From positions 4,278,001 through 4,342,000 of the forward strand of contig NZ_CP129212.1 in the NCBI RefSeq assembly GCF_030413175.1: 64,000 nucleotides of DNA, written 5' to 3'. Of the stretch, positions 1-64,000 are shown piece after piece. A model generated the notes under the pieces. It was not told the DNA's origin. It made no database searches and saw only the letters and a program-made list of their open reading frames with translations. The DNA is from Bradyrhizobium roseum (GTDB lineage Bacteria; Pseudomonadota; Alphaproteobacteria; Rhizobiales; Xanthobacteraceae). The first letter of the stretch is position 1. The number at the start of each line of letters is the position of its first letter. Both the position numbers and the translations under genes were made by a program.

Positions 1-100
1 GGATGCACTGTCGGAATATGGCATCACCCATATCGACATGCCGCTGACGCCGGAACGGGTGTGGCGCGCGATCCAGGATGCGAAGGCGAAGGCGGCGTGA
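1..100 (+). CDS. C-terminal end of a CoxL-like molybdopterin-binding dehydrogenase large subunit (partial)
   Basis: An open frame enters from the left edge and ends with TGA at 98-100. The 32 visible residues contain [15 protein letters not shown], which resembles the C-terminus of the large subunit of aerobic CO dehydrogenase / xanthine dehydrogenase family enzymes, where a THIDMP-like stretch followed by VW and an alanine-rich tail closes the protein. These are Mo-cofactor hydroxylases working with FAD and 2Fe-2S subunits. Nothing of the active site lies in the window, so the substrate cannot be judged. The assignment rests only on the tail. Confidence 0.6.
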
Positions 101-151
101 GGGTTGTGGCCGCATAGCAGCTTAACCCGAATGGGGACGCAACCTGTTCCA

Positions 152-237
152 CGTCATGGCCGGGCTCGTCGCGGCCATCCACGTCTTGGCCGAAACGAGA
201 AAGACGTGGGTGCCCGGCACAAGGCCGGGCATGACGG
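152..237. repeat. Intergenic palindromic element (GGCCGGGC type)
   Basis: The gap between the CoxL-like end and the hotdog gene holds an imperfect inverted repeat. ACGTCATGGCCGGGCTCGTC on the left is mirrored by GGCACAAGGCCGGGCATGACGG on the right, with AAGACGTGGGTGCCCGG in between. Similar elements are dispersed in Bradyrhizobium-like genomes. It sits just past the 3' ends of both flanking genes. No open frame is convincing here. Confidence 0.5.
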
Positions 238-277
238 AGTGCGTGGCGGCAGCCGCGAATGACCGGCTGCTAAACCC

Positions 278-1078
278 CTACGCCGCTGCCTGCTGCCGTG
301 GCTGGTAGATCGCGATGTGATGGCAGTGCGCCAGCGGCGTCGTGCCGTTGGCGACGACCAACGCATCGAGCTCGACGAAGCGGTGGCCCTTCTTGTCGTA
401 ATTGCCGACGACTTTGGCCCGCGCGGTCAATTCATCGCCGATGCGCCCTGCCGAAAGCAGTTGCATCCTTGTGCCGACATGAATCCACGGACCCATGATG
501 GCATTGTCGACCAGCACCTTGTTCATCACCCGCGGCAGCAGACCGGGGTGACCGAGCCCTTCCCGCGCATACATCTCCTCAGTTTCGCGAATATCCGCCA
601 GATATTCCCTGGCCGCGTCCGCCGCCCAGCTGCGCGGCACCGCGCCCAGCCATTTGCCGAGCGCATAAGAATTCGCATCCACCGGCTTGCGCTCGGCGAC
701 CGCTGCCACGTCGACAAAGTCGGAAAGGGCAAAGGACGGCGCAGCCGTCGGCAGCGACGCCGTGCCGGTGGCGCAGAGTTCTCCGCGGCTTTCGACCTGG
801 ATCGCGAGCACGCCATTGCGCTCTTCGCCGGTGACGTCGGCCAGTTCGCCGTCATAGACCGGCTTGACGAAGCGCGCCTCGATCAGACCGCGCTCGAGGA
901 AGTCGCGGCCCCATTTCGCCACCGGCAAGTGCATCATGTAGGCCATCACGTCGACGCCGGGCACCAGGCCGCCGGCGAAGCCATAGCGCTTCGCCACGGT
1001 GTCGTCGTGCATCTTGTTTTCGGAATGTTTTGACGTGTTGTAGGCCGAGACCCGATGCGGCTCGATACGGCTGGTCAT
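278..1078 (-). CDS. Hotdog-fold (MaoC-like) hypothetical protein
   Basis: A 266-residue cytoplasmic protein without signal peptide or membrane segment. Residues about 32-52 (YGFAGGLVPGVDVMAYM) match the central-helix region of MaoC/hotdog acyl-thioester hydratases, where a hydrophobic helix follows a glycine-rich turn. The length fits a double-hotdog protein with a degenerate second half. An AGAGGA Shine-Dalgarno lies 7 bases before the ATG, supporting this start. It is a single gene, divergent from the YaiI-like gene. An acyl-CoA hydratase or binding role is inferred from fold alone; the classical D-x4-H hydratase dyad is not evident, so it may not be catalytic. Confidence 0.6.
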   Translation of the reverse strand: MTSRIEPHRVSAYNTSKHSENKMHDDTVAKRYGFAGGLVPGVDVMAYMMHLPVAKWGRDFLERGLIEARFVKPVYDGELADVTGEERNGVLAIQVESRGELCATGTASLPTAAPSFALSDFVDVAAVAERKPVDANSYALGKWLGAVPRSWAADAAREYLADIRETEEMYAREGLGHPGLLPRVMNKVLVDNAIMGPWIHVGTRMQLLSAGRIGDELTARAKVVGNYDKKGHRFVELDALVVANGTTPLAHCHHIAIYQPRQQAAA

Positions 1079-1246
1079 GCCCGTTTCCTCTGATTTCTTG
1101 TTCTTTCCGGCCCATTATCGTACGCGAAGAAAGTGTCGTGGCAAGCGTGTTCCAACAGCTGTTTTCCTCGCATTTTTTCGCGCGGTGGAGTACCACGCGC
1201 GGAAGAGACAGGCTTAACCGAATCCAATCCGATTGACTGACCTGAC

Positions 1247-1744
1247 GTGCCCGAATTGAACGCCACCACCCGCATCTACGTCGATGCCGACGCCTGCCCG
1301 GTGAAGGACGAGATCTATCGCGTCGCCACCCGGCACGCGCTGCCGGTCAGCGTGGTAGCAGGCAATTTCATCCGCGTGCCGCAGGATCCGCTGATCGAGC
1401 GCATTGCCGCCGGTTCCGGTATGGATGCCGCCGACGACTGGATCGCGGAGCGCGCGGGCAAAGGCGACATCGTCATTACCTCGGATATCCCGCTGGCCAG
1501 CCGCTGCGTGAAAGCGGGCGCCGAGGTGATCGCGCCGAACGGCAAGCCGTTCACCGAACAATCCATCGGCATGACGCTGGCCGTGCGCAACCTGATGACA
1601 GACCTGCGCTCATCCGGCGAAGTCACCGGCGGGCCGAAATCCTATTCTCCGCGCGACCGCTCGGCATTTTTGTCGGCGCTCGACCAGACCATCCGCCGCA
1701 TCCAGCGCCAGCGGGCGCAACAGCCCGCACCGAGTCAGGACTGA
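1247..1744 (+). CDS. YaiI/YqxD (DUF188) family protein
   Basis: A 165-residue protein carrying the family signature [14 protein letters not shown] at residues about 10-23 and [12 protein letters not shown] near residue 80. Both belong to the NYN/PIN-like nuclease fold and supply the acidic residues expected to bind metal. The family is conserved in bacteria but its substrate is not established. The start is GTG without a strong Shine-Dalgarno; it is chosen because the family motif begins only a few residues in. The ABC-F gene starts 4 bases after the stop, so the two are probably co-transcribed. Confidence 0.85.
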
Positions 1745-1747
1745 ACC

Positions 1748-3559
1748 ATGGCGCCGCCGCTCATCCAGTTGAAGGATATCAGGCTGACCTTTGGCGGCAC
1801 GCCGCTACTGTCGGGCGTCGAGCTAAGCGTGTCATCGGGCGAACGCGTCTGCCTGATCGGCCGCAACGGCTCCGGCAAGTCGACGCTGCTGAAGATCGCG
1901 GCCGGCACGGTCGAACCCGACGGCGGCAGCCGCTTCGTGCAGCCGGGTGCGACCATCCGCTATCTGCCGCAGGAACCAGACTTCGGCGATCACAAGACCA
2001 CCCTGGCCTATGTCGAGGCCGGCCTTGGCCCCGGCGACGACCATTATCAGGCGCGCTACCTGGTCGAGCAGCTCGGCCTCTCCGGCGAAGAAGACCCGGC
2101 ACATGTCTCCGGCGGCGAAGCCCGACGCGCGGCGCTGGCGCGGGTGCTGGCGCCCTCGCCCGACATTCTGTTGCTGGACGAGCCGACCAACCATCTCGAT
2201 CTTACCACCATCGAATGGCTGGAAGGCGAACTTGGCAGCCGACGCTGCGCGCTCGTCATCATCAGCCATGACCGCCGCTTTCTCTCCAACCTCTCGCGCG
2301 CCACCGCCTGGCTCGATCGCGGCCAAATCCGGCAGATCGACCGCGGCTTCTCGGCGTTCGAAGCCTGGCGCGACGAGGTGCTGGCGGAGGAAGAACGCGA
2401 CCAGCACAAGCTCGACCGCAAGATCGTCAACGAGGAACACTGGCTGCGCTACGGCGTCTCCGGCCGGCGCAAGCGCAACGTCAAGCGGCTCGGCAACCTG
2501 CATGCGCTGCGCGACCAGCGGCGCGATTACCGTGGCGCGACCGGCAATGCCAGCCTTGCGGCAGCGGAAGCCGACAAATCCGGCAAGCTCGTCATCGAGG
2601 CGAAGAACATCAGCAAGGCCTTTGGCGACCGCACCATCGTCGGCGACTTTTCGATCCGGGTGCAACGCGGCGACCGGATCGGCATCGTCGGCCCGAACGG
2701 AGCCGGCAAGACCACACTGATCGAGATGCTGACCGGCGGCAGCCCGCCCGACAGCGGCAGCATCCGGCTCGGCGCCAATATCGAGATGGCGACGCTCGAC
2801 CAGCACCGCGAAAGCCTCGACCCCAAATCGACGCTGGCCGAAGCGCTGACCGGCGGACGCGGCGATCACGTGATGGTCGGCGGCAAGCCGAAGCACGTCG
2901 TCAGCTACATGAAGGACTTTCTGTTCGCGCAGGAGCAGATGCGCACGCCGCTGGAGGTGCTGTCCGGCGGCGAGCGCGGCCGGCTGATGCTGGCGCGCGC
3001 GCTGGCAAAGCCCTCCAATCTGCTTGTGCTGGACGAACCGACCAACGATCTCGACCTCGAAACCCTCGACGTGCTGGAGGAGATGCTCGGCGACTACGAG
3101 GGCACCGTGATCCTGATCAGCCATGACCGCGACTTCCTCGACCGCGTGGTGACGTCGGTGATCGTGCCCGAGGGCAACGGCCGCTGGATCGAATACGCCG
3201 GCGGCTACACCGACATGCTGGCGCAGCGCGGCGCTGACCTGAAGCGCGACGCCGCAAAGGCCGCTGCCACCGATCCGAAGAAGGAAACCGGGACTGCCGG
3301 GCCCTCGGCCACGTCGAAGCGCCGCCTCAACTTCAATGAAAAGCACGCGCTTGAAACGCTGCCGAAGACCATCGCCAAGCTGCAGGCCGAAATCGCCAAG
3401 CAGCAGCGCTTTCTCGACGATCCCAACCTGTTCCAGAAGGATCGCAAGCGATTCGATCAGGCCTCCGATGCGCTGACCAAGGCGCAAAAGGAGCTGGCGG
3501 AAGCCGAGGACAAATGGCTGGAACTCGAAGTGCTGCGCGAAGAGATTGAACAGGCCTGA
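1748..3559 (+). CDS. ABC-F family ATPase (Uup-like)
   Basis: A 603-residue soluble protein with two ATPase domains and no membrane segment, the layout of ABC-F proteins that act on ribosomes or nucleic acid rather than in transport. Walker A of domain 1 is GRNGSGKST (38-46), signature SGGEARRA (121-128) and Walker B LLLDEPTNHLD (141-151). Domain 2 has GPNGAGKTT, LSGGERGRL and LVLDEPTNDLD. The last 80 or so residues are Lys/Glu-rich and predicted coiled coil, as in Uup, whose C-terminal domain binds DNA. A D-threonine-aldolase-like gene follows 15 bases downstream. The Uup subgroup is likely but not proven. Confidence 0.9.
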   Translation: MAPPLIQLKDIRLTFGGTPLLSGVELSVSSGERVCLIGRNGSGKSTLLKIAAGTVEPDGGSRFVQPGATIRYLPQEPDFGDHKTTLAYVEAGLGPGDDHYQARYLVEQLGLSGEEDPAHVSGGEARRAALARVLAPSPDILLLDEPTNHLDLTTIEWLEGELGSRRCALVIISHDRRFLSNLSRATAWLDRGQIRQIDRGFSAFEAWRDEVLAEEERDQHKLDRKIVNEEHWLRYGVSGRRKRNVKRLGNLHALRDQRRDYRGATGNASLAAAEADKSGKLVIEAKNISKAFGDRTIVGDFSIRVQRGDRIGIVGPNGAGKTTLIEMLTGGSPPDSGSIRLGANIEMATLDQHRESLDPKSTLAEALTGGRGDHVMVGGKPKHVVSYMKDFLFAQEQMRTPLEVLSGGERGRLMLARALAKPSNLLVLDEPTNDLDLETLDVLEEMLGDYEGTVILISHDRDFLDRVVTSVIVPEGNGRWIEYAGGYTDMLAQRGADLKRDAAKAAATDPKKETGTAGPSATSKRRLNFNEKHALETLPKTIAKLQAEIAKQQRFLDDPNLFQKDRKRFDQASDALTKAQKELAEAEDKWLELEVLREEIEQA

Positions 3560-3574
3560 CAACGGAGCCCGCCG

Positions 3575-4657
3575 ATGACCACCCCCCTCGCCGCCAAGAT
3601 CGCCCGTGAGTACGGCACGCCTTGTGCCGTGATCGACATGGACCGGGTCGAGCGCAACATCGCGCGCGTTCAAGTGGCCTGCGATCAGGCCGGCGTCGCC
3701 AACCGACCGCATATCAAGACGCACAAGAGCCCCATGCTGGCGCAGATGCAAATCGCGGCCGGCGCCAGGGGCGTCACCTGCCAGAAGATCGGCGAAGCCG
3801 AGGTGATGGCGGAAGCCGGCATCGACGATATCCTGATCAGCTACAACCTGATCGGCGAGGAGAAGATGGCCCGCCTTGCCGCGCTGCAGGCCAAGGCGAA
3901 CATGACGGTCGCCGCCGACAATTCGACCGTGATCGCGGGCCTGCCGCAGGCCGCCGCGGCGTCGGGTCGACCGCTTTCGGTGGTGGTCGAATGCGATACG
4001 GGCCGCAAGCGCGCCGGGGTCGAGACGCCGGCCGAAGCCATTGCCCTCGCCCGCGAGATCGCAGCGTCCAAGGGGCTGCAGTTCGCGGGCTTCATGCTGT
4101 ATCCGACCGAGACCGGCTGGACGGAAGCGCAGAAGTTTTACGACGAAGCGCTGGCCGGCGTCCGTGCGCTCGGGCTCGATGCGACGATGGTTTCGACCGG
4201 CGGCTCACCGAACCTGAAGAATCTCGGCAAGCTCAAGGGCGCGACAGAGCATCGTCCCGGCACCTACATCTACAACGACCGCATGCAGGTCGCGGCCGGC
4301 GTCGCCGAGTGGGACGATTGCGCGCTCAACATCTATTCCACCGTCGTCAGCCGCGCCGGTCCGGACCGCGGCATCCTCGATGCCGGCTCCAAGACGCTGA
4401 CGTCAGACACCGGCGGCGGGCTCGAAGGTCACGGTCTGATCCTGGAGCACCCTGAAGCCAAGATCGCGCGCTTTGCGGAAGAACATGGCTTTCTCGATCT
4501 CGCCCGCAGCAATACGCGGCCTGTCGTCGGCGACGTCGTGCGGATCGTACCCAACCATGTCTGTGTCGTCGTCAACATGATGGACGAAATGGTGATGGTG
4601 CGCGGCGACGAGATCATCGGCACCCTGCCGGTCGCGGCGCGGGGGAAGTTGCGGTAA
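3575..4657 (+). CDS. DSD1/D-threonine aldolase family PLP enzyme
   Basis: A 360-residue fold-type III PLP enzyme with an alanine-racemase-like N-terminal barrel. RPHIKTHK places the PLP lysine at about K48. VECDTGRKRAGV and STGGSPNL line the cofactor phosphate site, and PNHVCVVVN near the C-terminus supplies His and Cys ligands for the divalent metal that this family uses. Known members cleave D-threonine or D-3-hydroxyaspartate, or dehydrate D-serine. The exact substrate cannot be told from sequence. It is 15 bases from the ABC-F gene and ends just before a palindromic repeat. Confidence 0.85.
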   Translation: MTTPLAAKIAREYGTPCAVIDMDRVERNIARVQVACDQAGVANRPHIKTHKSPMLAQMQIAAGARGVTCQKIGEAEVMAEAGIDDILISYNLIGEEKMARLAALQAKANMTVAADNSTVIAGLPQAAAASGRPLSVVVECDTGRKRAGVETPAEAIALAREIAASKGLQFAGFMLYPTETGWTEAQKFYDEALAGVRALGLDATMVSTGGSPNLKNLGKLKGATEHRPGTYIYNDRMQVAAGVAEWDDCALNIYSTVVSRAGPDRGILDAGSKTLTSDTGGGLEGHGLILEHPEAKIARFAEEHGFLDLARSNTRPVVGDVVRIVPNHVCVVVNMMDEMVMVRGDEIIGTLPVAARGKLR

Positions 4658-4667
4658 CGGTTGGTTT

Positions 4668-4748
4668 GTAGGGTGGGCAAAGCGTAGCGTGCCCACCCTC
4701 AAGAACGACGCAAGTAGTGGTGGGCACGCTGCGCTTTGCCCACCCTAC
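4668..4748. repeat. GTAGGGTGGGC palindromic repeat, copy 1
   Basis: Begins GTAGGGTGGGCAAAGCGTAG and ends TGCGCTTTGCCCACCCTAC, with an inner GTGCCCACCCT / GGTGGGCAC pair, so two nested inverted repeats can form a cruciform or long hairpin. It lies between the convergent 3' ends of the PLP enzyme and the flavoprotein; its last bases overlap the flavoprotein stop. Further copies are at 15152, 29133 and 38628. A role as transcription barrier or mRNA stabiliser is inference. Confidence 0.85.
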
Positions 4749-5986
4749 GATTCCAGCCACTTCAACGCGCCCCTGCCCGCCGCAGCCCCCGTCGCGAACG
4801 ACGCCTGCAACAGATAGCCGCCGGTCGGCGCTTCCCAGTCCAGCATTTCACCGGCCGCGAACACACCGGGCCGGCGGCGGAGCATGAAATCGGCATCGAT
4901 TTCGCTAAACGCGATCCCGCCCGCCGTCGAGATCGCGCGCGCGATCGGCGCGACACCGGTGAGTTCAATTGGGACAGCGTTGATCAGCTTGGCGAGTTCG
5001 GTCGGCGGCAGCGACGCGAGCGAGGTGCCGGATGTTTTGGCCGCCTCCTGCAGCAGGCCGATCGCCACCGGCGAGAGGCTGACGGCCTTGCGCAGGAAAT
5101 TCGACAGGGACTGTTTGCCTCTCGGCGCTGATATCTTCGCGATCAGTTCTTTTAGATCGAGATCAGGCCGCAGCGCCACGTGCAGGGTTGCCTTGCCGCT
5201 GTCAACTGCCTCACGCAATTCGGTCGACAGCGCATAGATCGCCCCGCCTTCGATGCCGGTACGAGTGATCATGGCTTCGCCGCGCACGCTGTGCTCACCG
5301 ATCGTCAGCACAACGCCCTTGAGCGGTTGCCCTTCAAAGCGGTCTCGAAAGATATCGGACCAGGCGACGGTGAAGCCGCAATTCGCCGGCCGCAGCGGCG
5401 AAATCTGCACGCCTCTCGCTGCGAGACTCTCCGCCCAGGCACCATCCGAGCCCAGCCGCGGCCAACTGGCGCCGCCGAGCGCCAGCACCGTCGCATGGGC
5501 CTCGATAACATGCGGTCCATCCGGCGTTTGAAAAAGTAGATGGCCGTGCTCGTCCCAGCCGGTCCAGCGGTGACGTAGCGCTAATCGCACGCCCACCGCG
5601 TCCAGCCGCCGCAGCCACGCCCGCAGCAGGGGCGATGCCTTGAACGCCTTCGGAAAGACCCGCCCGCTGGAGCCGACGAACGTTTCCTGCCCCAGCGCGT
5701 GGCTCCAGTCGCGCAATGCCTGTGGCGAAAACGCTTCGATGGCGGCAGTGAGATGTGGTGCAGCTTCCCGATAGCGAGCGAGGAATCCCGCTAACGGCTC
5801 GCTGTGCGTGAGGTTGAGTCCGCCTCGCCCCGCCATCAGGAACTTGCGGCCGGCCGACGGCATCGCGTCGTAGACGGTGACGTGCGCACCGCCCTGCGCG
5901 AGTACCTCGGCCGCCATCAGGCCGGCCGGGCCGGCGCCGATGATGGCGACTTGTTGTGAAAGCGATGACATTAAGCCGGCCGGCAT
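4745..5986 (-). CDS. HI0933/BaiN-like FAD flavoprotein (TIGR03862-type)
   Basis: A 413-residue protein. The dinucleotide fold VAIIGAGPAGLMAAEVLA lies at residues 13-30, followed by AGRKFLMAGRGGLNLTHS, typical of the HI0933 family of FAD-dependent oxidoreductases. The C-terminal FAD-closing segment reads GVFAAGEMLDWEAPTGGY. Members are poorly characterised; some reduce alkenes. The ATG at 5986 has GAGGG 3 bases upstream. A second ATG at 5971 (MSSLSQQ) would also serve and places the fold closer to the N-terminus. The SDR gene upstream is separated by a palindromic repeat, so co-transcription is uncertain. Confidence 0.85.
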   Translation of the reverse strand: MPAGLMSSLSQQVAIIGAGPAGLMAAEVLAQGGAHVTVYDAMPSAGRKFLMAGRGGLNLTHSEPLAGFLARYREAAPHLTAAIEAFSPQALRDWSHALGQETFVGSSGRVFPKAFKASPLLRAWLRRLDAVGVRLALRHRWTGWDEHGHLLFQTPDGPHVIEAHATVLALGGASWPRLGSDGAWAESLAARGVQISPLRPANCGFTVAWSDIFRDRFEGQPLKGVVLTIGEHSVRGEAMITRTGIEGGAIYALSTELREAVDSGKATLHVALRPDLDLKELIAKISAPRGKQSLSNFLRKAVSLSPVAIGLLQEAAKTSGTSLASLPPTELAKLINAVPIELTGVAPIARAISTAGGIAFSEIDADFMLRRRPGVFAAGEMLDWEAPTGGYLLQASFATGAAAGRGALKWLES

Positions 5987-5993
5987 ATTCCCT

Positions 5994-6103
5994 CGTCATT
6001 CCGGGATGCGCCGTCAGGCGCAGGCCCGGAATCCATTTATCCGCCGGCACAGGTGGCTCGATGGATTCCGGGTTCAAAGCTTCGCGTCGCCCCGGAATGA
6101 CGG
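5994..6103. repeat. CATTCCGG intergenic palindrome, copy 1
   Basis: Starts CGTCATTCCGGGATGCG and ends GCCCCGGAATGACGG, with GGCCCGGAATCCA and TGGATTCCGGG forming the inner pair. The same design recurs at 35645-35751. It lies between two minus-strand genes (SDR and flavoprotein). Confidence 0.8.
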
Positions 6104-6110
6104 CAAGCGG

Positions 6111-7028
6111 CTAAAGCTTGATCCCCGCCCTCGCCGCGGCCTGCGCGACATATTTCTGCGTCTGCTCGAACGCGCCCTGCAGCGCCTTCGCCTTCGAGAC
6201 ATCGTCGATCTCGACGAAATGCGCGGCGATGGCGTCCGGCGTCCATTCGGACTGCGGCAGGTTGATGCCTTCGGTCTCGATGATCTTGATCACGGCGAAC
6301 GAGCCTGCGCCGGCGCCCATGATGGTGCGGGTCGGCGCGTCCTCGCTGAGCAAAAATTCCACCGCCGGCGTGATCGCCTCGGGCTTCATCAAAGCCAGCG
6401 CCTGCGGCGACAGCAGTTCCTCGGTCATGCGGGTTGCCGCCGTCGGCGAAATCGTGTTGACGCGGATGTTGTTCTTGCGGCCTTCCTCGGCCAGCACATT
6501 CATCAGGCCGACCATGCCGGCTTTGGCCGCGCCGTAATTGGCCTGGCCGAAATTGCCGAACAGGCCCGACGACGAGGTGGTAACGACGATGCGGCCGTAA
6601 TTGCGCTCGCGCATGCCGGCCCACACCGCCTTGCAGCAATAGAAGGTGCCGGTGAGGTGGACATCCATCACCTTGGCGAAATCGGCGACCTCCATCTTGG
6701 CAAAGGACTTGTCGCGGAGGATGCCGGCATTGGCGCACAACAGATCGACGCTGCCCCACTCCCTGGTGGCGCGTTCGACCATGGCGGTGACCTGTTCGAA
6801 ATTCGAGACATCGGCGCCGTCGGCCATCGCCGTGCCGCCGGCTTTGCGGATTTCCTCGACCACGGTCTCGGCCGGCGTCAGCGATCCGCCGGTGCCGTCG
6901 CGCGCGCCGCCGAAATCATTGACCACCACCTTGGCGCCGCGGCTCGCCAGCCCCAGCGCATGCGCCCGTCCCAGACCATTGCCCGCGCCGGTGACGATAG
7001 CGACGCGTCCGTCAAACCTGATTGCCAT
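6111..7028 (-). CDS. SDR family oxidoreductase, MFE-2-type 3-hydroxyacyl-CoA dehydrogenase-like
   Basis: A 305-residue short-chain dehydrogenase. Cofactor motif TGAGNGLGRA begins near residue 12, NDFGGARDGTG follows the second strand, and the active site is SSSGLFGNFGQANYGAAK with the Tyr-x3-Lys pair. The NDFGG stretch is characteristic of the dehydrogenase domain of peroxisomal-type multifunctional enzyme 2, suggesting a (3R)-hydroxyacyl-CoA substrate. That fits the MaoC hydratase just upstream, which would make such products. The ATG at 7028 is chosen because the longer frame upstream runs through a dispersed palindrome. Confidence 0.85.
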   Translation of the reverse strand: MAIRFDGRVAIVTGAGNGLGRAHALGLASRGAKVVVNDFGGARDGTGGSLTPAETVVEEIRKAGGTAMADGADVSNFEQVTAMVERATREWGSVDLLCANAGILRDKSFAKMEVADFAKVMDVHLTGTFYCCKAVWAGMRERNYGRIVVTTSSSGLFGNFGQANYGAAKAGMVGLMNVLAEEGRKNNIRVNTISPTAATRMTEELLSPQALALMKPEAITPAVEFLLSEDAPTRTIMGAGAGSFAVIKIIETEGINLPQSEWTPDAIAAHFVEIDDVSKAKALQGAFEQTQKYVAQAAARAGIKL

Positions 7029-7050
7029 CCCGAATTCCTGGTTCTTCTTC

Positions 7051-7186
7051 CCTTCTCCCCTTGTGGGAGAAGGCGGCGCGCAGCGCCGGATGAGGGGTTG
7101 TCTCGGCTGGCGTGCTCGCGGATATAACCCCTCACCCGTCGCCGAACTGCGTTCGGCGCCCCCCTCTCCCACAAGGGGAGAGGGTA
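7051..7186. repeat. CCCTCTCCC intergenic palindrome, copy 1
   Basis: Outer arms CCTTCTCCCCTTGTGGGAGA and TCTCCCACAAGGGGAGAGGG, inner arms GGATGAGGGGTT and AACCCCTCACCC. This is a nested inverted repeat with the same design as 20829-20967. It occupies most of the spacer between the MaoC and SDR genes. Confidence 0.8.
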
Positions 7187-7222
7187 CACCTCAGCAAGTA
7201 TTGAGCGCTTTTTGAGCAAGGA

Positions 7223-7253
7223 TGGATTGCCGGGTCAAGCCCGGCAATGACGG
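7223..7253. repeat. Short GCCGGGTCAAGCCCGGC hairpin
   Basis: TGGATTGCCGGGTCAAGCCCGGCAATGACG forms a compact hairpin directly after the MaoC stop. A related element is at 50398-50472. There is no T-tract on the minus strand, so it is not a canonical terminator. Confidence 0.7.
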
Positions 7254-7259
7254 GGAAAC

Positions 7260-7739
7260 CTAGTCGAAATAGATCAACCCGATCCAGTCAGCCACCAGCG
7301 CCGGTTTTTCCTCGCCCTCGATCTCGACGGTGACATTGGTGCGTGACTGCAGCTCTTTCGGCTTGCGCAGCCTGGCTTCCATCAGCGTGAATCGGCCACG
7401 GACGCGCGAACCGGCCCGCACCGGCGAGAGGAAGCGCAGCTTGTCGAAACCGTAGTTGACGCCCATCGCGGTGCCTTCGATGACGGGCATCACCTCGTAG
7501 GACATAATGCTCATCAGCGACATCGTGAGGAAACCGTGGGCGATGGTATTGCCGAACGCGGTTTCCTTTTTCGCCCGTTCCGGATCGACATGAATGAACT
7601 GGTGGTCCTCGATCACGTCGGCATAGACGTTGATCCTGTTCTGGTCGATCAGGTGCCAGGATGACACGCCGATCTCCTTGCCGAGCATGGCCTGATAGGC
7701 CTCGAACGAAACCGGCGGCTTCTTCCAGACTTCATTCAT
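7260..7739 (-). CDS. MaoC-family (R)-specific enoyl-CoA hydratase-like protein
   Basis: A 159-residue single hotdog protein. The hydratase motif region reads YADVIEDHQFIHVDPERA, with Asp and His at the expected catalytic spacing, followed by the hot-dog helix AHGFLTMSLM. The family hydrates trans-2-enoyl-CoA to (R)-3-hydroxyacyl-CoA. It starts 3 bases after the acyl-CoA synthetase stop, so it is the last gene of the tight mmsA-to-maoC operon. The SDR downstream could oxidise its product. Substrate chain length is not evident. Confidence 0.88.
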   Translation of the reverse strand: MNEVWKKPPVSFEAYQAMLGKEIGVSSWHLIDQNRINVYADVIEDHQFIHVDPERAKKETAFGNTIAHGFLTMSLMSIMSYEVMPVIEGTAMGVNYGFDKLRFLSPVRAGSRVRGRFTLMEARLRKPKELQSRTNVTVEIEGEEKPALVADWIGLIYFD

Positions 7740-7742
7740 TAA

Positions 7743-9473
7743 TCAGCTCTCCAGCCCGGCGGTCCGCACCTTCTGCAGCTCCGGAAACTCATCTTCGCGG
7801 AATTCAGCGCCGCGCAGCGCGTCGGTGCGATTATCGTCATGTTCGAGGCGGCGCAACTGCACGCGGCGGATTTTTCCGGAAATCGTCTTCGGCAACTCCG
7901 TCACCAGTTCGATTCTGCGGATACGCTTGAATGGCGCCAGCCGCGCATGCAGGTGCTGAAAGATCGATAGCGCGGTTTCGGGCGAACGCTCGACGCCCGA
8001 CACCAGCAGCACATAGGCCTTCGGGATCGCCAGCCGGATCGGATCGGGGCTCGGAACGACGGCGGCTTCGGCGACCGATTCATGTTCCAGCAGCACGCTT
8101 TCCAGCTCAAACGGGCTGATGCGGTAGTCGGAGGATTTGAAGACGTCGTCGGAGCGGCCCACGAAGGTGAGGTAGCCCTCGTCGTCGGCAAACACCACGT
8201 CGCCGCTGCGATAGAGATCGCCATCGGCGCCGGAGAGCTTGCCGTCCTCGCCCTGATAGCCCTGCATCAGGCCCGCGGGACGATCGGCGCCGAGCACCAG
8301 CGTCACCTCGCCCTCCTTGGTGACGTGGCCGTCGCCGTCGGTGATCTGCACGCGGTAGCCCGGCAACGGGCGGCCCATCGATCCGATCTTGACCTTCTGG
8401 CCCGGCGAATTGCCGGCCAGCGCGGTGGTCTCGGTCTGGCCGTAGCCATCGCGGATGGTAAGGCCCCACGCCGCCTTCACCTGGTCGATCACTTCCGGGT
8501 TGAGCGGCTCGCCCGCGCCGCAGACCTCGCGCAGACTGACTTTGAAATCCGCAAGCCGCTCCTGAATGAACAGCCGCCACACCGTCGGCGGCGCGCACAG
8601 CGTGGTGACGCCGCAGCGGCCGACGGTGGCGAGCAACGCCTTGGCGTCGAAGCGCGGCTGGTTGACCACGAAAACGGTGGCGCCGGCATTCCAGGGCGCG
8701 AAGAAACAGCTCCAGGCGTGTTTGGCCCAGCCCGGCGAGGAAATATTCAGGTGCACATCGCCCGGCTGCAGGCCGAGCCAGAACATCGTCGACAGCGCTC
8801 CGACGGGATAGCTGCGCTGGCTGTGCCGCACCAGCTTTGGTTTTGCCGTGGTGCCCGAGGTGAAATAGAGCAGCATCGGATCGTCGGGATTGGTCGGGCC
8901 ATCAGGAACAAAGGTCTCGGACGCGCCAGCCGCCTCCTCGAACGGGAGCCAGCCGTCGTGCCTGGACGTCGCACCGACCACGATGCGAACCAGGTTTTCG
9001 CCCCCGAGCCCTGCGAACTTTGCCACCTGCTCCTGCGAGGCCACCACCACCCTCGCCCGGCCGCGGTCGAGCCGGTCGCGCAGTTCGTCCGGCGTGAGCA
9101 GCGTGGTCGCGGGGATCACGACGACGCCGATCTTCATTGCCGCCAGCATGGTCTCCCATAGCGGCACGACGTTGCCAAGCAGCAGCAGCAAATGATCGCC
9201 GCGCTTCAGCCCCTGCGCGCGCAGGAAGTTGGCCACCTGGTTGGAACGGGCCGAGAGCGCCGCGAAGGAAAGTTTGGTTTCCTTGTGGCCGGCATCGACG
9301 ATCCAGAGCGCGGCACGGTGCCGGCTGTCGGCATTGCGAGCCAGTTCCGCGTCGAACCAGTCGAGCGCCCAGTTGAATGGCGCCGGATCGGGCCAGCGAA
9401 ACCCCTTCACGGCCGCATCGTAATCGGTGCGGTGCTTGAGCAGAAAGGCGCGTGCGTCCTGAAAGGTCGTCAT
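7743..9473 (-). CDS. AMP-binding acyl-CoA synthetase
   Basis: A 576-residue adenylate-forming ligase. The P-loop is LLYFTSGTTAKPKLV, the adenine motif DGYGQTETT, the hinge region YRSGDVV, and the C-terminal catalytic lysine lies in LPKTISGKIRR. It would activate a carboxylic acid to its acyl-CoA through an acyl-AMP. The medium-chain group fits the sequence style; the substrate is inferred only from the branched-chain operon. The ATG at 9473 begins MTTFQDARAFLLKHR, 10 bases past the mmsB stop; the longer open frame runs back into mmsB and is rejected. There are 3 bases to the MaoC gene. Confidence 0.9.
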   Translation of the reverse strand: MTTFQDARAFLLKHRTDYDAAVKGFRWPDPAPFNWALDWFDAELARNADSRHRAALWIVDAGHKETKLSFAALSARSNQVANFLRAQGLKRGDHLLLLLGNVVPLWETMLAAMKIGVVVIPATTLLTPDELRDRLDRGRARVVVASQEQVAKFAGLGGENLVRIVVGATSRHDGWLPFEEAAGASETFVPDGPTNPDDPMLLYFTSGTTAKPKLVRHSQRSYPVGALSTMFWLGLQPGDVHLNISSPGWAKHAWSCFFAPWNAGATVFVVNQPRFDAKALLATVGRCGVTTLCAPPTVWRLFIQERLADFKVSLREVCGAGEPLNPEVIDQVKAAWGLTIRDGYGQTETTALAGNSPGQKVKIGSMGRPLPGYRVQITDGDGHVTKEGEVTLVLGADRPAGLMQGYQGEDGKLSGADGDLYRSGDVVFADDEGYLTFVGRSDDVFKSSDYRISPFELESVLLEHESVAEAAVVPSPDPIRLAIPKAYVLLVSGVERSPETALSIFQHLHARLAPFKRIRRIELVTELPKTISGKIRRVQLRRLEHDDNRTDALRGAEFREDEFPELQKVRTAGLES

Positions 9474-9483
9474 CAGGTCTCCG

Positions 9484-10371
9484 TTATTTCGCGGCGAGGC
9501 TCCGAACGTGCTGGATAATACCGGAAAAATCCACCCCGCCATGCCCGGCGGCGTCGAACGCCTTGTAGAGCTCCTGCGCGTGCTTGCCCAGCGGCGTCGC
9601 AGCACCCGCGGCATTGGCGGCATCCTGCGCCAGCGTGAGGTCCTTCACCATCAGCGCCGCGGCAAATCCGGGCTTGTAGCCGTTGTTCGCCGGCGAGGCC
9701 GGCACCGGGCCCGGCACCGGGCAATAGGACGTCAGCGCCCAGCACTGGCCCGACGAGGTCGAGGCGACATCGAACAGCGCCTGGTGCGACAGGCCGAGCT
9801 TTTCGGCGAGCGCAAAGGCCTCGCCGACCCCGATCATGGAAATGCCCAGGATCATGTTGTTGCAGATCTTGGCCGCCTGACCCGCACCCGCACCGCCGCA
9901 ATGCACGAGCTTCTTGCCCATGTTCTCGAGCACAGGCTTGGCTGCCGCAAATGCCTTGTCCTCGCCGCCGCACATGAAGGTCAGCGTCGCGCCCTTGGCG
10001 CCGCCGGTTCCGCCCGACACCGGCGCATCGACCGAGAGCGCGCCATGCTTCGCGGCGAGTGCATGCGCCTGCTTGGCGCTTTCGACGTCGATGGTCGAGC
10101 AATCGATGATCAGCGCACCCTTGGTCATGACAGGGATCACTTCGTTCCAGACCGACAGCACATGCTTGCCCGCGGGCAACATGGTGATGATCACGTCGGT
10201 GCCCTTGACCGAGCCAACCGAGCTTTCGGCGATGGCGGCGCCGTCGGCCTTGGCCTGATCGCGCGAGGCGGCGACCAGATCGAACGCGGTCACCTTGTGG
10301 CCGGCCTTGACCAGATTGGCGGCCATCGGCCCGCCCATGTTGCCGAGGCCAATGAATGCGATATTTGCCAT
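9484..10371 (-). CDS. mmsB: 3-hydroxyisobutyrate dehydrogenase
   Basis: A 295-residue beta-hydroxyacid dehydrogenase. The NAD motif IAFIGLGNMGGPMA starts at residue 4, the substrate-binding signature is APVSGGTGGAKGATLTF, and the catalytic lysine lies in AGQAAKICNNM. It oxidises 3-hydroxyisobutyrate to methylmalonate semialdehyde in valine breakdown, the step before MmsA, encoded in the same operon. It sits 33 bases after the hydrolase gene and 10 bases before the synthetase. Motifs and neighbours agree, so the call is firm. Confidence 0.94.
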   Translation of the reverse strand: MANIAFIGLGNMGGPMAANLVKAGHKVTAFDLVAASRDQAKADGAAIAESSVGSVKGTDVIITMLPAGKHVLSVWNEVIPVMTKGALIIDCSTIDVESAKQAHALAAKHGALSVDAPVSGGTGGAKGATLTFMCGGEDKAFAAAKPVLENMGKKLVHCGGAGAGQAAKICNNMILGISMIGVGEAFALAEKLGLSHQALFDVASTSSGQCWALTSYCPVPGPVPASPANNGYKPGFAAALMVKDLTLAQDAANAAGAATPLGKHAQELYKAFDAAGHGGVDFSGIIQHVRSLAAK

Positions 10372-10404
10372 CTCGACTCCTCCGCTAAGATTTTTGTGCT
10401 TTGA

Positions 10405-11478
10405 TCAGGGAAACTTCAGCTCGTCGGCGCCGATCTCCGCGAAATACGGCGCGACCATTTCCGCCGTCACGTCTTCAATGTGCGGCGGCGACCATTTTGG
10501 GCTTCGGTCCTTGTCGATCACGGCGGCGCGCACGCCCTCGCGGAAATCGTCGCTGGCGAATACTTCCAGCGCGGCGCGATATTCCCGCACCAGGCATTCC
10601 TCCAGCGAGCGTGACGTTCGCGCCAGCCGCAACAGCTTCAGCGTCACCACCATGCCGCGCGGCGACTTTTCATTCAGCGTCTTCAGCGTCGCCTGCGCAA
10701 AGTCCGAACCATCGCGTTGCAACGCTGCGACGATGTCTTCCATGCGATCTTGGCGGAATAGCGCATCGATCTTCGCCTGCTGCGCCGCGACCGGCCCGGC
10801 CTTCTCCCCGGTCGAGAAGCTCGCGATCAGCTGGCCGATATCCGCCGATGTCGCGCCGGGCGCCACGTTCGTCAGCGCCTCGCGCAGGGCCGGCAGCCTT
10901 GCCGACGGCACCACAGCATCGGCAAATTTTGCGTGAATCGCGTCCGGGCCATTCATGGTCTGACCCGTCAATCCGAAATAGGTGCCGATCTCGCCCGGCG
11001 AACGCGCCAGCAGCCACGTGCCGCCGACATCGGGGAAGAAGCCGAGGCCCACCTCGGGCATCGCCAGCTTCGTCCTGTCGGTCACGACGCGGTGTGCGGC
11101 ATGCGCCGACAGGCCCACGCCGCCGCCCATCACGATGCCATCCATGAAGGCGACATAAGGTTTTGGAAATTTTTTGATCCGGGCGTTGAGAATGTATTCG
11201 TCGCGCCACAGAACCTTGCCGAGGTCGCCCTTGACCTTCGAGCTTTCCCAGAGCGAGCGGATGTCGCCACCGGCACACAGGCCGCGTTCACCCGCACCTT
11301 CCAGCAGAATCACGGCAACCGCGGGATCCTTCTCGAACGCATCGAGCGCTCTGTCGATGTCATGAAACATCTCCAGCGTGACGGCATTGATGGCCTTGGG
11401 ACGATTCAGACGGATAACGCCGGCCGAGCCTTCCTTGCGCGCGATCAGGTCGCCTTCTGCGACAGAAACATCCGTCAT
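10405..11478 (-). CDS. 3-hydroxyisobutyryl-CoA hydrolase (enoyl-CoA hydratase/isomerase family)
   Basis: A 357-residue crotonase-fold protein, longer than plain enoyl-CoA hydratases and matching the HIBCH group. The oxyanion-hole segment GLCAGGDIRSL and MPEVGLGFFPDVGGTW are characteristic of hydroxyisobutyryl-CoA hydrolases. It would release 3-hydroxyisobutyrate from its CoA ester in valine catabolism. The ATG at 11478 overlaps the TGA of the acyl-CoA dehydrogenase by the ATGA arrangement, indicating translational coupling and fixing the start; the longer frame is a shadow inside that gene. Confidence 0.92.
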   Translation of the reverse strand: MTDVSVAEGDLIARKEGSAGVIRLNRPKAINAVTLEMFHDIDRALDAFEKDPAVAVILLEGAGERGLCAGGDIRSLWESSKVKGDLGKVLWRDEYILNARIKKFPKPYVAFMDGIVMGGGVGLSAHAAHRVVTDRTKLAMPEVGLGFFPDVGGTWLLARSPGEIGTYFGLTGQTMNGPDAIHAKFADAVVPSARLPALREALTNVAPGATSADIGQLIASFSTGEKAGPVAAQQAKIDALFRQDRMEDIVAALQRDGSDFAQATLKTLNEKSPRGMVVTLKLLRLARTSRSLEECLVREYRAALEVFASDDFREGVRAAVIDKDRSPKWSPPHIEDVTAEMVAPYFAEIGADELKFP

Positions 11479-12620
11479 CGCGCGCCCTCGATCAGCTTGC
11501 GCGAAACAATCAGCCGCATGATCTCGTTGGTCCCTTCCAGGATCTGGTGCACCCGCAGATCGCGCACGATCTTCTCGATGCCGTATTCGCTGAGATAGCC
11601 GTAGCCGCCATGGAGCTGCAGCGCCTGGTTGGCGACCTCGAAGCCGATGTCGGTACCGAAGCGCTTGGCCATCGCGCACAGCATGGTCGCGTCCGCATCC
11701 TTGCGATCGAGCGCTGCGGCAGCACGCCACACAAAAGTTCGCGCCGCTTCCAGTTCGGTCGCCATATCGGCAAGCCGGAACTGCAGCGCCTGAAATTCGT
11801 CGAGGCGTTTTCCGAAGGCTTTTCGCTCCTTCATGTAGGCCAGCGATTTTTCCAGCGCGCTTTGCGCGCCGCCGAGCGAACAGGCCGCGATATTGATGCG
11901 GCCGCCGTCGAGCCCGGCCATCGCGATCTTGAAGCCGATGCCCTCGTCGCCCAGACGGTTTTCGACCGGCACGCGGGCGTTCTCGAAGATCACCGCGCGG
12001 GTCGGCTGCGCGTTCCAGCCCATCTTGCGCTCGTTGGCGCCATACGAGACACCCGGCGTCTTGCCGTCAACGACGAGCGTCGATACGCCGCCGGGACCGT
12101 CGCCCCCGGTTCGCACCATCGCCACCAGCAGGTCGGTGCCACCGGCGCCTGAAATGAACTGCTTCTGGCCATTCAGGACGTAATGATCGCCCTCACGCAC
12201 CGCGCGGGTCCGCAGCGCCGCAGCGTCCGAGCCGGCGCCCGGCTCGGTGAGGCAGTAGCTCGCGATCAGCTCCATGGTGCAAAGCTTCGGCAGCCACTTC
12301 TGCCGCTGGGTGTCGCTGCCATAGGCATCGATCATCCACGACGCCATGTTGTGGATCGAGATGAACGCCGACACGGTCGGGCATCCCGTCGCCAGCGCCT
12401 CGAAGATCAGCGCGGCGTCGAAGCGGGTCATCGCCGACCCGCCGACGTCGTCCTTGATGTAGATGCCGCCCATGCCGAGCGTGGCCGCTTCGCGCATCAC
12501 GTCGACGGGGAAATGCTTCTCCTCGTCCCAGCGCAGCGCATCAGGCGCGATTTTCTCGGCCGCAAACGCCCGCGCCATGTCACGGACGGCGATCTGGTCC
12601 TCGTTGAGCGCGAATTGCAT
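11475..12620 (-). CDS. Isobutyryl-CoA dehydrogenase-like acyl-CoA dehydrogenase
   Basis: A 381-residue FAD acyl-CoA dehydrogenase. YCLTEPGAGSDAA is the flavin/acyl site, and HQILEGTNEIMR near the C-terminus carries the catalytic glutamate in the position of short-chain and isobutyryl-CoA dehydrogenases. Placed between mmsA (22 bases upstream) and the 3-hydroxyisobutyryl-CoA hydrolase (4-base overlap), it most likely converts isobutyryl-CoA to methacrylyl-CoA. The family alone would allow other short or branched acyl-CoAs; the context decides. Confidence 0.9.
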   Translation of the reverse strand: MQFALNEDQIAVRDMARAFAAEKIAPDALRWDEEKHFPVDVMREAATLGMGGIYIKDDVGGSAMTRFDAALIFEALATGCPTVSAFISIHNMASWMIDAYGSDTQRQKWLPKLCTMELIASYCLTEPGAGSDAAALRTRAVREGDHYVLNGQKQFISGAGGTDLLVAMVRTGGDGPGGVSTLVVDGKTPGVSYGANERKMGWNAQPTRAVIFENARVPVENRLGDEGIGFKIAMAGLDGGRINIAACSLGGAQSALEKSLAYMKERKAFGKRLDEFQALQFRLADMATELEAARTFVWRAAAALDRKDADATMLCAMAKRFGTDIGFEVANQALQLHGGYGYLSEYGIEKIVRDLRVHQILEGTNEIMRLIVSRKLIEGAR

Positions 12621-12642
12621 CTCGCTGTCCGGCTGCGACGCG

Positions 12643-14139
12643 TTACTTCATCGTCGGGATCGAGAACTCCGCACCTTCCTTGACACCGGACGGCCAGCGC
12701 GAGGTGACCGTCTTGGTCTTGGTGTAGAAGCGGATAGAGTCGGGGCCGTGCTGGTTCAGGTCACCAAAACCCGACTTCTTCCAGCCGCCGAAGGTGTAAT
12801 AGGCGATCGGCACCGGGATCGGCACGTTGATGCCGACCATGCCGACATTGACCTTGGCGGCGAAGTCGCGGGCGGCATCGCCATCGCGGGTGAAGATGGC
12901 AACACCGTTGCCGTAGTCATGGTCCGACGGCAGCGCCAGCGCTTCCTTGTAATCGTGGGCGCGCACCACCGACAGCACCGGGCCAAAAATCTCTTCCTTG
13001 TAGATCCGCATGTCCTTGGTGACGTTGTCGAACAGCGAACCGCCGAGATAGAAGCCGTTCTCGTAGCCCTGCATTTTGAAGCCACGGCCGTCGACGGCGA
13101 GCGTCGCGCCCTCCTTGACGCCGATATCGATGTAGTTTTTCACCTTCTCGACCGCTTCGCGCGTCACCAGCGGGCCGTAATCGGCGGACGGATCGACCGA
13201 GGTGCCGATCTTGAGCGACTCCACGCGCGGGATCAGCTTTTCCATCAGGCGGTCGGCGGCGGTCTTGCCGACGGGCACCGCGACCGAAATCGCCATGCAG
13301 CGCTCGCCCGCCGAGCCATAGCCGGCGCCGATCAGCGCATCGACGGTCTGGTCCATGTCGGCGTCGGGCATCACGATGGCGTGGTTCTTGGCGCCGCCAA
13401 AGCACTGGCAGCGCTTGCCGGTCTGCGCGGCGCGCTCGTAGATATACTGCGCAATCGGCGTCGAGCCGACAAAGCCGATCGCCTTGATATCGGGATCGTC
13501 GAGGATCGCATCGACGGCTTCCTTGTCGCCGTTGACGACGTTGAGCACGCCGGGCGGCAGCCCCGCCTCGATCATCAGCGAAGCCAGCATCATCGGCACG
13601 CCAGGATCGCGCTCCGAAGGCTTCAGGACAAAGGCGTTGCCGCAGGCGATCGCGGGCGCGAATTTCCACATCGGGATCATCGCCGGGAAATTGAACGGCG
13701 TGATGCCGGCGACCACGCCCAGCGGCTGGCGCATCGAATAGATATCGATGCCGGGGCCGGCGCCTTCGGTGTATTCACCCTTCATCAGGTGCGGAACGCC
13801 GCAGGCGAACTCGACGACTTCGAGGCCGCGCTGGATGTCGCCCTTGGCGTCGGGAACGGTCTTGCCGTGCTCGCGCGCCAACAGTTCGGCAAGCTTGTCG
13901 TAATCGCGCTGCGCCAATTCGAGAAACTTCATCATCACGCGCGCCCGGCGCTGCGGATTGGTGTTGGCCCATTCGACCTGGGCGTCCCTGGCGTTCTCGA
14001 TCGCCGCGCGGACCTCGGCCTTGGAAGCCAGCGCCACCTTGGCCTGCACGTCGCCGGTCATCGGCTCGAAAACGTCGGCCGTGCGGCCCGACGTGCCCTT
14101 GACCTCTTTCCCGCCGATGAAATGTCCGATGGAACGCAT
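12643..14139 (-). CDS. mmsA: CoA-acylating methylmalonate-semialdehyde dehydrogenase
   Basis: A 498-residue aldehyde dehydrogenase. TPFNFPAMIPMWKFAPA is typical of MmsA, and the catalytic cysteine lies in SAGERCMAIS. It converts methylmalonate semialdehyde plus CoA and NAD to propionyl-CoA, the end of the valine distal pathway. The ATG at 14139 has a strong GGGAGGAA Shine-Dalgarno 4 bases upstream, so the longer open frame reaching the LysR gene is rejected. It is the first gene of the operon; a LysR gene is divergent 78 bases away and is the natural candidate regulator. Confidence 0.95.
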   Translation of the reverse strand: MRSIGHFIGGKEVKGTSGRTADVFEPMTGDVQAKVALASKAEVRAAIENARDAQVEWANTNPQRRARVMMKFLELAQRDYDKLAELLAREHGKTVPDAKGDIQRGLEVVEFACGVPHLMKGEYTEGAGPGIDIYSMRQPLGVVAGITPFNFPAMIPMWKFAPAIACGNAFVLKPSERDPGVPMMLASLMIEAGLPPGVLNVVNGDKEAVDAILDDPDIKAIGFVGSTPIAQYIYERAAQTGKRCQCFGGAKNHAIVMPDADMDQTVDALIGAGYGSAGERCMAISVAVPVGKTAADRLMEKLIPRVESLKIGTSVDPSADYGPLVTREAVEKVKNYIDIGVKEGATLAVDGRGFKMQGYENGFYLGGSLFDNVTKDMRIYKEEIFGPVLSVVRAHDYKEALALPSDHDYGNGVAIFTRDGDAARDFAAKVNVGMVGINVPIPVPIAYYTFGGWKKSGFGDLNQHGPDSIRFYTKTKTVTSRWPSGVKEGAEFSIPTMK

Positions 14140-14217
14140 GAATTCCTCCCTAACGATCCCGCTGAATTGCTTTGGAGTCTTTTTGACCCGCATTTCTTGG
14201 GATACAAGTCCGATAAA

Positions 14218-15165
14218 ATGCACCATAGATGTGCGGAAATGCTGGATCAAGGCTCCGGGGCAATCGACTGGGATGACTTCCGTTTCGTGCTGGCGATCGT
14301 CCGCGGCGGATCGGTTTCCGCTGCCGCCAAGCAGCTATCGGTCGATCATGCCACCGTGATCCGGCGGGTCGACCGTCTGGAACGGCATCTCTCGGCCAAA
14401 CTGTTCGACCGCCGCAAGACCGGCTACCTGCTGACGGAGGCCGGCCAGCGCGTCGCCGACAGCGCCGAAGCGATGGAATCCACCATCGTCGCCAACCAGG
14501 AGGCGGTCGGCGGCTCGCGCGCGCAGCTCACCGGCACGGTCCGGATCGGCGCCCCCGACGGTTTTGGCAGCCACTTCCTGGCCTCGCGGCTGGTGAAATT
14601 CACCGAGCGGTACCCCGATCTCGATCTGCAGCTCGTCGCCACCGCGCGGCTGTTCAGCCTGTCGAAGCGCGAGGCCGACATCGCCATCAGCCTGACCATG
14701 CCCAAGGAAGGCCGCATCGTCGGGCGCAAGCTGCTCGACTACAGCCTCGGACTCTATGCTGCGCCCATCTATCTCGACCGGGCGCCAAAAATAACAAGCC
14801 GTGGCGACCTGCCCGGGCATCGCTTCGTCGGCTATATCGAGGAGCTGCTGTTCACCCCGGAACTGGATTACCTGCCGCAGGTCTCGCCAAGAATTTCCGC
14901 CAAACTCCGCAGCGCCAACCTGATCGCGCAGCTCAACGCCACCATCGCCGGTTTCGGGATCGCCGTGCTGCCGCACTTCATGGCGACGGCGCATCCAGAG
15001 TTGCACCCGGTACTGCCCGACGAGGTCAGGATTGAACGCACGTTCTGGATGCTGATGCACGCCGACAGCAAGGACCTGGCGCGCATTCGCGCGGTCGCAG
15101 ACTACATTCACGAGACGGTGGAGAGCGAACGCGCGCTGTTTGGCGGTCTTTGTAGGGTGGGCTGA
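14218..15165 (+). CDS. LysR-family transcriptional regulator, divergent from mmsA
   Basis: A 315-residue regulator. The N-terminal winged helix runs DDFRFVLAIVRGGSVSAAA, then QLSVDHATVIRRVDRLE, followed by an effector-binding domain of normal length. The start is uncertain. ATG 14218 gives MHHRCAEM and a second ATG at 14239 gives MLDQGSG; neither has a good ribosome site, and the in-frame stretch further upstream is antisense to mmsA. Divergence from the valine operon suggests it controls that operon and itself from the 78-base spacer. No clear T-N11-A palindrome was found there. Confidence 0.85.
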   Translation: MHHRCAEMLDQGSGAIDWDDFRFVLAIVRGGSVSAAAKQLSVDHATVIRRVDRLERHLSAKLFDRRKTGYLLTEAGQRVADSAEAMESTIVANQEAVGGSRAQLTGTVRIGAPDGFGSHFLASRLVKFTERYPDLDLQLVATARLFSLSKREADIAISLTMPKEGRIVGRKLLDYSLGLYAAPIYLDRAPKITSRGDLPGHRFVGYIEELLFTPELDYLPQVSPRISAKLRSANLIAQLNATIAGFGIAVLPHFMATAHPELHPVLPDEVRIERTFWMLMHADSKDLARIRAVADYIHETVESERALFGGLCRVG

Positions 15166-15238
15166 GCGAAGCGAGCCCACCATTTCACGCAGCGAATCGC
15201 GGAAAGATGGTGGGCACGCTGCGCTTCGCCCACCCTAC
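15152..15238. repeat. GTAGGGTGGGC palindromic repeat, copy 2
   Basis: GTAGGGTGGGCTGAGCGAAG at the left and GCGCTTCGCCCACCCTAC at the right, with inner AGCCCACCATTT / AGATGGTGGGCAC. It begins inside the last codons of the LysR gene and spans the gap to the convergent TetR gene. The LysR C-terminal residues (CRVG) are therefore encoded by the repeat. Confidence 0.85.
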
Positions 15239-15248
15239 CAGGCCGTCG

Positions 15249-15863
15249 TCAATTCACCTTCGCTTTGGCCTTCTTCGCAACCGGCTTCGCCGCGCGGGAC
15301 AGCGCCGCCTCCCTGCCGGAGGCGAGAATTTCGTCCGACAGTTCGCCGCTGCCGGCGACGCGGGACATCACCAGCGCGCCCATCATCGTCGCCATCGTGC
15401 CCATCGCCAGCCGGCGCGCCGTCTTCCTCGGCACGTCGGGAATCTGGTCGGCGACGAGATCGATCATCTGGTCGAGCTTGGCCGCAAACGCCTTGCGCGT
15501 CTTGGCGCTCTCGCGGGCGATTTCGGCACCGAGGGTAGGAACGGCGCAGCCGCGGCCGGGATCGTCCCGATGCGTGGCCGAGACGTAGGACTCGACGATG
15601 GCCGACAGCCGCTTCTCCGGCGGAATTTCAGCCGTCATGTTGCGCCAATGCTCGGCCGCGCGATCCATCGCGTAGCCGAACGCCTCGATCACCAGCGCCT
15701 CGCGGGAATCGAAATGCGCGTAGAAACCGCCATGGGTCAGGCCCGCCTCCTTCATCAGGTCCGCGACGCCGATGCCATGCGCGCCCTTTTCGCGCAGCCG
15801 CACCGAGGCCTTCTTCACGATCCGCGCGTGAGTCTCCTGCTTGTGCTCTTTCGAATACCGCAT
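15249..15863 (-). CDS. TetR/AcrR-family transcriptional regulator
   Basis: A 204-residue repressor-type protein. The N-terminal helix-turn-helix region is IGVADLMKEAGLTHGGFYAHF (about residues 34-54), with the FYxHF signature of the recognition helix. The C-terminal half is helical and ends in a Lys/Ala-rich tail. An imperfect inverted repeat at 15881-15912 just upstream could be its own operator. The thioesterase upstream is on the same strand and 62 bases away, so it may be co-regulated. The ligand is unknown. Confidence 0.88.
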   Translation of the reverse strand: MRYSKEHKQETHARIVKKASVRLREKGAHGIGVADLMKEAGLTHGGFYAHFDSREALVIEAFGYAMDRAAEHWRNMTAEIPPEKRLSAIVESYVSATHRDDPGRGCAVPTLGAEIARESAKTRKAFAAKLDQMIDLVADQIPDVPRKTARRLAMGTMATMMGALVMSRVAGSGELSDEILASGREAALSRAAKPVAKKAKAKVN

Positions 15864-15880
15864 CGATCCGTTCCATTAAA

Positions 15881-15912
15881 TGTCTGCAGTCATATAATAA
15901 CAGCTGCAGGCA
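15881..15912. promoter_or_regulatory. Candidate TetR operator: TGTCTGCAG-N14-CTGCAGGCA
   Basis: TGTCTGCAG (15881-15889) and CTGCAGGCA (15904-15912) are inverted with 8 of 9 matches, separated by an AT-rich 14-base spacer that could hold a -10 box. It lies 18 bases upstream of the TetR ATG. Binding is inferred from position only. Confidence 0.35.
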
Positions 15913-15925
15913 CAAAAAGCTGCAT

Positions 15926-16462
15926 CTATTTCGCTTTTTCGCCGCCGATCATGGTGAAGGTAGCAGTCGCGTGCACCGCAAGATTTCCCGCGCCATCGCG
16001 AACGAACCCTTCGGCATAGCTGGTCTGACGGCCCAGTTTTACCACCTTGCCCTCCGCCGATACCGTGCCCGACCGCACGGATAACGGCCGCAGGTAGGTC
16101 AGCTTGAGATCGAGCGTCACCGACGTCTGCCCGGCCGGCTGCATGGTTGCGATCGCGCAGCCCATCGCGGTATCCAGCAGCGCCGCCGCCGTCGCGCCGT
16201 GCAGCAGGCCGATGGTATTTTCGAGGCTTTCATCCGGATCCAGTTCCATCACGATCCGGCCGGGCTCGGCGACGCGCATCTCAAAGCCGATCAGCCGGGC
16301 CATCGGCGGCGGCGGCAGGACGCCGTCGCGGATCGCACACATCGCTTCCAGACCGGACAGTCCCGCCGCCGCTTGCGCCACCGGCCCGGGCGCCTGCCAC
16401 TCGATCACACGATGCCGCCGCGAGTCGAAGGAAAACAGGTCGATCGTATCGGTCGTAGTCAT
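15926..16462 (-). CDS. PaaI-family hotdog thioesterase
   Basis: A 178-residue hotdog protein. GLLHGATAAALLDTAMGCAI contains the conserved HG and Asp of PaaI-type acyl-CoA thioesterases, and the strand motif TYLRPLSVRSGTV follows. It would hydrolyse acyl-CoA, perhaps aromatic acyl-CoA given the hydroxylase-like gene nearby. An ATGATTATCAT palindrome sits 14-24 bases upstream. The enoyl-CoA hydratase is divergent from it. Confidence 0.88.
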   Translation of the reverse strand: MTTTDTIDLFSFDSRRHRVIEWQAPGPVAQAAAGLSGLEAMCAIRDGVLPPPPMARLIGFEMRVAEPGRIVMELDPDESLENTIGLLHGATAAALLDTAMGCAIATMQPAGQTSVTLDLKLTYLRPLSVRSGTVSAEGKVVKLGRQTSYAEGFVRDGAGNLAVHATATFTMIGGEKAK

Positions 16463-16475
16463 GCCAGCACCCTTT

Positions 16476-16496
16476 AAATGATGATTATCATTTTAT
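16476..16496. promoter_or_regulatory. Fur-box-like AT-rich palindrome
   Basis: AAATGATGATTATCATTTTA contains ATGATTATCAT at 16481-16491, the palindromic core of the classical Fur box. It lies 14-34 bases upstream of the thioesterase ATG and stands out as AT-rich in a GC-rich region. It could equally be a promoter -10 region or another regulator's site. Confidence 0.35.
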
Positions 16497-16600
16497 ATGG
16501 GCGCGTGCCGCCGCACAATCCCTCCCCGCCCTGCCCTTGACAAGCCGGCGAATGTCCTTGGAAGTGGCGTCAACCGCCCCGACCAAAGTCCGGAATACAA

Positions 16601-17371
16601 ATGGAAATGCTCAATCCCCATTGCGGCGTCGATCGCGACGACCGCGGCGTCGTTCGCCTGTCGATCTGCAATGCCGGCTCGCTCAATATCCTTTCCTCCG
16701 CGGTCACCGACGGCGTCCGCGAGGGATTCGAGAGGCTCGCCGGCGACAAAGGAATTCGCGCCGTCATCCTCGCCGGCCAGAGCGAGAAGAGCATGATCGG
16801 CGGCGCCGACATCAAGGAGATGGCAAGGCTCGACCAGAAGTCCGCGGAGGCGTTCATCACCCGGCTGCGCGACCTCTGCGAGGCCGTGCGGCATTTTCCG
16901 GCACCCGTGATCGCGCGGCTGCCGGGCTGGTGCCTCGGCGGCGGCCTCGAAGTCGCCGCCGCCTGCGATTTCCGGATTGCCGCCCACGATGCCAAGTTCG
17001 GCATGCCGGAGGTGCGGGTCGGCATCCCCTCGGTGATCTACGCCGCGCTGCTGCCACGGCTGATCGGCTGGGGCCGCGCCCACTGGCTGGTCATGACGGC
17101 GGAGAATATCGATGCGCCGACCGCGCTGGCCTGGGGCCTGGTCGACAAGGTCGCCAGCGAAGGCGGGCTCGATGAAGCGGTCGAGCACACGGTGAAGGCG
17201 CTGCTGGAGTGCGGCCCCGAAGCGCTGCGCGCGCAAAAGGCGCTGATGCGCCAGTGGGAAGAACTGCCGCTGACGGAATCGGTCAATCTGAGCGTCGGCA
17301 CCTTCGGAAAATCCTTCCTCACCGGCGAACCGCAGCGGCTGATGCAGGGATTTCTCGACCGGAAGAAGTAG
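16601..17371 (+). CDS. Enoyl-CoA hydratase/isomerase family protein
   Basis: A 256-residue crotonase. The oxyanion-hole motif MIGGADIKEM is near residue 66, and GGGLEVAAACDFRIA and FGMPEVRVGIPS supply the two glutamates used by enoyl-CoA hydratases. Both are present, so hydratase activity is plausible. It starts an operon with the FAD monooxygenase (12 bases downstream), DUF2783 and possibly the MFS carrier. The valine operon on the other strand lacks a methacrylyl-CoA hydratase gene; this protein could fill that step, but this is speculative. Confidence 0.88.
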   Translation: MEMLNPHCGVDRDDRGVVRLSICNAGSLNILSSAVTDGVREGFERLAGDKGIRAVILAGQSEKSMIGGADIKEMARLDQKSAEAFITRLRDLCEAVRHFPAPVIARLPGWCLGGGLEVAAACDFRIAAHDAKFGMPEVRVGIPSVIYAALLPRLIGWGRAHWLVMTAENIDAPTALAWGLVDKVASEGGLDEAVEHTVKALLECGPEALRAQKALMRQWEELPLTESVNLSVGTFGKSFLTGEPQRLMQGFLDRKK

Positions 17372-17383
17372 ACGGAGGAAGGC

Positions 17384-19075
17384 GTGAGACCTGCCGGCAA
17401 GGGAGCGCTGGAATCGCTCTATTTCGATTACCCGCGATTTGCGGCGCCGCATGTGCCCGAACTCGACGGCGCGACGGCAGGGCACCCCGTCCTGATCGTG
17501 GGCGCGGGGCCGATCGGCATGACGGCGGCGCTGGTGCTGGCGCGCTACGGCATCAGGAACGTTCTGATCGATCGCAAGGACACTTTTAACGACGGCAGCC
17601 GCGCCATCTGCATCGCGCGGCCGAGCATGCACATCCTGGAGCGGATCGGTGCGGTCGCGCCGTTTGTCGAAAAGTCGCTCGGCTGGCGGTTCGGCCGCAG
17701 CTACTATCGCGGCGAGCAGATCTTTCGGCTGGAGATGCCGCAACCGCCCGGCGAAAAATATCTGCCGATGTACAATCTGCAGCAGCAATACATCGAAAAA
17801 TTCCTGCACGACGCGGTCGCCGCCAGCGGCCTCATCGACATGCGCTGGCAGAGCGAATTGTCCGCCATCGAGCCGCGCGACGATGGCGTATCGGTGCGGA
17901 TTTCCTCACCGGCGGGCGATTACGACCTCGCTGCCGACTATGTGCTCGCCGCCGACGGGGCGCGCTCACCTACCCGATCGATGCTCGGCCTGCGGCTGAA
18001 GGGCGACAATTACGAAGGCCGCTATGTGATCGCCGACATCCGCATGGACCACGATTTTCCGACCGAGCGCCGTGCCTTTTTCGAACCGGCCGGCAATCCC
18101 GGCGGCACCGTGCTGATCCACAAGCAGCCGGAAAATATCTGGCGCGTGGATTACCAACTCCGCGAAGGCGAAAGCGAGCAGGACGCCGTGCGGGAGGAAA
18201 ACCTCCGCGCCCGCGTCGGCGCCATCCTGGCGGATGTCGGCCACACAAAGCCGTGGGAGCTGGAATGGTGGAGCGTCTATTCCGCCAATACGCTCTGCCT
18301 CGACGATTATCGTCACGGCCGGGTCTTCTTTATTGGCGATGCCGCGCATATCGTACCGATCTTCGGCGTGCGCGGGCTGAACAATGGCCTCGCCGATGCG
18401 GAAAACATCGGCTGGAAGCTGGCACTCGTCCTGCACGGCGAGGCGGACGACCGGCTGCTCGACAGCTATTCGCCGGAGCGGCGTGGCGCCACGCTCGATG
18501 TCTTCGCCAATGCCACGAAGAGCACGCGCTTCATGACGCCGCCGACACGCGGCTGGCGGCTGGCGCGCGAGGCGGCCTTGTCGCTCAGTCTTCGCCACGA
18601 ATTCCCGCGGGGGCTCGCCAATCCCAGGCAGATGCAGCCCTACACCTATTCGGAGAGCCCGTTGACGCCCTACCCTGGACGCGACGCCGAATTTGCCGGC
18701 GGACCGCCTTGCGGCAGCGTCGCGCCGAACGCCAGACTCAACGACGGCAGCCATCTGTTGGATCGCGCCGGCAACGGGATGACGGCGATCCTGTTCTGCA
18801 AGGGGCAACCCAGCCGTGAACAGGCCGCGCTGCTCGCGCAGCTCGGCCGGATCGACACGCGCTTCGTTCCGATCGTGGTAACGTCGGAAACGACGACTTC
18901 CGCAGCGAACACCATAGCGGACGAGGACGGTGACATCGCCCGGCTGTTCGCGGCAACGCCCGGCGCGCTCTATCTGCTGCGGCCCGACCTGCACATTGCC
19001 GGGCGATGGCAGGCCGCCGCCCCTGCCGAGATCCTGAAAACCGCCGGCCTCTGCCTAGGAAGCGAGACGCCATGA
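17384..19075 (+). CDS. FAD-dependent aromatic monooxygenase (MhpA/PheA-like)
   Basis: A 563-residue class A flavoprotein hydroxylase. VLIVGAGPIGMTAALVLARY near residue 37 is the FAD Rossmann motif, DYVLAADGARSPTRSMLG the DG motif, and RVFFIGDAAHIVPIFGVRG the GD motif. The C-terminal 100 residues form the thioredoxin-like tail seen in 3-(3-hydroxyphenyl)propionate hydroxylase relatives. It would hydroxylate a phenolic acid with NAD(P)H and oxygen. The GTG start has GGAGGA 6 bases upstream. Its stop overlaps the DUF2783 start as ATGA. Confidence 0.88.
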   Translation: MRPAGKGALESLYFDYPRFAAPHVPELDGATAGHPVLIVGAGPIGMTAALVLARYGIRNVLIDRKDTFNDGSRAICIARPSMHILERIGAVAPFVEKSLGWRFGRSYYRGEQIFRLEMPQPPGEKYLPMYNLQQQYIEKFLHDAVAASGLIDMRWQSELSAIEPRDDGVSVRISSPAGDYDLAADYVLAADGARSPTRSMLGLRLKGDNYEGRYVIADIRMDHDFPTERRAFFEPAGNPGGTVLIHKQPENIWRVDYQLREGESEQDAVREENLRARVGAILADVGHTKPWELEWWSVYSANTLCLDDYRHGRVFFIGDAAHIVPIFGVRGLNNGLADAENIGWKLALVLHGEADDRLLDSYSPERRGATLDVFANATKSTRFMTPPTRGWRLAREAALSLSLRHEFPRGLANPRQMQPYTYSESPLTPYPGRDAEFAGGPPCGSVAPNARLNDGSHLLDRAGNGMTAILFCKGQPSREQAALLAQLGRIDTRFVPIVVTSETTTSAANTIADEDGDIARLFAATPGALYLLRPDLHIAGRWQAAAPAEILKTAGLCLGSETP

Positions 19076-19257
19076 GCGCGATGCCGTTCGAGGATTTCGA
19101 AACCGCCTATGAGACGCTGGCAACCGCGATCGACCAGGCGGGACCTGCACGGGAAGCGCTGTTTCTGACCCGCCTGGCGCTGTTGCTCGGCCACGAACTC
19201 GGCGACATCGCAGCCTTCCGCAAGGCCATCGAGACCGCACTCGACGGGCTGGAATAG
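19072..19257 (+). CDS. DUF2783 small protein
   Basis: A 61-residue protein, MSAMPFEDFETAYETLA onward, mostly alpha-helical and acidic. It matches the DUF2783 family, which is usually encoded directly after an FAD-dependent oxidoreductase of this kind. Its ATG overlaps the oxygenase stop (ATGA), so translation is coupled and a stoichiometric partner or assembly role is likely. The biochemical function is unknown. The longer in-frame start upstream lies within the oxygenase and is rejected. Confidence 0.82.
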   Translation: MSAMPFEDFETAYETLATAIDQAGPAREALFLTRLALLLGHELGDIAAFRKAIETALDGLE

Positions 19258-19348
19258 CGACCTTTCCCGGCAGTTCCGGGACGCCGATCGATCAATTGGC
19301 CTCATGCGAAAGCCAATAATTTCTCATGGGAGGATCGGTTGCGGTTTG

Positions 19349-19376
19349 TTGCCGGGCATCATATTATGCATATAAT
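19349..19376 (+). promoter_or_regulatory. Candidate sigma-70 promoter upstream of the MFS gene
   Basis: TTGCCG (19349-19354) and a consensus TATAAT (19371-19376) are 16 bases apart in the 284-base gap between DUF2783 and the MFS carrier. The region is locally AT-rich (ATATTATGCATATAAT). This suggests the carrier has its own promoter. Confidence 0.45.
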
Positions 19377-19406
19377 TCAATTCCGGGATCGACCAGCGCG
19401 GCCATC

Positions 19407-19436
19407 TTAACGCCTGTGATTTTAACGCCTGTGATT
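19407..19436. repeat. Perfect 2 x 15-base tandem repeat
   Basis: TTAACGCCTGTGATT occurs twice without interruption at 19407-19421 and 19422-19436, in the leader between the candidate promoter and the MFS start. It may be a recent slippage duplication or a pair of regulator half-sites. Confidence 0.8.
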
Positions 19437-19541
19437 CTGATGTCCTGAAATGAGGGAAGTACGGCATTTATGTCGGACACCCTTCGGTTCAGGATCAGGA
19501 AGCCAAATCATCGAATCCTCTCTGGAATCCGCCGAGGCCCA

Positions 19542-20822
19542 ATGATCTCGAACTGGCTGTCAGCCGCCCTCGCCCGCCGCAACATTCACTACGGCTGGGC
19601 GATGGTCGCCGTGACGTTCCTCACCGCGCTGGTTTCGGCCGGCACCGTCGGCGCGCCCGGCGTCTTCATCGTGCCCCTGCAGAAGGAATTCGGCTGGAGC
19701 ACGGCGGAGATTTCCTCGGCGCTTTCGATCCGCTTCATCCTATTCGGGTTGATGGCGCCGTTCGCCGCGGCGCTGATGAACCGCTATGGGCTGCGCAACA
19801 TCACGCTGCTGGCGTTGCTCATTGTCATATCCGGCCTGGTCGCGTCGCTGGCGATGACGCAGGTCTGGCAGTTGGTGTTGCTATGGGGCGTCGTGATCGG
19901 GCTCGGCACCGGCATGACGGCACTGGTTCTCGGAGCTACGATTGCCGCGCGCTGGTTCGTCGCGCGGCGCGGGCTCGTGGTCGGCATCCTCACCGCGAGC
20001 GTCGCCACCGGGCAACTCGCCTTCCTGCCGCTATTGGCAAGCCTGACGGATGCGTATGGCTGGCGGATCGCGCTGGCCCTGATCTGCGTCATGCTGGGGG
20101 TCGCCGCCTTCGCCGTGCTGATGGTGATGCGCGACCGGCCGAGCGACGTGGGCTTGCGGCCATTCGGCGATGAAGGCACCGAGCCGCTGCCGGCGCCGCC
20201 GCCGAACAATACCCCCATCATGGCGGCAGCGCTCGGCACGCTACGCGATGCCTCGAAGTCGAGCGTGTTCTGGATCCTGTTCGCCACCTTCTTCATCTGC
20301 GGCGCCTCGACCAACGGGCTGGTACAGGTGCATCTGATCCCGATGTGCCTCGATTTCGGCATTCCGCAGGTGCAGGCGGCCAGCCTGCTCGCGGCCATGG
20401 GCATCTTCGATTTCGTCGGCACCATCGCCTCCGGCTGGCTGTCCGACCGTTACGACAATCGCAAGCTGTTGTTCTGGTATTACGGGCTGCGCGGCCTCTC
20501 GCTCCTTTTCCTGCCGTTCTCCGATTTCACGCTCTACGGCCTGTCGCTGTTTGCGATGTTCTACGGGCTCGACTGGATCGCCACCGTGCCGCCGACGGTG
20601 CGGCTCACCGCCCAGCGATTCGGACCCGAGCGCGCCAACCTCGTGTTCGGCTGGATCTTTGCCGGGCATCAATTGGGCGCGGGTGTCGCCGCGTTCGGCG
20701 CCGGGTTGTCGCGCACAATGCTGCAGAGCTACCTGCCGGCGTTCTTCGTCGCCGGTGCGCTGTGCATCGTCGCGGCCCTGATGGTGCTGGCGATCTCGCG
20801 GCCGAAGCCGGTCGCGGCGTAA
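19542..20822 (+). CDS. MFS transporter
   Basis: A 426-residue inner-membrane carrier with about 12 hydrophobic segments. The first, YGWAMVAVTFLTALVSAGTV, begins within 20 residues of this start. GIGLGTGMTALVLGATIAARWF-like sequence in helices 4-5 and SGWLSDRYDNRK between helices 8 and 9 fit the MFS loop signature. It resembles the monocarboxylate/oxalate-formate-like group. ATG 19542 is preferred because GAGG precedes it by 6 bases; ATG 19470 would add 24 polar residues. The substrate may be an aromatic acid used by the upstream monooxygenase; this is inferred from position. Confidence 0.88.
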   Translation: MISNWLSAALARRNIHYGWAMVAVTFLTALVSAGTVGAPGVFIVPLQKEFGWSTAEISSALSIRFILFGLMAPFAAALMNRYGLRNITLLALLIVISGLVASLAMTQVWQLVLLWGVVIGLGTGMTALVLGATIAARWFVARRGLVVGILTASVATGQLAFLPLLASLTDAYGWRIALALICVMLGVAAFAVLMVMRDRPSDVGLRPFGDEGTEPLPAPPPNNTPIMAAALGTLRDASKSSVFWILFATFFICGASTNGLVQVHLIPMCLDFGIPQVQAASLLAAMGIFDFVGTIASGWLSDRYDNRKLLFWYYGLRGLSLLFLPFSDFTLYGLSLFAMFYGLDWIATVPPTVRLTAQRFGPERANLVFGWIFAGHQLGAGVAAFGAGLSRTMLQSYLPAFFVAGALCIVAALMVLAISRPKPVAA

Positions 20823-20828
20823 GGACTC

Positions 20829-20967
20829 TCCCTCTCCCCGCTCTTTTGCGGGGAGAGGGTCGGGGTGAGGGGCTCCCTCCGCGAGATCACCTCTATCGAT
20901 AGACCTGCACCCCCCTTACCCGCCGCGCGAGGGCGCGGCGACCTCTCCCCGCAAGCGGGCGAGGTGA
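20829..20967. repeat. CCCTCTCCC intergenic palindrome, copy 2
   Basis: Begins TCTCCCTCTCCCCGCTCTTTT followed by GCGGGGAGAGGG, then GGTGAGGGGCT, and ends ACCTCTCCCCGCAAGCGGGC. Same nested design as 7051-7186. It sits between the convergent MFS and carboxyltransferase genes. Confidence 0.75.
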
Positions 20968-20976
20968 AGAAGAGCC

Positions 20977-22536
20977 CTACGGCCGCGTCGTCATATTTGC
21001 CGGCGGCCCCGCCTGCCGGATCGGCTCCGCCAGCCGCGCGAATTCGCACAACAGCGAACGCGTCTTGCGGGGATCGATCACTTCCTCGACCCAGAATTTC
21101 TCGGCGGAGCGGAACGGCGAGCGCAGCTTGTTGAGACGGTCTTCGATCTCCTTCAGCTTCGCGGCCGGATCGTCCGACCCATCGATCTCGGCGCGGTAGG
21201 CCGCCTCGATGCCGCCTTCCAGCGGCAGCGAGCCCCAATAGGCCGACGGCCAGGCGTAGCGCATCGAATAGCGATTGGCCGGCTGGTGCACGACGCCGGC
21301 CACGCCGAACGCGTTGCGCACGATGATGGTGCACCAGGGCACGGTCGACTGGTTGACCGCCGCCATCGCCCGCACGCCGTGACGGATGGTCGCCGACTTC
21401 TCGGCCTCGAGCCCGATCATGAAACCGGGACAATCCATCAGATAGACCACCGGCAGATGGAAGGTCTCGGCAAAGTCGACCCAGCGGATCACCTTGTCGC
21501 ACGCGTCCGCCGTCCACGATCCGCCGTAGTGGAACGGGTCGCTCGCCAGCACCAGAACCGCGCGGCCTTCCAGCCGCGCCAGCCCGGTAATGACAGGCCG
21601 GCCGAAATTGGTGTTGACCTCGAAGAACGAGCCCCTGTCGACGACCGCGTCGATGATCGGCCGCATCTTGTAGACTTGGCGGCGATTGCGCGGCACGGCC
21701 TTGAGCAGCGATTCCTCGGCACGCTCGGGATCGTCACTGCAGGGCGTGGTCGGCGGCAGGTCGAACACCGACGACGGTAGATAAGACAGGAAGCGCCTGG
21801 CGCGCTCGAACGCCTCCTCCTCAGTGTCGACGGCATCGTCGACGCCGCCGGCGCGGGTCTGGATGTCGGCGCCGCCAAGCTCGGTCTTGCTCAGGTCCTG
21901 GCCGAGGCGCTTCACCACCGGCGGACCGGCGACGAACATCGCTGAGCTTTTGGTCATGATCGAATAATGGCTGGCGGCCAGCCGCGCCGCGCCGAGGCCC
22001 GCGACGGAGCCGAGCCCCAGCGCAACCACCGGCACCCGCGCCAGGTTTCCGGTCGTGAACCAATACGCGCGCGTGCCGCCCACGCCGCCGGGCAGATTGG
22101 CCGCGCCACGCGTCTCGATCGTCTTCACCGAACCGCCCCCGCCCGACCCTTCGATCACGCGAATGATCGGCAGGCGGAACTCATAGGCCATTTCCTCGGC
22201 CATCAGCGGCTTGGTCGAGATCGAAGCGTCGGCGGAACCGCCGCGCACGGTGAAGTCGTCGCCGACCACGACCACGGTGCGGCCGTCGATCCTGCCGCGG
22301 CCGAACACGCAGTTGGCCGGCGTCAGTTGCTTGAGTTCGTTGTTTTCGTCGTATTCGGCGACCCCGGAAATGGCGCCGATCTCGTGGAAGGAATGCTTGT
22401 CGATCAGTCTGTCGATGCGCTCACGAACCGTGAGCCGGCCCTGGTCATGCTGGCGCTTGACCTTGTCAACGCCTCCCATCTCGCGCGCGAACGCTTCGCG
22501 CCGAGCGAGCTCGTCGAGCTCCGGCTTCCAATTCAT
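20977..22536 (-). CDS. Acyl-CoA carboxylase carboxyltransferase (beta) subunit
   Basis: A 519-residue protein with N- and C-terminal crotonase-like carboxyltransferase halves, the fold of propionyl-, methylcrotonyl- and methylmalonyl-CoA carboxyltransferases. GRIDGRTVVVVGDDFTVRGGS and RVIEGSGGGGSVKT lie in the first half; VYLMDCPGFMIG and NAFGVAGVVHQP in the second. It transfers carboxyl from biotin to an acyl-CoA. The ATG at 22536 has GGAGG 6 bases upstream, and the gene overlaps the IclR 3' end by 71 bases. No biotin carboxylase is in the window. The small biotin carrier at 23577 is the likely partner. Confidence 0.87.
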   Translation of the reverse strand: MNWKPELDELARREAFAREMGGVDKVKRQHDQGRLTVRERIDRLIDKHSFHEIGAISGVAEYDENNELKQLTPANCVFGRGRIDGRTVVVVGDDFTVRGGSADASISTKPLMAEEMAYEFRLPIIRVIEGSGGGGSVKTIETRGAANLPGGVGGTRAYWFTTGNLARVPVVALGLGSVAGLGAARLAASHYSIMTKSSAMFVAGPPVVKRLGQDLSKTELGGADIQTRAGGVDDAVDTEEEAFERARRFLSYLPSSVFDLPPTTPCSDDPERAEESLLKAVPRNRRQVYKMRPIIDAVVDRGSFFEVNTNFGRPVITGLARLEGRAVLVLASDPFHYGGSWTADACDKVIRWVDFAETFHLPVVYLMDCPGFMIGLEAEKSATIRHGVRAMAAVNQSTVPWCTIIVRNAFGVAGVVHQPANRYSMRYAWPSAYWGSLPLEGGIEAAYRAEIDGSDDPAAKLKEIEDRLNKLRSPFRSAEKFWVEEVIDPRKTRSLLCEFARLAEPIRQAGPPANMTTRP

Positions 22537-23443
22537 TCGTATCCTCCGTCTTGATGATCTTGTTGTTATTGTGGGCCGCCACCGGGAGCGGCTTTCGTTC
22601 GATCCGGCTGGTGAAGATGTCGCCCTCGGCGCCCTCGAGCAGGCCGGAGATGGCGCGGCCGAGTTCGAGCATCTGCGGGGCCACCTCCTTGTGCAGCCGC
22701 TTCTCATCGAACATCGCCGACAGCAGCCCGATCGTGACGACGACAAAGGTCTGATATTGCGGCGACCACACCGGCACCGCGCAGCCATTGATATGCGGGC
22801 TCCAGGTGCCGCAACCGACGACATAGCCGTGCTCGCGCAGATGGCGGCGGTTTTCCTCGATGCGCGATTTCAGCAATGTCGGATTGCCGGCATTCTCGCG
22901 CTCCATTTCGGCGATCAAGGCGTCGCCAACATCGGTATCTAGCGCGGCCGTATAGGCAAAACCAGCGGCCGTGCTCGTCATCGTGATCCGGCTGCCGGTG
23001 CCTTCGTGCAGACCGAGCGCGTTCGCGGCGCGCGCGAATTCAAGATAGACGAGCTGGAAGCGGTCCGGGATCACGAAGCCGACGGTACCCGGCAATTGAT
23101 CGGCGACCTCCTGCAGACGCAGCCGGATCAAATTGCGAAGCTGCAGGCCCTTCATCATCGAAGTGCTCATCGCCACCGCGCTGGGGCCGATGCGATATTT
23201 CTGGTCGCGCGGCAGATAGACGAGCTGGCCCATCCGCGTCAGCGTGTGCGTGAGCCGCGATACCGTGGAGCGCGGCAGACCGCAGCGGCTGGAAATCTCC
23301 AGATTGCCCAGTCGTGCTTCATGACCCTCAAAGCAGCGCAGGACATCGAACGCCCGCGACACCACCTGGATCACGTCCCCCTCGCCTGCGAGATCGCTGG
23401 CGAGCATTCCCTGCTTGCTAAGCCGTTCCGAGCGTCTTCCCAT
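22466..23443 (-). CDS. IclR-family transcriptional regulator
   Basis: A 325-residue regulator. The winged helix covers LEISSRCGLPRSTVSRLTHT (about residues 48-67), followed by the IclR effector domain with GFVIPDRFQLVYLE and SRITMTSTAAGFAYTAALD. After the effector domain there is a basic tail of about 50 residues, whose last 23 codons overlap the carboxyltransferase start in another frame. A perfect 7-3-7 palindrome lies 14 bases upstream of the ATG. It probably controls the carboxyltransferase, the biotin carrier and perhaps the TRAP genes. Confidence 0.9.
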   Translation of the reverse strand: MGRRSERLSKQGMLASDLAGEGDVIQVVSRAFDVLRCFEGHEARLGNLEISSRCGLPRSTVSRLTHTLTRMGQLVYLPRDQKYRIGPSAVAMSTSMMKGLQLRNLIRLRLQEVADQLPGTVGFVIPDRFQLVYLEFARAANALGLHEGTGSRITMTSTAAGFAYTAALDTDVGDALIAEMERENAGNPTLLKSRIEENRRHLREHGYVVGCGTWSPHINGCAVPVWSPQYQTFVVVTIGLLSAMFDEKRLHKEVAPQMLELGRAISGLLEGAEGDIFTSRIERKPLPVAAHNNNKIIKTEDTNELEAGARRARSARSVRARDGRR

Positions 23444-23456
23444 ATTTTATGGCCCC

Positions 23457-23473
23457 ATTCCGCTATGCGGAAT
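23457..23473. promoter_or_regulatory. Candidate IclR operator ATTCCGC-TAT-GCGGAAT
   Basis: A perfect inverted repeat with 7-base arms and 3-base spacer in the 133-base divergent region between the IclR gene and the biotin-carrier gene. The TTCCGC/GCGGAA half-sites resemble boxes described for IclR-family regulators. Position and symmetry make it the best operator candidate in this spacer. Confidence 0.6.
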
Positions 23474-23576
23474 AAAATTCCACTTGCAGAACAATCTACC
23501 TCAGGCAATCTGCCGCCACAACAAAAAGCCGTTCGCGAGGACTTCAGTCCGTCAGACGGTCCCCGGGAGAACGGAA

Positions 23577-23798
23577 ATGCCAGATATCAAGATAGTCACT
23601 GAAGTCGCTGGCCGCGTGTGCGCCCTTGCCGTCACAACCGGAGGCAATGTCGACGACGGCGACGAGATTGCTTTCGTCGAAGCCATGAAAATGGAGATTC
23701 CGGTCACGTCGACGACGGCAGGAAAAATCAAGGCTATCCTGGTCAAACTCGACGACGTCATCGCTGAGGGGCAGGTCATTGCGATCATCGAAGCTTAA
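23577..23798 (+). CDS. Stand-alone biotin carboxyl carrier protein
   Basis: A 73-residue single-domain protein. EAMKMEIPV places the biotinylated lysine at K38, at the tip of the beta hairpin. The repeated VTTGGNVDDGDEIAFV and VKLDDVIAEGQVIAII half-motifs give the pseudo-twofold biotinyl fold. It carries CO2 from a biotin carboxylase to a carboxyltransferase. The ATG at 23577 has GGGAGAACGGAA upstream. It is divergent from IclR and the carboxyltransferase, so the three look like one control unit. The TAXI gene follows after 160 bases. Confidence 0.88.
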   Translation: MPDIKIVTEVAGRVCALAVTTGGNVDDGDEIAFVEAMKMEIPVTSTTAGKIKAILVKLDDVIAEGQVIAIIEA

Positions 23799-23958
23799 CG
23801 GATCGCGTCGTAAGACTTTCTGCTGATGTGTTCCGCGACAATCTGTCCAGCTGAGGTGTTGACGCACGCGCACCTAACGTTGCCATCACAAGCAGCGGAT
23901 GACATGATCAACGCGAACAAGTGAACGCGCATCGTGAAAAACATCCGAGGGGAAAACT

Positions 23959-25122
23959 ATGATTGATCGCTTAAAGGCGCTCGCGCCAACCGCCCTTGCG
24001 AGCATTTCGCTGCTGGCCTTGTCCGCGGCGTATGCGGAAGACGTAAAACTGCCGCCGACGATGGTGGTCACGGCCTATGACACCGGCACTGCGGGCTTCA
24101 ATATCGCGGTCGGCGTCGGCAAGATGATGAAGGACAAATACGGCACCGACGTCCGCGTGCTGCCGGCCGGCAATGACGTGGCGCGGCTGGCGCCGCTGCG
24201 CGCCAAGCGCGCGGCGATGTCCGCGATGGGTTCCGGCACTTATTTCGCGCAGGAAGGCGTGTTCGAGTTCGGCACCAAGGAGTGGGGTCCGCAACCCCTG
24301 CAACTCGTACTGTCCTCGGTCGACTGTAACGCCGGCTCGCTCGGCGTTGCCAAGGATACCGGCGTGACCGAGATCAAGCAGCTCAAGGGCAAGCGCGTCG
24401 GCTTCGTGGTAGGCTCGCCGGCGCTCAACCAGAACGCGCTGGCGATCCTGGCGTTCGGCGATCTCAAGCAGAGCGATGTCAAGATCGTCGAGTTCTCGAG
24501 CTATGGCGCGATGTGGAAGGGCATGGTCAACAACGACGTCGATGCCGCCTTCGCCACCACCATCACTGGCCCGGCAAAGGAACTCGAAACCTCGCCGCGC
24601 GGCATCGTCTGGCCGCCGCTGCCTCCCGGCGACAAGGCCGGCTGGGAACGCGTGAAGAAGGTCGGCTCGTTCTTCTTCCCGCATGTGGCGACCTGCGGCG
24701 CCGGCATCACCAAGGACAAGCCGGTTGAGCTCGGCAACTACCCCTATCCGATCTTCACGTCCTATGGCTCGCTGCCCGCCGACGAGGTCTATTCGATCAC
24801 CAAGGCGATGATCACGGGCTACGACGCCTACAAGGATTCCGCCCCCGGCGCGAGCGGCCTTGCCGCCGACCGTCAGACCAAGAACTGGGTGGTTCCGGTT
24901 CATCCGGGCGCCGCGAAGGCGCTGAAAGAGGCCGGTCAGTGGACTGACGCTCAGGAAGCCCACAACAAGGAATTGCTGAAGCGCCAGCAGGTACTGGCGG
25001 CGGCATGGACAGACTACGGCAAGTCCAGCCCGCCGGCAGACGACAAGGCGTTCATCGAGGGCTGGATGAAGGCGCGCGCCGCGGCGCTGGCAAAGGCGAA
25101 CATGCCGAACGGGTTCGAATAA
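23959..25122 (+). CDS. TAXI-family TRAP transporter solute-binding protein
   Basis: A 387-residue periplasmic protein with a Sec signal (LASISLLALSAAYA, cleavage near residue 26). TGTAGFNIAVGVGKMM starts the mature fold and KGKRVGFVVGSPALNQNAL is typical of the TAXI group, the alternative TRAP receptor type. It delivers solute to the fused permease encoded 51 bases downstream. A characterised TAXI receptor from Thermus binds glutamate/glutamine; a glutaminase downstream suggests a similar ligand here, as inference. Confidence 0.9.
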   Translation: MIDRLKALAPTALASISLLALSAAYAEDVKLPPTMVVTAYDTGTAGFNIAVGVGKMMKDKYGTDVRVLPAGNDVARLAPLRAKRAAMSAMGSGTYFAQEGVFEFGTKEWGPQPLQLVLSSVDCNAGSLGVAKDTGVTEIKQLKGKRVGFVVGSPALNQNALAILAFGDLKQSDVKIVEFSSYGAMWKGMVNNDVDAAFATTITGPAKELETSPRGIVWPPLPPGDKAGWERVKKVGSFFFPHVATCGAGITKDKPVELGNYPYPIFTSYGSLPADEVYSITKAMITGYDAYKDSAPGASGLAADRQTKNWVVPVHPGAAKALKEAGQWTDAQEAHNKELLKRQQVLAAAWTDYGKSSPPADDKAFIEGWMKARAAALAKANMPNGFE

Positions 25123-25173
25123 CCCTTCTTCGCTCGGACAAAATCGAAGACGAGAACCGTCTCGGGGGAAACG

Positions 25174-27237
25174 ATGACACCTTCAGCGAGCGATACCGCC
25201 GTGGCGCCGACGCAGCGAATCGAGTTCGACGACCCGCATGCCAACATGCAGGAAGCCGAAGTCACGCGCGTCCGCTCGTTGCGGGGCGCCTGGCGCTGGG
25301 CACTGGTGGTCGCGACCGCGGCCACTATCCTCTTGTGTATCAACCAGCAATTCTCGCTGCGTTTCTTCCTTGGCTACACGCAACTCAACACCGAGTACTT
25401 CTATCTTCTGATCGCGTTGATGCTGCCGTTCACATTCCTGATCTTTCCGGGAACCGGGAATGCGCCGCTCGACCGGATTCCCTGGTATGACATTCTGCTG
25501 TTCGTCGCGACGTTCGCCTGCGCCATCCTGCTGATGCGCAGCGTCCGCAAGGCGGCGGAAGCCGGCTGGGAATTCGGCGGCGCGCCGACGTCCGTCATCT
25601 TCGCCGGCGTCATCATGTGGGCGGTGCTGATGGAAGCGTTGCGGCGCACCGGCGGCTGGAGCCTGCTGCTCAGCGTGCTGCCGTTTACATTGTACCCGCT
25701 GTTCGCCGACGCGAAGTGGCTCGGACCGTTCCGCGGCACCCAATCGACGCTCGAACAGGCTACGTCCTATCACGTGCTGTCGGGCGAAAGCCTGCTCGGC
25801 ATCCCGATCCAGGCCTTTGCCGACACCGTGATCGGCTTTCTGGTGTTCGGCACCGCTCTGATGATGACGGGCGCCGGAAAGTTCTTCATCAACATCGCCT
25901 TTGCACTGTGCGGCACCTTCCGCGGCGGCGCCGCCAAGGTTTGCATCTTTGCCTCCGGCCTTTTGGGCATGATGTCCGGCTCGATCATCTCCAACGTGCT
26001 GACCGCCGGCACCATGACCATCCCGGTCATGAAAAAGAGCGGCTTCCGCGCCTCCTATGCCGCCGCGATCGAGGCTTGCGCATCAACCGGCGCGGTGCTC
26101 GCGCCGCCGGTGATGGGTGCCACCGCCTTCGTGATCGCGCAGTTCCTCAATGTCAGCTACGCCGACGTCGCGCTCGCCGCGATCATTCCGGCGGCATTGT
26201 ATTACATTGGCCTGTTCATGCAGGTGGACTCCTATGCCGCGCGCCACGGCCTGGAGGGCATTCCGCGCTCCGAACTGCCCAAGGTCTGGGACACCGTCAA
26301 GGAAGGCTGGTACTACATCTTCGTCATCGCGCTCCTGATCGTGATGCTGCTGTATTTCAAGCGCGAGAGCCACGCACCGTTCTACGCGACCGCGTTGCTG
26401 CTGGTTCTGAACCAGTTCTTTTCCAAGGACACGCGCTGGACGTTTTCGACCATCAACAAGTTCCTCGAAGTCAACGGCCGCACCTTCGTTGAACTGGTCG
26501 GCATCCTGGCCGGCTGCGGCCTGTTGATCGGCGCGTTCTCGATGACCGGCGTCGTCTCCAGCCTCGCCAACGACCTGCTGCGGATCGCCGGCGACAATGC
26601 GCTGATGCTGCTCGTGATGTGCGCCTTCACCAGCCTCGTCCTCGGGCTCGGGCTGACCACGACGGCCTGCTACATCTTCCTGGCCATCCTGGTGGCGCCC
26701 GCGCTGGAAAAGCTCGGCCTGAACCGCATGGCCGTGCACATGTTCATCTTCTACTGGGGCATGCTGTCCTCGATCACGCCGCCGGTCGCCATTGCGTCCT
26801 TTGCCGCGGCCGGCATCGCCGGCTCGCCGGCGATGAAGACGGGATGGGAATCGATGTGGGTCGGCAGCATCATCTATTTCATTCCGTTCTTCTTCGTGCT
26901 GAACCCGGCGCTGGTGCTGCAGGGGTCGAGCCCGTATCTTGAAGCGCTCGGGCTGATGGCGCTGGCGGGCTTCGGCACGCTGTTCATCTGCGGCGGCATT
27001 CAGGGCTATCAGGTCTTTGTCGGCGATCTTCGTGGCGCCGGCGCACTGGAATGGCCGCTGCGTGTCTTGCTCGTGATCGGGGGATTCGTGGTAGCCACGC
27101 CCGGCGGCGGGATCATGCCGCTGTCGCAATGGCAGATCACCTCGCTGGGACTGGCGATCCTGCTCCCGGCCGTCCTGATCGCGCTCGTGCTGATACGGCG
27201 CCAGACCCTGGTGCCGGACCAGTTGCGCGCCCCCTGA
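25174..27237 (+). CDS. TRAP transporter fused permease (DctQM-type, TAXI-associated)
   Basis: A 687-residue inner-membrane protein with roughly 16-18 hydrophobic segments. The N-terminal four-helix small-subunit part (about residues 40-190) is fused to the 12-helix large subunit. GLLGMMSGSIISNVLTAGTM and ASTGAVLAPPVMGATAF are the conserved re-entrant loops of the DctM family. Fusions of this kind pair with TAXI receptors. It would drive Na+- or H+-coupled uptake of the solute bound by the upstream protein. The glutaminase gene starts 22 bases after the stop, within the same transcript. Confidence 0.9.
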   Translation: MTPSASDTAVAPTQRIEFDDPHANMQEAEVTRVRSLRGAWRWALVVATAATILLCINQQFSLRFFLGYTQLNTEYFYLLIALMLPFTFLIFPGTGNAPLDRIPWYDILLFVATFACAILLMRSVRKAAEAGWEFGGAPTSVIFAGVIMWAVLMEALRRTGGWSLLLSVLPFTLYPLFADAKWLGPFRGTQSTLEQATSYHVLSGESLLGIPIQAFADTVIGFLVFGTALMMTGAGKFFINIAFALCGTFRGGAAKVCIFASGLLGMMSGSIISNVLTAGTMTIPVMKKSGFRASYAAAIEACASTGAVLAPPVMGATAFVIAQFLNVSYADVALAAIIPAALYYIGLFMQVDSYAARHGLEGIPRSELPKVWDTVKEGWYYIFVIALLIVMLLYFKRESHAPFYATALLLVLNQFFSKDTRWTFSTINKFLEVNGRTFVELVGILAGCGLLIGAFSMTGVVSSLANDLLRIAGDNALMLLVMCAFTSLVLGLGLTTTACYIFLAILVAPALEKLGLNRMAVHMFIFYWGMLSSITPPVAIASFAAAGIAGSPAMKTGWESMWVGSIIYFIPFFFVLNPALVLQGSSPYLEALGLMALAGFGTLFICGGIQGYQVFVGDLRGAGALEWPLRVLLVIGGFVVATPGGGIMPLSQWQITSLGLAILLPAVLIALVLIRRQTLVPDQLRAP

Positions 27238-27259
27238 TTGCGTTGCACAACAGGAGGCG

Positions 27260-29119
27260 ATGAAACAGTCGCCTCCTTCGCCTACCGCCAGCCCTGCCGC
27301 CTGGACCAGTTCGAAGCCGCCCTTGCTGCGGTTCCTGAATGGGTGCCACGCCGAATTCACGCCCGAGACCAGCGGCGCGGTCGCCGATTACATTCCCGAA
27401 CTCGGCAAGGCCGACCCTGCCCATTTCGGCATCAGCCTGGCCACCCTCGACGGCCATGTCTATGAGGTCGGCGATACCCAGATCCCCTTCACCATCCAGT
27501 CGATGTCGAAACCGTTCGTGTTCGCGCTGGCGCTGGATACGCTGGGGGCGGCGCGGGTCGAGAGCGTCATCGGCGTCGAACCGTCCGGCGATCCGTTCAA
27601 CTCAATCCGCCTCAACGCGGAGAACCACCCCTTCAATCCGATGGTCAATGCCGGCGCGATCGCCTGCTCCGGGCTGATCCACGAGGCCAAGGGCGAGGCC
27701 GCATTCGACTACATCCGGCAGGCACTGGGCAAGTTTGCCGGACGCGATCTAGAGGTTGACGACGCGGTCTATGCCTCGGAAAGCCAGACCGGCGACCGCA
27801 ACCGGGCGATCGGCTATCTGCTGCGCACCAACGCCGTGATCAAGGACGATGTCGCGGCGGTGCTGGAGGTGTATTTCCGGCAATGCGCCATCCTGGTGAC
27901 GGCGCGTGACATCGCGGTCATGGCGGCCACCCTCGCCAACCGCGGCATCAACCCGGTGACCGGCGAGCAGGTGATGAGCGCCTACGCCATCGCACGTACG
28001 CTGTCCGTCATGACCAGTTCCGGCATGTACGACTATGCCGGCGAGTGGATCTACCGCATCGGCATCCCCGCCAAGAGCGGCGTCGGCGGCGGCATCCTCG
28101 CCGCGCTGCCGGCGCGGCTCGGGCTCGGCAGCTATTCGCCGAAGCTCGACCGGCACGGCAACAGCGTGCGCGGCATCAAGGTCTGCGAGGCATTGTCGTC
28201 GCATTACGACCTGCACATGCTCAACCGCAGCGACGACGCGCGCAACAGCATCATCGCCGATTACGACATCGGAAACAGCCCGTCGCGGCGCGTGCGGCGC
28301 GCCCACGAGCAGAACATCCTCGCCGCGCATCACCACGACGTTCGCGTCATCGAACTGGTCGGCACGCTGTCGTTCTCCAACGTCGATTACGTTTCGCGCC
28401 AGATCGCGGCCCGGCCGCGGCCGCAGCTCGTCATCTTCGACCTGCGCCGCGTCACGTCGATGACCCGCGCCGGCACCCGCCTGCTCGCCGAGGAGTTCCG
28501 CGAACTTGCCGCCCACCGCGTCACCGTGATTCTGTCCGGCATCCGGCGCTCCTCGCCGGAATGGAAGATGATCGGGGAATGGACCGAAGGCCTCGGCAAC
28601 ATCCGCAACTACTATCTGCTCGATGCCGCCATCGAATGGGCGGAAGACCAGGTGGTCTATCGCTACGGCGGCGCGATCGATTTCTTCGAGGCGACCGACC
28701 TTTCCGAGCAGGCGCTGCTGGCGGGACTTACGGACGAGGAACTGACCGACCTCACCTCGCTGGCGTCGATCCGGACCTATCAGGCCAGCGAAAAGATCAT
28801 CGCTGCCGGCGATCCCGCCAATTCCCTGTTCTTTCTCCGGAGCGGCGTGGTGCATGTCACCCTGCCCGACGGCGTCCGCCTGGCGACGCTGACCGCCGGC
28901 ATGCCGTTCGGTGAGATGGCGCTGCTGGAGCCGCGGCGATCGGCCGACGTCTTCGCCGACATGGCCGCGACGGCCTACGAGATTCCGCTGCGCGATTTCG
29001 AGCGTTTCCGAAAGCAACACCCGCGCGCCGGCGAGCGGATCATGCGGAACCTCGCGCAATTGCTGGCCGACCGGTTGATCCTGGCGAATGCCAAGCTGAA
29101 CGTGCTGACGTCGGGTTGA
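27260..29119 (+). CDS. glsA: Glutaminase A fused to STAS and cyclic-nucleotide-binding domains
   Basis: A 619-residue three-domain protein. Residues about 25-325 are a glutaminase of the serine-beta-lactamase-like fold, with the catalytic S-x-x-K as SMSK (81-84), NPMVNAGAIA, and AKSGVGGGILA near the end. Residues about 350-455 are a STAS domain (LVGTLSFSNVDYVSRQI; LVIFDLRRVTSMT). Residues about 485-600 are a cyclic-nucleotide-binding domain (FFLRSGVVHVTLP; MPFGEMALLEPRRSADV). It deaminates glutamine to glutamate, presumably with control by nucleotide or partner binding. The AGGAGG ribosome site 4 bases before the ATG fixes the start. It lies directly after the TRAP genes, suggesting it processes imported solute. 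Confidence 0.92.
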   Translation: MKQSPPSPTASPAAWTSSKPPLLRFLNGCHAEFTPETSGAVADYIPELGKADPAHFGISLATLDGHVYEVGDTQIPFTIQSMSKPFVFALALDTLGAARVESVIGVEPSGDPFNSIRLNAENHPFNPMVNAGAIACSGLIHEAKGEAAFDYIRQALGKFAGRDLEVDDAVYASESQTGDRNRAIGYLLRTNAVIKDDVAAVLEVYFRQCAILVTARDIAVMAATLANRGINPVTGEQVMSAYAIARTLSVMTSSGMYDYAGEWIYRIGIPAKSGVGGGILAALPARLGLGSYSPKLDRHGNSVRGIKVCEALSSHYDLHMLNRSDDARNSIIADYDIGNSPSRRVRRAHEQNILAAHHHDVRVIELVGTLSFSNVDYVSRQIAARPRPQLVIFDLRRVTSMTRAGTRLLAEEFRELAAHRVTVILSGIRRSSPEWKMIGEWTEGLGNIRNYYLLDAAIEWAEDQVVYRYGGAIDFFEATDLSEQALLAGLTDEELTDLTSLASIRTYQASEKIIAAGDPANSLFFLRSGVVHVTLPDGVRLATLTAGMPFGEMALLEPRRSADVFADMAATAYEIPLRDFERFRKQHPRAGERIMRNLAQLLADRLILANAKLNVLTSG

Positions 29120-29132
29120 TTCCGACGCGGTT

Positions 29133-29222
29133 GGATGGGCAAAGGAGCGAAGCGACGTGCCCACCATCTCTCACCGAGCGAGCTGTGAGATGGTGGGCAC
29201 GCTACCGCTTTGCCCACCCTAC
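29133..29222. repeat. GTAGGGTGGGC palindromic repeat, copy 3
   Basis: A diverged copy: GGATGGGCAAAGGAGCGAAG at the left, CGCTTTGCCCACCCTAC at the right, with an inner GTGCCCACCATCTC / GAGATGGTGGGCAC pair of 14 bases. It lies between the convergent glutaminase and tex genes. Confidence 0.8.
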
Positions 29223-29253
29223 CGATTCTGCGGCAACGTCGCCCCTACCCGGC

Positions 29254-31590
29254 CTACCCCGCCTTGCCGCGCCCGTTCTTCTCGGCGGCGCGGCGCATCG
29301 CCTCAGCCAGCGCCCCACCCTGCTCCTGCGGCTTTTTCGGCGACGACGAGGTCATCGACGCCCTGGAAAACTCGCGTGGCTTGCCCTGGGCCTGGATGCG
29401 GTCGCTCTTGGCGCCGACCTCGTCATCCAGCCGCAACGTCAGCGCGATGCGCTTGCGGGCGACCTCGACCTCCAGCACCTTCACCTTGACGATATCGCCG
29501 GGCTTCACCACCTCGCGCGGGTCCTTGATGAAGGTCTTCGACATCGCGGAGATGTGCACGAGGCCGTCCTGGTGCACGCCGATATCGACGAAGGCGCCGA
29601 ACGCCGCGACGTTGGTCACCGTGCCTTCCAGGATCATGCCGGGCTTGAGATCCTTGATCTCCTCGACGCCCTCCATGAAGACGGCGGCCTTGAACGCCGG
29701 ACGCGGATCGCGGCCGGGCTTTTCCAGCTCGCGCAAAATGTCTGTCACCGTCGGCAGGCCGAACGTGTCATCTACAAAGGCCTGCGGCTTCAACTGGCGC
29801 ACGATTTCGGCATTGCCGATCAGCGCCTTGATGTCGCTCTTGGTGGCTTGCAGGATTCGCCGCACCACGGGATAGGCCTCGGGGTGCACGCCGGACGAAT
29901 CGAGCGGATCTTCGCCGCCGTTGATGCGCAGGAACCCCGCGCATTGCTCGAACGCCTTCGGCCCCAGCCGCGGCACTTCCTTCAGCGCCTTGCGCGACTT
30001 GAACGGGCCGTTGGCGTCGCGGTGCTGCACGATGCTTTGCGCCAGCCCCGCGCCGATGCCGGACACCCGCGCCAGCAGCGGCGCGGAGGCCGTGTTGGCA
30101 TCGACGCCGACGGCGTTGACGCAGTCCTCGACCACGGCATCGAGCGACCGCGCCAGCTTGGTTTCGCCGAGGTCGTGCTGATATTGCCCGACGCCGATCG
30201 CCTTCGGATCGATCTTGACCAGTTCAGCCAGCGGATCCTGCAGCCGCCGCGCGATCGACACCGCGCCGCGCAGGGTGACGTCGAGTTCAGGTAACTCCTC
30301 GGACGCAAAGGCCGACGCGGAATAGACCGAGGCGCCCGCTTCGGACACCACGATCTTGGACATTTTCAGGTCCGGCAGCAGCTTGACCAGTTCGGTCGCC
30401 AGCTTGTCGGTTTCGCGAGAAGCCGTGCCGTTGCCGATGGCAATCAGGTCGACGCGGTGCGCGACCGCGAGCTTGCCCAATGTCGCCAGCGCCGCGTCCC
30501 ATTGGCGTTGCGGCTCGTGCGGATAGACCGCGGTGGTCGCCACGACCTTGCCGGTCGCATCGACGACCGCGACCTTGACGCCGGAGCGGAAGCCAGGATC
30601 GAGCCCCATGGTGACGCGCGCGCCGGCCGGCGCCGCCAGCAGCAGGTCGCGCAAATTGGAGGCGAACACCCGCACTCCCTCGGCTTCCGCCGCCGTCCAC
30701 AGCCGCATCCGCAAGTCGATGTTGAGGTGCACCTGGATCTTGGTCTTCCACGCCCAGCGCGCGGTATCGACCAGCCAGCGGTCGCCCGGCCGCTTCCGGT
30801 CGGTAATGCCAAAGCGCTGCATGATCTTGAGCTCATAGGCGCTGGGCACGCCGGCCTCCGGCGCGGTCGCCTCGGGCTGGATCTGCAGTTCGAGGATTTC
30901 TTCCTTTTCGCCCCGGAACAGCGCGAGGATGCGATGCGCCGGCAGCTTGTGAAGCGCACCGCTATATTCGAAATAATCAGCGAATTTCTCGCCCTCGGTC
31001 TTCTTGCCCTTGCGCACCGTGGATGCCATCTGGCCGTTCGACCACATGTCTTCGCGCAATCGGCCGATCAGATCCGCATCCTCGGCGAAGCGCTCCACCA
31101 GGATCGCGCGCGCGCCTTCCAGCGCGGCTGCGACATCCGCCACCTGCTTCTCGGCATCGACGAAGGTTGCGGCGACAACCTGCGGGTCGTTCTGCGGCTG
31201 CGTCAGCAACAGTTCGGACAAGGGTTCGAGCCCGGCTTCCTTGGCGATCTCGGCCTTGGTGCGGCGCTTCGGCTTGAACGGCAGATAGATGTCTTCCAGA
31301 CGCCCCTTGCTGTCGGCAGCCATGATCGCGGCTTCCAGCGCGGCATCGAGCTTGCCCTGCTCGCGGACAGAATTGAGAATCGCGACCCGGCGATCCTCGA
31401 GCTCGCGCAGATAGGTCAGCCGCTCTTCCAGGGTGCGAAGTTGGGCGTCGTCGAGGCCGCCGGTGATTTCCTTGCGGTAACGCGCCACGAAAGGCACCGT
31501 CGCGCCGCCGTCCAGCAGTTCGACCGTCGCCGAGATCTGCTCTTCGCGAACGCCGAGTTCCTGCGCAATCTGTCGGTTGATGTTTGCCAC
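29254..31590 (-). CDS. tex: Tex family RNA-binding transcription accessory protein
   Basis: A 778-residue protein in the family's usual size range. The N-terminal helical part begins [19 protein letters not shown] YqgF-like RNase H fold follows around residues 320-450 ([20 protein letters not shown]), then helix-hairpin-helix repeats, and an S1 RNA-binding domain near 650-720 ([19 protein letters not shown]). It ends in a Lys/Arg/Gln-rich tail. The start is GTG at 31590, with GAGG upstream and the family N-terminus following at once; the much longer open frame runs antisense through the Hsp70-like gene and is rejected. Confidence 0.93.
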
Positions 31591-31815
31591 GCGACCTCTA
31601 CCCAAAAGCCGTTTGTAGCGGGATACCCGCCGGGGAGCGAGCTTATGGACCATCCGGGATTGATTTGCCAACCCGCCTGAGGAAACAAATTGATCTGTGG
31701 ATGGCCACTTTTCGCAACCTTGTTGCGACCGCCGTTCGGCCCGATCAGACCGCGAGATAAGGGTGGATCGATGGCACCGTAATGTGTAAACGGACGCTCC
31801 CTCCCGGAGCCTCCC

Positions 31816-33072
31816 ATGTCGATCTGCGGCCTTGATTTCGGAACGTCGAACACGACGCTCGGCACCATCGTGAGTGCGGCGCCCGTGCTGGCGGCGCTGG
31901 AGGAAACGCACACCACAATTCCGAGCGCGATCTTCTACGAGGCGGATGGCGGAGTCCGAATCGGCCGCAGGGCGGTGGATGCCTATGTCGAAGGCGTGCC
32001 CGGCCGCCTGCTGCGAAGCCTCAAGTCGGTGCTCGGCACGTCGCTGATCGACGAAACCACGCGACTCGGTCGCGAGCGTATCAGCTTCCGCGACGTGATT
32101 GCCGCCTATGTCGGCGCCATCAAGCGCCGCGCGGAACAGGCCAGCGGCCGTGAGTTGACTCACGTGGTCCACGGGCGCCCGGTTCACTTCGTCGACAACG
32201 CCCCGGATGCCGACCGCAAGGCGGAGGACACCTTGCGCAAAATCGCCAAGGATATCGGCTTCGAAGAGGTCACGTTCCAGTTCGAACCGATCGCCGCGGC
32301 GCTGGACTATGAGCGCCAGATCGGCTCCGAAGAGCTCGCGCTGATCGCCGATATCGGCGGCGGCACGTCGGATTTTTCGATCGTCCGTCTCGGCCCCGAG
32401 CGGCACGGCAAGGCTGATCGTGCCAGCGACATACTCGCCAATGACGGCGTGCGGATCGGCGGCACCGATTTCGACCGCCAGCTCAGCCTCGGCGTCGTCA
32501 TGCCGCTGTTCGGCTTCGGCAGCGCCATGAAGCGCGCCGGGCTCGACGTGCCTTCGAGCTATTTCCACGACCTCGCAACCTGGTCGAGCATCAATCGCAT
32601 GTACGAGCCGCGCGTGCTCGCTGATATCCGCCAGGTCCGGCAGGAAGCAGCCGAGCCCGAGTTGCTGGACCGGCTGATGCGCGTGGTGGACGAACAGCGT
32701 GGCCATACGCTGGCCATGGAGGTTGAAGACGCCAAGATCGCGCTGTCCGAGCAGCGCCGCTCGGAAATTCCGCTCGAATGGATCTCGCCGGGGCTGAGCG
32801 CATCCATCGCCCGCCCCGATCTCGTCAGCCACACAAGGCAACTGTCGGATCGCATTGCGGCCCGAATCAAGAATTGCCTCGCTCAGGCGGGACTTACCCC
32901 CGGCGCGATCGATTCGGTGTTCCTGACCGGCGGCTCCGTAAAACTCGCCCATGTGCACAAGGCGATCACCAAGGCCGTACCGTCAGCCCGCATCGTCGAA
33001 GGCGACATCTTCGGCGCCGTCGGCAAAGGACTGACGCTGGAGGCGCTACGGCGATACGGGTCGTCGAGCTGA
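31816..33072 (+). CDS. Hsp70-like ATPase without substrate-binding domain (YegD-like)
   Basis: A 418-residue protein made only of the actin-like Hsp70 ATPase domain. Phosphate-1 loop [13 protein letters not shown] is at 5-17, phosphate-2 [13 protein letters not shown] lies near residue 178, and the adenosine motif is [12 protein letters not shown] near residue 373. The beta-sandwich substrate domain and lid of DnaK are absent, as in E. coli YegD. It is probably a cytoplasmic ATPase with a specialised client or scaffold role. It is divergent from tex with a 225-base spacer and convergent with the carboxymuconolactone-decarboxylase-like gene. Confidence 0.88.
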
Positions 33073-33085
33073 GAATTCCTCTCGA

Positions 33086-33613
33086 TCAGCCCACTACTTC
33101 CGACACCGGCTGCAGATCGACGGCAAACGTTTCCAGAAATTTCGACGTCATGATGTAGAAGCCGACCGAGAGCTGCAACTCGATCAGCGCGGCCGGCGTC
33201 AGTTTCGAGGCAATCGCGTTGAAGGTCGCGTCTGTCGGTTTATGGCGCTTGACGATTTCATCGGTGAACGCCAGCGCGGCACGTTGCACATCATTGAAGC
33301 AGGTTGCCGCTTCCCAGTTCTCCAGTGCCTCGTTCTGCTCGTCGGTGACGCCGACATTCTTGCCGATCCGCTTGTGGGCGACGATTTCGTAAGGCGCCTC
33401 ACACAGGATGCCGGTGCGGGTGATGGCGATTTCGCGCACGATCGGGTCCAGTTCGCCCTTGTGGCGGATAGCGCCGCCCAGCCGGCAGTATTGTTCGAGA
33501 TAGCTCGGCGAATGCGCCATCATGCGAAAGATGTTGGCATTGCGGTTTTTGCCGAGCAATTCGCGGGTGCGATCGTTGTGCTTGGCGGGATCGCTATATT
33601 CGACGCGGGCCAT
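33086..33613 (-). CDS. Carboxymuconolactone decarboxylase (AhpD-like) family protein
   Basis: A 175-residue all-helical protein. ILCEAPYEIVAHKRIGKNVG is the family's conserved stretch with Glu and His, but the C-x-x-C pair that gives AhpD-type members peroxidase activity is absent. The function is therefore open: decarboxylase-like or other small-molecule chemistry. It is a single gene convergent with the Hsp70-like gene; no operon partner is apparent. ATG 33613 begins MARVEYSDP, and GGTGACC precedes it. Confidence 0.8.
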   Translation of the reverse strand: MARVEYSDPAKHNDRTRELLGKNRNANIFRMMAHSPSYLEQYCRLGGAIRHKGELDPIVREIAITRTGILCEAPYEIVAHKRIGKNVGVTDEQNEALENWEAATCFNDVQRAALAFTDEIVKRHKPTDATFNAIASKLTPAALIELQLSVGFYIMTSKFLETFAVDLQPVSEVVG

Positions 33614-33951
33614 TGGTCACCTTGGGGGTTGGCATTTTCTGATTTGTTGACAGCGGGATCATGCACTGCAGCAGGAGGCCGATCAACCGCCGAAATGCCG
33701 CTCACGCACGTTGGGGCAAGCCCCCTGCCCGTATTCTTGCGGCCCAAAAACTCCCTCGCGCGCGCACAAACCGGCTACGAACGAGCCAAATTGCAGCCTC
33801 AATGCTAACCGATCTTCACGACTGTCGATATTCGCTGAGTGGGGACTCAAAGGAGCGAATACTCGTCGCGGGGCGTTCCGAGTAAATCAAACTGAGTTCA
33901 TCAAGCCTTCACGGGCAATGATGTCTCATGCCCAAGTCTAGGGAGCTAGGC
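33614..33951. other. 338-base gap without a convincing gene
   Basis: The stretch between the carboxymuconolactone-decarboxylase-like gene and the 33-residue membrane peptide gene has only short frames with atypical composition (for example 33661-33885). It probably contains the promoters of both divergent genes. No strong palindrome or RNA gene was recognised. Confidence 0.5.
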
Positions 33952-34053
33952 ATGAAGGAAGCCAATAAAAAGGCAGCCTCGGAAGCGTTTGCGCAGATGA
34001 TGGCGGTGACGGCCATGCTCGTTATCGCCAGCGTCGTGTTCTACTGGCACTGA
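33952..34053 (+). CDS. Small single-span membrane peptide (33 residues)
   Basis: A 33-codon frame beginning MKEANKKAASEAFAQMM and ending in the hydrophobic segment TAMLVIASVVFYWH. The N-terminus is charged and helical, the C-terminus would span the membrane once. GGGAGCTAGG just upstream of the ATG is a good Shine-Dalgarno. A strong inverted repeat begins 13 bases after the stop and could end the transcript. No function is recognised. The ribosome site, hydrophobic profile and downstream hairpin argue for a real gene, but there is no homology support. Confidence 0.55.
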   Translation: MKEANKKAASEAFAQMMAVTAMLVIASVVFYWH

Positions 34054-34065
34054 ATGTTGACGCAT

Positions 34066-34112
34066 CGAAGCAATTCGGATTTTAACTGTTCCGCGTAATC
34101 TGAATTGCTTCG
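34066..34112. terminator. Inverted repeat CGAAGCAATTCGGATT ... AATCTGAATTGCTTCG
   Basis: Arms of 16 bases (34066-34081 and 34097-34112) match at 15 positions around a 15-base loop. It lies between the small membrane peptide and the convergent DUF35 gene, so it could stop transcription from either side. There is no long T-run, so termination is a guess; a protein-binding site is the alternative. Confidence 0.45.
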
Positions 34113-34138
34113 TAGCGTGAACATCTGGTGACCGAGCC

Positions 34139-34498
34139 TCACTTGACCCTCTCGAAATACGGGACCAGCCTGCCCGCAAACGGCCGATAGCTTGCCGTGA
34201 CCTTGTCACCGATCGCCAGATCGTTGTCGCCGTGGGCCATCATGCGAAAGCCCTCCACCGCATCCACCAGCACCATGTTGTAGGGAACATGCGCCCGCGT
34301 CTCCGGCGTCGCCGCGCGGCAGACCAGCGAGGTCGCGTAGACCGTTCCTGATCCGCTGGCGCGCTTCGGTGATGGATCGGGCGCGCCGCAGGCGGCGCAG
34401 AAATGGCGGGCGAAATATTGCACGGCGCCGCACGCGCCGCAGGTTTGATAGACGATCGCCTCCGCGCCCTTGGTCCAGTCCGCCGGTCTGTCGCTCAT
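34139..34498 (-). CDS. Zn-ribbon/OB-fold (DUF35) acyl-CoA-binding partner protein
   Basis: A 119-residue protein. Four cysteines (C20, C23, C34, C37, as CGAC and CAAC) make a rubredoxin-like zinc ribbon, followed by an OB fold (GSGTVYATSLVCRA; KVTASYRPF). DUF35 proteins pair with thiolase-like enzymes; ChsH2 supports the Ltp2 aldolase in this way. The ATG overlaps the TGA of the thiolase-like gene (ATGA), so the two are translated together and almost certainly form a complex. It is the last gene of the CoA-transferase operon. Confidence 0.88.
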   Translation of the reverse strand: MSDRPADWTKGAEAIVYQTCGACGAVQYFARHFCAACGAPDPSPKRASGSGTVYATSLVCRAATPETRAHVPYNMVLVDAVEGFRMMAHGDNDLAIGDKVTASYRPFAGRLVPYFERVK

Positions 34499-35631
34499 CG
34501 TACCCGCTCCAGGAACATGCTGACATGCGACGACAGCACGCCGCCGTCGCCATGCAGCAGCGCGACCGAGGCGTCGCGGACCTGCCGCGATCCGGCGCGC
34601 TCCGTCATCTGCAAATGCGTCTCGACCAGATGCGCCATCGCGCCGCCGACGCCGCAATGGCCGTAGCTCAAAAGCCCGCCATGGGTGTTGAGCGGCATGG
34701 CGCCATCGCGGCCAAAATGCCCTGCCCGCACCCGCGCCGCCGCCTCGCCGCGCCCGGCCAGGCCGAGGTCTTCCAGCAGCATGGCGAGCGTGATGGTGAA
34801 ACTGTCATAGACCGCCGCATAGCGGACATCGGAGATCGCGATGCCCGCGGCAGCCTTCGCCTTGGCCACGGCGATCTCGGCGCCGAGTTCACTTAGCGCA
34901 GGCGCGGCCGTGATGTGCTGATGGGTATGCGCCTGCGCGCAACCCCGAACGCGGATACCGATGGCGGACGTCGGCTCACGGCTGACCACGAACGCCGCGC
35001 CGCCGTCCGACACCGGACAGCAGTCCAGCAGCTTCAGCGGCATCGCCACCGGCTTCGAAGCCATCACGTCGGCGACGGTGATCGGTTCGTGAAACTGCGC
35101 GCCCGGGTGGGTCAAGGCATGGGCGCGCATCAGCACCGCGAATTCGGCGAGGTCTTCCTGGGTGACGCCGTATTCGTGCATATAGCGCGACGCGACGAGG
35201 CCGTAATAGGCCGGGATCGTCGGCCCCAGCGTCACCTCGTAATCGGGATGGCCGACCTGCGCCAGCGCCCGGATCGAGGCGTCGCGGCTCTGCCCGGTGA
35301 GCCGGTTCTCGCCGCCGACAACGAGCACATGCTTTGCCACGCCGGCATCGACGAGGTGATGCGCCAGCATGGTCATCGCAAGCCCGGTGGCGCCGCCGAC
35401 CTGCACCGCATGTGCATAGGACGGCTGAATGCCGAAATGCTCGGCGAACACCGTGGCCAGCATGATGTGCGGCGAGACGGTGGAGTATCCGCAGAGAATG
35501 CCGTCGATCTCGGACCGCTTCAGTCCGGCATCGGCAATCGCAAGTTCGGCCGCCTTACTCATGAGGTCGAGCGAGGACGAACCCTCATGCTTGCCGTAGG
35601 GCGTCAGTCCGACGCCGGTGATGAAGCTCAT
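34495..35631 (-). CDS. Thiolase-superfamily protein lacking the nucleophilic cysteine (Ltp2/SCP-X-like)
   Basis: A 378-residue thiolase-fold protein. At the usual nucleophile position the sequence is AVQVGGATGLAM, with glycine (about G80) where true thiolases have Cys; the thiolase at 38727 has ENACATGSA there. The C-terminal GGLLSYGHCGVGG keeps the active-site His. Cys-less members paired with DUF35 proteins include the steroid side-chain retro-aldolase Ltp2, so an aldolase-type C-C cleavage is more likely than thiolysis. It is coupled to the DUF35 gene by a 4-base overlap and follows the acyl-CoA dehydrogenase after a palindromic repeat. Confidence 0.85.
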   Translation of the reverse strand: MSFITGVGLTPYGKHEGSSSLDLMSKAAELAIADAGLKRSEIDGILCGYSTVSPHIMLATVFAEHFGIQPSYAHAVQVGGATGLAMTMLAHHLVDAGVAKHVLVVGGENRLTGQSRDASIRALAQVGHPDYEVTLGPTIPAYYGLVASRYMHEYGVTQEDLAEFAVLMRAHALTHPGAQFHEPITVADVMASKPVAMPLKLLDCCPVSDGGAAFVVSREPTSAIGIRVRGCAQAHTHQHITAAPALSELGAEIAVAKAKAAAGIAISDVRYAAVYDSFTITLAMLLEDLGLAGRGEAAARVRAGHFGRDGAMPLNTHGGLLSYGHCGVGGAMAHLVETHLQMTERAGSRQVRDASVALLHGDGGVLSSHVSMFLERVR

Positions 35632-35644
35632 GGTTTTGCTCCCT

Positions 35645-35751
35645 GGTCATTCCGGGGCGCACGCAGCGCGAACCCGGAATCCAACGTGCCACATGCGACG
35701 TCTGAGAAATGGATTCCGGGTTCGCCGCTACGCGACGCCCCGGAATGACGG
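35645..35751. repeat. CATTCCGG intergenic palindrome, copy 2
   Basis: GGTCATTCCGGGGCGCACGC at the left and GACGCCCCGGAATGACGG at the right, with inner AACCCGGAATCCA / TGGATTCCGGGTT. It separates the acyl-CoA dehydrogenase from the thiolase-like gene inside an apparent operon, where it could shape mRNA stability. Confidence 0.8.
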
Positions 35752-35779
35752 CGGAGATCGTGGAGACGCCCTCGCATCA

Positions 35780-36946
35780 TCAATACGACTTCGGCAAACC
35801 GAGCACCTTCTCGGCGATAAAGCTGAGAATGAGCTGTGGGCTGATCGGCGCGATGCGCGGGATCAGGGATTCCCGCAAGTAACGCTCGACGTGATACTCC
35901 TTGGCGTAGCCAAAGCCGCCATGCGTCATGACCGCCTGCTCGCAGGCATGGAAGCCGGCTTCGGCGGCGAGGTATTTGGCGGCGTTGGCGGCCGGGCCGC
36001 ACGGCATGCCCTGGTCGTATTGCCAACCCGCGCGCAGCACCATCATCCAGGCGGCCTCCAGCTCCATCCAGTTCTTCGCCAACGGGTGCTGGATGCCCTG
36101 ATTCATGCCGATCGGACGGTTGAACACGATGCGGTTCTTCGCATAGGCCGAGGCTCGCGACAGCGCGATCTGGCCGAGACCGACCGCCTCGGCCGCGATC
36201 AGGATCCGCTCGGGATTCATGCCGTGCAGGATGTATTCAAAACCGCGGCCTTCCTCGCCGAGGCGGTCCTCGACCGGGATCTCGAAATTCTCGAAGAACA
36301 ACTCATTGGAGTCGACGGGCTTGCGGCCCATCTTTTCGATCTCGTGCACGGCGACGCGCTTCTTGTCGAAATCGGTGTAGAACAGGCTCAGGCCCTGCGT
36401 CGGCGTCTTGACCTCTTCCAGCGGCGTGGTGCGCGCCAGCAGCAAAATCTTGTTGGCGACCTGGGCGGTGGAGATCCACACCTTCTGGCCGTTGACGACA
36501 TATTTGTCGCCGTTGCGCACCGCGCGGGTTTTCAGCTGCGTGGTGTTGAGGCCGGTGTTGGGCTCGGTCACCGCGAAACACGATTTGTCGCGGCCGTCGA
36601 TGATCGGCGGCAGCATCCGCGTGCACTGCTCCTTGGTGCCGAACACGACAACCGGATTGAGCCCGAACACGTTCATATGCACGGCGGATGCGCCGGACAT
36701 GCCGGCGCCGGATTCCGCGATCGTCCGCATCATGATCGAAGCATCGGTGATGCCGAGACCGGATCCGCCATACTCCTCGGGGATGCAGATGCCGAGCCAG
36801 CCGGCATCCGCCAGCGCGCGGTGGAAATCGGCGGGATAGCCGCCCTCCTTGTCCTTCTTCAGCCAGTAGGCATCGTCGAAGCGCGAGCAGATCTTTCCGA
36901 TCGCGTCACGGATCGATTCCTGGTTGGCCGACAGCGCAAAATCCAT
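35780..36946 (-). CDS. Acyl-CoA dehydrogenase family protein
   Basis: A 388-residue FAD enzyme. CFAVTEPNTGLNTTQ is the flavin/substrate motif and GWLGICIPEEYGGSGLG the N-terminal signature. The C-terminal glutamate of short-chain enzymes is replaced (RIAPISPQ). MNPERILIAAEAVG carries a Glu in the position used by isovaleryl- and long-chain acyl-CoA dehydrogenases, so catalysis is still expected. Its start is 11 bases past the CoA-transferase stop, giving CoA-transferase, dehydrogenase, thiolase-like and DUF35 in one direction. The substrate is unknown. Confidence 0.88.
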   Translation of the reverse strand: MDFALSANQESIRDAIGKICSRFDDAYWLKKDKEGGYPADFHRALADAGWLGICIPEEYGGSGLGITDASIMMRTIAESGAGMSGASAVHMNVFGLNPVVVFGTKEQCTRMLPPIIDGRDKSCFAVTEPNTGLNTTQLKTRAVRNGDKYVVNGQKVWISTAQVANKILLLARTTPLEEVKTPTQGLSLFYTDFDKKRVAVHEIEKMGRKPVDSNELFFENFEIPVEDRLGEEGRGFEYILHGMNPERILIAAEAVGLGQIALSRASAYAKNRIVFNRPIGMNQGIQHPLAKNWMELEAAWMMVLRAGWQYDQGMPCGPAANAAKYLAAEAGFHACEQAVMTHGGFGYAKEYHVERYLRESLIPRIAPISPQLILSFIAEKVLGLPKSY

Positions 36947-36957
36947 CTCTCTCGTCC

Positions 36958-38160
36958 TTACGTGTTCGACGCAACCTTGGTAACGCCATCTCGCACCAGC
37001 GCAGCGATCTCATCCGGCGAAAAGCCAGCCTCGCCGAGGATCTCCGCGCTGTGCTCGCTCAGGCGCGGCGCCAGCCGCCTGGTTTCGACCGGCGTTTGCG
37101 AAAACCGCGCCGAAGGCCGCATGTTCCGAATACGGCCCTCGCTCGGATGATCGACGACCGGGAAGAAATTGGTCGCGACGATATGGGGATCGCCGAGCAG
37201 GCTTTCGAGGTCGTGCATCGGCATAACCGGCACGTCGGCCTTCTCGAGAATCTCCGACCATTCGGCGGTGGTCTTTGTCTCGAGAATGCGCGCGAGCTCC
37301 GCATAGACGACGTCGATATTGCCGGCGCGGCCGGCAAAGGTCGCAAATTTGGGATTGGTGCGGAGATCGTCACGGCCAGTGGCGTCGAAGAAGTTCTGCC
37401 ATTGCTTGTCGTTGTAGACGATCACGCAGATATAGCCGTCCGAGGTCTTGTAGGGCCTGCGGTCCGGCGACAGATGGCGCGCGTAGCCGCCCTTGTCGAG
37501 CGGCGGTTCGTAGGTGAGACCGCCCATGTGATCGCCCATCACGAAGCCGGCCATGGTTTCGAACATCGGGATATCGACGCGCTGGCCGCGGCCAGTATTG
37601 TTGCGATCGGCCAGGCTGGCGCAGATCGCGCCCACCGCGGTGAGGCCAACGATGCGGTCGACCAGCGCATTCGGCACGTAGCGCGGCACGCCGTCGGCGG
37701 TCTGCGCCATCAGCGCCGGCAAGGCGGTGGCGCCCTGGATCAGGTCGTCATAGGCGGGTTTCGCTGCGTAGGGGCCGTCCTGGCCGAAGCCGAATACGCC
37801 GGCATAGATCAGCCGCGGATTGATCTTCGACACCACGTCGTAACCGAGATTGAGCCGCGCCATCGCCTGCGGTCGCACGTTGTAGACCAGCACGTCGGCT
37901 GATCCGATCAGCCGCAGCACGGCTTCGCGTCCGGCGGGCTTTTTCAAGTCCAGGCAGATCGATCGCTTGTTGCGGTTGGTGTTGAGAAACACCGGCCCCA
38001 TGCCGGGATGGCGAGTAGGCCCGATCTGCCGCGTCACGTCGCCATCGGGCGATTCGATCTTGATGATATCGGCGCCGTAGTCACCAAGTATTTGGGTGGC
38101 ATAGGGCCCCATCAGCACGGTCGTCATGTCGATGACCTTGATGCCCTGCAATGGTCCCAT
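36958..38160 (-). CDS. CaiB/BaiF family (class III) CoA-transferase
   Basis: A 400-residue formyl-CoA-transferase fold. LQGIKVIDMTTVLMGPYATQ is the N-terminal signature. NTNRNKRSICLDLK and YDDLIQGATAL follow, the latter with the aspartate that forms the covalent acyl intermediate. It moves CoA between carboxylic acids without ATP and would supply the acyl-CoA for the dehydrogenase next in the operon. It is the first gene of the set; the 246 bases upstream hold a long inverted repeat. Confidence 0.9.
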   Translation of the reverse strand: MGPLQGIKVIDMTTVLMGPYATQILGDYGADIIKIESPDGDVTRQIGPTRHPGMGPVFLNTNRNKRSICLDLKKPAGREAVLRLIGSADVLVYNVRPQAMARLNLGYDVVSKINPRLIYAGVFGFGQDGPYAAKPAYDDLIQGATALPALMAQTADGVPRYVPNALVDRIVGLTAVGAICASLADRNNTGRGQRVDIPMFETMAGFVMGDHMGGLTYEPPLDKGGYARHLSPDRRPYKTSDGYICVIVYNDKQWQNFFDATGRDDLRTNPKFATFAGRAGNIDVVYAELARILETKTTAEWSEILEKADVPVMPMHDLESLLGDPHIVATNFFPVVDHPSEGRIRNMRPSARFSQTPVETRRLAPRLSEHSAEILGEAGFSPDEIAALVRDGVTKVASNT

Positions 38161-38268
38161 GGCCCAATTTACTCCCGGATCTGTCGTTCCGGCCTAGTAA
38201 CGGGAGGTTTCGGGGAAGATCAAGCGCGCCCGGCGTATGGCCGTATGCGCCAGCACCCCACAACCGCT

Positions 38269-38388
38269 GTCGACCCTGCGAACGCAGGGACCCATACGCC
38301 GCGGCCTATCCTTTTAGGAAGTGCTGTTGGACGACTTCGCGAACAACAACTCCCTGTGGTTATGGGTCCTTGCGTTCGCAGGGTCGAC
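38269..38388. repeat. Long inverted repeat GTCGACCCTGCGAACGCAGG
   Basis: The 28-base arms 38269-38296 and 38361-38388 match at 27 positions, around a 64-base loop that contains GGCCTATCCTTTTAGGA. Each arm also has its own short hairpin (CCTGCGAACGCAGG). It ends 19 bases from the 3' end of the small coiled-coil gene. No open frame is inside. It may be a nonautonomous mobile palindrome. Confidence 0.8.
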
Positions 38389-38407
38389 GTCGAAGCGGTG
38401 CCGGCCG

Positions 38408-38608
38408 CTACTTCTTGGCGCGGGCGTCGCGTTCCCGGGTCAGGCGCTCCAGCTCCTCGTTCTGCTGACTGAGGCGGTCGGCAATGCGGGATTCATTCCG
38501 TTCGCCGGAAGCGGCGGCGGCCTGCTCGATCAACTGCCGGATGTTGTCTTCCAGAATCCTGATCCGGTCGGCAAGCTCTGCCGATGACAACGAACTTTCG
38601 TCGCTCAT
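38408..38608 (-). CDS. Small coiled-coil hypothetical protein
   Basis: A 66-residue protein starting MSDESSLSSAELADRIR, rich in Glu, Arg, Gln and Leu with heptad spacing, predicted as one long coiled coil and ending KK. ATG 38608 has GGAG 8 bases upstream; an ATG at 38641 would start inside the neighbouring palindromic repeat and is less likely. No domain is recognised; size and style suggest a small structural or regulatory protein. It is followed by the long inverted repeat and preceded by repeat copy 4. Confidence 0.65.
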   Translation of the reverse strand: MSDESSLSSAELADRIRILEDNIRQLIEQAAAASGERNESRIADRLSQQNEELERLTRERDARAKK

Positions 38609-38627
38609 GATGTCCGCTCCGATGAAT

Positions 38628-38708
38628 GGTAAGGCGGGCAAAGCGTAGCATGCCCGCCAGCTTCATCTCGCAAATTAATGGTGGGCACGCTGCGCTTGGC
38701 CCACCCTA
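38628..38708. repeat. GTAGGGTGGGC palindromic repeat, copy 4
   Basis: GGTAAGGCGGGCAAAGCGTA at the left and CTGCGCTTGGCCCACCCTA at the right, inner ATGCCCGCC / GGTGGGCAC. It fills the space between the thiolase stop and the small coiled-coil gene, all on the minus strand. Confidence 0.8.
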
Positions 38709-38726
38709 TGGCAGCGCGGTTGCCTT

Positions 38727-39896
38727 CTACTTCGCTGCCTCCAGCACGGAAACATAATTCGCCACCGCCGCGCCACCCATGTTGAAGATGCCGGCGAGCT
38801 TTGCGTTCTTCAGCTGCATGCCTTCCGGCGCCTGGCCCGTGAGCTGCATCGCGCTCATCACGTGCATGGAGACGCCGGTGGCGCCGATCGGGTGGCCCTT
38901 GGCCTTCAACCCGCCGGACGGATTGATCGGCAGCTTGCCGTCCTTCTGGGTCCAGCCTTCCTTGATGGCACGGGCGCCCTGCCCGCGCGGCGTCAGCCCC
39001 ATCGCTTCATATTCGATCAGTTCGGCGACGGTGAAGCAGTCATGGGTTTCGACGAACGACAGATCGGACAACTCCACGCCGGCCTGCGCCAGCGCGCGCT
39101 GCCAGGCCACCGTGCAGCCTTCGAACTGCAGAATGTCGCGCTTGGACATCGGCAGGAAATCCTGCGCATGCGCGGTGGCGCGGAAGTTCACCGCCTTGCC
39201 CATGGTCTTGGCGGTTTCCGAATCCGTCAGCACCAGCGCCGCCGCGCCGTCCGACACCAGCGAACAGTCGGTGCGCTTCAGGGGACCGGCGACAAACGGA
39301 TTCTTCTCGCTCTCGGCGCGGCAGAACTCGTAGCCAAAATCCTTGCGCATCTGGGCGTAGGGATTGGCGACGCCGTTCTTGTGGTTCTTGGCCGCGATCA
39401 TCGCCAGCGCGTCCGACTGGTCGCCATATTTCTGGAAATAGCTCTGCGCGATCTTGCCGAACACGCCGGCAAAGCCGCCGACAGTGTCGCCATCCTCCGG
39501 CAGATAGGAGGCCTTCAGCAGGTACTTTCCGATCTCCGGGCCCGGCGTCCGCGTCATCTGCTCGACGCCGACCACCAGCACGATTTTGGCTGCGCCCGAG
39601 GCGATCGCGCGGATGCCCTGGTGCACCGCCGCCGAACCGGTGGCGCAGGCATTTTCCACCCGCGTGGCCGGCTTGAAGCGCAGCTTTGGATCGGCCTGCA
39701 GCACCAGCGAGGCCGTAAAATCCTGCGGCGAGAAGCCGGCATTGAAATGCCCGAGCACGATCTCGTCGACGTCGCCGGCCGAGATGCCGGCATCGGCCAG
39801 CGCTTCGGTCGCCACCTTCACCACCAGGCTCTCGACGGTTTCCGCGTCGAACTTGCCGAACGGTGTGTGCGCCCACCCCACGATGCTGGCTGTCAT
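38727..39896 (-). CDS. Thiolase family acetyl-CoA acetyltransferase
   Basis: A 389-residue thiolase. RVENACATGSAA holds the nucleophilic cysteine (C84), NPSGGLKAKGHPIGATG the catalytic histidine, and NMGGAAVANYV closes the active site in the SCP2-like subgroup. It would cleave or form 3-oxoacyl-CoA. The ATG at 39896 begins MTASIVGWAHTPFG; the longer frame upstream is antisense noise through eda. It starts 38 bases after the eda stop and so may be read from the sugar-acid operon, although its chemistry is unrelated. Confidence 0.9.
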   Translation of the reverse strand: MTASIVGWAHTPFGKFDAETVESLVVKVATEALADAGISAGDVDEIVLGHFNAGFSPQDFTASLVLQADPKLRFKPATRVENACATGSAAVHQGIRAIASGAAKIVLVVGVEQMTRTPGPEIGKYLLKASYLPEDGDTVGGFAGVFGKIAQSYFQKYGDQSDALAMIAAKNHKNGVANPYAQMRKDFGYEFCRAESEKNPFVAGPLKRTDCSLVSDGAAALVLTDSETAKTMGKAVNFRATAHAQDFLPMSKRDILQFEGCTVAWQRALAQAGVELSDLSFVETHDCFTVAELIEYEAMGLTPRGQGARAIKEGWTQKDGKLPINPSGGLKAKGHPIGATGVSMHVMSAMQLTGQAPEGMQLKNAKLAGIFNMGGAAVANYVSVLEAAK

Positions 39897-39934
39897 GGTT
39901 GTTCTCCCTGTTCCGGTTCTGCTCGGTTTGTAAC

Positions 39935-40591
39935 CTATCTTGGTACGGCTTTCAGCGATTTCATCGTCCGCTCGCACATGGCCGTTATGCCGGCCCAGTT
40001 GCCGGACCTGATCTCGTCGGCCGGGCACAGCCAGGAACCGCCGACCGCCACGACGTTCGGCTCGGCGAGCCAGGTCGCGGCATTGGCCTCGCCGATGCCG
40101 CCGGTCGGGCATACCCTGATATTGGGAAACGGCCCGGCCAGTGCCCGAAGTGCCTTGATACCGCCGGCCTGCTCGGCGGGAAAGAATTTGACGATATCGA
40201 AGCCGACCGCCAGCGCCTGCATCAGTTCGGACGCCGTGGCGATCCCCGGCGCGAACGGCAGGTCGCTCGCGGCCGCGGCCTTCAACAGTTCCGGCGTCGC
40301 CCCGGGGCTGATGCCGAATTTGGCTCCGAGCGCGGTGGCCCGCGCCAGATCGCCCCCGTTCAGAATCGTGCCGATGCCGACGATGGCGTCCGGCACCTCC
40401 GCGATCATGGCCTTGGCAGCGTCGATGGCGACCGGCGTTCGCAGCGTCACTTCCAGCACATGCACCCCACCCGCAACCAGCGCGCGCGCCAGCGGCACCG
40501 CGTCTTCCACCCGCTCGATGGTGAGCACGGGGATGACGGTGGCGGATTTGAAGATGTCGGCGAGCTGTTGCTGCCTCGATGCTGCGGTCAT
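39935..40591 (-). CDS. eda: 2-keto-3-deoxy-6-phosphogluconate aldolase
   Basis: A 218-residue class I aldolase. EVTLRT contains the general base (E47), and FDIVKFFPAE the Schiff-base lysine (K135); GISPGATPE and CPTGGI bind the phosphate. It splits KDPG into pyruvate and glyceraldehyde 3-phosphate. The ATG overlaps the TGA of the kinase gene (ATGA), so kinase and aldolase are translated together, matching their consecutive steps. Confidence 0.94.
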   Translation of the reverse strand: MTAASRQQQLADIFKSATVIPVLTIERVEDAVPLARALVAGGVHVLEVTLRTPVAIDAAKAMIAEVPDAIVGIGTILNGGDLARATALGAKFGISPGATPELLKAAAASDLPFAPGIATASELMQALAVGFDIVKFFPAEQAGGIKALRALAGPFPNIRVCPTGGIGEANAATWLAEPNVVAVGGSWLCPADEIRSGNWAGITAMCERTMKSLKAVPR

Positions 40592-41541
40592 GACGATACC
40601 TTGCGGGAATTGACGTGGTTCGGGACCAGGCCGGGCGGCATTTCCGCGCGCGGGATGATCGCCCCGGGATGGCATACCACAACGCCGGCCAGGCGATGCC
40701 CGATACGGGCAGCCTCGATCGGGTCGGCGCCCCTAAGACGCGCCGCCACATAGGCGGCGGCGAAACTGTCGCCGGCCGCCGTCGTGTCGACGACGGGCGC
40801 CTCCACCGGCTTCGCCTTGATCGGATACGGCACGCCATCCAGGCGGACGATGCTCGCCGGCTCCGAGAGCTTCAACACCACTTCGGCCCCCGAGATCCGC
40901 GCCAGCAGGGCTTCGCTGGTCATGCCTGGATAGAGCGGCAGCAGATCCTCCGTGGAGGCCAGCACGATGTCGGCCGCAGCAAAGGCCTGCTGGAAGACGG
41001 CGCGCGCCAGGTCGAGATCGGGCCAGCCGCGGGCGCGAAAATTGGTGTCGAAAGCGAACCGCACGCCCTGTTCGCGGGCGCGATCGAGTGCCGCGAACAG
41101 CCGCCCCCGGCCTTCCGGGCCGTACAGCGAGAGCGTGATCGCGGACAGATAGACCATGTCATAGCCGGCCAGTGCGCCCAGGATCTCCGGCGTTTGCGGC
41201 AGCTCCATCAGGCTCCGCGCCGCGGCGCTGTCGCGCCAGTGGAAGAACCGCCGCTCGCCTTTCTCGTCGGTCTGGATCATATAGAGGCCCGGCAGCTTGC
41301 CCGGCAGCCGCGCGACCCGCGAGGTCCCGATCCCCTCCGCCGCCCAGCCGGAGATCATCTCCTCGCTCAGGCTGTCGTCCCCGAGCGCCGTGATGTAGTC
41401 GACGCTGACGCCGAGCCGAGACAGATAGACGGCCGTGTTGAGCGTATCGCCGCCATAGCCCCGCGAAAACAGGCCGGGCTCATCCCCCTGGGCCTGTTTG
41501 AGCTCGATCATGCACTCGCCGATGCACGCTACCTTGCTCAT
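40588..41541 (-). CDS. kdgK: 2-keto-3-deoxygluconate kinase (PfkB family)
   Basis: A 317-residue ribokinase-fold enzyme. The N-terminus is KVACIGECMIEL, GGDTLNTAVYLSRLG binds sugar, and DTTAAGDSFAAAY near residue 255 is the PfkB signature with the catalytic aspartate. It phosphorylates 2-keto-3-deoxygluconate to KDPG, the substrate of the overlapping eda product. It lies 33 bases from the D-erythronate-dehydrogenase-like gene in the importer operon. Confidence 0.92.
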   Translation of the reverse strand: MSKVACIGECMIELKQAQGDEPGLFSRGYGGDTLNTAVYLSRLGVSVDYITALGDDSLSEEMISGWAAEGIGTSRVARLPGKLPGLYMIQTDEKGERRFFHWRDSAAARSLMELPQTPEILGALAGYDMVYLSAITLSLYGPEGRGRLFAALDRAREQGVRFAFDTNFRARGWPDLDLARAVFQQAFAAADIVLASTEDLLPLYPGMTSEALLARISGAEVVLKLSEPASIVRLDGVPYPIKAKPVEAPVVDTTAAGDSFAAAYVAARLRGADPIEAARIGHRLAGVVVCHPGAIIPRAEMPPGLVPNHVNSRKVSS

Positions 41542-41574
41542 GACCGCATTCGCATGAAGAAACGTCGTGTCACG

Positions 41575-42561
41575 TCAGCCTGCGAACTTGCCGCCGAGTT
41601 CGTCCTCGATGTGGATCCGGATGATGTCGTCGAAGGTTTTCTCGGCGGTGGTGAAGCCGAGCTTGAGCGCGCGGTCGGTGACGAAATCACGCGGCCAGCC
41701 GGATACGATGCTGATGATGGTCGGATCGGGTACCCGCTTGATGCGCGCGACGACGTTCTTGCCGGCGACGCGGTCGAGCGCCGCGATCTGCTCGCCGACG
41801 GTCGCCGCGAGGCCGGGCATGCTCAGGTTGCGCCGAGGCCCCATCGCGTTGAGGTCCATGGTGCCGGCGTGCACCAGGAATCCGACCGCTGATTTCGGCG
41901 AGGCGTGCCAGTGCTGCACGTCGTCGGAAACCGGCAGCACCGCTTCCTCGCCCGCCAGCGGCTCGCGGATGATGTTGGAGAAGAAGCCGGAGGCCGCCTT
42001 GTTCGGCTTGCCCGGCCGCACGCAGATCGTCGGCAGGCGGATCGAGATGCCGTCGAGCATGCCCTTGCGGGTGTAGTCGTTGATCAAGAGTTCACAGATC
42101 GACTTCTGCGTGCCGTAGCTGGTCAGCGGGGTATGGAAAAATTCATCGCCGATCTTTTCCGGGAACGGCGCGCCGAACACCGCAATCGAGGACGTGAACA
42201 CCAGCCGCGGCTTGTAGCCGCCGCCGGCGTGGCGGATGGCGTCGATCAAATGGCGGGTGCCGTCGAGGTTGATCCGGTAGCCCTTGTCGAACTCGGCCTC
42301 CGCTTCGCCGGAGACGATCGCAGCGAGATGAAAGATCACCTCCGGCCGGTGCGCGATCAAGGGCTCCGCTGCGCCGGCATCGGCGAAATCGGACGCCACG
42401 ACGGTGATCGGAATCGAGGCGTTCGCGGGCTTGGTCGGCGCCACCACGTCCTGCAACGTCATGCGGGTGATATCGTGGTGGCCGAGGCGGCCGTCACGCA
42501 GCAGCCGTTCGGTCAATTTGCGGCCCACCATGCCGGCGGCGCCCAAAATCAGAATGTGCAA
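41575..42561 (-). CDS. denD: D-erythronate dehydrogenase-like NAD-dependent epimerase/dehydratase family protein
   Basis: A 328-residue extended SDR. MHILILGAAGMVGRKLTERL is the NAD motif (GxxGxxG form), VVASDFADA binds adenine, and the catalytic pair is SYGTQK. The style matches the DenD group that oxidises D-erythronate at C2 or related sugar acids. Being in an importer, KDG-kinase and aldolase operon, it probably oxidises a sugar or sugar acid, but whether this is erythronate itself is unclear. It ends 33 bases before kdgK and starts 50 bases after the permease gene. Confidence 0.78.
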   Translation of the reverse strand: MHILILGAAGMVGRKLTERLLRDGRLGHHDITRMTLQDVVAPTKPANASIPITVVASDFADAGAAEPLIAHRPEVIFHLAAIVSGEAEAEFDKGYRINLDGTRHLIDAIRHAGGGYKPRLVFTSSIAVFGAPFPEKIGDEFFHTPLTSYGTQKSICELLINDYTRKGMLDGISIRLPTICVRPGKPNKAASGFFSNIIREPLAGEEAVLPVSDDVQHWHASPKSAVGFLVHAGTMDLNAMGPRRNLSMPGLAATVGEQIAALDRVAGKNVVARIKRVPDPTIISIVSGWPRDFVTDRALKLGFTTAEKTFDDIIRIHIEDELGGKFAG

Positions 42562-42611
42562 GACCCGTCTCCTTTTGAACCCTGTTTATTATCAGCCGGG
42601 CCTTCAAGCGA

Positions 42612-43547
42612 CTACTCTTTTACGGCTCCCGTCATCGCCGACACATAATGCTCAACGAAGAAGGCGTAAAGGATAACGAGCGGCAGCGAGCCGGCCAATG
42701 CGCCCGCCATCAGCGAGCCCCAGCGATAGACGTCGCCGTCGACGAATTCGTTGACGATCGCCACCGGCACCGTCTTGTTGCTGGTCGACTGCAGGAAGGT
42801 CAGCGCATAGATGAACTCGTTCCAGCATAGCGTAAAGCAGAAGATGAACGCGGAGATCAGGCCCGGGATCGCCAGCGGCAGCACGATCTTGACCAGGATC
42901 TGCCAGCGGCTGGCGCCGTCGATCAGCGCGCATTCTTCGAGCTCGAACGGGATGGTCTTGAAGTACCCCATCAAAAGCCAGGTCGAGAACGGGATCAGGA
43001 TGGTCGGATAGGTCAGGATCAGCGCGAGCGGCGAGTCGAACAGCCCGTACTGGAACACGACGGTCGCGAGCGGAATGAACAGGATCGACGGCGGCACCAG
43101 GTAGGACAGGAAGATCAGCCCGCCGACCCAGTGCGCACCGCGATAGCGCAGCCGCACGATCGCGTAGGCCGCCAGCACGCTGGCGACGATCGACAGGATG
43201 GTGGCGCAGACGGCTACATACATCGTGTTCCACAACCATAGCGGATAGTGGCTGTCGAACAGCAGCTTATAAAAGTGCTTGAGGGTCGGATTCCAGGTCC
43301 AGAACGGATTGTACTTGTCGAGGTCGAGCAGTTGCTCATCCGGTTTGATCGCCGTCAGTCCCATCCAGTAGAACGGAAACAGCAGCACGAACACGATGAT
43401 CGCCAGCGGCATATACAGCGTCACCATCCGGCGCGGCACCGACTGCAGATAGCTCATGCCCTCGCTGTGATCGTCCTTGGCGACCGTCGGTGATGTTCCG
43501 GCAAGCACAGCCTTGAGATCGATCCGCGAGGTCGGGAGATCAGTCAT
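42612..43547 (-). CDS. Carbohydrate ABC transporter permease (MalG-type)
   Basis: A 311-residue inner-membrane protein with six hydrophobic segments. The EAA loop is EECALIDGASRWQILVKIVL, which contacts the ATPase. It pairs with the MalF-type permease upstream and the ATPase and binding protein of the same operon. Its first codons, ATGACTGAT, lie inside a repeated 40-base block shared with the 3' end of the MalF-type gene, evidence of a local tandem duplication. MTDLPTSRIDLKAVL is the N-terminus. Confidence 0.92.
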   Translation of the reverse strand: MTDLPTSRIDLKAVLAGTSPTVAKDDHSEGMSYLQSVPRRMVTLYMPLAIIVFVLLFPFYWMGLTAIKPDEQLLDLDKYNPFWTWNPTLKHFYKLLFDSHYPLWLWNTMYVAVCATILSIVASVLAAYAIVRLRYRGAHWVGGLIFLSYLVPPSILFIPLATVVFQYGLFDSPLALILTYPTILIPFSTWLLMGYFKTIPFELEECALIDGASRWQILVKIVLPLAIPGLISAFIFCFTLCWNEFIYALTFLQSTSNKTVPVAIVNEFVDGDVYRWGSLMAGALAGSLPLVILYAFFVEHYVSAMTGAVKE

Positions 43548-43664
43548 TGTTTTCTCCCTGCTGCCACTTGCGACGGCGCGCGCGGGGCTTGCCCCGTTCG
43601 CGCAAAAGAAGATCCGGCACCGCGGAGATCAGTCATTGTTCTCACCCTGCTGCCACTTGCGACG
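43536..43664. repeat. 89-base-offset tandem duplication at the permease junction
   Basis: The 40-base blocks 43536-43575 and 43625-43664 differ at two positions. Each contains, on the minus strand, the MalF-type C-terminus (RRKWQQGENND and stop) overlapping an ATGACTGAT start. Copy 43625-43664 now ends the MalF-type gene and copy 43536-43575 now starts the MalG-type gene. Before duplication the two genes evidently overlapped. Confidence 0.85.
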
Positions 43665-44588
43665 CTGCAGCCCAAACCATGAAACCATGATCGCGGCGAG
43701 CAGGAACGGAATCATTGCACTCGATATCGCGGCCCCCTCGCCGAGCTGGCCGGCGATGATGGCGCGCTGATACGACAACGTCGCCATCAGGTGCGTCGCA
43801 TTGACCGGACCGCCCCGCGTCATCGCCCAGATCAGCTGGAAGTCGGTGAAGGTGAACAGCACGGAGAACGTCATCACCACCGCGATGATCGGCGTCAGCA
43901 GCGGATAGGTGATGAAGCGGAACATCTCCCACTTGCTGGCGCCGTCGAGCGTCGCCGCTTCGTAGAGCGAAGGCTGCACCGTCTGCAGGCCGGCGAGCAG
44001 CGTGATCGCGACAAAGGGTACGCCGCGCCAGATGTTGGCGAAGATCACGCAGATCCGCGCCCAGGTGACGTCGCCGAGGAAGTTGATGTTCTCGGTGATG
44101 AGACCGATTTGCTTGAGCGACCACGAGATGATCGAGAATTGGGAATCGAATATCCACCAGAACGCCAGCGCCGACAGCACGGTCGGCACGATGAACGGGA
44201 TCAGCACCAGCGCACGCAGCATCGCCTTGAACGGCATGTTCTCGTTCAGCAGCAGCGCCAGATAGAGCCCGATCGCGAATTTGATCGCGCTGGCGATGAA
44301 TGTGTAGAGGAGCGTGTTGAATACCGACAGCCAGAAGATGCTGTCGCCCCACAACCACTCGTAGTTCTCAATGCCGATGTATTCGCCGGGCCGCCCGATT
44401 TTGGCGTCGGTGAACGAAATCCAGACGCCGAGGCCCAACGGATAGGCCAGGAAGAAGATCAGGAATGCCATTGCCGGCAGCATGAACCAGAAACCGAGCC
44501 AGTTCCGGTTGGTCCTGAGCTGATCCCACGCGGTGGCCTCGCGAATCTGCCGCTTGGCGGTCCGGGGTTGCAGTGCGACGTCAGCCAT
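43629..44588 (-). CDS. Carbohydrate ABC transporter permease (MalF-type)
   Basis: A 319-residue inner-membrane protein with six hydrophobic segments; the first is LGFWFMLPAMAFLIFFLAYP. The EAA loop is YEAATLDGASKWEMFRFITY. It forms the channel with the MalG-type subunit. A perfect 12-base hairpin precedes it, between the binding-protein gene and this start, which is the usual place for an element that lowers permease relative to binding-protein expression. The C-terminus is in the duplicated block noted at the junction. Confidence 0.92.
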   Translation of the reverse strand: MADVALQPRTAKRQIREATAWDQLRTNRNWLGFWFMLPAMAFLIFFLAYPLGLGVWISFTDAKIGRPGEYIGIENYEWLWGDSIFWLSVFNTLLYTFIASAIKFAIGLYLALLLNENMPFKAMLRALVLIPFIVPTVLSALAFWWIFDSQFSIISWSLKQIGLITENINFLGDVTWARICVIFANIWRGVPFVAITLLAGLQTVQPSLYEAATLDGASKWEMFRFITYPLLTPIIAVVMTFSVLFTFTDFQLIWAMTRGGPVNATHLMATLSYQRAIIAGQLGEGAAISSAMIPFLLAAIMVSWFGLQRRKWQQGENND

Positions 44589-44644
44589 TGGCGAATTCCC
44601 GCGATGTCATCGACGGCGATGCCGTCGTCCGCATTTTGCTTGTT

Positions 44645-44676
44645 GAAGCGAGCCGCAATCGCTCGCGGCTCGCTTC
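44645..44676 (-). promoter_or_regulatory. Intercistronic stem-loop between binding-protein and permease genes
   Basis: GAAGCGAGCCGC (44645-44656) and GCGGCTCGCTTC (44665-44676) pair perfectly around an 8-base loop, 8 bases past the binding-protein stop. There is no T-run on the transcript strand, so it is not a strong terminator. Such hairpins after binding-protein genes (malE-malF style) protect the upstream mRNA from 3' exonucleases and attenuate the downstream genes. Confidence 0.75.
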
Positions 44677-44683
44677 GTTGTCG

Positions 44684-46003
44684 TCAGCGATAAATGCGCT
44701 TCAACTGCCGTTCCGTCACCGCGATCGCGCCCTTGGCGTCCTCGCGTCCGGTGCAGTAGTTGGCGAACATGTCGACGACCAGGAAGTCGGCGATCGCGGT
44801 CGCCGCCTTCTCGCCGGGCGTGCCGATGCCGGATGCGGGAAGCGCACGCTTGCTGGCCTGGCTGAACACCTGGTTCTTCGGATCCGCGGTCCAGACCGGC
44901 GAATTGTCATAGGCATTGAGCGTGTGGGTGAGATAACCCCGCGCGCCGGACAGCCACTTGTCGTAGTTTTCCTTCTCGAGCATGAAGGCGACGAAGGCTT
45001 TTGCGGCGTTCGGATATTTGGTGAACTTGAACGCCAGGATCGGAACGCAAAGCTGCAGTTCGGTCGGCTTGCCGATCGGACCGACCGGCCATAGCGCATG
45101 ATACGTGTCTTCGGTGAGTTCCTTCTTGTTCGGGTCGTCCTTGGCCGCGACATAGATCGAGATGCCGTTGGCCGTGCAGTGCAGTTCGCCGGCGAGGAAC
45201 GCCTTGTTGTTCGACGAGTCGTTCCATGACGCAACGCCCGGAATGAAGGTGTCGGACAGCGCCTTGCAGTATTCGAGCGCCTTGACGGTCTCGGGCGAGT
45301 TGATGATGACCTTGTTGTCCTTGTCGACGGTGTAGGCACCGTGACCCCAGAGGATCCAGTGCAACCAGGCATTGGCGTCGCCCGAAGCGTGGCCGAGCGG
45401 GAAACCGGCCGGCGTGTTGTTCTTCTTCAGCGCCTTGCACATTTCCAGAAAGCCCGGGAAGTCCTTCGGGAAATCCTTGAAGCCGGCCTTTTCAACCGAA
45501 GACTTGCGGTAGGTCATGTAGCCGCCGATGGTCGCCACCGGAATGCCGAGCCAGTTGTTGCCCTGCTTGCAGGTTACCGCGGCCGCGTCGGTCCACCCGC
45601 CATACTTCTTGCCGAGATAATCGGCGACATCGTTCATCTGCAGGACCTGGGTCGGGAACAGCTGCGGCAGCGTATGCAGGCCCCATGCGAGATCTAGGCC
45701 CGAACCGGTATTGGCGGCAACGGACGCTTTCGGCTGCACGTCCTCGAAGGACTCGGAGAACACGTTCATTTCGGTACCGGTGGCAGCCTTGAACGCAGCG
45801 ACCATGGCGTTGAACGCGTCGTCTTCCGCCGGCACGAAGCGCTTCCAGCGCATCACGGTGAGCTTGGCGCCCTTCTCGGCCTTCCACGGCGCCGATTGCG
45901 CCCAGGCCTTGGCAAAGTCGAACAACGCCGGTCCGGTAAGTGCGCCGGCCGCCGCCAGCGCGGTGCCGCCCTGAAGCAGAGAGCGGCGGGTAAAATCGTG
46001 CAT
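44684..46003 (-). CDS. Extracellular sugar-binding protein of the ABC importer
   Basis: A 439-residue periplasmic protein of the family 1 solute-binding type. The N-terminus MHDFTRRSLLQGGTALAAAG has twin arginines and is probably a Tat signal. The mature part starts near AKAWAQSAPWKAEKG and includes AFNAMVAAFKAATGTEMNV, typical of these receptors. It delivers sugar or sugar acid to the MalF/MalG-type permeases. GGGAGG lies 7 bases before the ATG. It lies between the ATPase gene and the permeases and is likely the most highly expressed gene of the operon. Confidence 0.92.
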   Translation of the reverse strand: MHDFTRRSLLQGGTALAAAGALTGPALFDFAKAWAQSAPWKAEKGAKLTVMRWKRFVPAEDDAFNAMVAAFKAATGTEMNVFSESFEDVQPKASVAANTGSGLDLAWGLHTLPQLFPTQVLQMNDVADYLGKKYGGWTDAAAVTCKQGNNWLGIPVATIGGYMTYRKSSVEKAGFKDFPKDFPGFLEMCKALKKNNTPAGFPLGHASGDANAWLHWILWGHGAYTVDKDNKVIINSPETVKALEYCKALSDTFIPGVASWNDSSNNKAFLAGELHCTANGISIYVAAKDDPNKKELTEDTYHALWPVGPIGKPTELQLCVPILAFKFTKYPNAAKAFVAFMLEKENYDKWLSGARGYLTHTLNAYDNSPVWTADPKNQVFSQASKRALPASGIGTPGEKAATAIADFLVVDMFANYCTGREDAKGAIAVTERQLKRIYR

Positions 46004-46018
46004 GGTCCATCCTCCCGT

Positions 46019-46093
46019 TGAAATATTTTTTCTGGTTCTTGCTCAGTCCTCGTTTCTTATTTTTTTGGTCGTCTTTATTTTCTTGGTCTCGTC
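46019..46093 (-). other. A/purine-rich intercistronic leader of the binding-protein gene
   Basis: The 92-base spacer between the ATPase and binding-protein genes reads on the transcript strand as A-rich runs (AAGAAAATAAAGACG, CCAAAAAAATAAGAAACG) in a genome that is otherwise GC-rich. It has no hairpin. Unstructured A-rich leaders favour ribosome access, which fits high expression of the receptor. Confidence 0.4.
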
Positions 46094-46095
46094 AC

Positions 46096-47163
<1,068 letters not shown>

Positions 47164-47298
47164 CCTCACTCCCTCTTGTTCTGTTTTGGGGCGCCACGGA
47201 TCGGCGGCGATGCCCTGCTGTCTTTTCGACTTTAATGCCGGAAGCCGAATTCGACCGTGCATCATCATCCGCAGTTTCGCGGTTTTTAGCAATCCGAT

Positions 47299-47310
47299 GG
47301 TAGCGCTGTC
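47299..47310. promoter_or_regulatory. Candidate LacI-family operator GGTAGCGCTGTC
   Basis: A near-palindrome with the central CG...GC step typical of LacI/GalR operators, in the spacer between the divergent ATPase and LacI genes. It matches the perfect palindrome at 48427-48438 at 10 of 12 positions. Its position suits control of the importer operon and autoregulation. Confidence 0.6.
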
Positions 47311-47353
47311 AATAATGGTTCAAACGTCTAATCTGTTGTGATATGAGCGCAAG

Positions 47354-48385
47354 ATGGGACGAAAACAGACAAAGTCTGGCAAAATCCGCCTCACCGAGGT
47401 CGCCAAGCTCGCTGGCGTCAGCCCCATCACGGCATCGCGCTTTTTCCGGAACCCCGAAGCACTGTCGCTGAGCAAGCGCGAACGCGTCGACAGCGCGGTG
47501 AAGGAATTGGGTTATGTGCCCAATCTTGCCGCGCGTGCGCTGGCCTCGCATCGCACCGAAGTCATCGGCGTCGTCATCCCCTCCCTCACCAACAATGTGT
47601 TCGCCGACGTGTTGCGCGGCATCTACGATTCCTCCGAAGGTAGCCGCTACACCATCCAGCTCGCCAATACGCGCTACAGTATCCTGCAGGAAGAGAAGCT
47701 TCTGCGCCTGTTCAGGGCGCAGAAGCCGGCCGGGCTGATCGTCACCGGCATCAACCAGACCGCGGAATCTCGTACCATCCTGGAGTCGATGAATTGCCCG
47801 GTCACGCAGATCATGGAGGTCGGCGAAAGTCCGGTCGACATGATGGTCGGCTTCTCGCATTACGACGCGGCATTTGCGGCCATTTCGCACATCCTGGAAC
47901 AGGGGCGTCGCCGCATCGGATTCCTCGGCGCTCGGATGGACCCGCGGGTACAGCGACGGCTCGAAGGGTATCGAGATGCCATGAAGGCGGTATCGCTGTT
48001 CGATCCGAGCCTCGTCGTCACCACGTCGGTGCCGACCACCGTGACGCTCGGCAGGACATTGTTCACCGACCTGCTCGCGCAAGCGCCCGACATCGATGCG
48101 GTGTTCTGCGTCAATGACGACCTTGCGCTGGGCACGCTGTTTGAATGCCAGCGGCGGCAGATCGCCATCCCCGGCGATCTCGCCATTGTCGGATTCAACG
48201 ATCTGGAGTTCGCGGCATCCGCGGTCCCCTCCCTCTCCAGCGTCCGCACCAATCGCTATGAAATGGGCCGGCACGCCGTCTCCATGGTGATCGACTCGAT
48301 CGAAGGCCGTCGCCCCGAGACGCCGGTGATCGACCTCGGCTTTCAGCTGATGGTTCGCGAAAGCTCGATGCCGCCGGGCATGTGA
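47354..48385 (+). CDS. LacI/GntR-type transcriptional regulator of the sugar-acid cluster
   Basis: A 343-residue repressor-type protein. The N-terminal helix-turn-helix is TEVAKLAGVSPITASRFFRN (about residues 14-33), with a hinge helix PNLAARALAS. The periplasmic-binding-like effector domain begins VIGVVIPSLTNNVFADVLRG. The GntR-like subgroup binds sugar acids or their phosphates. It sits between the importer operon and the dehydratase gene, both of which carry matching palindromes upstream, so it probably represses both until the sugar acid or an intermediate is present. Confidence 0.92.
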   Translation: MGRKQTKSGKIRLTEVAKLAGVSPITASRFFRNPEALSLSKRERVDSAVKELGYVPNLAARALASHRTEVIGVVIPSLTNNVFADVLRGIYDSSEGSRYTIQLANTRYSILQEEKLLRLFRAQKPAGLIVTGINQTAESRTILESMNCPVTQIMEVGESPVDMMVGFSHYDAAFAAISHILEQGRRRIGFLGARMDPRVQRRLEGYRDAMKAVSLFDPSLVVTTSVPTTVTLGRTLFTDLLAQAPDIDAVFCVNDDLALGTLFECQRRQIAIPGDLAIVGFNDLEFAASAVPSLSSVRTNRYEMGRHAVSMVIDSIEGRRPETPVIDLGFQLMVRESSMPPGM

Positions 48386-48426
48386 CGCCGCTGCCGAGGA
48401 ACGAAAATGACGCGCGGGCAAAAATT

Positions 48427-48438
48427 GGTAGCGCTACC
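48427..48438. promoter_or_regulatory. Candidate LacI-family operator GGTAGCGCTACC
   Basis: A perfect 12-base palindrome in the 180-base spacer between the LacI gene and the dehydratase gene, 128 bases upstream of the dehydratase ATG. It shares ten positions with the site at 47299. It is the expected form of a LacI-family operator. Confidence 0.65.
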
Positions 48439-48565
48439 TTTTGAGCCGAACTAGGATCGTATCACGCGGATTGGCCAAGGCAGGCGCGCTGCAGCAGATG
48501 AACTTTCAACAAAGCGCGCCGCTGCCGCGATTTAAGCCCAAAAGTTTGCAGTGCGGGAGGAACCG

Positions 48566-50386
48566 ATGAAGCACAATGACAAGAAGCCGACCACCAATGG
48601 CAAGGGCCGGAGACTTCGTTCGCTCGAGTGGTTCGATAACCCGCACAATCCGGGAATGACCGCGCTCTACCTCGAACGCTACCTGAACTACGGCCTGACC
48701 CGAGCGGAATTGCAATCCGGCAAGCCGATCATCGGCATCGCCCAGACCGGCAACGACCTCTCCCCCTGCAATCGCCATCATCTCGAACTGGCGCACCGGG
48801 TGCGCGAGGGCATTCGCGAAGCCGGCGGCATTGCGATGGAATTCCCCACCCATCCGATCCAGGAAACCGGCAAGCGGCCGACCGCGGCGCTGGACCGCAA
48901 CCTCGCCTATCTCGGCCTGGTCGAAATCCTGTTCGGCTACCCGCTCGATGGCGTGGTGCTGACCACCGGCTGCGACAAGACCACACCGGCCTGCATGATG
49001 GCGGCGGCGACCGTCAACCTGCCCGCGATCGTGCTCTCCGGCGGCCCGATGCTGAACGGCTGGTTCAACGGCGAGCGCACCGGCTCCGGCACCATCGTCT
49101 GGAAGCAGCGTGAACGGCTCGCCGCCGGCGAGATCGATTACAATGAGTTCATCGAGATCGTGTCGTCCTCCGCACCTTCCGTCGGCCATTGCAACACGAT
49201 GGGCACCGCTTCCACCATGAACTCGCTGGCCGAGGCGCTCGGCATGTCGCTGCCGGGCTGCGCGGCGATCCCGGCGCCCTACCGCGAACGCGGCCAGATT
49301 GCCTATGAGACGGGCAAGCGCATCGTCGAGATGGTGTGGGAAGATCTGAAACCCTCCGACATCCTGACCCGCCAGGCGTTCGAGAACTGCATCGTGGTGA
49401 ACTCGGCGATCGGCGGCTCGACCAACGCGCCGATCCACATCAACGCGCTGGCGCGGCATGTCGGCGTCGAGCTGTCGATCGACGACTGGCAGAAGCATGG
49501 CCACCACATCCCGCTGCTGGTCAACATGCAGCCGGCCGGTTTCTATCTCGGCGAGGAATATCACCGCGCCGGAGGCGTGCCGTCGGTGGTGCGCGAGTTG
49601 ATGGCGCACAAGCACATCCATGAAGACGCCGTCACCGTGAACGGCCGCACCATGGGCGACAACTGCCGCGAGGCCCCCAAGCCCGACGGCGACGTGATTT
49701 GGAGTTACGACAAGCCGCTGGTGAAAGACGCCGGCTTCCTGGTGCTGCGCGGCAATCTCTTCGATTCCGCGATCATGAAGACCAGCGTGATCTCGAAGGA
49801 ATTCCGCGACCGTTATCTGGTCAATCCGAAAGACCTGAACGCGTTCGAGGGCCGCGCCATCGTGTTCGAGGGGCCGGAGGATTACCACGACCGGATCGAC
49901 GATCCCGCACTCAACATCGACGAGCACTGCATCCTGTTCATTCGCGGCGCCGGCCCGATCGGCTATCCCGGCGGCGCCGAGGTCGTCAACATGCAGCCGC
50001 CGGCGGCGCTAATCAAACGCGGCATCCTCTCGCTGCCCTGCATCGGCGACGGCCGGCAGTCCGGCACCTCGGGCTCGCCCTCGATCCTCAACGCCTCGCC
50101 GGAAGCGGCCGCCGACGGCGGGCTTGCGATCTTGCGGACCGGCGACAAGGTCCGCATCGACCTCAACAAGGGCGACGCCAATATTTTGATCACGAGCGAC
50201 GAACTGAAAAAGCGCCGCGCCGAGCTGAAGGAAAAGGGCGGCTTCCCCTACCCGGCCAACCAGACGCCATGGCAGGAGCTCTATCGTTCGACGGTCGGCC
50301 AGCAGGCCACCGGCGCCTGCATGGAACTCGCCACGCGCTATCAGAACATCGCCGGCACGGTCGGCGTGGCGCGGGATAATCATTAG
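48566..50386 (+). CDS. IlvD/Edd family sugar-acid dehydratase
   Basis: A 606-residue Fe-S dehydratase. Cluster cysteines are C68 ([10 protein letters not shown]), C136 ([10 protein letters not shown]) and C209 ([11 protein letters not shown]). The [19 protein letters not shown] stretch is typical of the arabinonate/xylonate/gluconate dehydratase branch rather than the amino-acid enzyme. It would remove water from an aldonic acid to give a 2-keto-3-deoxy acid, the substrate of KdgK. ATG 48566 is preferred over GTG 48551 because GGGAGG lies 6 bases upstream of it. The exact aldonate is not decided. Confidence 0.9.
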
Positions 50387-50397
50387 TCCATCAAACT

Positions 50398-50472
50398 GTC
50401 ATTGCCGGGCTTGACCCGGCAATCCATCCTCTGGCGAAGAAGATAGATACGCGGGTCAAGCCCGCGTATGAC
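50398..50472. repeat. Nested GCCGGG hairpins, second element
   Basis: ATTGCCGGGCTTGACCCGGCAAT is a compact hairpin followed by GCGGGTCAAGCCCGC, a related second hairpin. The sequence relates to 7223-7253. It lies between the dehydratase gene and the SDR gene of the same strand. Confidence 0.7.
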
Positions 50473-50509
50473 GCCGAAAATAATCCATCGATCGCTCAAG
50501 GACGAAACC

Positions 50510-51244
50510 ATGTCAGACCGCCTGAAGGGCAAGCGCGCCTTCGTCACCGCCGCCGCCGTCGGCATCGGCCGCGCCTGCGCCGTTGCCTTTGCGCGCGAAG
50601 GCGCCACCGTGTTTGCCACCGACATCGACGAAGCCAAGCTCGCCGCGCTCAAGAGCGAGGGAATCGCGGAAGTCGCAAAACTCGATGCCCGCGATACCGC
50701 CGCCGTCGCCGCCATGGCCAAGCGCGCCGGCAAGACCGACATCCTGCTCAACGCCGCCGGCTTTGTGCACCACGGCACGATCATGGATTGCTCCGACGAG
50801 GATTTTGACTTTTCGTTCGACCTCAACGTCAAGTCGATGCATCGCACGATCCGCGCGTTCCTGCCCGGCATGCTGGAACAGGGCAACGGCGCGATCGTCA
50901 ACATTGCCTCGGCTGCCGGCGTCATCAAGGCCGCGCCGAACCGCTACATCTACGCGGCGACCAAAGCTGCCGTCGGGGCGTTGACGCGTTCGGTCGCCAT
51001 CGACTTCGTCGGCAAGGGAATCCGCTGCAACTGCATCTGTCCCGGCACGGTTGAAACCCCATCCATGCTGGGGCGCGCCGCCGCCGCCGGCCCCAACGGA
51101 CGCGAAATGTTCGTCGCGCGGCAACCGATGGGACGGCTCGGTACCGCCGAGGAGATCGCTGCCCTCGCCGTCTATCTCGCCAGCGATGAAAGCGCGTTCA
51201 CCACCGGCGTCGCCCACGTCATCGACGGCGGCTGGACGCTGTAA
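50510..51244 (+). CDS. SDR family oxidoreductase, 2-keto-3-deoxy sugar acid dehydrogenase-like (DHRS6 group)
   Basis: A 244-residue classical SDR. The cofactor motif is VTAAAVGIGRA, with the first glycine replaced by alanine as in the DHRS6 / 2-keto-3-deoxy-L-fuconate dehydrogenase group; the active site is RYIYAATKAAVG and the tail FTTGVAHVIDGGWTL. Such enzymes oxidise 3-hydroxy or keto-deoxy acids with NAD. It lies 123 bases after the dehydratase, so it may oxidise the keto-deoxy acid made there. The start ATG 50510 begins MSDRLKGKRAFV. Confidence 0.86.
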   Translation: MSDRLKGKRAFVTAAAVGIGRACAVAFAREGATVFATDIDEAKLAALKSEGIAEVAKLDARDTAAVAAMAKRAGKTDILLNAAGFVHHGTIMDCSDEDFDFSFDLNVKSMHRTIRAFLPGMLEQGNGAIVNIASAAGVIKAAPNRYIYAATKAAVGALTRSVAIDFVGKGIRCNCICPGTVETPSMLGRAAAAGPNGREMFVARQPMGRLGTAEEIAALAVYLASDESAFTTGVAHVIDGGWTL

Positions 51245-51251
51245 ACACGGT

Positions 51252-51342
51252 CCTCATCCTGAGGAGCCGCGAAGCGGCGTCTCGAAGGATGGGCCACGGG
51301 CCTCATGGTTCGAGACGCGCAAGAGCGCTCCTCACCATGAGG
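51252..51342. repeat. CCTCATCCTGAGGAG palindromic element
   Basis: CCTCATCCTGAGGAGCCGCG at the left and GAGCGCTCCTCACCATGAGG at the right, with an inner GCGTCTCGAA / TTCGAGACGC pair. It fills the spacer between two SDR genes. Related palindromes are widespread in Bradyrhizobium-like genomes. Confidence 0.75.
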
Positions 51343-51367
51343 AACATCGAGCGAAAGGAAATTTGCA

Positions 51368-52114
51368 ATGAACAAGATCGATCTGAACGGCCGCTGCGCC
51401 GTCGTCACCGGCGGAGCGCAAGGTTTTGGCCGCGCGATTACCGAGCGCTTCGTGGCATCGGGCGCGAAGGTCGCGATCTGGGATCACGACCTGCCGTTCG
51501 CGGAAAAGACCGCGAAGGAAATCGGTCCGGCGGTATCGGCCTTCAAGGTCGACGTGTCGGATCTCGCCGCGGTCGAGACGACGCGTGACGCGACGCTGAA
51601 AGCGCTCGGCAAGATCGATATCCTCGTCAACAATGCCGGCATCGCCGGCATCAACAAGCCGGTGTGGGAAACCGACCTCGAGGAATGGCGCAAGGTGCTG
51701 CGCATCAATCTCGACGGCCCCTTCATCTGCTGCAAGGCGGTGGTGCCGGCGATGCTGCAGCAAAAATACGGCCGCATCGTCAACATCGCCTCCATCGCCG
51801 GCAAGGAAGGCAACCCCAACGCGGCACACTACTCGGCCTCCAAGGCCGGCCTGATCGCTTTGACCAAATCGCTCGGCAAGGAACTCGCGCAGCACGACAT
51901 TCTCGTCAACGCGGTGACGCCGGCAGCAGCCAAGACCGCAATCTTCGACCAGATGACGCAGCAGCACATCGACTTCATGCTCTCGAAGATCCCGAAGGCG
52001 CGCTTCGTTCTCGTCGAGGAACTCGCGGCGATGGTGGCGTGGCTCGCGTCGGAAGACTGCGCATTCTCCACCGGCGCCGTGTTCGACATTTCCGGCGGCC
52101 GGGCGACGTATTAG
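51368..52114 (+). CDS. SDR family oxidoreductase (FabG-like)
   Basis: A 248-residue classical SDR. CAVVTGGAQGFGRAITERF is the NAD(P) motif, NNAGIAG the central strand, and NAAHYSASKAGLIALT the active site with Tyr-x3-Lys. ASEDCAFSTGAVFDISGGRATY closes the fold. AAAGGAAATTTGCAATG gives the ribosome site. It is close to the sugar-acid genes but behind a palindromic repeat, so membership of that pathway (for example sugar 1-dehydrogenase) is possible but unproven. Confidence 0.87.
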   Translation: MNKIDLNGRCAVVTGGAQGFGRAITERFVASGAKVAIWDHDLPFAEKTAKEIGPAVSAFKVDVSDLAAVETTRDATLKALGKIDILVNNAGIAGINKPVWETDLEEWRKVLRINLDGPFICCKAVVPAMLQQKYGRIVNIASIAGKEGNPNAAHYSASKAGLIALTKSLGKELAQHDILVNAVTPAAAKTAIFDQMTQQHIDFMLSKIPKARFVLVEELAAMVAWLASEDCAFSTGAVFDISGGRATY

Positions 52115-52320
52115 TCCTCGGCCAAATCACGATCCAAGTCGGCATTTGGCGATCCGGTCGTTACGTCTTCGTCGGGCTGATCGATGTGCATTCCGATCAT
52201 GCCCGTCAGCGGCGGCTTGACCGCTTCGAGGCTGACATCCTTCGCTTGCGGCGTCTCTTGTTCGGCCCGTGCCTCGGCATCGTTACTTGCCGGTTTCTTT
52301 CCGTCCTTGTCGCCCGACAT
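52111..52320 (-). CDS. Small acidic hypothetical protein
   Basis: A 69-residue protein beginning MSGDKDGKKPASNDAEARAE, highly acidic and probably disordered, with PPLTGMIGMHI as its only hydrophobic patch. ATG 52320 has GAGG 7 bases upstream. An ATG at 52443 would extend it to 110 residues with a CSVC pair but no better ribosome site. Its stop overlaps the convergent SDR stop by 4 bases. No domain is recognised. Composition and ribosome site support a gene modestly. Confidence 0.5.
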   Translation of the reverse strand: MSGDKDGKKPASNDAEARAEQETPQAKDVSLEAVKPPLTGMIGMHIDQPDEDVTTGSPNADLDRDLAED

Positions 52321-52613
52321 TTCGGCTTCCTCGTGCTTCAGGAGAGTGAGCCGGCACACCGAGCAGTCACGATCACCTGGCTCACGAATGCATTGCTGGA
52401 TCAGTTTTCGCGCAATGTCGTTGACCGATATCAACCGAGCCAAAACAAAAGTGCTGCGGCCAACCCCGATTTACTTCGCGAGATGACAATACAATGACAT
52501 CTTCATGATGAGCTCGTCTCTTTCAGGCTGCGGATTGTTGAGCCTGATCAAAGCGCCATCGCACCACCGGTTCTACTTGAGGAAACCTATTCGTCAACGA
52601 ACCGGGGCTGATC

Positions 52614-53489
52614 GTGGGGACCGTGAGCGAAGCGACAATCGACAGAATCCGAGCCGAAGGTACAGCAAGGTCCGCCGCAGCCATCGATCAGTTGGCCAAA
52701 GTGATCCGCTCGATTCCGGACCATGAGGATCCTACGGAGAAGATAAGCGTTCGACATCTCAACTTTTATTATCAGGACGGCAATCACGCCCTCAAGGACG
52801 TGTCCGTACCCATTTATGCCAACCGCGTAACCGCGTTTATCGGCCCATCCGGTTGCGGAAAATCAACCTTGTTGCGCGTCTTCAATCGCATCTATGCGCT
52901 CTATCCAGGGCAGCGCGTCGAAGGCGATGTCCTGCTCGATGGCGTGAATATCCTTTCCAAGGATGAGGATCCAACCGTTCTCCGAACCCGGATAGGCATG
53001 GTATTCCAGAAGCCAACGCCATTTCCGATGTCGGTCTACGACAACATTGCCTTTGGCATTGGCCTCAATCGGAAGCTTTCCAAACAGCAAATGGATGAAG
53101 AAGTAGAACTGGCCCTGCGGCGCGTCGCGCTTTGGGACGAGGTGAAGGATCACCTCGCAAGAACCGGATTGGAACTGTCGGGCGGGCAGCAGCAGCGTCT
53201 TTGTATTGCCCGTACCATTGCGACTCGGCCCGAGGTTCTGCTTCTCGACGAACCATGTGCCTCGATCGATCCGATTTCGTCCGCAAAGATCGAGCAGACT
53301 ATCGACGAACTCAAGCATGACCACACGATCGTCATCGTCACACACAACCTTCAACAGGCGGCTCGGGTTTCCGATTATGCGGGCTTCATGTATTTGGGCG
53401 AGATGAGTGAATTTGGCCCCGTGCGCCGGATATTCGTGACGCCCGGCGATCCGCGCACGCAGCGGTTTATCACCGGCCGGTTTGGCTAG
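52614..53489 (+). CDS. pstB: PstB-like phosphate ABC transporter ATPase, without other pst genes
   Basis: A 291-residue ATPase. Walker [17 protein letters not shown] is the PstB form (near residue 83), signature [16 protein letters not shown], Walker [14 protein letters not shown]. The family usually starts close to the first strand; here about 40 extra residues precede [14 protein letters not shown] 52614 is used, GTG 52623 is also possible. No pstS, pstC, pstA or phoU lies next to it, which is unusual; it may serve permeases encoded elsewhere or a specialised role. Confidence 0.88.
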
Positions 53490-54409
53490 CCAGACAAGTC
53501 AATCGGCGTCTGCGATGATTGCGTTGTCGGTCTGGGCCGCCGGCTGGCCGTGGTCGCAATCCAGATGCCGGCGAACACCGTCACGATGCCGCCGACGAGA
53601 TTCCAGCTGAGCGGTTCGTCCAGCAATGCGGCGCCTACGAGCGACGCGGTGATCGGATTGACGGTGACCGAAATCGCGACGCGGGTCGGCGTCGTGCGCG
53701 CCAGCGCGAACGCCCAGAGGTAGAACGTCAAGGCGCTGCCGAAGGCGCCGAGATAGGTGGCAGCCAGCCATTGCGGGACCTCGAAAGCTGCGACGGGCGC
53801 AAAGCTGCCTCGCGCCTGCGAGATCAGAACCAGGCATGCCGCACCGACCCCCATGGATACCGTCGTGAAGGGAAGCGGCCCCGAGCGGGCGATGAACGGC
53901 TTGGACCAGATGCTGTAGAGCGCCATGCAGAGGGCGGCCGCGACCATCAGCAGATCGCCGCACCAGGCCCCCGGCGGCGCGGATGCAAGATTCGACAGCA
54001 GCGCCAGAGCGACGCCGAGCGTGGCGATCACCACCCCGATCGATTTACGCATCGTGAGCGCCTCGCTGCCGAGCGCGCCACCCACGACCATTGTCAGCAA
54101 CGGCAGCGTCGACAAGGCCAGCGCGCCACGCGCCGCCGTCGTGAAAATCAGCGACGCATTGAAGAGGACCGGGAACAGGGCGAAGTACAGTACGCCCAGC
54201 CCGACGACGCCCGTCCAGTCGGAGCGCTGCGGCCATCGATCGCCCTGCAGCAGGGCCACCGGCAACAGCAGCAGAAAGCCGATGCCGAACCGGAACGATC
54301 CGATCGCCAACGGATCGATCGTGTGCACCAGATAGCGCGTCGCCCCGATCGACGTTCCGCCCAGGCCGCTCGACAGAATAGCCGCCAGTACGCCCCACAC
54401 CTCGCCCAT
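53486..54409 (-). CDS. EamA/DMT-family transporter
   Basis: A 307-residue inner-membrane protein with ten hydrophobic segments in two EamA halves of five each. [23 protein letters not shown] is the first-half signature, and the second half ends [22 protein letters not shown]. These carriers export amino acids, nucleotides or drugs. Its stop overlaps the pstB stop by 4 bases (convergent). A LysR gene is divergent with an 89-base spacer containing two palindromes, a typical regulator-exporter arrangement. Confidence 0.88.
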
Positions 54410-54459
54410 GCACCTCCCCTTTCGCCTTGCGGGTACGGTAGAGACTGCTTAGTAATCAA

Positions 54460-54497
54460 GAAATGGAATTTCTGCGATACATGAAATAACGTTTCAT
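54460..54497. promoter_or_regulatory. Palindromes between the DMT and LysR genes
   Basis: GAAATGGAATTTC (54460-54472) and ATGAAATAACGTTTCAT (54481-54497) are inverted repeats in the divergent spacer; the second ends 1 base before the LysR ATG. They are candidate LysR sites for the exporter and autoregulation. Confidence 0.45.
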
Positions 54498-54498
54498 C

Positions 54499-55410
54499 AT
54501 GAGTATACCCGCCCTTGATCCGGATCTCCTGAAGGCCTTCGTCGCAGTGGCCGACAGCCGCTCCTTCACGCGCGCAGCCACACGGCTCAACCGGACGCAG
54601 TCCGCGGTAAGCATGCAGATCAAGCGCTTGGAGGATCGCCTCGGTGTTGCGCTGTTCAACCGCACCAAGGCCCATGTCGATCTGAGCCCCGCGGGCGAAG
54701 GGCTGCTCGGATACGCCAGACGCATCCTGACGCTGAACGACGAGGCCGTCGGCAAGCTGCGGGAGCGCAAGGTCGAGGGGGTCGTGCGCCTCGGCGTGAT
54801 GGACGATTATGGAACCCTGATCGTGCCGCCGGTGCTGGCAAGTTTTGTTGCCTGCTATCCGCGGGTTCAGGTCGAGATGGAAACTGGCCTCACTTGTTCC
54901 ATGCCCTCGCGTCTTGGCGATGCCTATGACCTCGTGATCGCCATGCATCCGGAGGGAACGGGCGAGGGTGAATTTTTGCGGCGCGAGCAGGCGGCGTGGG
55001 CCACCGGCGCGTTTCATCCGGTCGAGCAGCAGGACCCGCTGCCTCTGGCGCTTTATCCCAACGGCTGCCTGTTCCGGAAATGGGCGATCGAGGCGCTCGA
55101 TGCTGCGAGGCGGCCATGGCGGCTGGCTTTCGTCAGCCAGAGCCTTGCCGCCGTCGAGTCTGTTGCCGCGCAGGGGCTTGCCGTGACCGTGGTGAAGGCC
55201 GGTACCTTTCCGCCAAAATTGCGCCCGCTGTCGGAGCGCGATGGCCTGCCGCGACTACCCGCTGCGGATATCTGCCTGCATCGCACGGCGAACCTGTCAC
55301 AGGCGGGCACGCTGCTCGCAAATCACTTGCGTTCGGCCATCTCCAACCATCTTGATGAAATCGCGGTGCGGCGCGCCACCCGCGACGCCATTCCGATTGC
55401 CTTCAACTGA
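54499..55410 (+). CDS. LysR-family transcriptional regulator
   Basis: A 303-residue regulator. DLLKAFVAVADSRSFTRAA with TRLNRTQSAVSMQIKRLE is the winged helix-turn-helix; the effector domain follows at normal length. It is divergent from the DMT exporter, which it likely controls. The next gene, an M50 protease, starts 10 bases after its stop and could be read from the same transcript, although the functions look unrelated. The inducer is unknown. Confidence 0.9.
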   Translation: MSIPALDPDLLKAFVAVADSRSFTRAATRLNRTQSAVSMQIKRLEDRLGVALFNRTKAHVDLSPAGEGLLGYARRILTLNDEAVGKLRERKVEGVVRLGVMDDYGTLIVPPVLASFVACYPRVQVEMETGLTCSMPSRLGDAYDLVIAMHPEGTGEGEFLRREQAAWATGAFHPVEQQDPLPLALYPNGCLFRKWAIEALDAARRPWRLAFVSQSLAAVESVAAQGLAVTVVKAGTFPPKLRPLSERDGLPRLPAADICLHRTANLSQAGTLLANHLRSAISNHLDEIAVRRATRDAIPIAFN

Positions 55411-55420
55411 GCGAGATCAC

Positions 55421-56101
55421 GTGGACATCACACTTTACGGCATCTCGGTGTGGGTGCTCCCCCTCCTGATCGCCATCACCTTTCACGAGGCCGCGCACGC
55501 CTTTGTCGCCTACAAGCTCGGCGACGATACCGCCTTTCAGCTGGGCCGGGTCAGCTTCAATCCGATCAAGCATATTGATCCGTTCGGAACCGTGATTCTG
55601 CCGGGCGTGCTGCTGCTGGCGCATTCGCCCTTCCTGTTCGGCTATGCCAAGCCGGTTCCGGTGAATTTCCGCAACCTGAACCATCCCCGGCTCGACATGG
55701 TCTGGGTGGCTCTGGCCGGCCCGGCGATCAACATCGTGCTGGCGACCGTCGTGGCGTTCGCCTTCCACGCCTTGCCCTTGGTGCCGCCGGACGCCGCCAA
55801 ATGGACCGCGGACAACCTCAAAAACGCGTTCCTGATCAATATCGTGCTGGCGATCTTCAACATGATGCCGATCCCGCCGCTGGACGGCGGCCGGGTCGCC
55901 GTCGGGTTGCTGCCACGGGTGCTGGCCTACCCGCTGTCGCGGCTGGAACCGTACGGCATGCTGATCCTGCTCGGCCTTTTGATCCTGCTGCCGGTGATCG
56001 GCGCGCAGCTCGGCCTAAATCTTGATGTTATTTCGTCGATACTCCGAACGTTGACCGGATATGTGATCAGCGCCCTTCTCTTCATCACCGGCAACGCTTA
56101 A
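55421..56101 (+). CDS. Site-2 (M50) family membrane protease
   Basis: A 226-residue membrane protein. FHEAAHAF carries the zinc-binding H-E-x-x-H (H22, E23, H26), and FNMMPIPPLDGGR the third ligand aspartate. About five hydrophobic segments surround them. This is the compact bacterial S2P-like group without PDZ domains. It would cut a membrane-embedded substrate. GTG 55421 has GCGAG upstream and gives VDITLYGISVWVLPLL; the longer frame is inside the LysR gene. It ends 44 bases before the next gene. Confidence 0.9.
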   Translation: MDITLYGISVWVLPLLIAITFHEAAHAFVAYKLGDDTAFQLGRVSFNPIKHIDPFGTVILPGVLLLAHSPFLFGYAKPVPVNFRNLNHPRLDMVWVALAGPAINIVLATVVAFAFHALPLVPPDAAKWTADNLKNAFLINIVLAIFNMMPIPPLDGGRVAVGLLPRVLAYPLSRLEPYGMLILLGLLILLPVIGAQLGLNLDVISSILRTLTGYVISALLFITGNA

Positions 56102-56145
56102 ACTTCAAACTGAAACGCTACACAGGGAAGAACCGACCCCGCACC

Positions 56146-56577
56146 ATGCCGACCAAAGCTGCCGATATGCTGATTGCACGCCGCGCCGATACGCGCGCGA
56201 GGGCAGATTTTGCGACGTGGAAGATGCTGGCCAAACTCAACGGTTTTTCCGCCCTGCCCGCCGAGGCGCAGAGCTTTCTGGAAGGCTACCGGCAGCTGTT
56301 GGCGAAGATGACCGAGGCGGACGCCTCCGAGGCCACCATCCAGCTCATGTACAAGAGCTACTATGCCGAGATGGGCGGCTCCGGAACGCCGCCCGAAATC
56401 CCCTCGCGCGCCAGCGAGCCGGTCACCGATACCGGCAACGTCACCGCGTTCCGCCGCCCGGCCGCCCGGCCGAAGCCGGGCCCCTCGGGACAAGCCGAGA
56501 AACCGCGTCTGCCGGTGGCGCTGATCTTCTGCTGCCTCGCCGTGGTCTACGTCAGCATCCGCTATTTCTGGCGCTGA
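56146..56577 (+). CDS. Hypothetical protein with C-terminal membrane anchor
   Basis: A 143-residue protein. Residues 1-80 are helical and charged (MLIARRADTRARADFATWKM), 85-120 are Pro/Ala/Arg-rich, and the end PVALIFCCLAVVYVSIRYFW is a single membrane span. It would sit in the inner membrane with its N-terminus in the cytoplasm. It is close behind the M50 protease, so it could be a substrate or partner, but there is no direct evidence. No domain was recognised. Confidence 0.7.
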   Translation: MPTKAADMLIARRADTRARADFATWKMLAKLNGFSALPAEAQSFLEGYRQLLAKMTEADASEATIQLMYKSYYAEMGGSGTPPEIPSRASEPVTDTGNVTAFRRPAARPKPGPSGQAEKPRLPVALIFCCLAVVYVSIRYFWR

Positions 56578-56740
56578 CCCGCCGCCCCCGCAAAGTTAAC
56601 GCGAATGCCCTGCGAATTCGCCGCCTGGCGGAATATTCGCACGACGACATTTGCGCGCAGCGGCTAGGCGATCGGGCCAAGGCCGGACATAATGGCCCCG
56701 CCAACCAACAAGCATTCAAAGCAATATTTCTGGAGGATAG

Positions 56741-57961
56741 ATGAAGCGATCCATTGCAGCCCTGGTCATGACCTCGAGCCTGGTGCTGGCCACCGGCGCG
56801 TTTGCGCAGACACTCGACAAGGTCGTCAAGGTCGGAAGTCTCGGCGACCAGTCCGGTCTTTACGCCGACATCGGCGGACCCGGATCGACGGTTGCCGCGC
56901 AGATGGCGGTCGAGGATTCCGGGCTGCTCGCCAAGGGCTGGAAGATCGAGGTGATCGCCGCCGATCACCAGAACAAGCCCGACGTCGGCACCAACATCGG
57001 CAAGCAGTGGATCGACGTCGAGAAGGTCGACGTGTTCGTCGACCTTGCCAGTTCCGGCGTCGGCCTCGCCATTTCGAACCTCGCCAAGGAAAAGAACGTC
57101 GTCAACCTCAACTCCGGCTCGGCATCGTCCGACCTCACCGGCTCGCAATGCTCGCCGAACACGGTTCACTGGGTCTACGACACCTGGATGCTGGCCAACG
57201 GCACCGGCAAGGCGCTGGCGAAAGCCGGCGGCGACAGCTGGTTCTTCCTCACCGCAGACTACGCCTTCGGCCACGCTCTGGAGCGCGACACCGCCGCCGT
57301 CGTTACCGCCAATGGCGGCAAGGTGCTTGGCGGCGTCAAGCATCCGCTCAACAATGCCGACTTCTCCTCGTTCCTGCTGCAGGCGCAGAGTTCGAAAGCG
57401 AAGATCATCGGGCTTGCCAACGCCGGCGGCGACACCACCAACTCGATCAAGCAGGCGGCGGAGTTCGGCATCGTCCAGGGCGGCCAGAAGCTCGCGGGCA
57501 TGCTGATGTTCATCACCGACGTTCATTCGCTCGGGCTGAAGGTGGCGCAGGGCCTGAACTTCACCGAGACCTTCTACTGGGACATGAACGACCAGACCCG
57601 TGCCTTCACCAAGCGCTTCAACGAAAAATACAAGAAGGGCCCGCCGACCATGGTGCAGGCCGGCGTCTACTCCTCGCTGATCCATTACTTCAAGGCGCTG
57701 GAAGCGCTCGGCGGCAATCCGCATGACGGCCGCGCCGTCGTCGCCAAGATGAAGGAACTGCCGACCGACGATCCACTGTTCGGCAAGGGCTCGGTCCGCG
57801 CCGACGGCCGCAAGATCCACCCGGCCTACCTGTTTGAGGTGAAGAAGCCGGCCGACTCGAAGTATCCGTGGGACTACTACAACCTCGTCGCCACGATCCC
57901 GGCGGCAGAGGCCTTCATCCCGCTCGAGAAAAGCGTCTGCCCGATGCTGAAGAAGACCTGA
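56741..57961 (+). CDS. ABC transporter substrate-binding protein (branched-chain amino acid/amide type)
   Basis: A 406-residue periplasmic protein. The Sec signal SLVLATGAFAQ is cut near residue 22, then VVKVGSLGDQSGLYADIGGPG opens the type I receptor fold. WFFLTADYAFGHALERDT and ADFSSFLLQAQSSKAKII are typical of the amide/branched-chain group. GGAGGA is 5 bases before the ATG. No permease or ATPase genes adjoin, and a strong hairpin follows the stop, so it is transcribed alone. Confidence 0.9.
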   Translation: MKRSIAALVMTSSLVLATGAFAQTLDKVVKVGSLGDQSGLYADIGGPGSTVAAQMAVEDSGLLAKGWKIEVIAADHQNKPDVGTNIGKQWIDVEKVDVFVDLASSGVGLAISNLAKEKNVVNLNSGSASSDLTGSQCSPNTVHWVYDTWMLANGTGKALAKAGGDSWFFLTADYAFGHALERDTAAVVTANGGKVLGGVKHPLNNADFSSFLLQAQSSKAKIIGLANAGGDTTNSIKQAAEFGIVQGGQKLAGMLMFITDVHSLGLKVAQGLNFTETFYWDMNDQTRAFTKRFNEKYKKGPPTMVQAGVYSSLIHYFKALEALGGNPHDGRAVVAKMKELPTDDPLFGKGSVRADGRKIHPAYLFEVKKPADSKYPWDYYNLVATIPAAEAFIPLEKSVCPMLKKT

Positions 57962-57990
57962 GCGACGCGATCAGCGGATGACGTCACGAG

Positions 57991-58020
57991 GCCCTCTCCC
58001 GGCGCCGGGAGGGGGCTTTT
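57991..58020 (+). terminator. Rho-independent terminator of the substrate-binding protein gene
   Basis: GCCCTCTCCCGGC is followed directly by GCCGGGAGGGGGC and TTTT: a 13-base GC-rich stem with one mismatch, almost no loop, then a short T-tract. It starts 30 bases after the stop. Confidence 0.85.
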
Positions 58021-58301
58021 GCATTGTCCCGAACACAAAACATCGAAAACAACCCCATGCACAGTAGCGATGTATCTGAGTTTGCATCTCTTTTGGCAGC
58101 GCATTGATCAAAGCACGAGATCAGCCGCCGCAGCATGACATGAGCTCGGGCTGGCTCTCGTTCAGATACCTTGCACGCTAGGCTAAGCGTCCCTTCAGCA
58201 CTGTTCGTGCTTTGCCTCGAACGACGCAAGCCCCGGCACTGCCGAGACCGTCAGGCCCGGGTTCTCCGAGACCAGCCCGCTGGGCGCCCGATAAAACCGA
58301 A
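58021..58301. other. Non-coding stretch after the terminator
   Basis: About 280 bases between the terminator and the Rid-family gene end. It contains AACAACCCCATGCACAGTAG, an AT-richer sequence unlike its surroundings. Only short shadow frames are present. Confidence 0.4.
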
Positions 58302-58703
58302 CTAGACCCCCGCGCCGATCACGCCGGTCGCGTTGATCTCCACCTTGAGCGGCGGGTTGGCCTTGGGCGAGCCCACGCGCTTTACCTCGATCAAGGTTGA
58401 ACAGGGAAAATCGCCGGTGAAGAACTCCCGGCGCGCGCGCCACACCTCGGTGTTTTCATCGAGATTGGTGACGTACACCGTGATGGACATGATGTCATTC
58501 ATCTTGCCCCCCGCGGCCTCCAGCATGTCCTTGAACTTCTGGAAGATCGACTTGGCCTGAACGTACATGTCGTCGCCTGGATGCTCCCCCTGGGGCCCCG
58601 AGCCGGTCATCCCCGCGATGTGGAAATGTCCGTTGGCCACTTTCATGTTGGACCAGGTCTGCGGCGGCGCCTCGGCCACCTTGGGCGATCGGATGGTTTG
58701 CAT
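58302..58703 (-). CDS. Rid (YjgF/YER057c/UK114) family protein lacking the catalytic arginine
   Basis: A 133-residue protein of the trimeric Rid fold. ANGHFHIAGMTGSG and MLEAAGGKMNDIMSITVYVT are family stretches. In RidA an arginine follows the Y/F-P-A segment and holds the imine substrate's carboxylate; here the sequence is DFPCSTLIEVKR, with serine (S102) in that place, so imine deaminase activity is not expected and one of the Arg-less Rid subgroups is more likely. ATG 58703 is chosen; ATG 58754 would add 17 residues. Confidence 0.82.
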   Translation of the reverse strand: MQTIRSPKVAEAPPQTWSNMKVANGHFHIAGMTGSGPQGEHPGDDMYVQAKSIFQKFKDMLEAAGGKMNDIMSITVYVTNLDENTEVWRARREFFTGDFPCSTLIEVKRVGSPKANPPLKVEINATGVIGAGV

Positions 58704-58936
58704 GCTCAAGAGCGTCCTCCCGTAAAGCGGATTCGACGCGAGCCAGGATGCCATGTCGTCAGGACCTTCCGTCCAAACAGCTGGTGGCGCTGTACTGCCA
58801 ACTCGCAACACGGATCGTACCACGCGCATCGCGATGGTAAACGGGGCGCGCGCAGGGATTGGAAAGGCGACATGTCAGCCTTCCGCGGGCGTCGCCTGTT
58901 TCGGCTCTAGTCAAAGCGGAAGTAGACGCCCCAACC

Positions 58937-59467
58937 CTAACGCGTCGATTTCACAAGCCTTACGAACAATTGAATACCGCGCGAATTGGCGTCCGGCTGG
59001 CCGTCGATGAAATCGAAATTCCAGTAAAGGTCCAACTCGCCGCCCATGGCGTTCGTGGTCCAATACTTTGCGTGCCCCTCGGCATCCGCGCGTATATCAG
59101 GAAATACGGACGGATCGACAACCGGGCTGCCACAACCAACGTCTACCAAACTTTGGAGTTCTGGGCCCGAAGGGACACGCCATCCCTCAGATGCCGCGGC
59201 AATGGCTTCTTTCAATCCAAGATACTGAACCTGCCCCTCACACGCCCCATGGCCTGTCCACTCGGTGCCCAGGGAACATCGCTTCCAAAGCAGGCCCGTT
59301 TTCGTATCCCGCACTTCACCGCCAAGAAGTTGGAAGCGCGTCTGAGGAGTTGATCCATCGCGGCCATAGCACCCCGCGATGCAGGACATCGGAGCCACGA
59401 CAAGCAGGACTGCTGTCGTCAGCAGCACGCAACAAAGGCTTTGCGGCCGTTCGAGAGGTTTGAGCAT
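58937..59467 (-). CDS. Secreted DUF1566 domain protein
   Basis: A 176-residue protein with an N-terminal hydrophobic signal (LCCVLLTTAVLLVVAPMSC). The DUF1566 (Lcl-type) fold shows as VRDTKTGLLWKRCS, GWRVPSGPELQSLVD and YWTTNAMGG. Such domains occur in secreted or surface proteins and are related to lectin-like folds. Cysteines near residues 29, 33, 64, 76 and 112 could form disulfides. It lies downstream of the kinase pair on the same strand with a 72-base gap, so co-transcription is possible. Confidence 0.8.
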   Translation of the reverse strand: MLKPLERPQSLCCVLLTTAVLLVVAPMSCIAGCYGRDGSTPQTRFQLLGGEVRDTKTGLLWKRCSLGTEWTGHGACEGQVQYLGLKEAIAAASEGWRVPSGPELQSLVDVGCGSPVVDPSVFPDIRADAEGHAKYWTTNAMGGELDLYWNFDFIDGQPDANSRGIQLFVRLVKSTR

Positions 59468-59539
59468 TTCACGATATCGTTCGCAACCAAGCGAGATCCA
59501 TTCGGCCGAAGCCTATCAGATGTCTGTTTCACATTATAG

Positions 59540-60892
59540 CTACCTCGCCAGTTCCAGGCGTGCTTCCAGTCCGCCGCCGTCGCGATTGGCGAGCGTGAGC
59601 GTGCCGCGAAGCGCGTTGACGAGTTGCTGGGCGATGGCGAGGCCGAGCCCGGTGCCGCCGGTTTCGCGACTGCGCGAGGCCTCGACGCGATAGAACGGCA
59701 AAAATACCGATTTCAGATGCTCGTCGGGAATGCCGGGGCCTCGGTCCGATACGCTGATCGCGATGCTATCCGATTGTTGCGCATCGATGGCGACTTCGAC
59801 ATCCTCGCCGAATTTCAGCCCGTTATCGATCAGGTTGATCATGATGCGGCGCAAGGCCTGCGGGTGCGTGAGAATCGTCACCCCGCGTTCTCCGGAAAAG
59901 CGAACAGAATTTCCGGCGTCGGAATAGTCGCAGACGAGGCTGTCGATCAGGGCATGCAGGTCGGTCTGGCAGCGCTGCTCGCTAATCTCGTCGCGGCCGC
60001 GGGCCAACGCAAGACCCTGCTTGACTAGCGTCTGCATTTCCTGCAGGTCGCCCTGCAGCTTTTCCCTGGCGTCGCCGTCACCGAGGAAATCAGCGCGCAG
60101 CCGCATGCGCGTGATCGGAGTCTGAAGGCGGCGCGAGATCCCCGCCAGAATCTGGATCCGCTCCACCGCCTGCTCGGCAATGCGACGCTGCATGGCGTTG
60201 AACGCGGTAGCGGCGCGCACCACTTCCTTCGGGCCATCCTCCGGGAGCGGCGCGGCGCGCAGATCCGAACCCAGGCTGTTGGCCGCACGCTCGAGGCGCG
60301 CCAGCGGTCGTGTCGCGAGCTTCACCGCAACCCAGGTGAAGAATGCGAGAAAGCAGAGTTGGACGGCGAGCGCCGCCGGCAACCAGGGCGAAACCAGCGT
60401 CGGCAACAAAGGCGAAATGGCCCTCCTCGGTGCGGCGAATTCGAGCATCAGCGGGCTGCCGTCCTTAAGGTGAATGAGCCAGCCCAGTCTCTGTCGATTC
60501 AGTGGATCGAGGTAGAAGACGGTGGTCGCGTCGTGGTCGCTCCCCAGCATGGCCCTCAAACGCGCCAGGTTCTCTTGTCGTCGTTTGGGTGGCGCCGCTT
60601 CTATCTCCCCTCCCTCTCTGACAACGTATCGATATGTAGGTCGAGCGAAGCGGTCGAGCCATGCGGGTCTTTCTTCGGGCTTGACCCGATCGAGGATAGC
60701 GACCGCCATCGCGATGGATCTCATGAAATAGTCATCCGACTGCTCGCCGCTGGGGCCGAAGACATTGAGGGCGACCAGACCAAAGGACAGCAGATGCGCA
60801 GCCAGCAGACCGGCGAACAGGATGATCGCCAGCCGGCGGAACAGTGAGTCCGGCCAAAGACGCGCCGCCATACGTCGAAGGTGGGCGCTCAT
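59540..60892 (-). CDS. Histidine kinase with intact ATPase domain but no phospho-accepting histidine
   Basis: A 450-residue membrane sensor kinase. Membrane segments lie at about 20-43 and 172-192, with a periplasmic sensor of about 125 residues between, then HAMP (193-245), dimerisation helices (246-300) and an HATPase domain (310-450) with N-box IDNGLKF (N357), SDRGPGIPD and GGTGLGLA. In the H-box the sequence is ISRRLQTP: the conserved His and following acidic residue are R254 and R255. The paralogue upstream reads ISHDLQTP. It should bind ATP but cannot accept phosphate itself. It is coupled by ATGA overlap to the paralogue. Confidence 0.9.
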   Translation of the reverse strand: MSAHLRRMAARLWPDSLFRRLAIILFAGLLAAHLLSFGLVALNVFGPSGEQSDDYFMRSIAMAVAILDRVKPEERPAWLDRFARPTYRYVVREGGEIEAAPPKRRQENLARLRAMLGSDHDATTVFYLDPLNRQRLGWLIHLKDGSPLMLEFAAPRRAISPLLPTLVSPWLPAALAVQLCFLAFFTWVAVKLATRPLARLERAANSLGSDLRAAPLPEDGPKEVVRAATAFNAMQRRIAEQAVERIQILAGISRRLQTPITRMRLRADFLGDGDAREKLQGDLQEMQTLVKQGLALARGRDEISEQRCQTDLHALIDSLVCDYSDAGNSVRFSGERGVTILTHPQALRRIMINLIDNGLKFGEDVEVAIDAQQSDSIAISVSDRGPGIPDEHLKSVFLPFYRVEASRSRETGGTGLGLAIAQQLVNALRGTLTLANRDGGGLEARLELAR

Positions 60893-61824
60893 GACGGCTC
60901 CCGCGATGCTTCGACGGCGACATGCGCGGTGGCCTGCGGGCCAATGCCGTCGTACTCCCGCGCCAGGGCGAGACCCTGCTTGATAAGCGTCTGCATTTCC
61001 TGCAGGTCGCCCTGCAGCTTTTCCCTGGCGTCGCTGTCGCCCAGGAAATCAGCGCGCAGCCGCATCCGTGTGATCGGGGTCTGAAGATCGTGCGAGATCG
61101 CCGCCAGAATCTGGATTCGTTCCGCGACCTGCTCGGCAATGCGTCGCTGCATGGCGTTGAGCGCGGCAGCGGTACGCGCCACTTCCTTCGGACCATCCTC
61201 CGGGAGCGGCTCGGCGCGCAAATCCGAGCCCAGGCCGTTGGCTGCGCGTTCGAGGCGCGCCAGCGGTTGCGTCGCGAGCTTTACGGCAACCCAGACGAAG
61301 AATGCGATGATACAGAGTTGAACGGCCAGCGCCGCCGGCAACCAGGGCGAAATGATTTCCTTCGCCGGAAAGATCGCGATCGTCACGGGGCTACCGTCCT
61401 TCAGGTGCATGCGTATGCCCCGTCGCAGTCGCTGCGGTGGATCGAAGTGGACAAAATTCGCGTCGTGGTCGGGCCCCAGCGCGGCCCGCAAACGCGCGAT
61501 ATTCGCTTGCCGTCGTTTGGGTGTCTCCGCTTCCAGCTCTCCCTCATCGCTGAGAATGTATCGCCAATTGCGTCGAGAGACGCGGTCAAGCCAGGCGGGT
61601 CTTTCTTCAGGCTTGAGGTGGTCGAGGATGGCGACCGCGTCCGCGATGTCCCCAGCCGCAAATTTACTCCCCATTTCGTCTTCGATAGCGATGCGGTCGA
61701 GGGCAATCAAAACGAAGGCCAGCACATGTGCAACCACGAGGCCGGAAAACAGGATCATCGCCAGCCGGCCGAACAGGGAGGCCGGCCAAAGTCGCGCCGC
61801 CATGCGCCGAAAACGCGCGCTCAT
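60889..61824 (-). CDS. Truncated histidine kinase: sensor, HAMP and phospho-accepting His, no ATPase domain
   Basis: A 311-residue protein closely similar to the downstream kinase over its whole length. Membrane segments lie at about 20-43 and 162-183, with HAMP and dimerisation helices containing ISHDLQTPITRM (H245, D246). It ends at about 30 residues past the second dimerisation helix with its own stop, before any N, D or G box. The next gene starts in the stop codon (ATGA) and no ATPase remnant lies between. It can accept phosphate but not make it, and needs a catalytic partner, most simply the kinase encoded next. Its own ATG overlaps the regulator's TGA. Confidence 0.9.
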   Translation of the reverse strand: MSARFRRMAARLWPASLFGRLAMILFSGLVVAHVLAFVLIALDRIAIEDEMGSKFAAGDIADAVAILDHLKPEERPAWLDRVSRRNWRYILSDEGELEAETPKRRQANIARLRAALGPDHDANFVHFDPPQRLRRGIRMHLKDGSPVTIAIFPAKEIISPWLPAALAVQLCIIAFFVWVAVKLATQPLARLERAANGLGSDLRAEPLPEDGPKEVARTAAALNAMQRRIAEQVAERIQILAAISHDLQTPITRMRLRADFLGDSDAREKLQGDLQEMQTLIKQGLALAREYDGIGPQATAHVAVEASREPS

Positions 61825-62561
61825 GTCGGCCCCTGCAATGCCTCGACGGCGGCTGCAAAGACGTAGCCTTCGCTGCGCACCGTCTTGATGTAGGACGGCT
61901 CCCGGGCGTCTTCGCGCAGTCGCTGGCGAAGGCGGCTGACAAGCAGATCGATCGACCGATCGAAGACTTCGGCCTCACGGCCTTGCGTCAGGTTGAGCAG
62001 TTGATCGCGATTGAGGACATGTTGGGGGTGATCGAGAAACACGCGCAGCAGTCGATATTCGGCGCCGCTCAACGAGACCACGGTCCCGTCGGCGTCGACG
62101 AGGAAACGCCCGGCCGTATCGAGCTTCCATTCGCCGAACCGCAGAAGGCGGGCTTTCTCCGATGCCGCAAGGTTGCGGGGCAGCATCTCGGCCCTGCGCA
62201 AAACCGAGCGGATCCGTGCGAGCAGTTCGCGCGGGGCAAACGGCTTCGTGAGATAGTCGTCCGCCCCCATCTCCAGGCCGACGATGCGGTCTGCTTCATC
62301 GCCGCGCGCCGTCAGCATCAGGATCGGAATGTCATAGGGTTGATTCGCGCGCAAGTTGCGGCAGAGCGTAAGGCCGTCGTCCCCCGGCAGCATCAGGTCG
62401 AGCACGATCAGATCGATCCGGTGGTTTGCGAGAACCTCGCGCATCTGCCGGCCGTTAGCCACCGTCGTGACCCGATAGCCGTTACCGACAAAGTATCGGT
62501 CCAGCAGCTCGCGCAAACCCAGGTCGTCGTCGACGACGAGAATGTGGTTCGGATTGCCCAT
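61821..62561 (-). CDS. OmpR/PhoB-type response regulator of the split-kinase operon
   Basis: A 246-residue regulator. Receiver domain: acidic pocket D11-D12, phosphoacceptor D55 in LIVLDLMLPG, T84 and K106 (DDYLTKPFAP), all present. A C-terminal winged helix of the OmpR type follows (VVSLSGAEYRLLRVFL; SIDLLVSRLRQRL; YIKTVRSEGYVF). ATG 62561 begins MGNPNHILVVDDD; the longer frame upstream is not supported. It is the first gene of a three-gene operon with 4-base overlaps to both kinases. A TGTAAC/TGTATC direct repeat 45-60 bases upstream suits self-control. Confidence 0.93.
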   Translation of the reverse strand: MGNPNHILVVDDDLGLRELLDRYFVGNGYRVTTVANGRQMREVLANHRIDLIVLDLMLPGDDGLTLCRNLRANQPYDIPILMLTARGDEADRIVGLEMGADDYLTKPFAPRELLARIRSVLRRAEMLPRNLAASEKARLLRFGEWKLDTAGRFLVDADGTVVSLSGAEYRLLRVFLDHPQHVLNRDQLLNLTQGREAEVFDRSIDLLVSRLRQRLREDAREPSYIKTVRSEGYVFAAAVEALQGPT

Positions 62562-62605
62562 ACGCGCCAGAGTACTCAACCGCCGAGGCAAGTGACATCC
62601 CATTT

Positions 62606-62621
62606 TGTAACGTAATGTATC
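62606..62621. promoter_or_regulatory. Candidate OmpR-type direct repeat TGTAAC-N4-TGTATC
   Basis: TGTAAC (62606-62611) and TGTATC (62616-62621) repeat with a 10-base period, the spacing that places two OmpR-family monomers on one helix face. It lies in the 260-base divergent region between the regulator gene and the secreted six-cysteine proteins. Confidence 0.35.
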
Positions 62622-62821
62622 GTCCTGCCGTACCGACATAGAAAATTTCAAAAGCGGCCGACGCGGAAATTCGCGGGATACATCGGACATTTCAAGTGAT
62701 GCTGGCCTTCCTTTTGGGAGATGCGAGATCGCTGCACTGCGGCGAACCTGCCGCCCGACTGAACGCTTTGTTGCGCGCGTGGAAGATGCATGTGGCTGCG
62801 CCGAACTTGGGAGTAAGAGTG

Positions 62822-63370
62822 ATGAGAATGTCATCGAGCCCTGTCACGCCCTCAGCCGTCGCGATCCTGTCAATCTCATTGTTGTTCGGCTTAAGCGGCA
62901 CGGCTGCCTCGCAAACCACGCCAAGCTCCCCTCTGCCCAGCGTTACGGTCACGGCGCCGGAGCAAAAAGCGAGGCCGCTGCAGGGGCAGGTGCGAGCTGC
63001 AAACAAGGGTACAGGTTTCCGAAGAGGCCAGACCGCCCGGACGACGGCTCAAACAGCGGGAGGGACGACGCCGCTCAGTCCTGTGGCGGCGAAGCTTGCC
63101 CGACTCGAGCGAGAGGCCAGCAGTTGCAACGATGGCTGCGAGTCAAGTCGCCCACGTGGCAAGGATCCTTGGGTTGGATGCAGTGAATCGGCAGGATACA
63201 ACTCGGTTTTCTCAGCAACCTGCAAGGACACACTCACGCACAGGGACTACGCGCAATGCGTAGAAACCAAAATGTTCCTGGGCTGGGACCGCAACCGATC
63301 GTGGTGGTATTGCAATGGCATGCTGAATGGGGGGAAATTCCGGGTCACCGCGGAGAATCGAAACAGGTAG
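62822..63370 (+). CDS. Secreted six-cysteine protein A
   Basis: A 182-residue protein. The signal peptide (AVAILSISLLFGLSGTAASQ) is followed by LPSVTVTAPEQKARP, a basic Thr/Gly-rich linker, and a C-terminal domain of about 85 residues with six cysteines, including ASSCNDGC, FSATCKD, YAQCVETKMFLGW and WWYCNGM. The same pattern recurs in the next gene, so the pair arose by duplication. ATG 62822 is used (GTG 62819 is next to it). No known domain was recognised. It is divergent from the split-kinase operon, a position where sensor ligands or regulated targets are often found. Confidence 0.75.
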   Translation: MRMSSSPVTPSAVAILSISLLFGLSGTAASQTTPSSPLPSVTVTAPEQKARPLQGQVRAANKGTGFRRGQTARTTAQTAGGTTPLSPVAAKLARLEREASSCNDGCESSRPRGKDPWVGCSESAGYNSVFSATCKDTLTHRDYAQCVETKMFLGWDRNRSWWYCNGMLNGGKFRVTAENRNR

Positions 63371-63409
63371 CGCAGTCCGAACCGAGGACGGTATTTGGGA
63401 GAACGAGTG

Positions 63410-63973
63410 ATGAGAATGTTATCGAGCCTTGTCGCCCCCTCGGCGCTCGCTGCCCTGTCGACCGTGTTGCTGAGCGGCACGGCAGCCGCGCAAACGGCAA
63501 CCACCAGCCAGCTTCCCGGCATCACCGTCGTGGCGCCGAAGCAGGTCGTAAGGCCGGTAGCAAGACCACAGCGGCAGGCGCCCCCGGTGGCAAACACGGT
63601 GGCAGCTCGCCCGGCAGCGCCAGCCCCTCAAACGCCATCGACATCAGCTCAAAAGCCGGCGGCCGGCTCAGTGATGGCGAGAATTGCCGCGCTTGAGAAG
63701 ACCTCCAGCAATTGCACCGACGGCTGCCAGACAAGCTTCAAATACGGCAACCAACCGTGGAACGGATGCTCCACGTCAGGAGATTTTACGATATCGACAA
63801 CGTGCAGAAACGGACGCAACTACAAGACCTACCAGGAGTGCCGGGAGACCGGAATGTTTCTGGCATGGAGACAATTTGAAGTCTGGTGGTACTGCAGCAG
63901 CCTGCATGCCGGGGGCAAGCTTTCCGGAGAGAAGCAGCAGGTCGCCGAACTCAAGCGATCAGGCCGTCGCTAA
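63410..63973 (+). CDS. Secreted six-cysteine protein B (paralogue of A)
   Basis: A 187-residue protein with a signal peptide (LAALSTVLLSGTAAAQ) and LPGITVVAPKQVVRP after it, matching protein A. A Pro/Ala-rich linker leads to a C-terminal domain with SSNCTDGC, ISTTCRN, YQECRETGMFLAW and WWYCSSL, six cysteines in the same order. Both genes start ATGAGAATG after GGGAG. It begins 39 bases after protein A's stop, so the two are likely one transcript. The paired aromatic and cysteine pattern suggests a disulfide-stabilised exported domain. Function is unknown. Confidence 0.75.
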   Translation: MRMLSSLVAPSALAALSTVLLSGTAAAQTATTSQLPGITVVAPKQVVRPVARPQRQAPPVANTVAARPAAPAPQTPSTSAQKPAAGSVMARIAALEKTSSNCTDGCQTSFKYGNQPWNGCSTSGDFTISTTCRNGRNYKTYQECRETGMFLAWRQFEVWWYCSSLHAGGKLSGEKQQVAELKRSGRR

Positions 63974-64000
63974 GACATACCCGGTGCCGCTACCGAGCCT

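Follow-up and report, generated by a model that had tools for sequence, protein, structure and literature searches.

A pair of paralogous membrane-bound histidine kinase genes with complementary catalytic lesions in Bradyrhizobium roseum and its relatives

The cassette and its neighbourhood

In the window, by which we mean the whole 64,000-nucleotide stretch of the Bradyrhizobium roseum genome (7.32 Mb, one contig) that was analysed, three genes of a two-component system follow one another on the minus strand in the order response regulator (RR), upstream kinase (HK1) and downstream paralogue (HK2), and both junctions are 4-nt ATGA overlaps. The RR gene (61821..62561, minus) encodes an OmpR-type regulator of 246 aa counted from MGNPNH, with Pfam matches to Response_reg (9.9e-32) and Trans_reg_C (5.2e-21), and its sequence places the phospho-acceptor at D55 within IVLDLML. 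HK1 (60889..61824, minus; 311 aa) consists of a membrane sensor, a HAMP domain and a DHp domain without an ATPase domain: Pfam matches HAMP and HisKA and no HATPase, the C-terminus lies 22 residues past the HisKA match, and a GvpL_GvpF match stays below cut-off. The intact phosphoacceptor and general base of HK1, H245-D246 in the motif ISHDLQTP, are encoded by CAC GAT (61087..61092, minus). HK2 (59540..60892, minus; 450 aa) has a membrane sensor, HAMP, a His-less DHp domain and a full ATPase (CA) domain, for which Pfam gives HAMP, HisKA with a score short of the curated threshold (23 vs 26.9 bits) and HATPase_c (3.4e-24) at residues 344-448 (59549..59863, minus). In its motif ISRRLQTP, R254-R255 (codons CGC CGC, 60128..60133, minus) replace His-Asp, and the H+4 residue, at a position required for HisKA phosphatase activity (PMC3510030, in part), is T258 (60119..60121, minus).

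Phospho-acceptor and ATPase thus reside on separate proteins, here and in nine of the ten cassettes known to us, the HK2 of B. jicamae having His with Arg at H+1; neither HK1 nor HK2 alone combines the His and its adjacent acidic residue with an ATPase domain. Summed over both kinases, the domains are those of an EnvZ/CpxA-type two-component system (sensor, HAMP, DHp and CA, with an adjacent OmpR-type regulator), the best PDB matches are CpxA (8.5e-30) and EnvZ, and HK1- and HK2-type proteins alike carry at H+4 the Thr/Asn of bifunctional HisKA kinase/phosphatases. Pfam found in HK1 and HK2 neither of the CheA-type hallmarks, an HPt (P1) domain and a CheW-like coupling domain. The original prediction had described an upstream kinase that has H245 and ends before the ATPase motifs, a downstream one with a complete ATPase and Arg-Arg in place of His and the acidic residue, and ATGA overlaps joining all three genes; the sequence, the Pfam matches and both junctions bear this out. 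Its statement that the sensor, HAMP and dimerisation regions are very similar holds for HAMP (83% identity) and DHp (88%) and is too strong for the sensor, as TM1 and sensor are 58% identical; over 306 aa, HK1 and HK2 share 68% identity.

Divergent from the RR gene stand two paralogous genes on the plus strand, sec1 (62822..63370), whose small, Cys-rich product begins with a signal-like stretch and which has a homologue with 8/10 cassettes, and sec2 (63410..63973), which has one with 10/10; no Pfam match was found for either. Eight cassettes have both genes and two (G196, G197) have one, a further copy lies at L071:3854-4342, and no sec homologue was found in the stretches searched around the single kinases of L072 and L077. 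Between the RR start and the sec gene lie 232-559 nt in seven cassettes, and 0.9-2.4 kb in the other three. We regard sec1 and sec2 as candidate targets of RR. Immediately ahead of the RR start (62561-62690 in the window, and its equivalents), some 130 nt form a block that is strongly conserved in the ten cassettes and possibly represents a promoter and regulator site. In strain SRL28 (L076, near 7443), the N terminus of the RR frame is altered, and the conserved block ahead of the usual start differs there by a single base. Just downstream of HK2, the window also encodes a small secreted-looking protein with an Lcl_C domain (58937-59467, minus; 5.7e-20), whose gene was not found near the cassettes of other genomes.

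The same genome holds a second RR-HK1-HK2 cassette outside the window (L009:12348-15381), 10.8 kb off and with the identical two lesions. Of the 54 HisKA matches in this genome, all except those of the two HK1 copies are followed by a HATPase match no more than 400 nt downstream. The dS between the copies (0.27 for RR, 0.20 for HK1, 0.36 for HK2) lies inside the between-species range. Neither the HK1 trees nor the HK2 DNA tree unites the copies as sisters, but the protein tree does so for the two HK2 copies (87/85). Such divergence and the mostly non-sister placement make a separate arrival more likely than a fresh local duplication, without proving it. The second cassette brings its own sec1 and sec2 (L009:15615-16864), and the two systems could cross-dimerise.

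Distribution, residue conservation and selection

Of the 265 genomes searched in the genus, nine carry the RR-HK1-HK2 order, in ten cassettes altogether, two of which belong to the window genome; HK1 was sought in 60 genomes and HK2 in 265, the latter search scoring six candidates per genome. At 1e-60 or better, HK2 found matches in 17 of the 265 genomes, nine with the pair and eight with only a distant match of 40-44% identity over about residues 135-450; the two distant matches that were read are both full-length with the His-Asp motif. HK1 is truncated with ISHDLQTP in 10/10 cassettes; HK2 is His-less in 9/10, with Arg at H+1 in every one, its motif being ISRRLQTP or ISRRLQNP in seven, IARRLQTP in two (G196, G197) and ISHRLQTP in one (B. 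jicamae, G001). All frames are open, and HK1 and HK2 are adjacent and translationally overlapping in each cassette. The original prediction had asked whether truncation and His loss occur together in relatives, and had named a homologue of either gene alone, or a full-length upstream gene in close relatives, as evidence against it. The pair occurs together in all ten cassettes with the lesion frequencies just given, neither HK1 (60 genomes) nor HK2 (265) was found alone in the genus, and no cassette has a full-length HK1. An accident private to this genome is rejected with ten cassettes known, and so is a recent pseudogene, given the open frames, the purifying selection and the near-invariant catalytic residues in database relatives. 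The pair is nevertheless rare, which we count against the reading of HK1 and HK2 as a heterodimer.

At the database scale, we examined the best 120 of 934 proteins found with HK1 at 1e-60 and the best 120 of 4089 found with HK2 at 1e-80, both searches having scored the 8000 candidates sharing most words; these sets favour like forms because they were chosen by likeness to the window's own proteins. Among the best 120 HK1-type proteins, 117 have His-Asp and no CA motifs. Of the three exceptions, P0098 and P0109 are full-length proteins that begin as HK1 and continue as HK2, and P0096 is truncated with Arg-Arg. In the 115 HK1-type rows left after dropping P0048, P0067, P0096, P0098 and P0109, H and D are each present in 115, and H+4 is T in 114 and S in one. 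For the best 120 HK2-type proteins, the His position is occupied by R in 117, H in two and Q in one, H+1 is R in 120/120, and H+4 is T in 89, N in 30 and S in one; the N-box, F-box and G2-box patterns are found in 120/120 and D.G.GIP in 117/120. By eye, 11 HK1-type entries in the best-120 lists share the size of their longest contig with an HK2-type entry, which suggests that the two are linked on one contig. One such size match joins P0096 to the Arg-Arg HK2 P0157, an apparent cassette with Arg-Arg in both genes, which apparently breaks the rule unless it is an assembly artefact. P0098, P0109 and P0096 lie on short metagenome contigs and are apparent HK1/HK2 recombinants, reflecting either real gene conversion or assembly artefacts.

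Both kinases are under purifying selection, which is strongest in both DHp domains. The median pairwise dN/dS (44/45 pairs) is 0.145 for RR, 0.301 for HK1 and 0.300 for HK2; by region, mean dN over mean dS for HK1 and HK2 is 0.089 and 0.099 in DHp, 0.23 and 0.17 in HAMP, and 0.39 and 0.44 in the sensors, with 0.190 in CA, and therefore the His-less DHp of HK2 is constrained like the His-bearing one. Between partners inside a cassette, identity is 53-60% in TM1 and sensor, 80-92% in HAMP (9 cassettes) and 82-91% in DHp. At the 90% level, HK1 and HK2 are told apart by 21 columns. Twelve of these fall within residues 19-138 and two (182, 186) immediately precede the HAMP match; the His and Asp positions make two more, another is residue 300, and the last four belong to the CA range, in which the alignment of the HK1 tail carries no meaning. 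Besides the His and Asp, no column of HAMP (191-239) or DHp (244-299) separates the two at this level, and homodimers are therefore not visibly excluded.

Ancestry of the lesions

Full-length single relatives give the direction of change. In a family sample of 391 genomes, 13 match at 1e-65 or better, comprising two cassette genomes and 11 genomes of other genera with one match each; nine of these 11 single relatives were read (L083-L091, leaving out L092 and L093), and all nine have a long frame, ISHDLQTP and the N-box motif. The single kinases of G031, which also bears a cassette, and of G058 are likewise full-length with ISHDLQTP. Since the single full-length relatives all read ISHDLQTP, comparison of the sequences puts the lesions of the pair as the derived state. 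In the tree, all HK1 sequences form a single clade (100/98); the HK2 clade is weakly supported (82/56) and stands next to the singles (100/100).

How the truncation arose can be read at the end of HK1. The 3' tail of the HK1 gene (60889..60922, minus) is homologous to that of the RR gene (61821..61854, minus), which appears as its source, 23 of the 30 nt before ATGA being identical, as in a duplication scar. With HK1 and the RR gene in register, 21-26 of these 30 nt agree in 9/10 cassettes, whereas elsewhere in the RR gene the agreement is at most 16-18; the tenth cassette (G031) scores 13, its HK1 ending one codon earlier and out of register. In 9-nt blocks over the ten cassettes, identity is 0.73-0.88 across the last 27 nt (the final four being ATGA); one block further upstream it falls to 0.54, and beyond that to 0.14-0.36. 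This likeness of the HK1 end to that of the RR gene points to one tandem duplication as the probable cause of the truncation. A duplicated segment reaching from the RR tail to a point shortly beyond the DHp domain of the ancestral kinase would account for the RR-HK1-HK2 order and the truncated upstream copy; it would also have supplied the downstream copy with a start region, including a purine-rich stretch that may be read as a ribosome site.

On a DNA tree of 20 rows, a single clade of Arg-bearing HK2 was not rejected (AU p 0.085), which weakens the certainty with which the His of B. jicamae is seen as a reversion. On a protein tree of 132 rows (120 HK2, 12 HK1), the R/non-R label takes four changes, and one R clade was rejected (p 0.0037) on 55 rows, 44 with R and 11 others, a set made of every third of the 120 HK2 with chosen neighbours and eight HK1. 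Therefore at least some of the non-R proteins P0132, P0156 and P0240 descend from R. From these trees, the His of the B. jicamae HK2 is likely, and only likely, a reversion from R. The cassette concerned (B. jicamae PAC68, L068:3275-5370) has His-Arg in an HK2 on a long tree branch, the His being regained or retained, and its HK1 is shortened to 256 aa because the HAMP segment is absent in frame.

Proposed division of labour between the subunits

Joint occurrence in 10/10 cassettes, the finding of neither gene alone, the constant truncation of HK1 and the purifying selection make a trans-complementing kinase the best reading, and we consider it likely, judging from sequence, that the pair is a fixed natural heterodimer of the EnvZ/CpxA type with its catalytic parts divided between two paralogous membrane subunits. 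Dimerisation would rest on the HAMP and DHp regions, which are similar in HK1 and HK2; with its ATPase domain HK2 would bind ATP and phosphorylate His245 of HK1 in trans, and HK1 would hand the phosphate to D55 of RR. HK2 homodimers would be unable to make phosphate and would probably dephosphorylate RR, because Thr/Asn is kept at H+4; as a consequence of such phosphatase activity, the output would depend on the heterodimer share. According to passages of PMC3904827, CpxA phosphorylates across the dimer: the His of a subunit is phosphorylated by the ATPase of its partner, the acidic residue that follows this His serves as general base, and the choice between cis and trans is set by the DHp loop; if the DHp domain here were of the cis kind, the pair could not be a kinase. 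For the tested HisKA kinases, passages of PMC3510030 state that kinase activity requires the acidic residue after the His but not the Thr/Asn at H+4, and that the reverse holds for phosphatase activity. HK2 is without the His-Asp needed for the kinase and has the H+4 residue needed for the phosphatase, HK1 keeps these residues without an ATPase, and we infer that HK2-to-HK1 trans phosphorylation in a heterodimer is the simplest workable scheme. The heterodimer of the original prediction is thus favoured by the complementary lesions and their co-conservation; the word obligate is not, as HAMP and DHp do not visibly forbid homodimers, and the claim that homodimers of either protein would be inactive went beyond the evidence, an HK2 homodimer with Thr/Asn at H+4 being a possible phosphatase; the same applies to the built-in dosage check that it proposed. 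Against the heterodimer stand the His-bearing HK2 of B. jicamae, whose partner HK1 has no HAMP, and the three database proteins that break the HK1 pattern.

The same residues admit a reading in which the pair is no kinase at all, HK2 being a dedicated RR phosphatase, HK1 a phosphate shuttle, sink or competitor, and RR being charged by small-molecule phosphodonors or other kinases. HK2 lacks the two kinase residues and has T/N at H+4 in 119/120 (best 120 of 4089), and the CrdS mutants H371A and E372A retain phosphatase activity according to part of PMC3510030; however, PleC H610A lost both activities in the same source, so that loss of the His can harm phosphatase activity, and neither the conserved HATPase domain and motifs of HK2 nor the H and D of HK1-type proteins (115/115) would obviously be needed. 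We therefore hold this reading to be unlikely. It seems more improbable still that HK1 mainly pairs with, or is phosphorylated by, another kinase, such as the HK2 of the second cassette or a related single kinase, with HK2 as a modulating pseudokinase. The second cassette has similar DHp domains, G031 carries a single full-length relative beside its cassette, and heterodimers of the paralogous kinases ChrS and HrrS have been shown (PMC9491836, in part), yet HK1 and HK2 are adjacent with overlapping frames in 10/10 cassettes, and at E <= 1e-60 the sole matches in the window genome are the four cassette kinases. That the locus is decaying, with HK1 a by-product of the duplication and HK2 a dying pseudokinase, we find very hard to credit: HK1 was truncated by duplication, that of B. 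jicamae lost its HAMP, and the median dN/dS of the kinases (0.30) is about twice that of RR, but the frames are open in 10/10 cassettes, dN/dS is well below 1 with the tightest constraint in both DHp domains, and the catalytic residues are near-invariant among database relatives.

A trans-complementing kinase being preferred, a further-reaching proposal is offered tentatively, at less than even odds. By one tandem duplication and two residue changes, a homodimeric sensor may have been turned into a two-gene sensor in which HK1-HK2 would be the sole kinase, HK2-HK2 a dedicated phosphatase kept kinase-dead by the maintained Arg-Arg, and HK1-HK1 a phosphate-accepting partner. If this were true, RR would read the subunit ratio plus two different sensor domains together, and the locus would be a membrane-bound EnvZ-type counterpart of the bistable CheA3/CheA4 system and would illustrate cleanly, in nature, how a homomer evolves into an obligate heteromer.

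Relation to known split kinases

His-less and ATPase-less mutant subunits of EnvZ can complement each other. In EnvZ and CpxA, however, one gene gives a homodimer and such complementation is a laboratory trick, whereas here the lesions are natural and on two genes, and the complementation is apparently fixed by evolution. Kinases of this type with OmpR-type regulators have the same domains as the pair, and trans phosphorylation is known for CpxA (PMC3904827, in part). A division of labour between two proteins is known from CheA3 and CheA4 of Rhodobacter sphaeroides, which are inert alone and together supply phospho-acceptor and ATPase, with one of the partners, when free, having the phosphatase activity; ultrasensitivity was modelled for them, and the share of HisKA proteins that might be both split and bifunctional was put at 1.7%, as given in parts of PMC3591291. 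That system is of the CheA type, soluble and with its domains divided as P1 vs P3-P4, whereas HK1 and HK2 are paralogues that both have sensor, HAMP and DHp.

Rv0600c and Rv0601c of Mycobacterium tuberculosis are split halves. The two kinase genes are said to serve one regulator, TcrA (PMC9274095, PMC10743970, both in part). Hik36 and Hik43 of Synechocystis are termed a split histidine kinase, both halves of which interact with the regulator Rre6 (PMC7656254, in part); unlike HK1 and HK2, they are CheA-like halves, at distant loci and non-paralogous. In the pseudokinase ChrS of Corynebacterium glutamicum, a kinase with its CA domain cut affects signalling via its paralogue, but it is laboratory-evolved, its own His is dispensable, and the truncated form gave no two-hybrid heterodimers (PMC9491836), whereas the H and D of HK1 are conserved.

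Among the open-licence papers searched, we found no natural paralogous membrane-bound EnvZ-type pair with complementary lesions. The locus displays the route to such a pair, through a readable duplication scar, full-length single relatives and naturally occurring variants, one with a His probably regained by HK2 and with an HK1 that has lost its HAMP, and it opens the questions of how obligate heteromers come from homomers, whether kinase and phosphatase can be shared among dimer types, and whether a His-less DHp is a phosphatase. Split kinases were already known; what appears new here is a pair of this kind formed by two paralogous, membrane-bound kinases of the EnvZ type.
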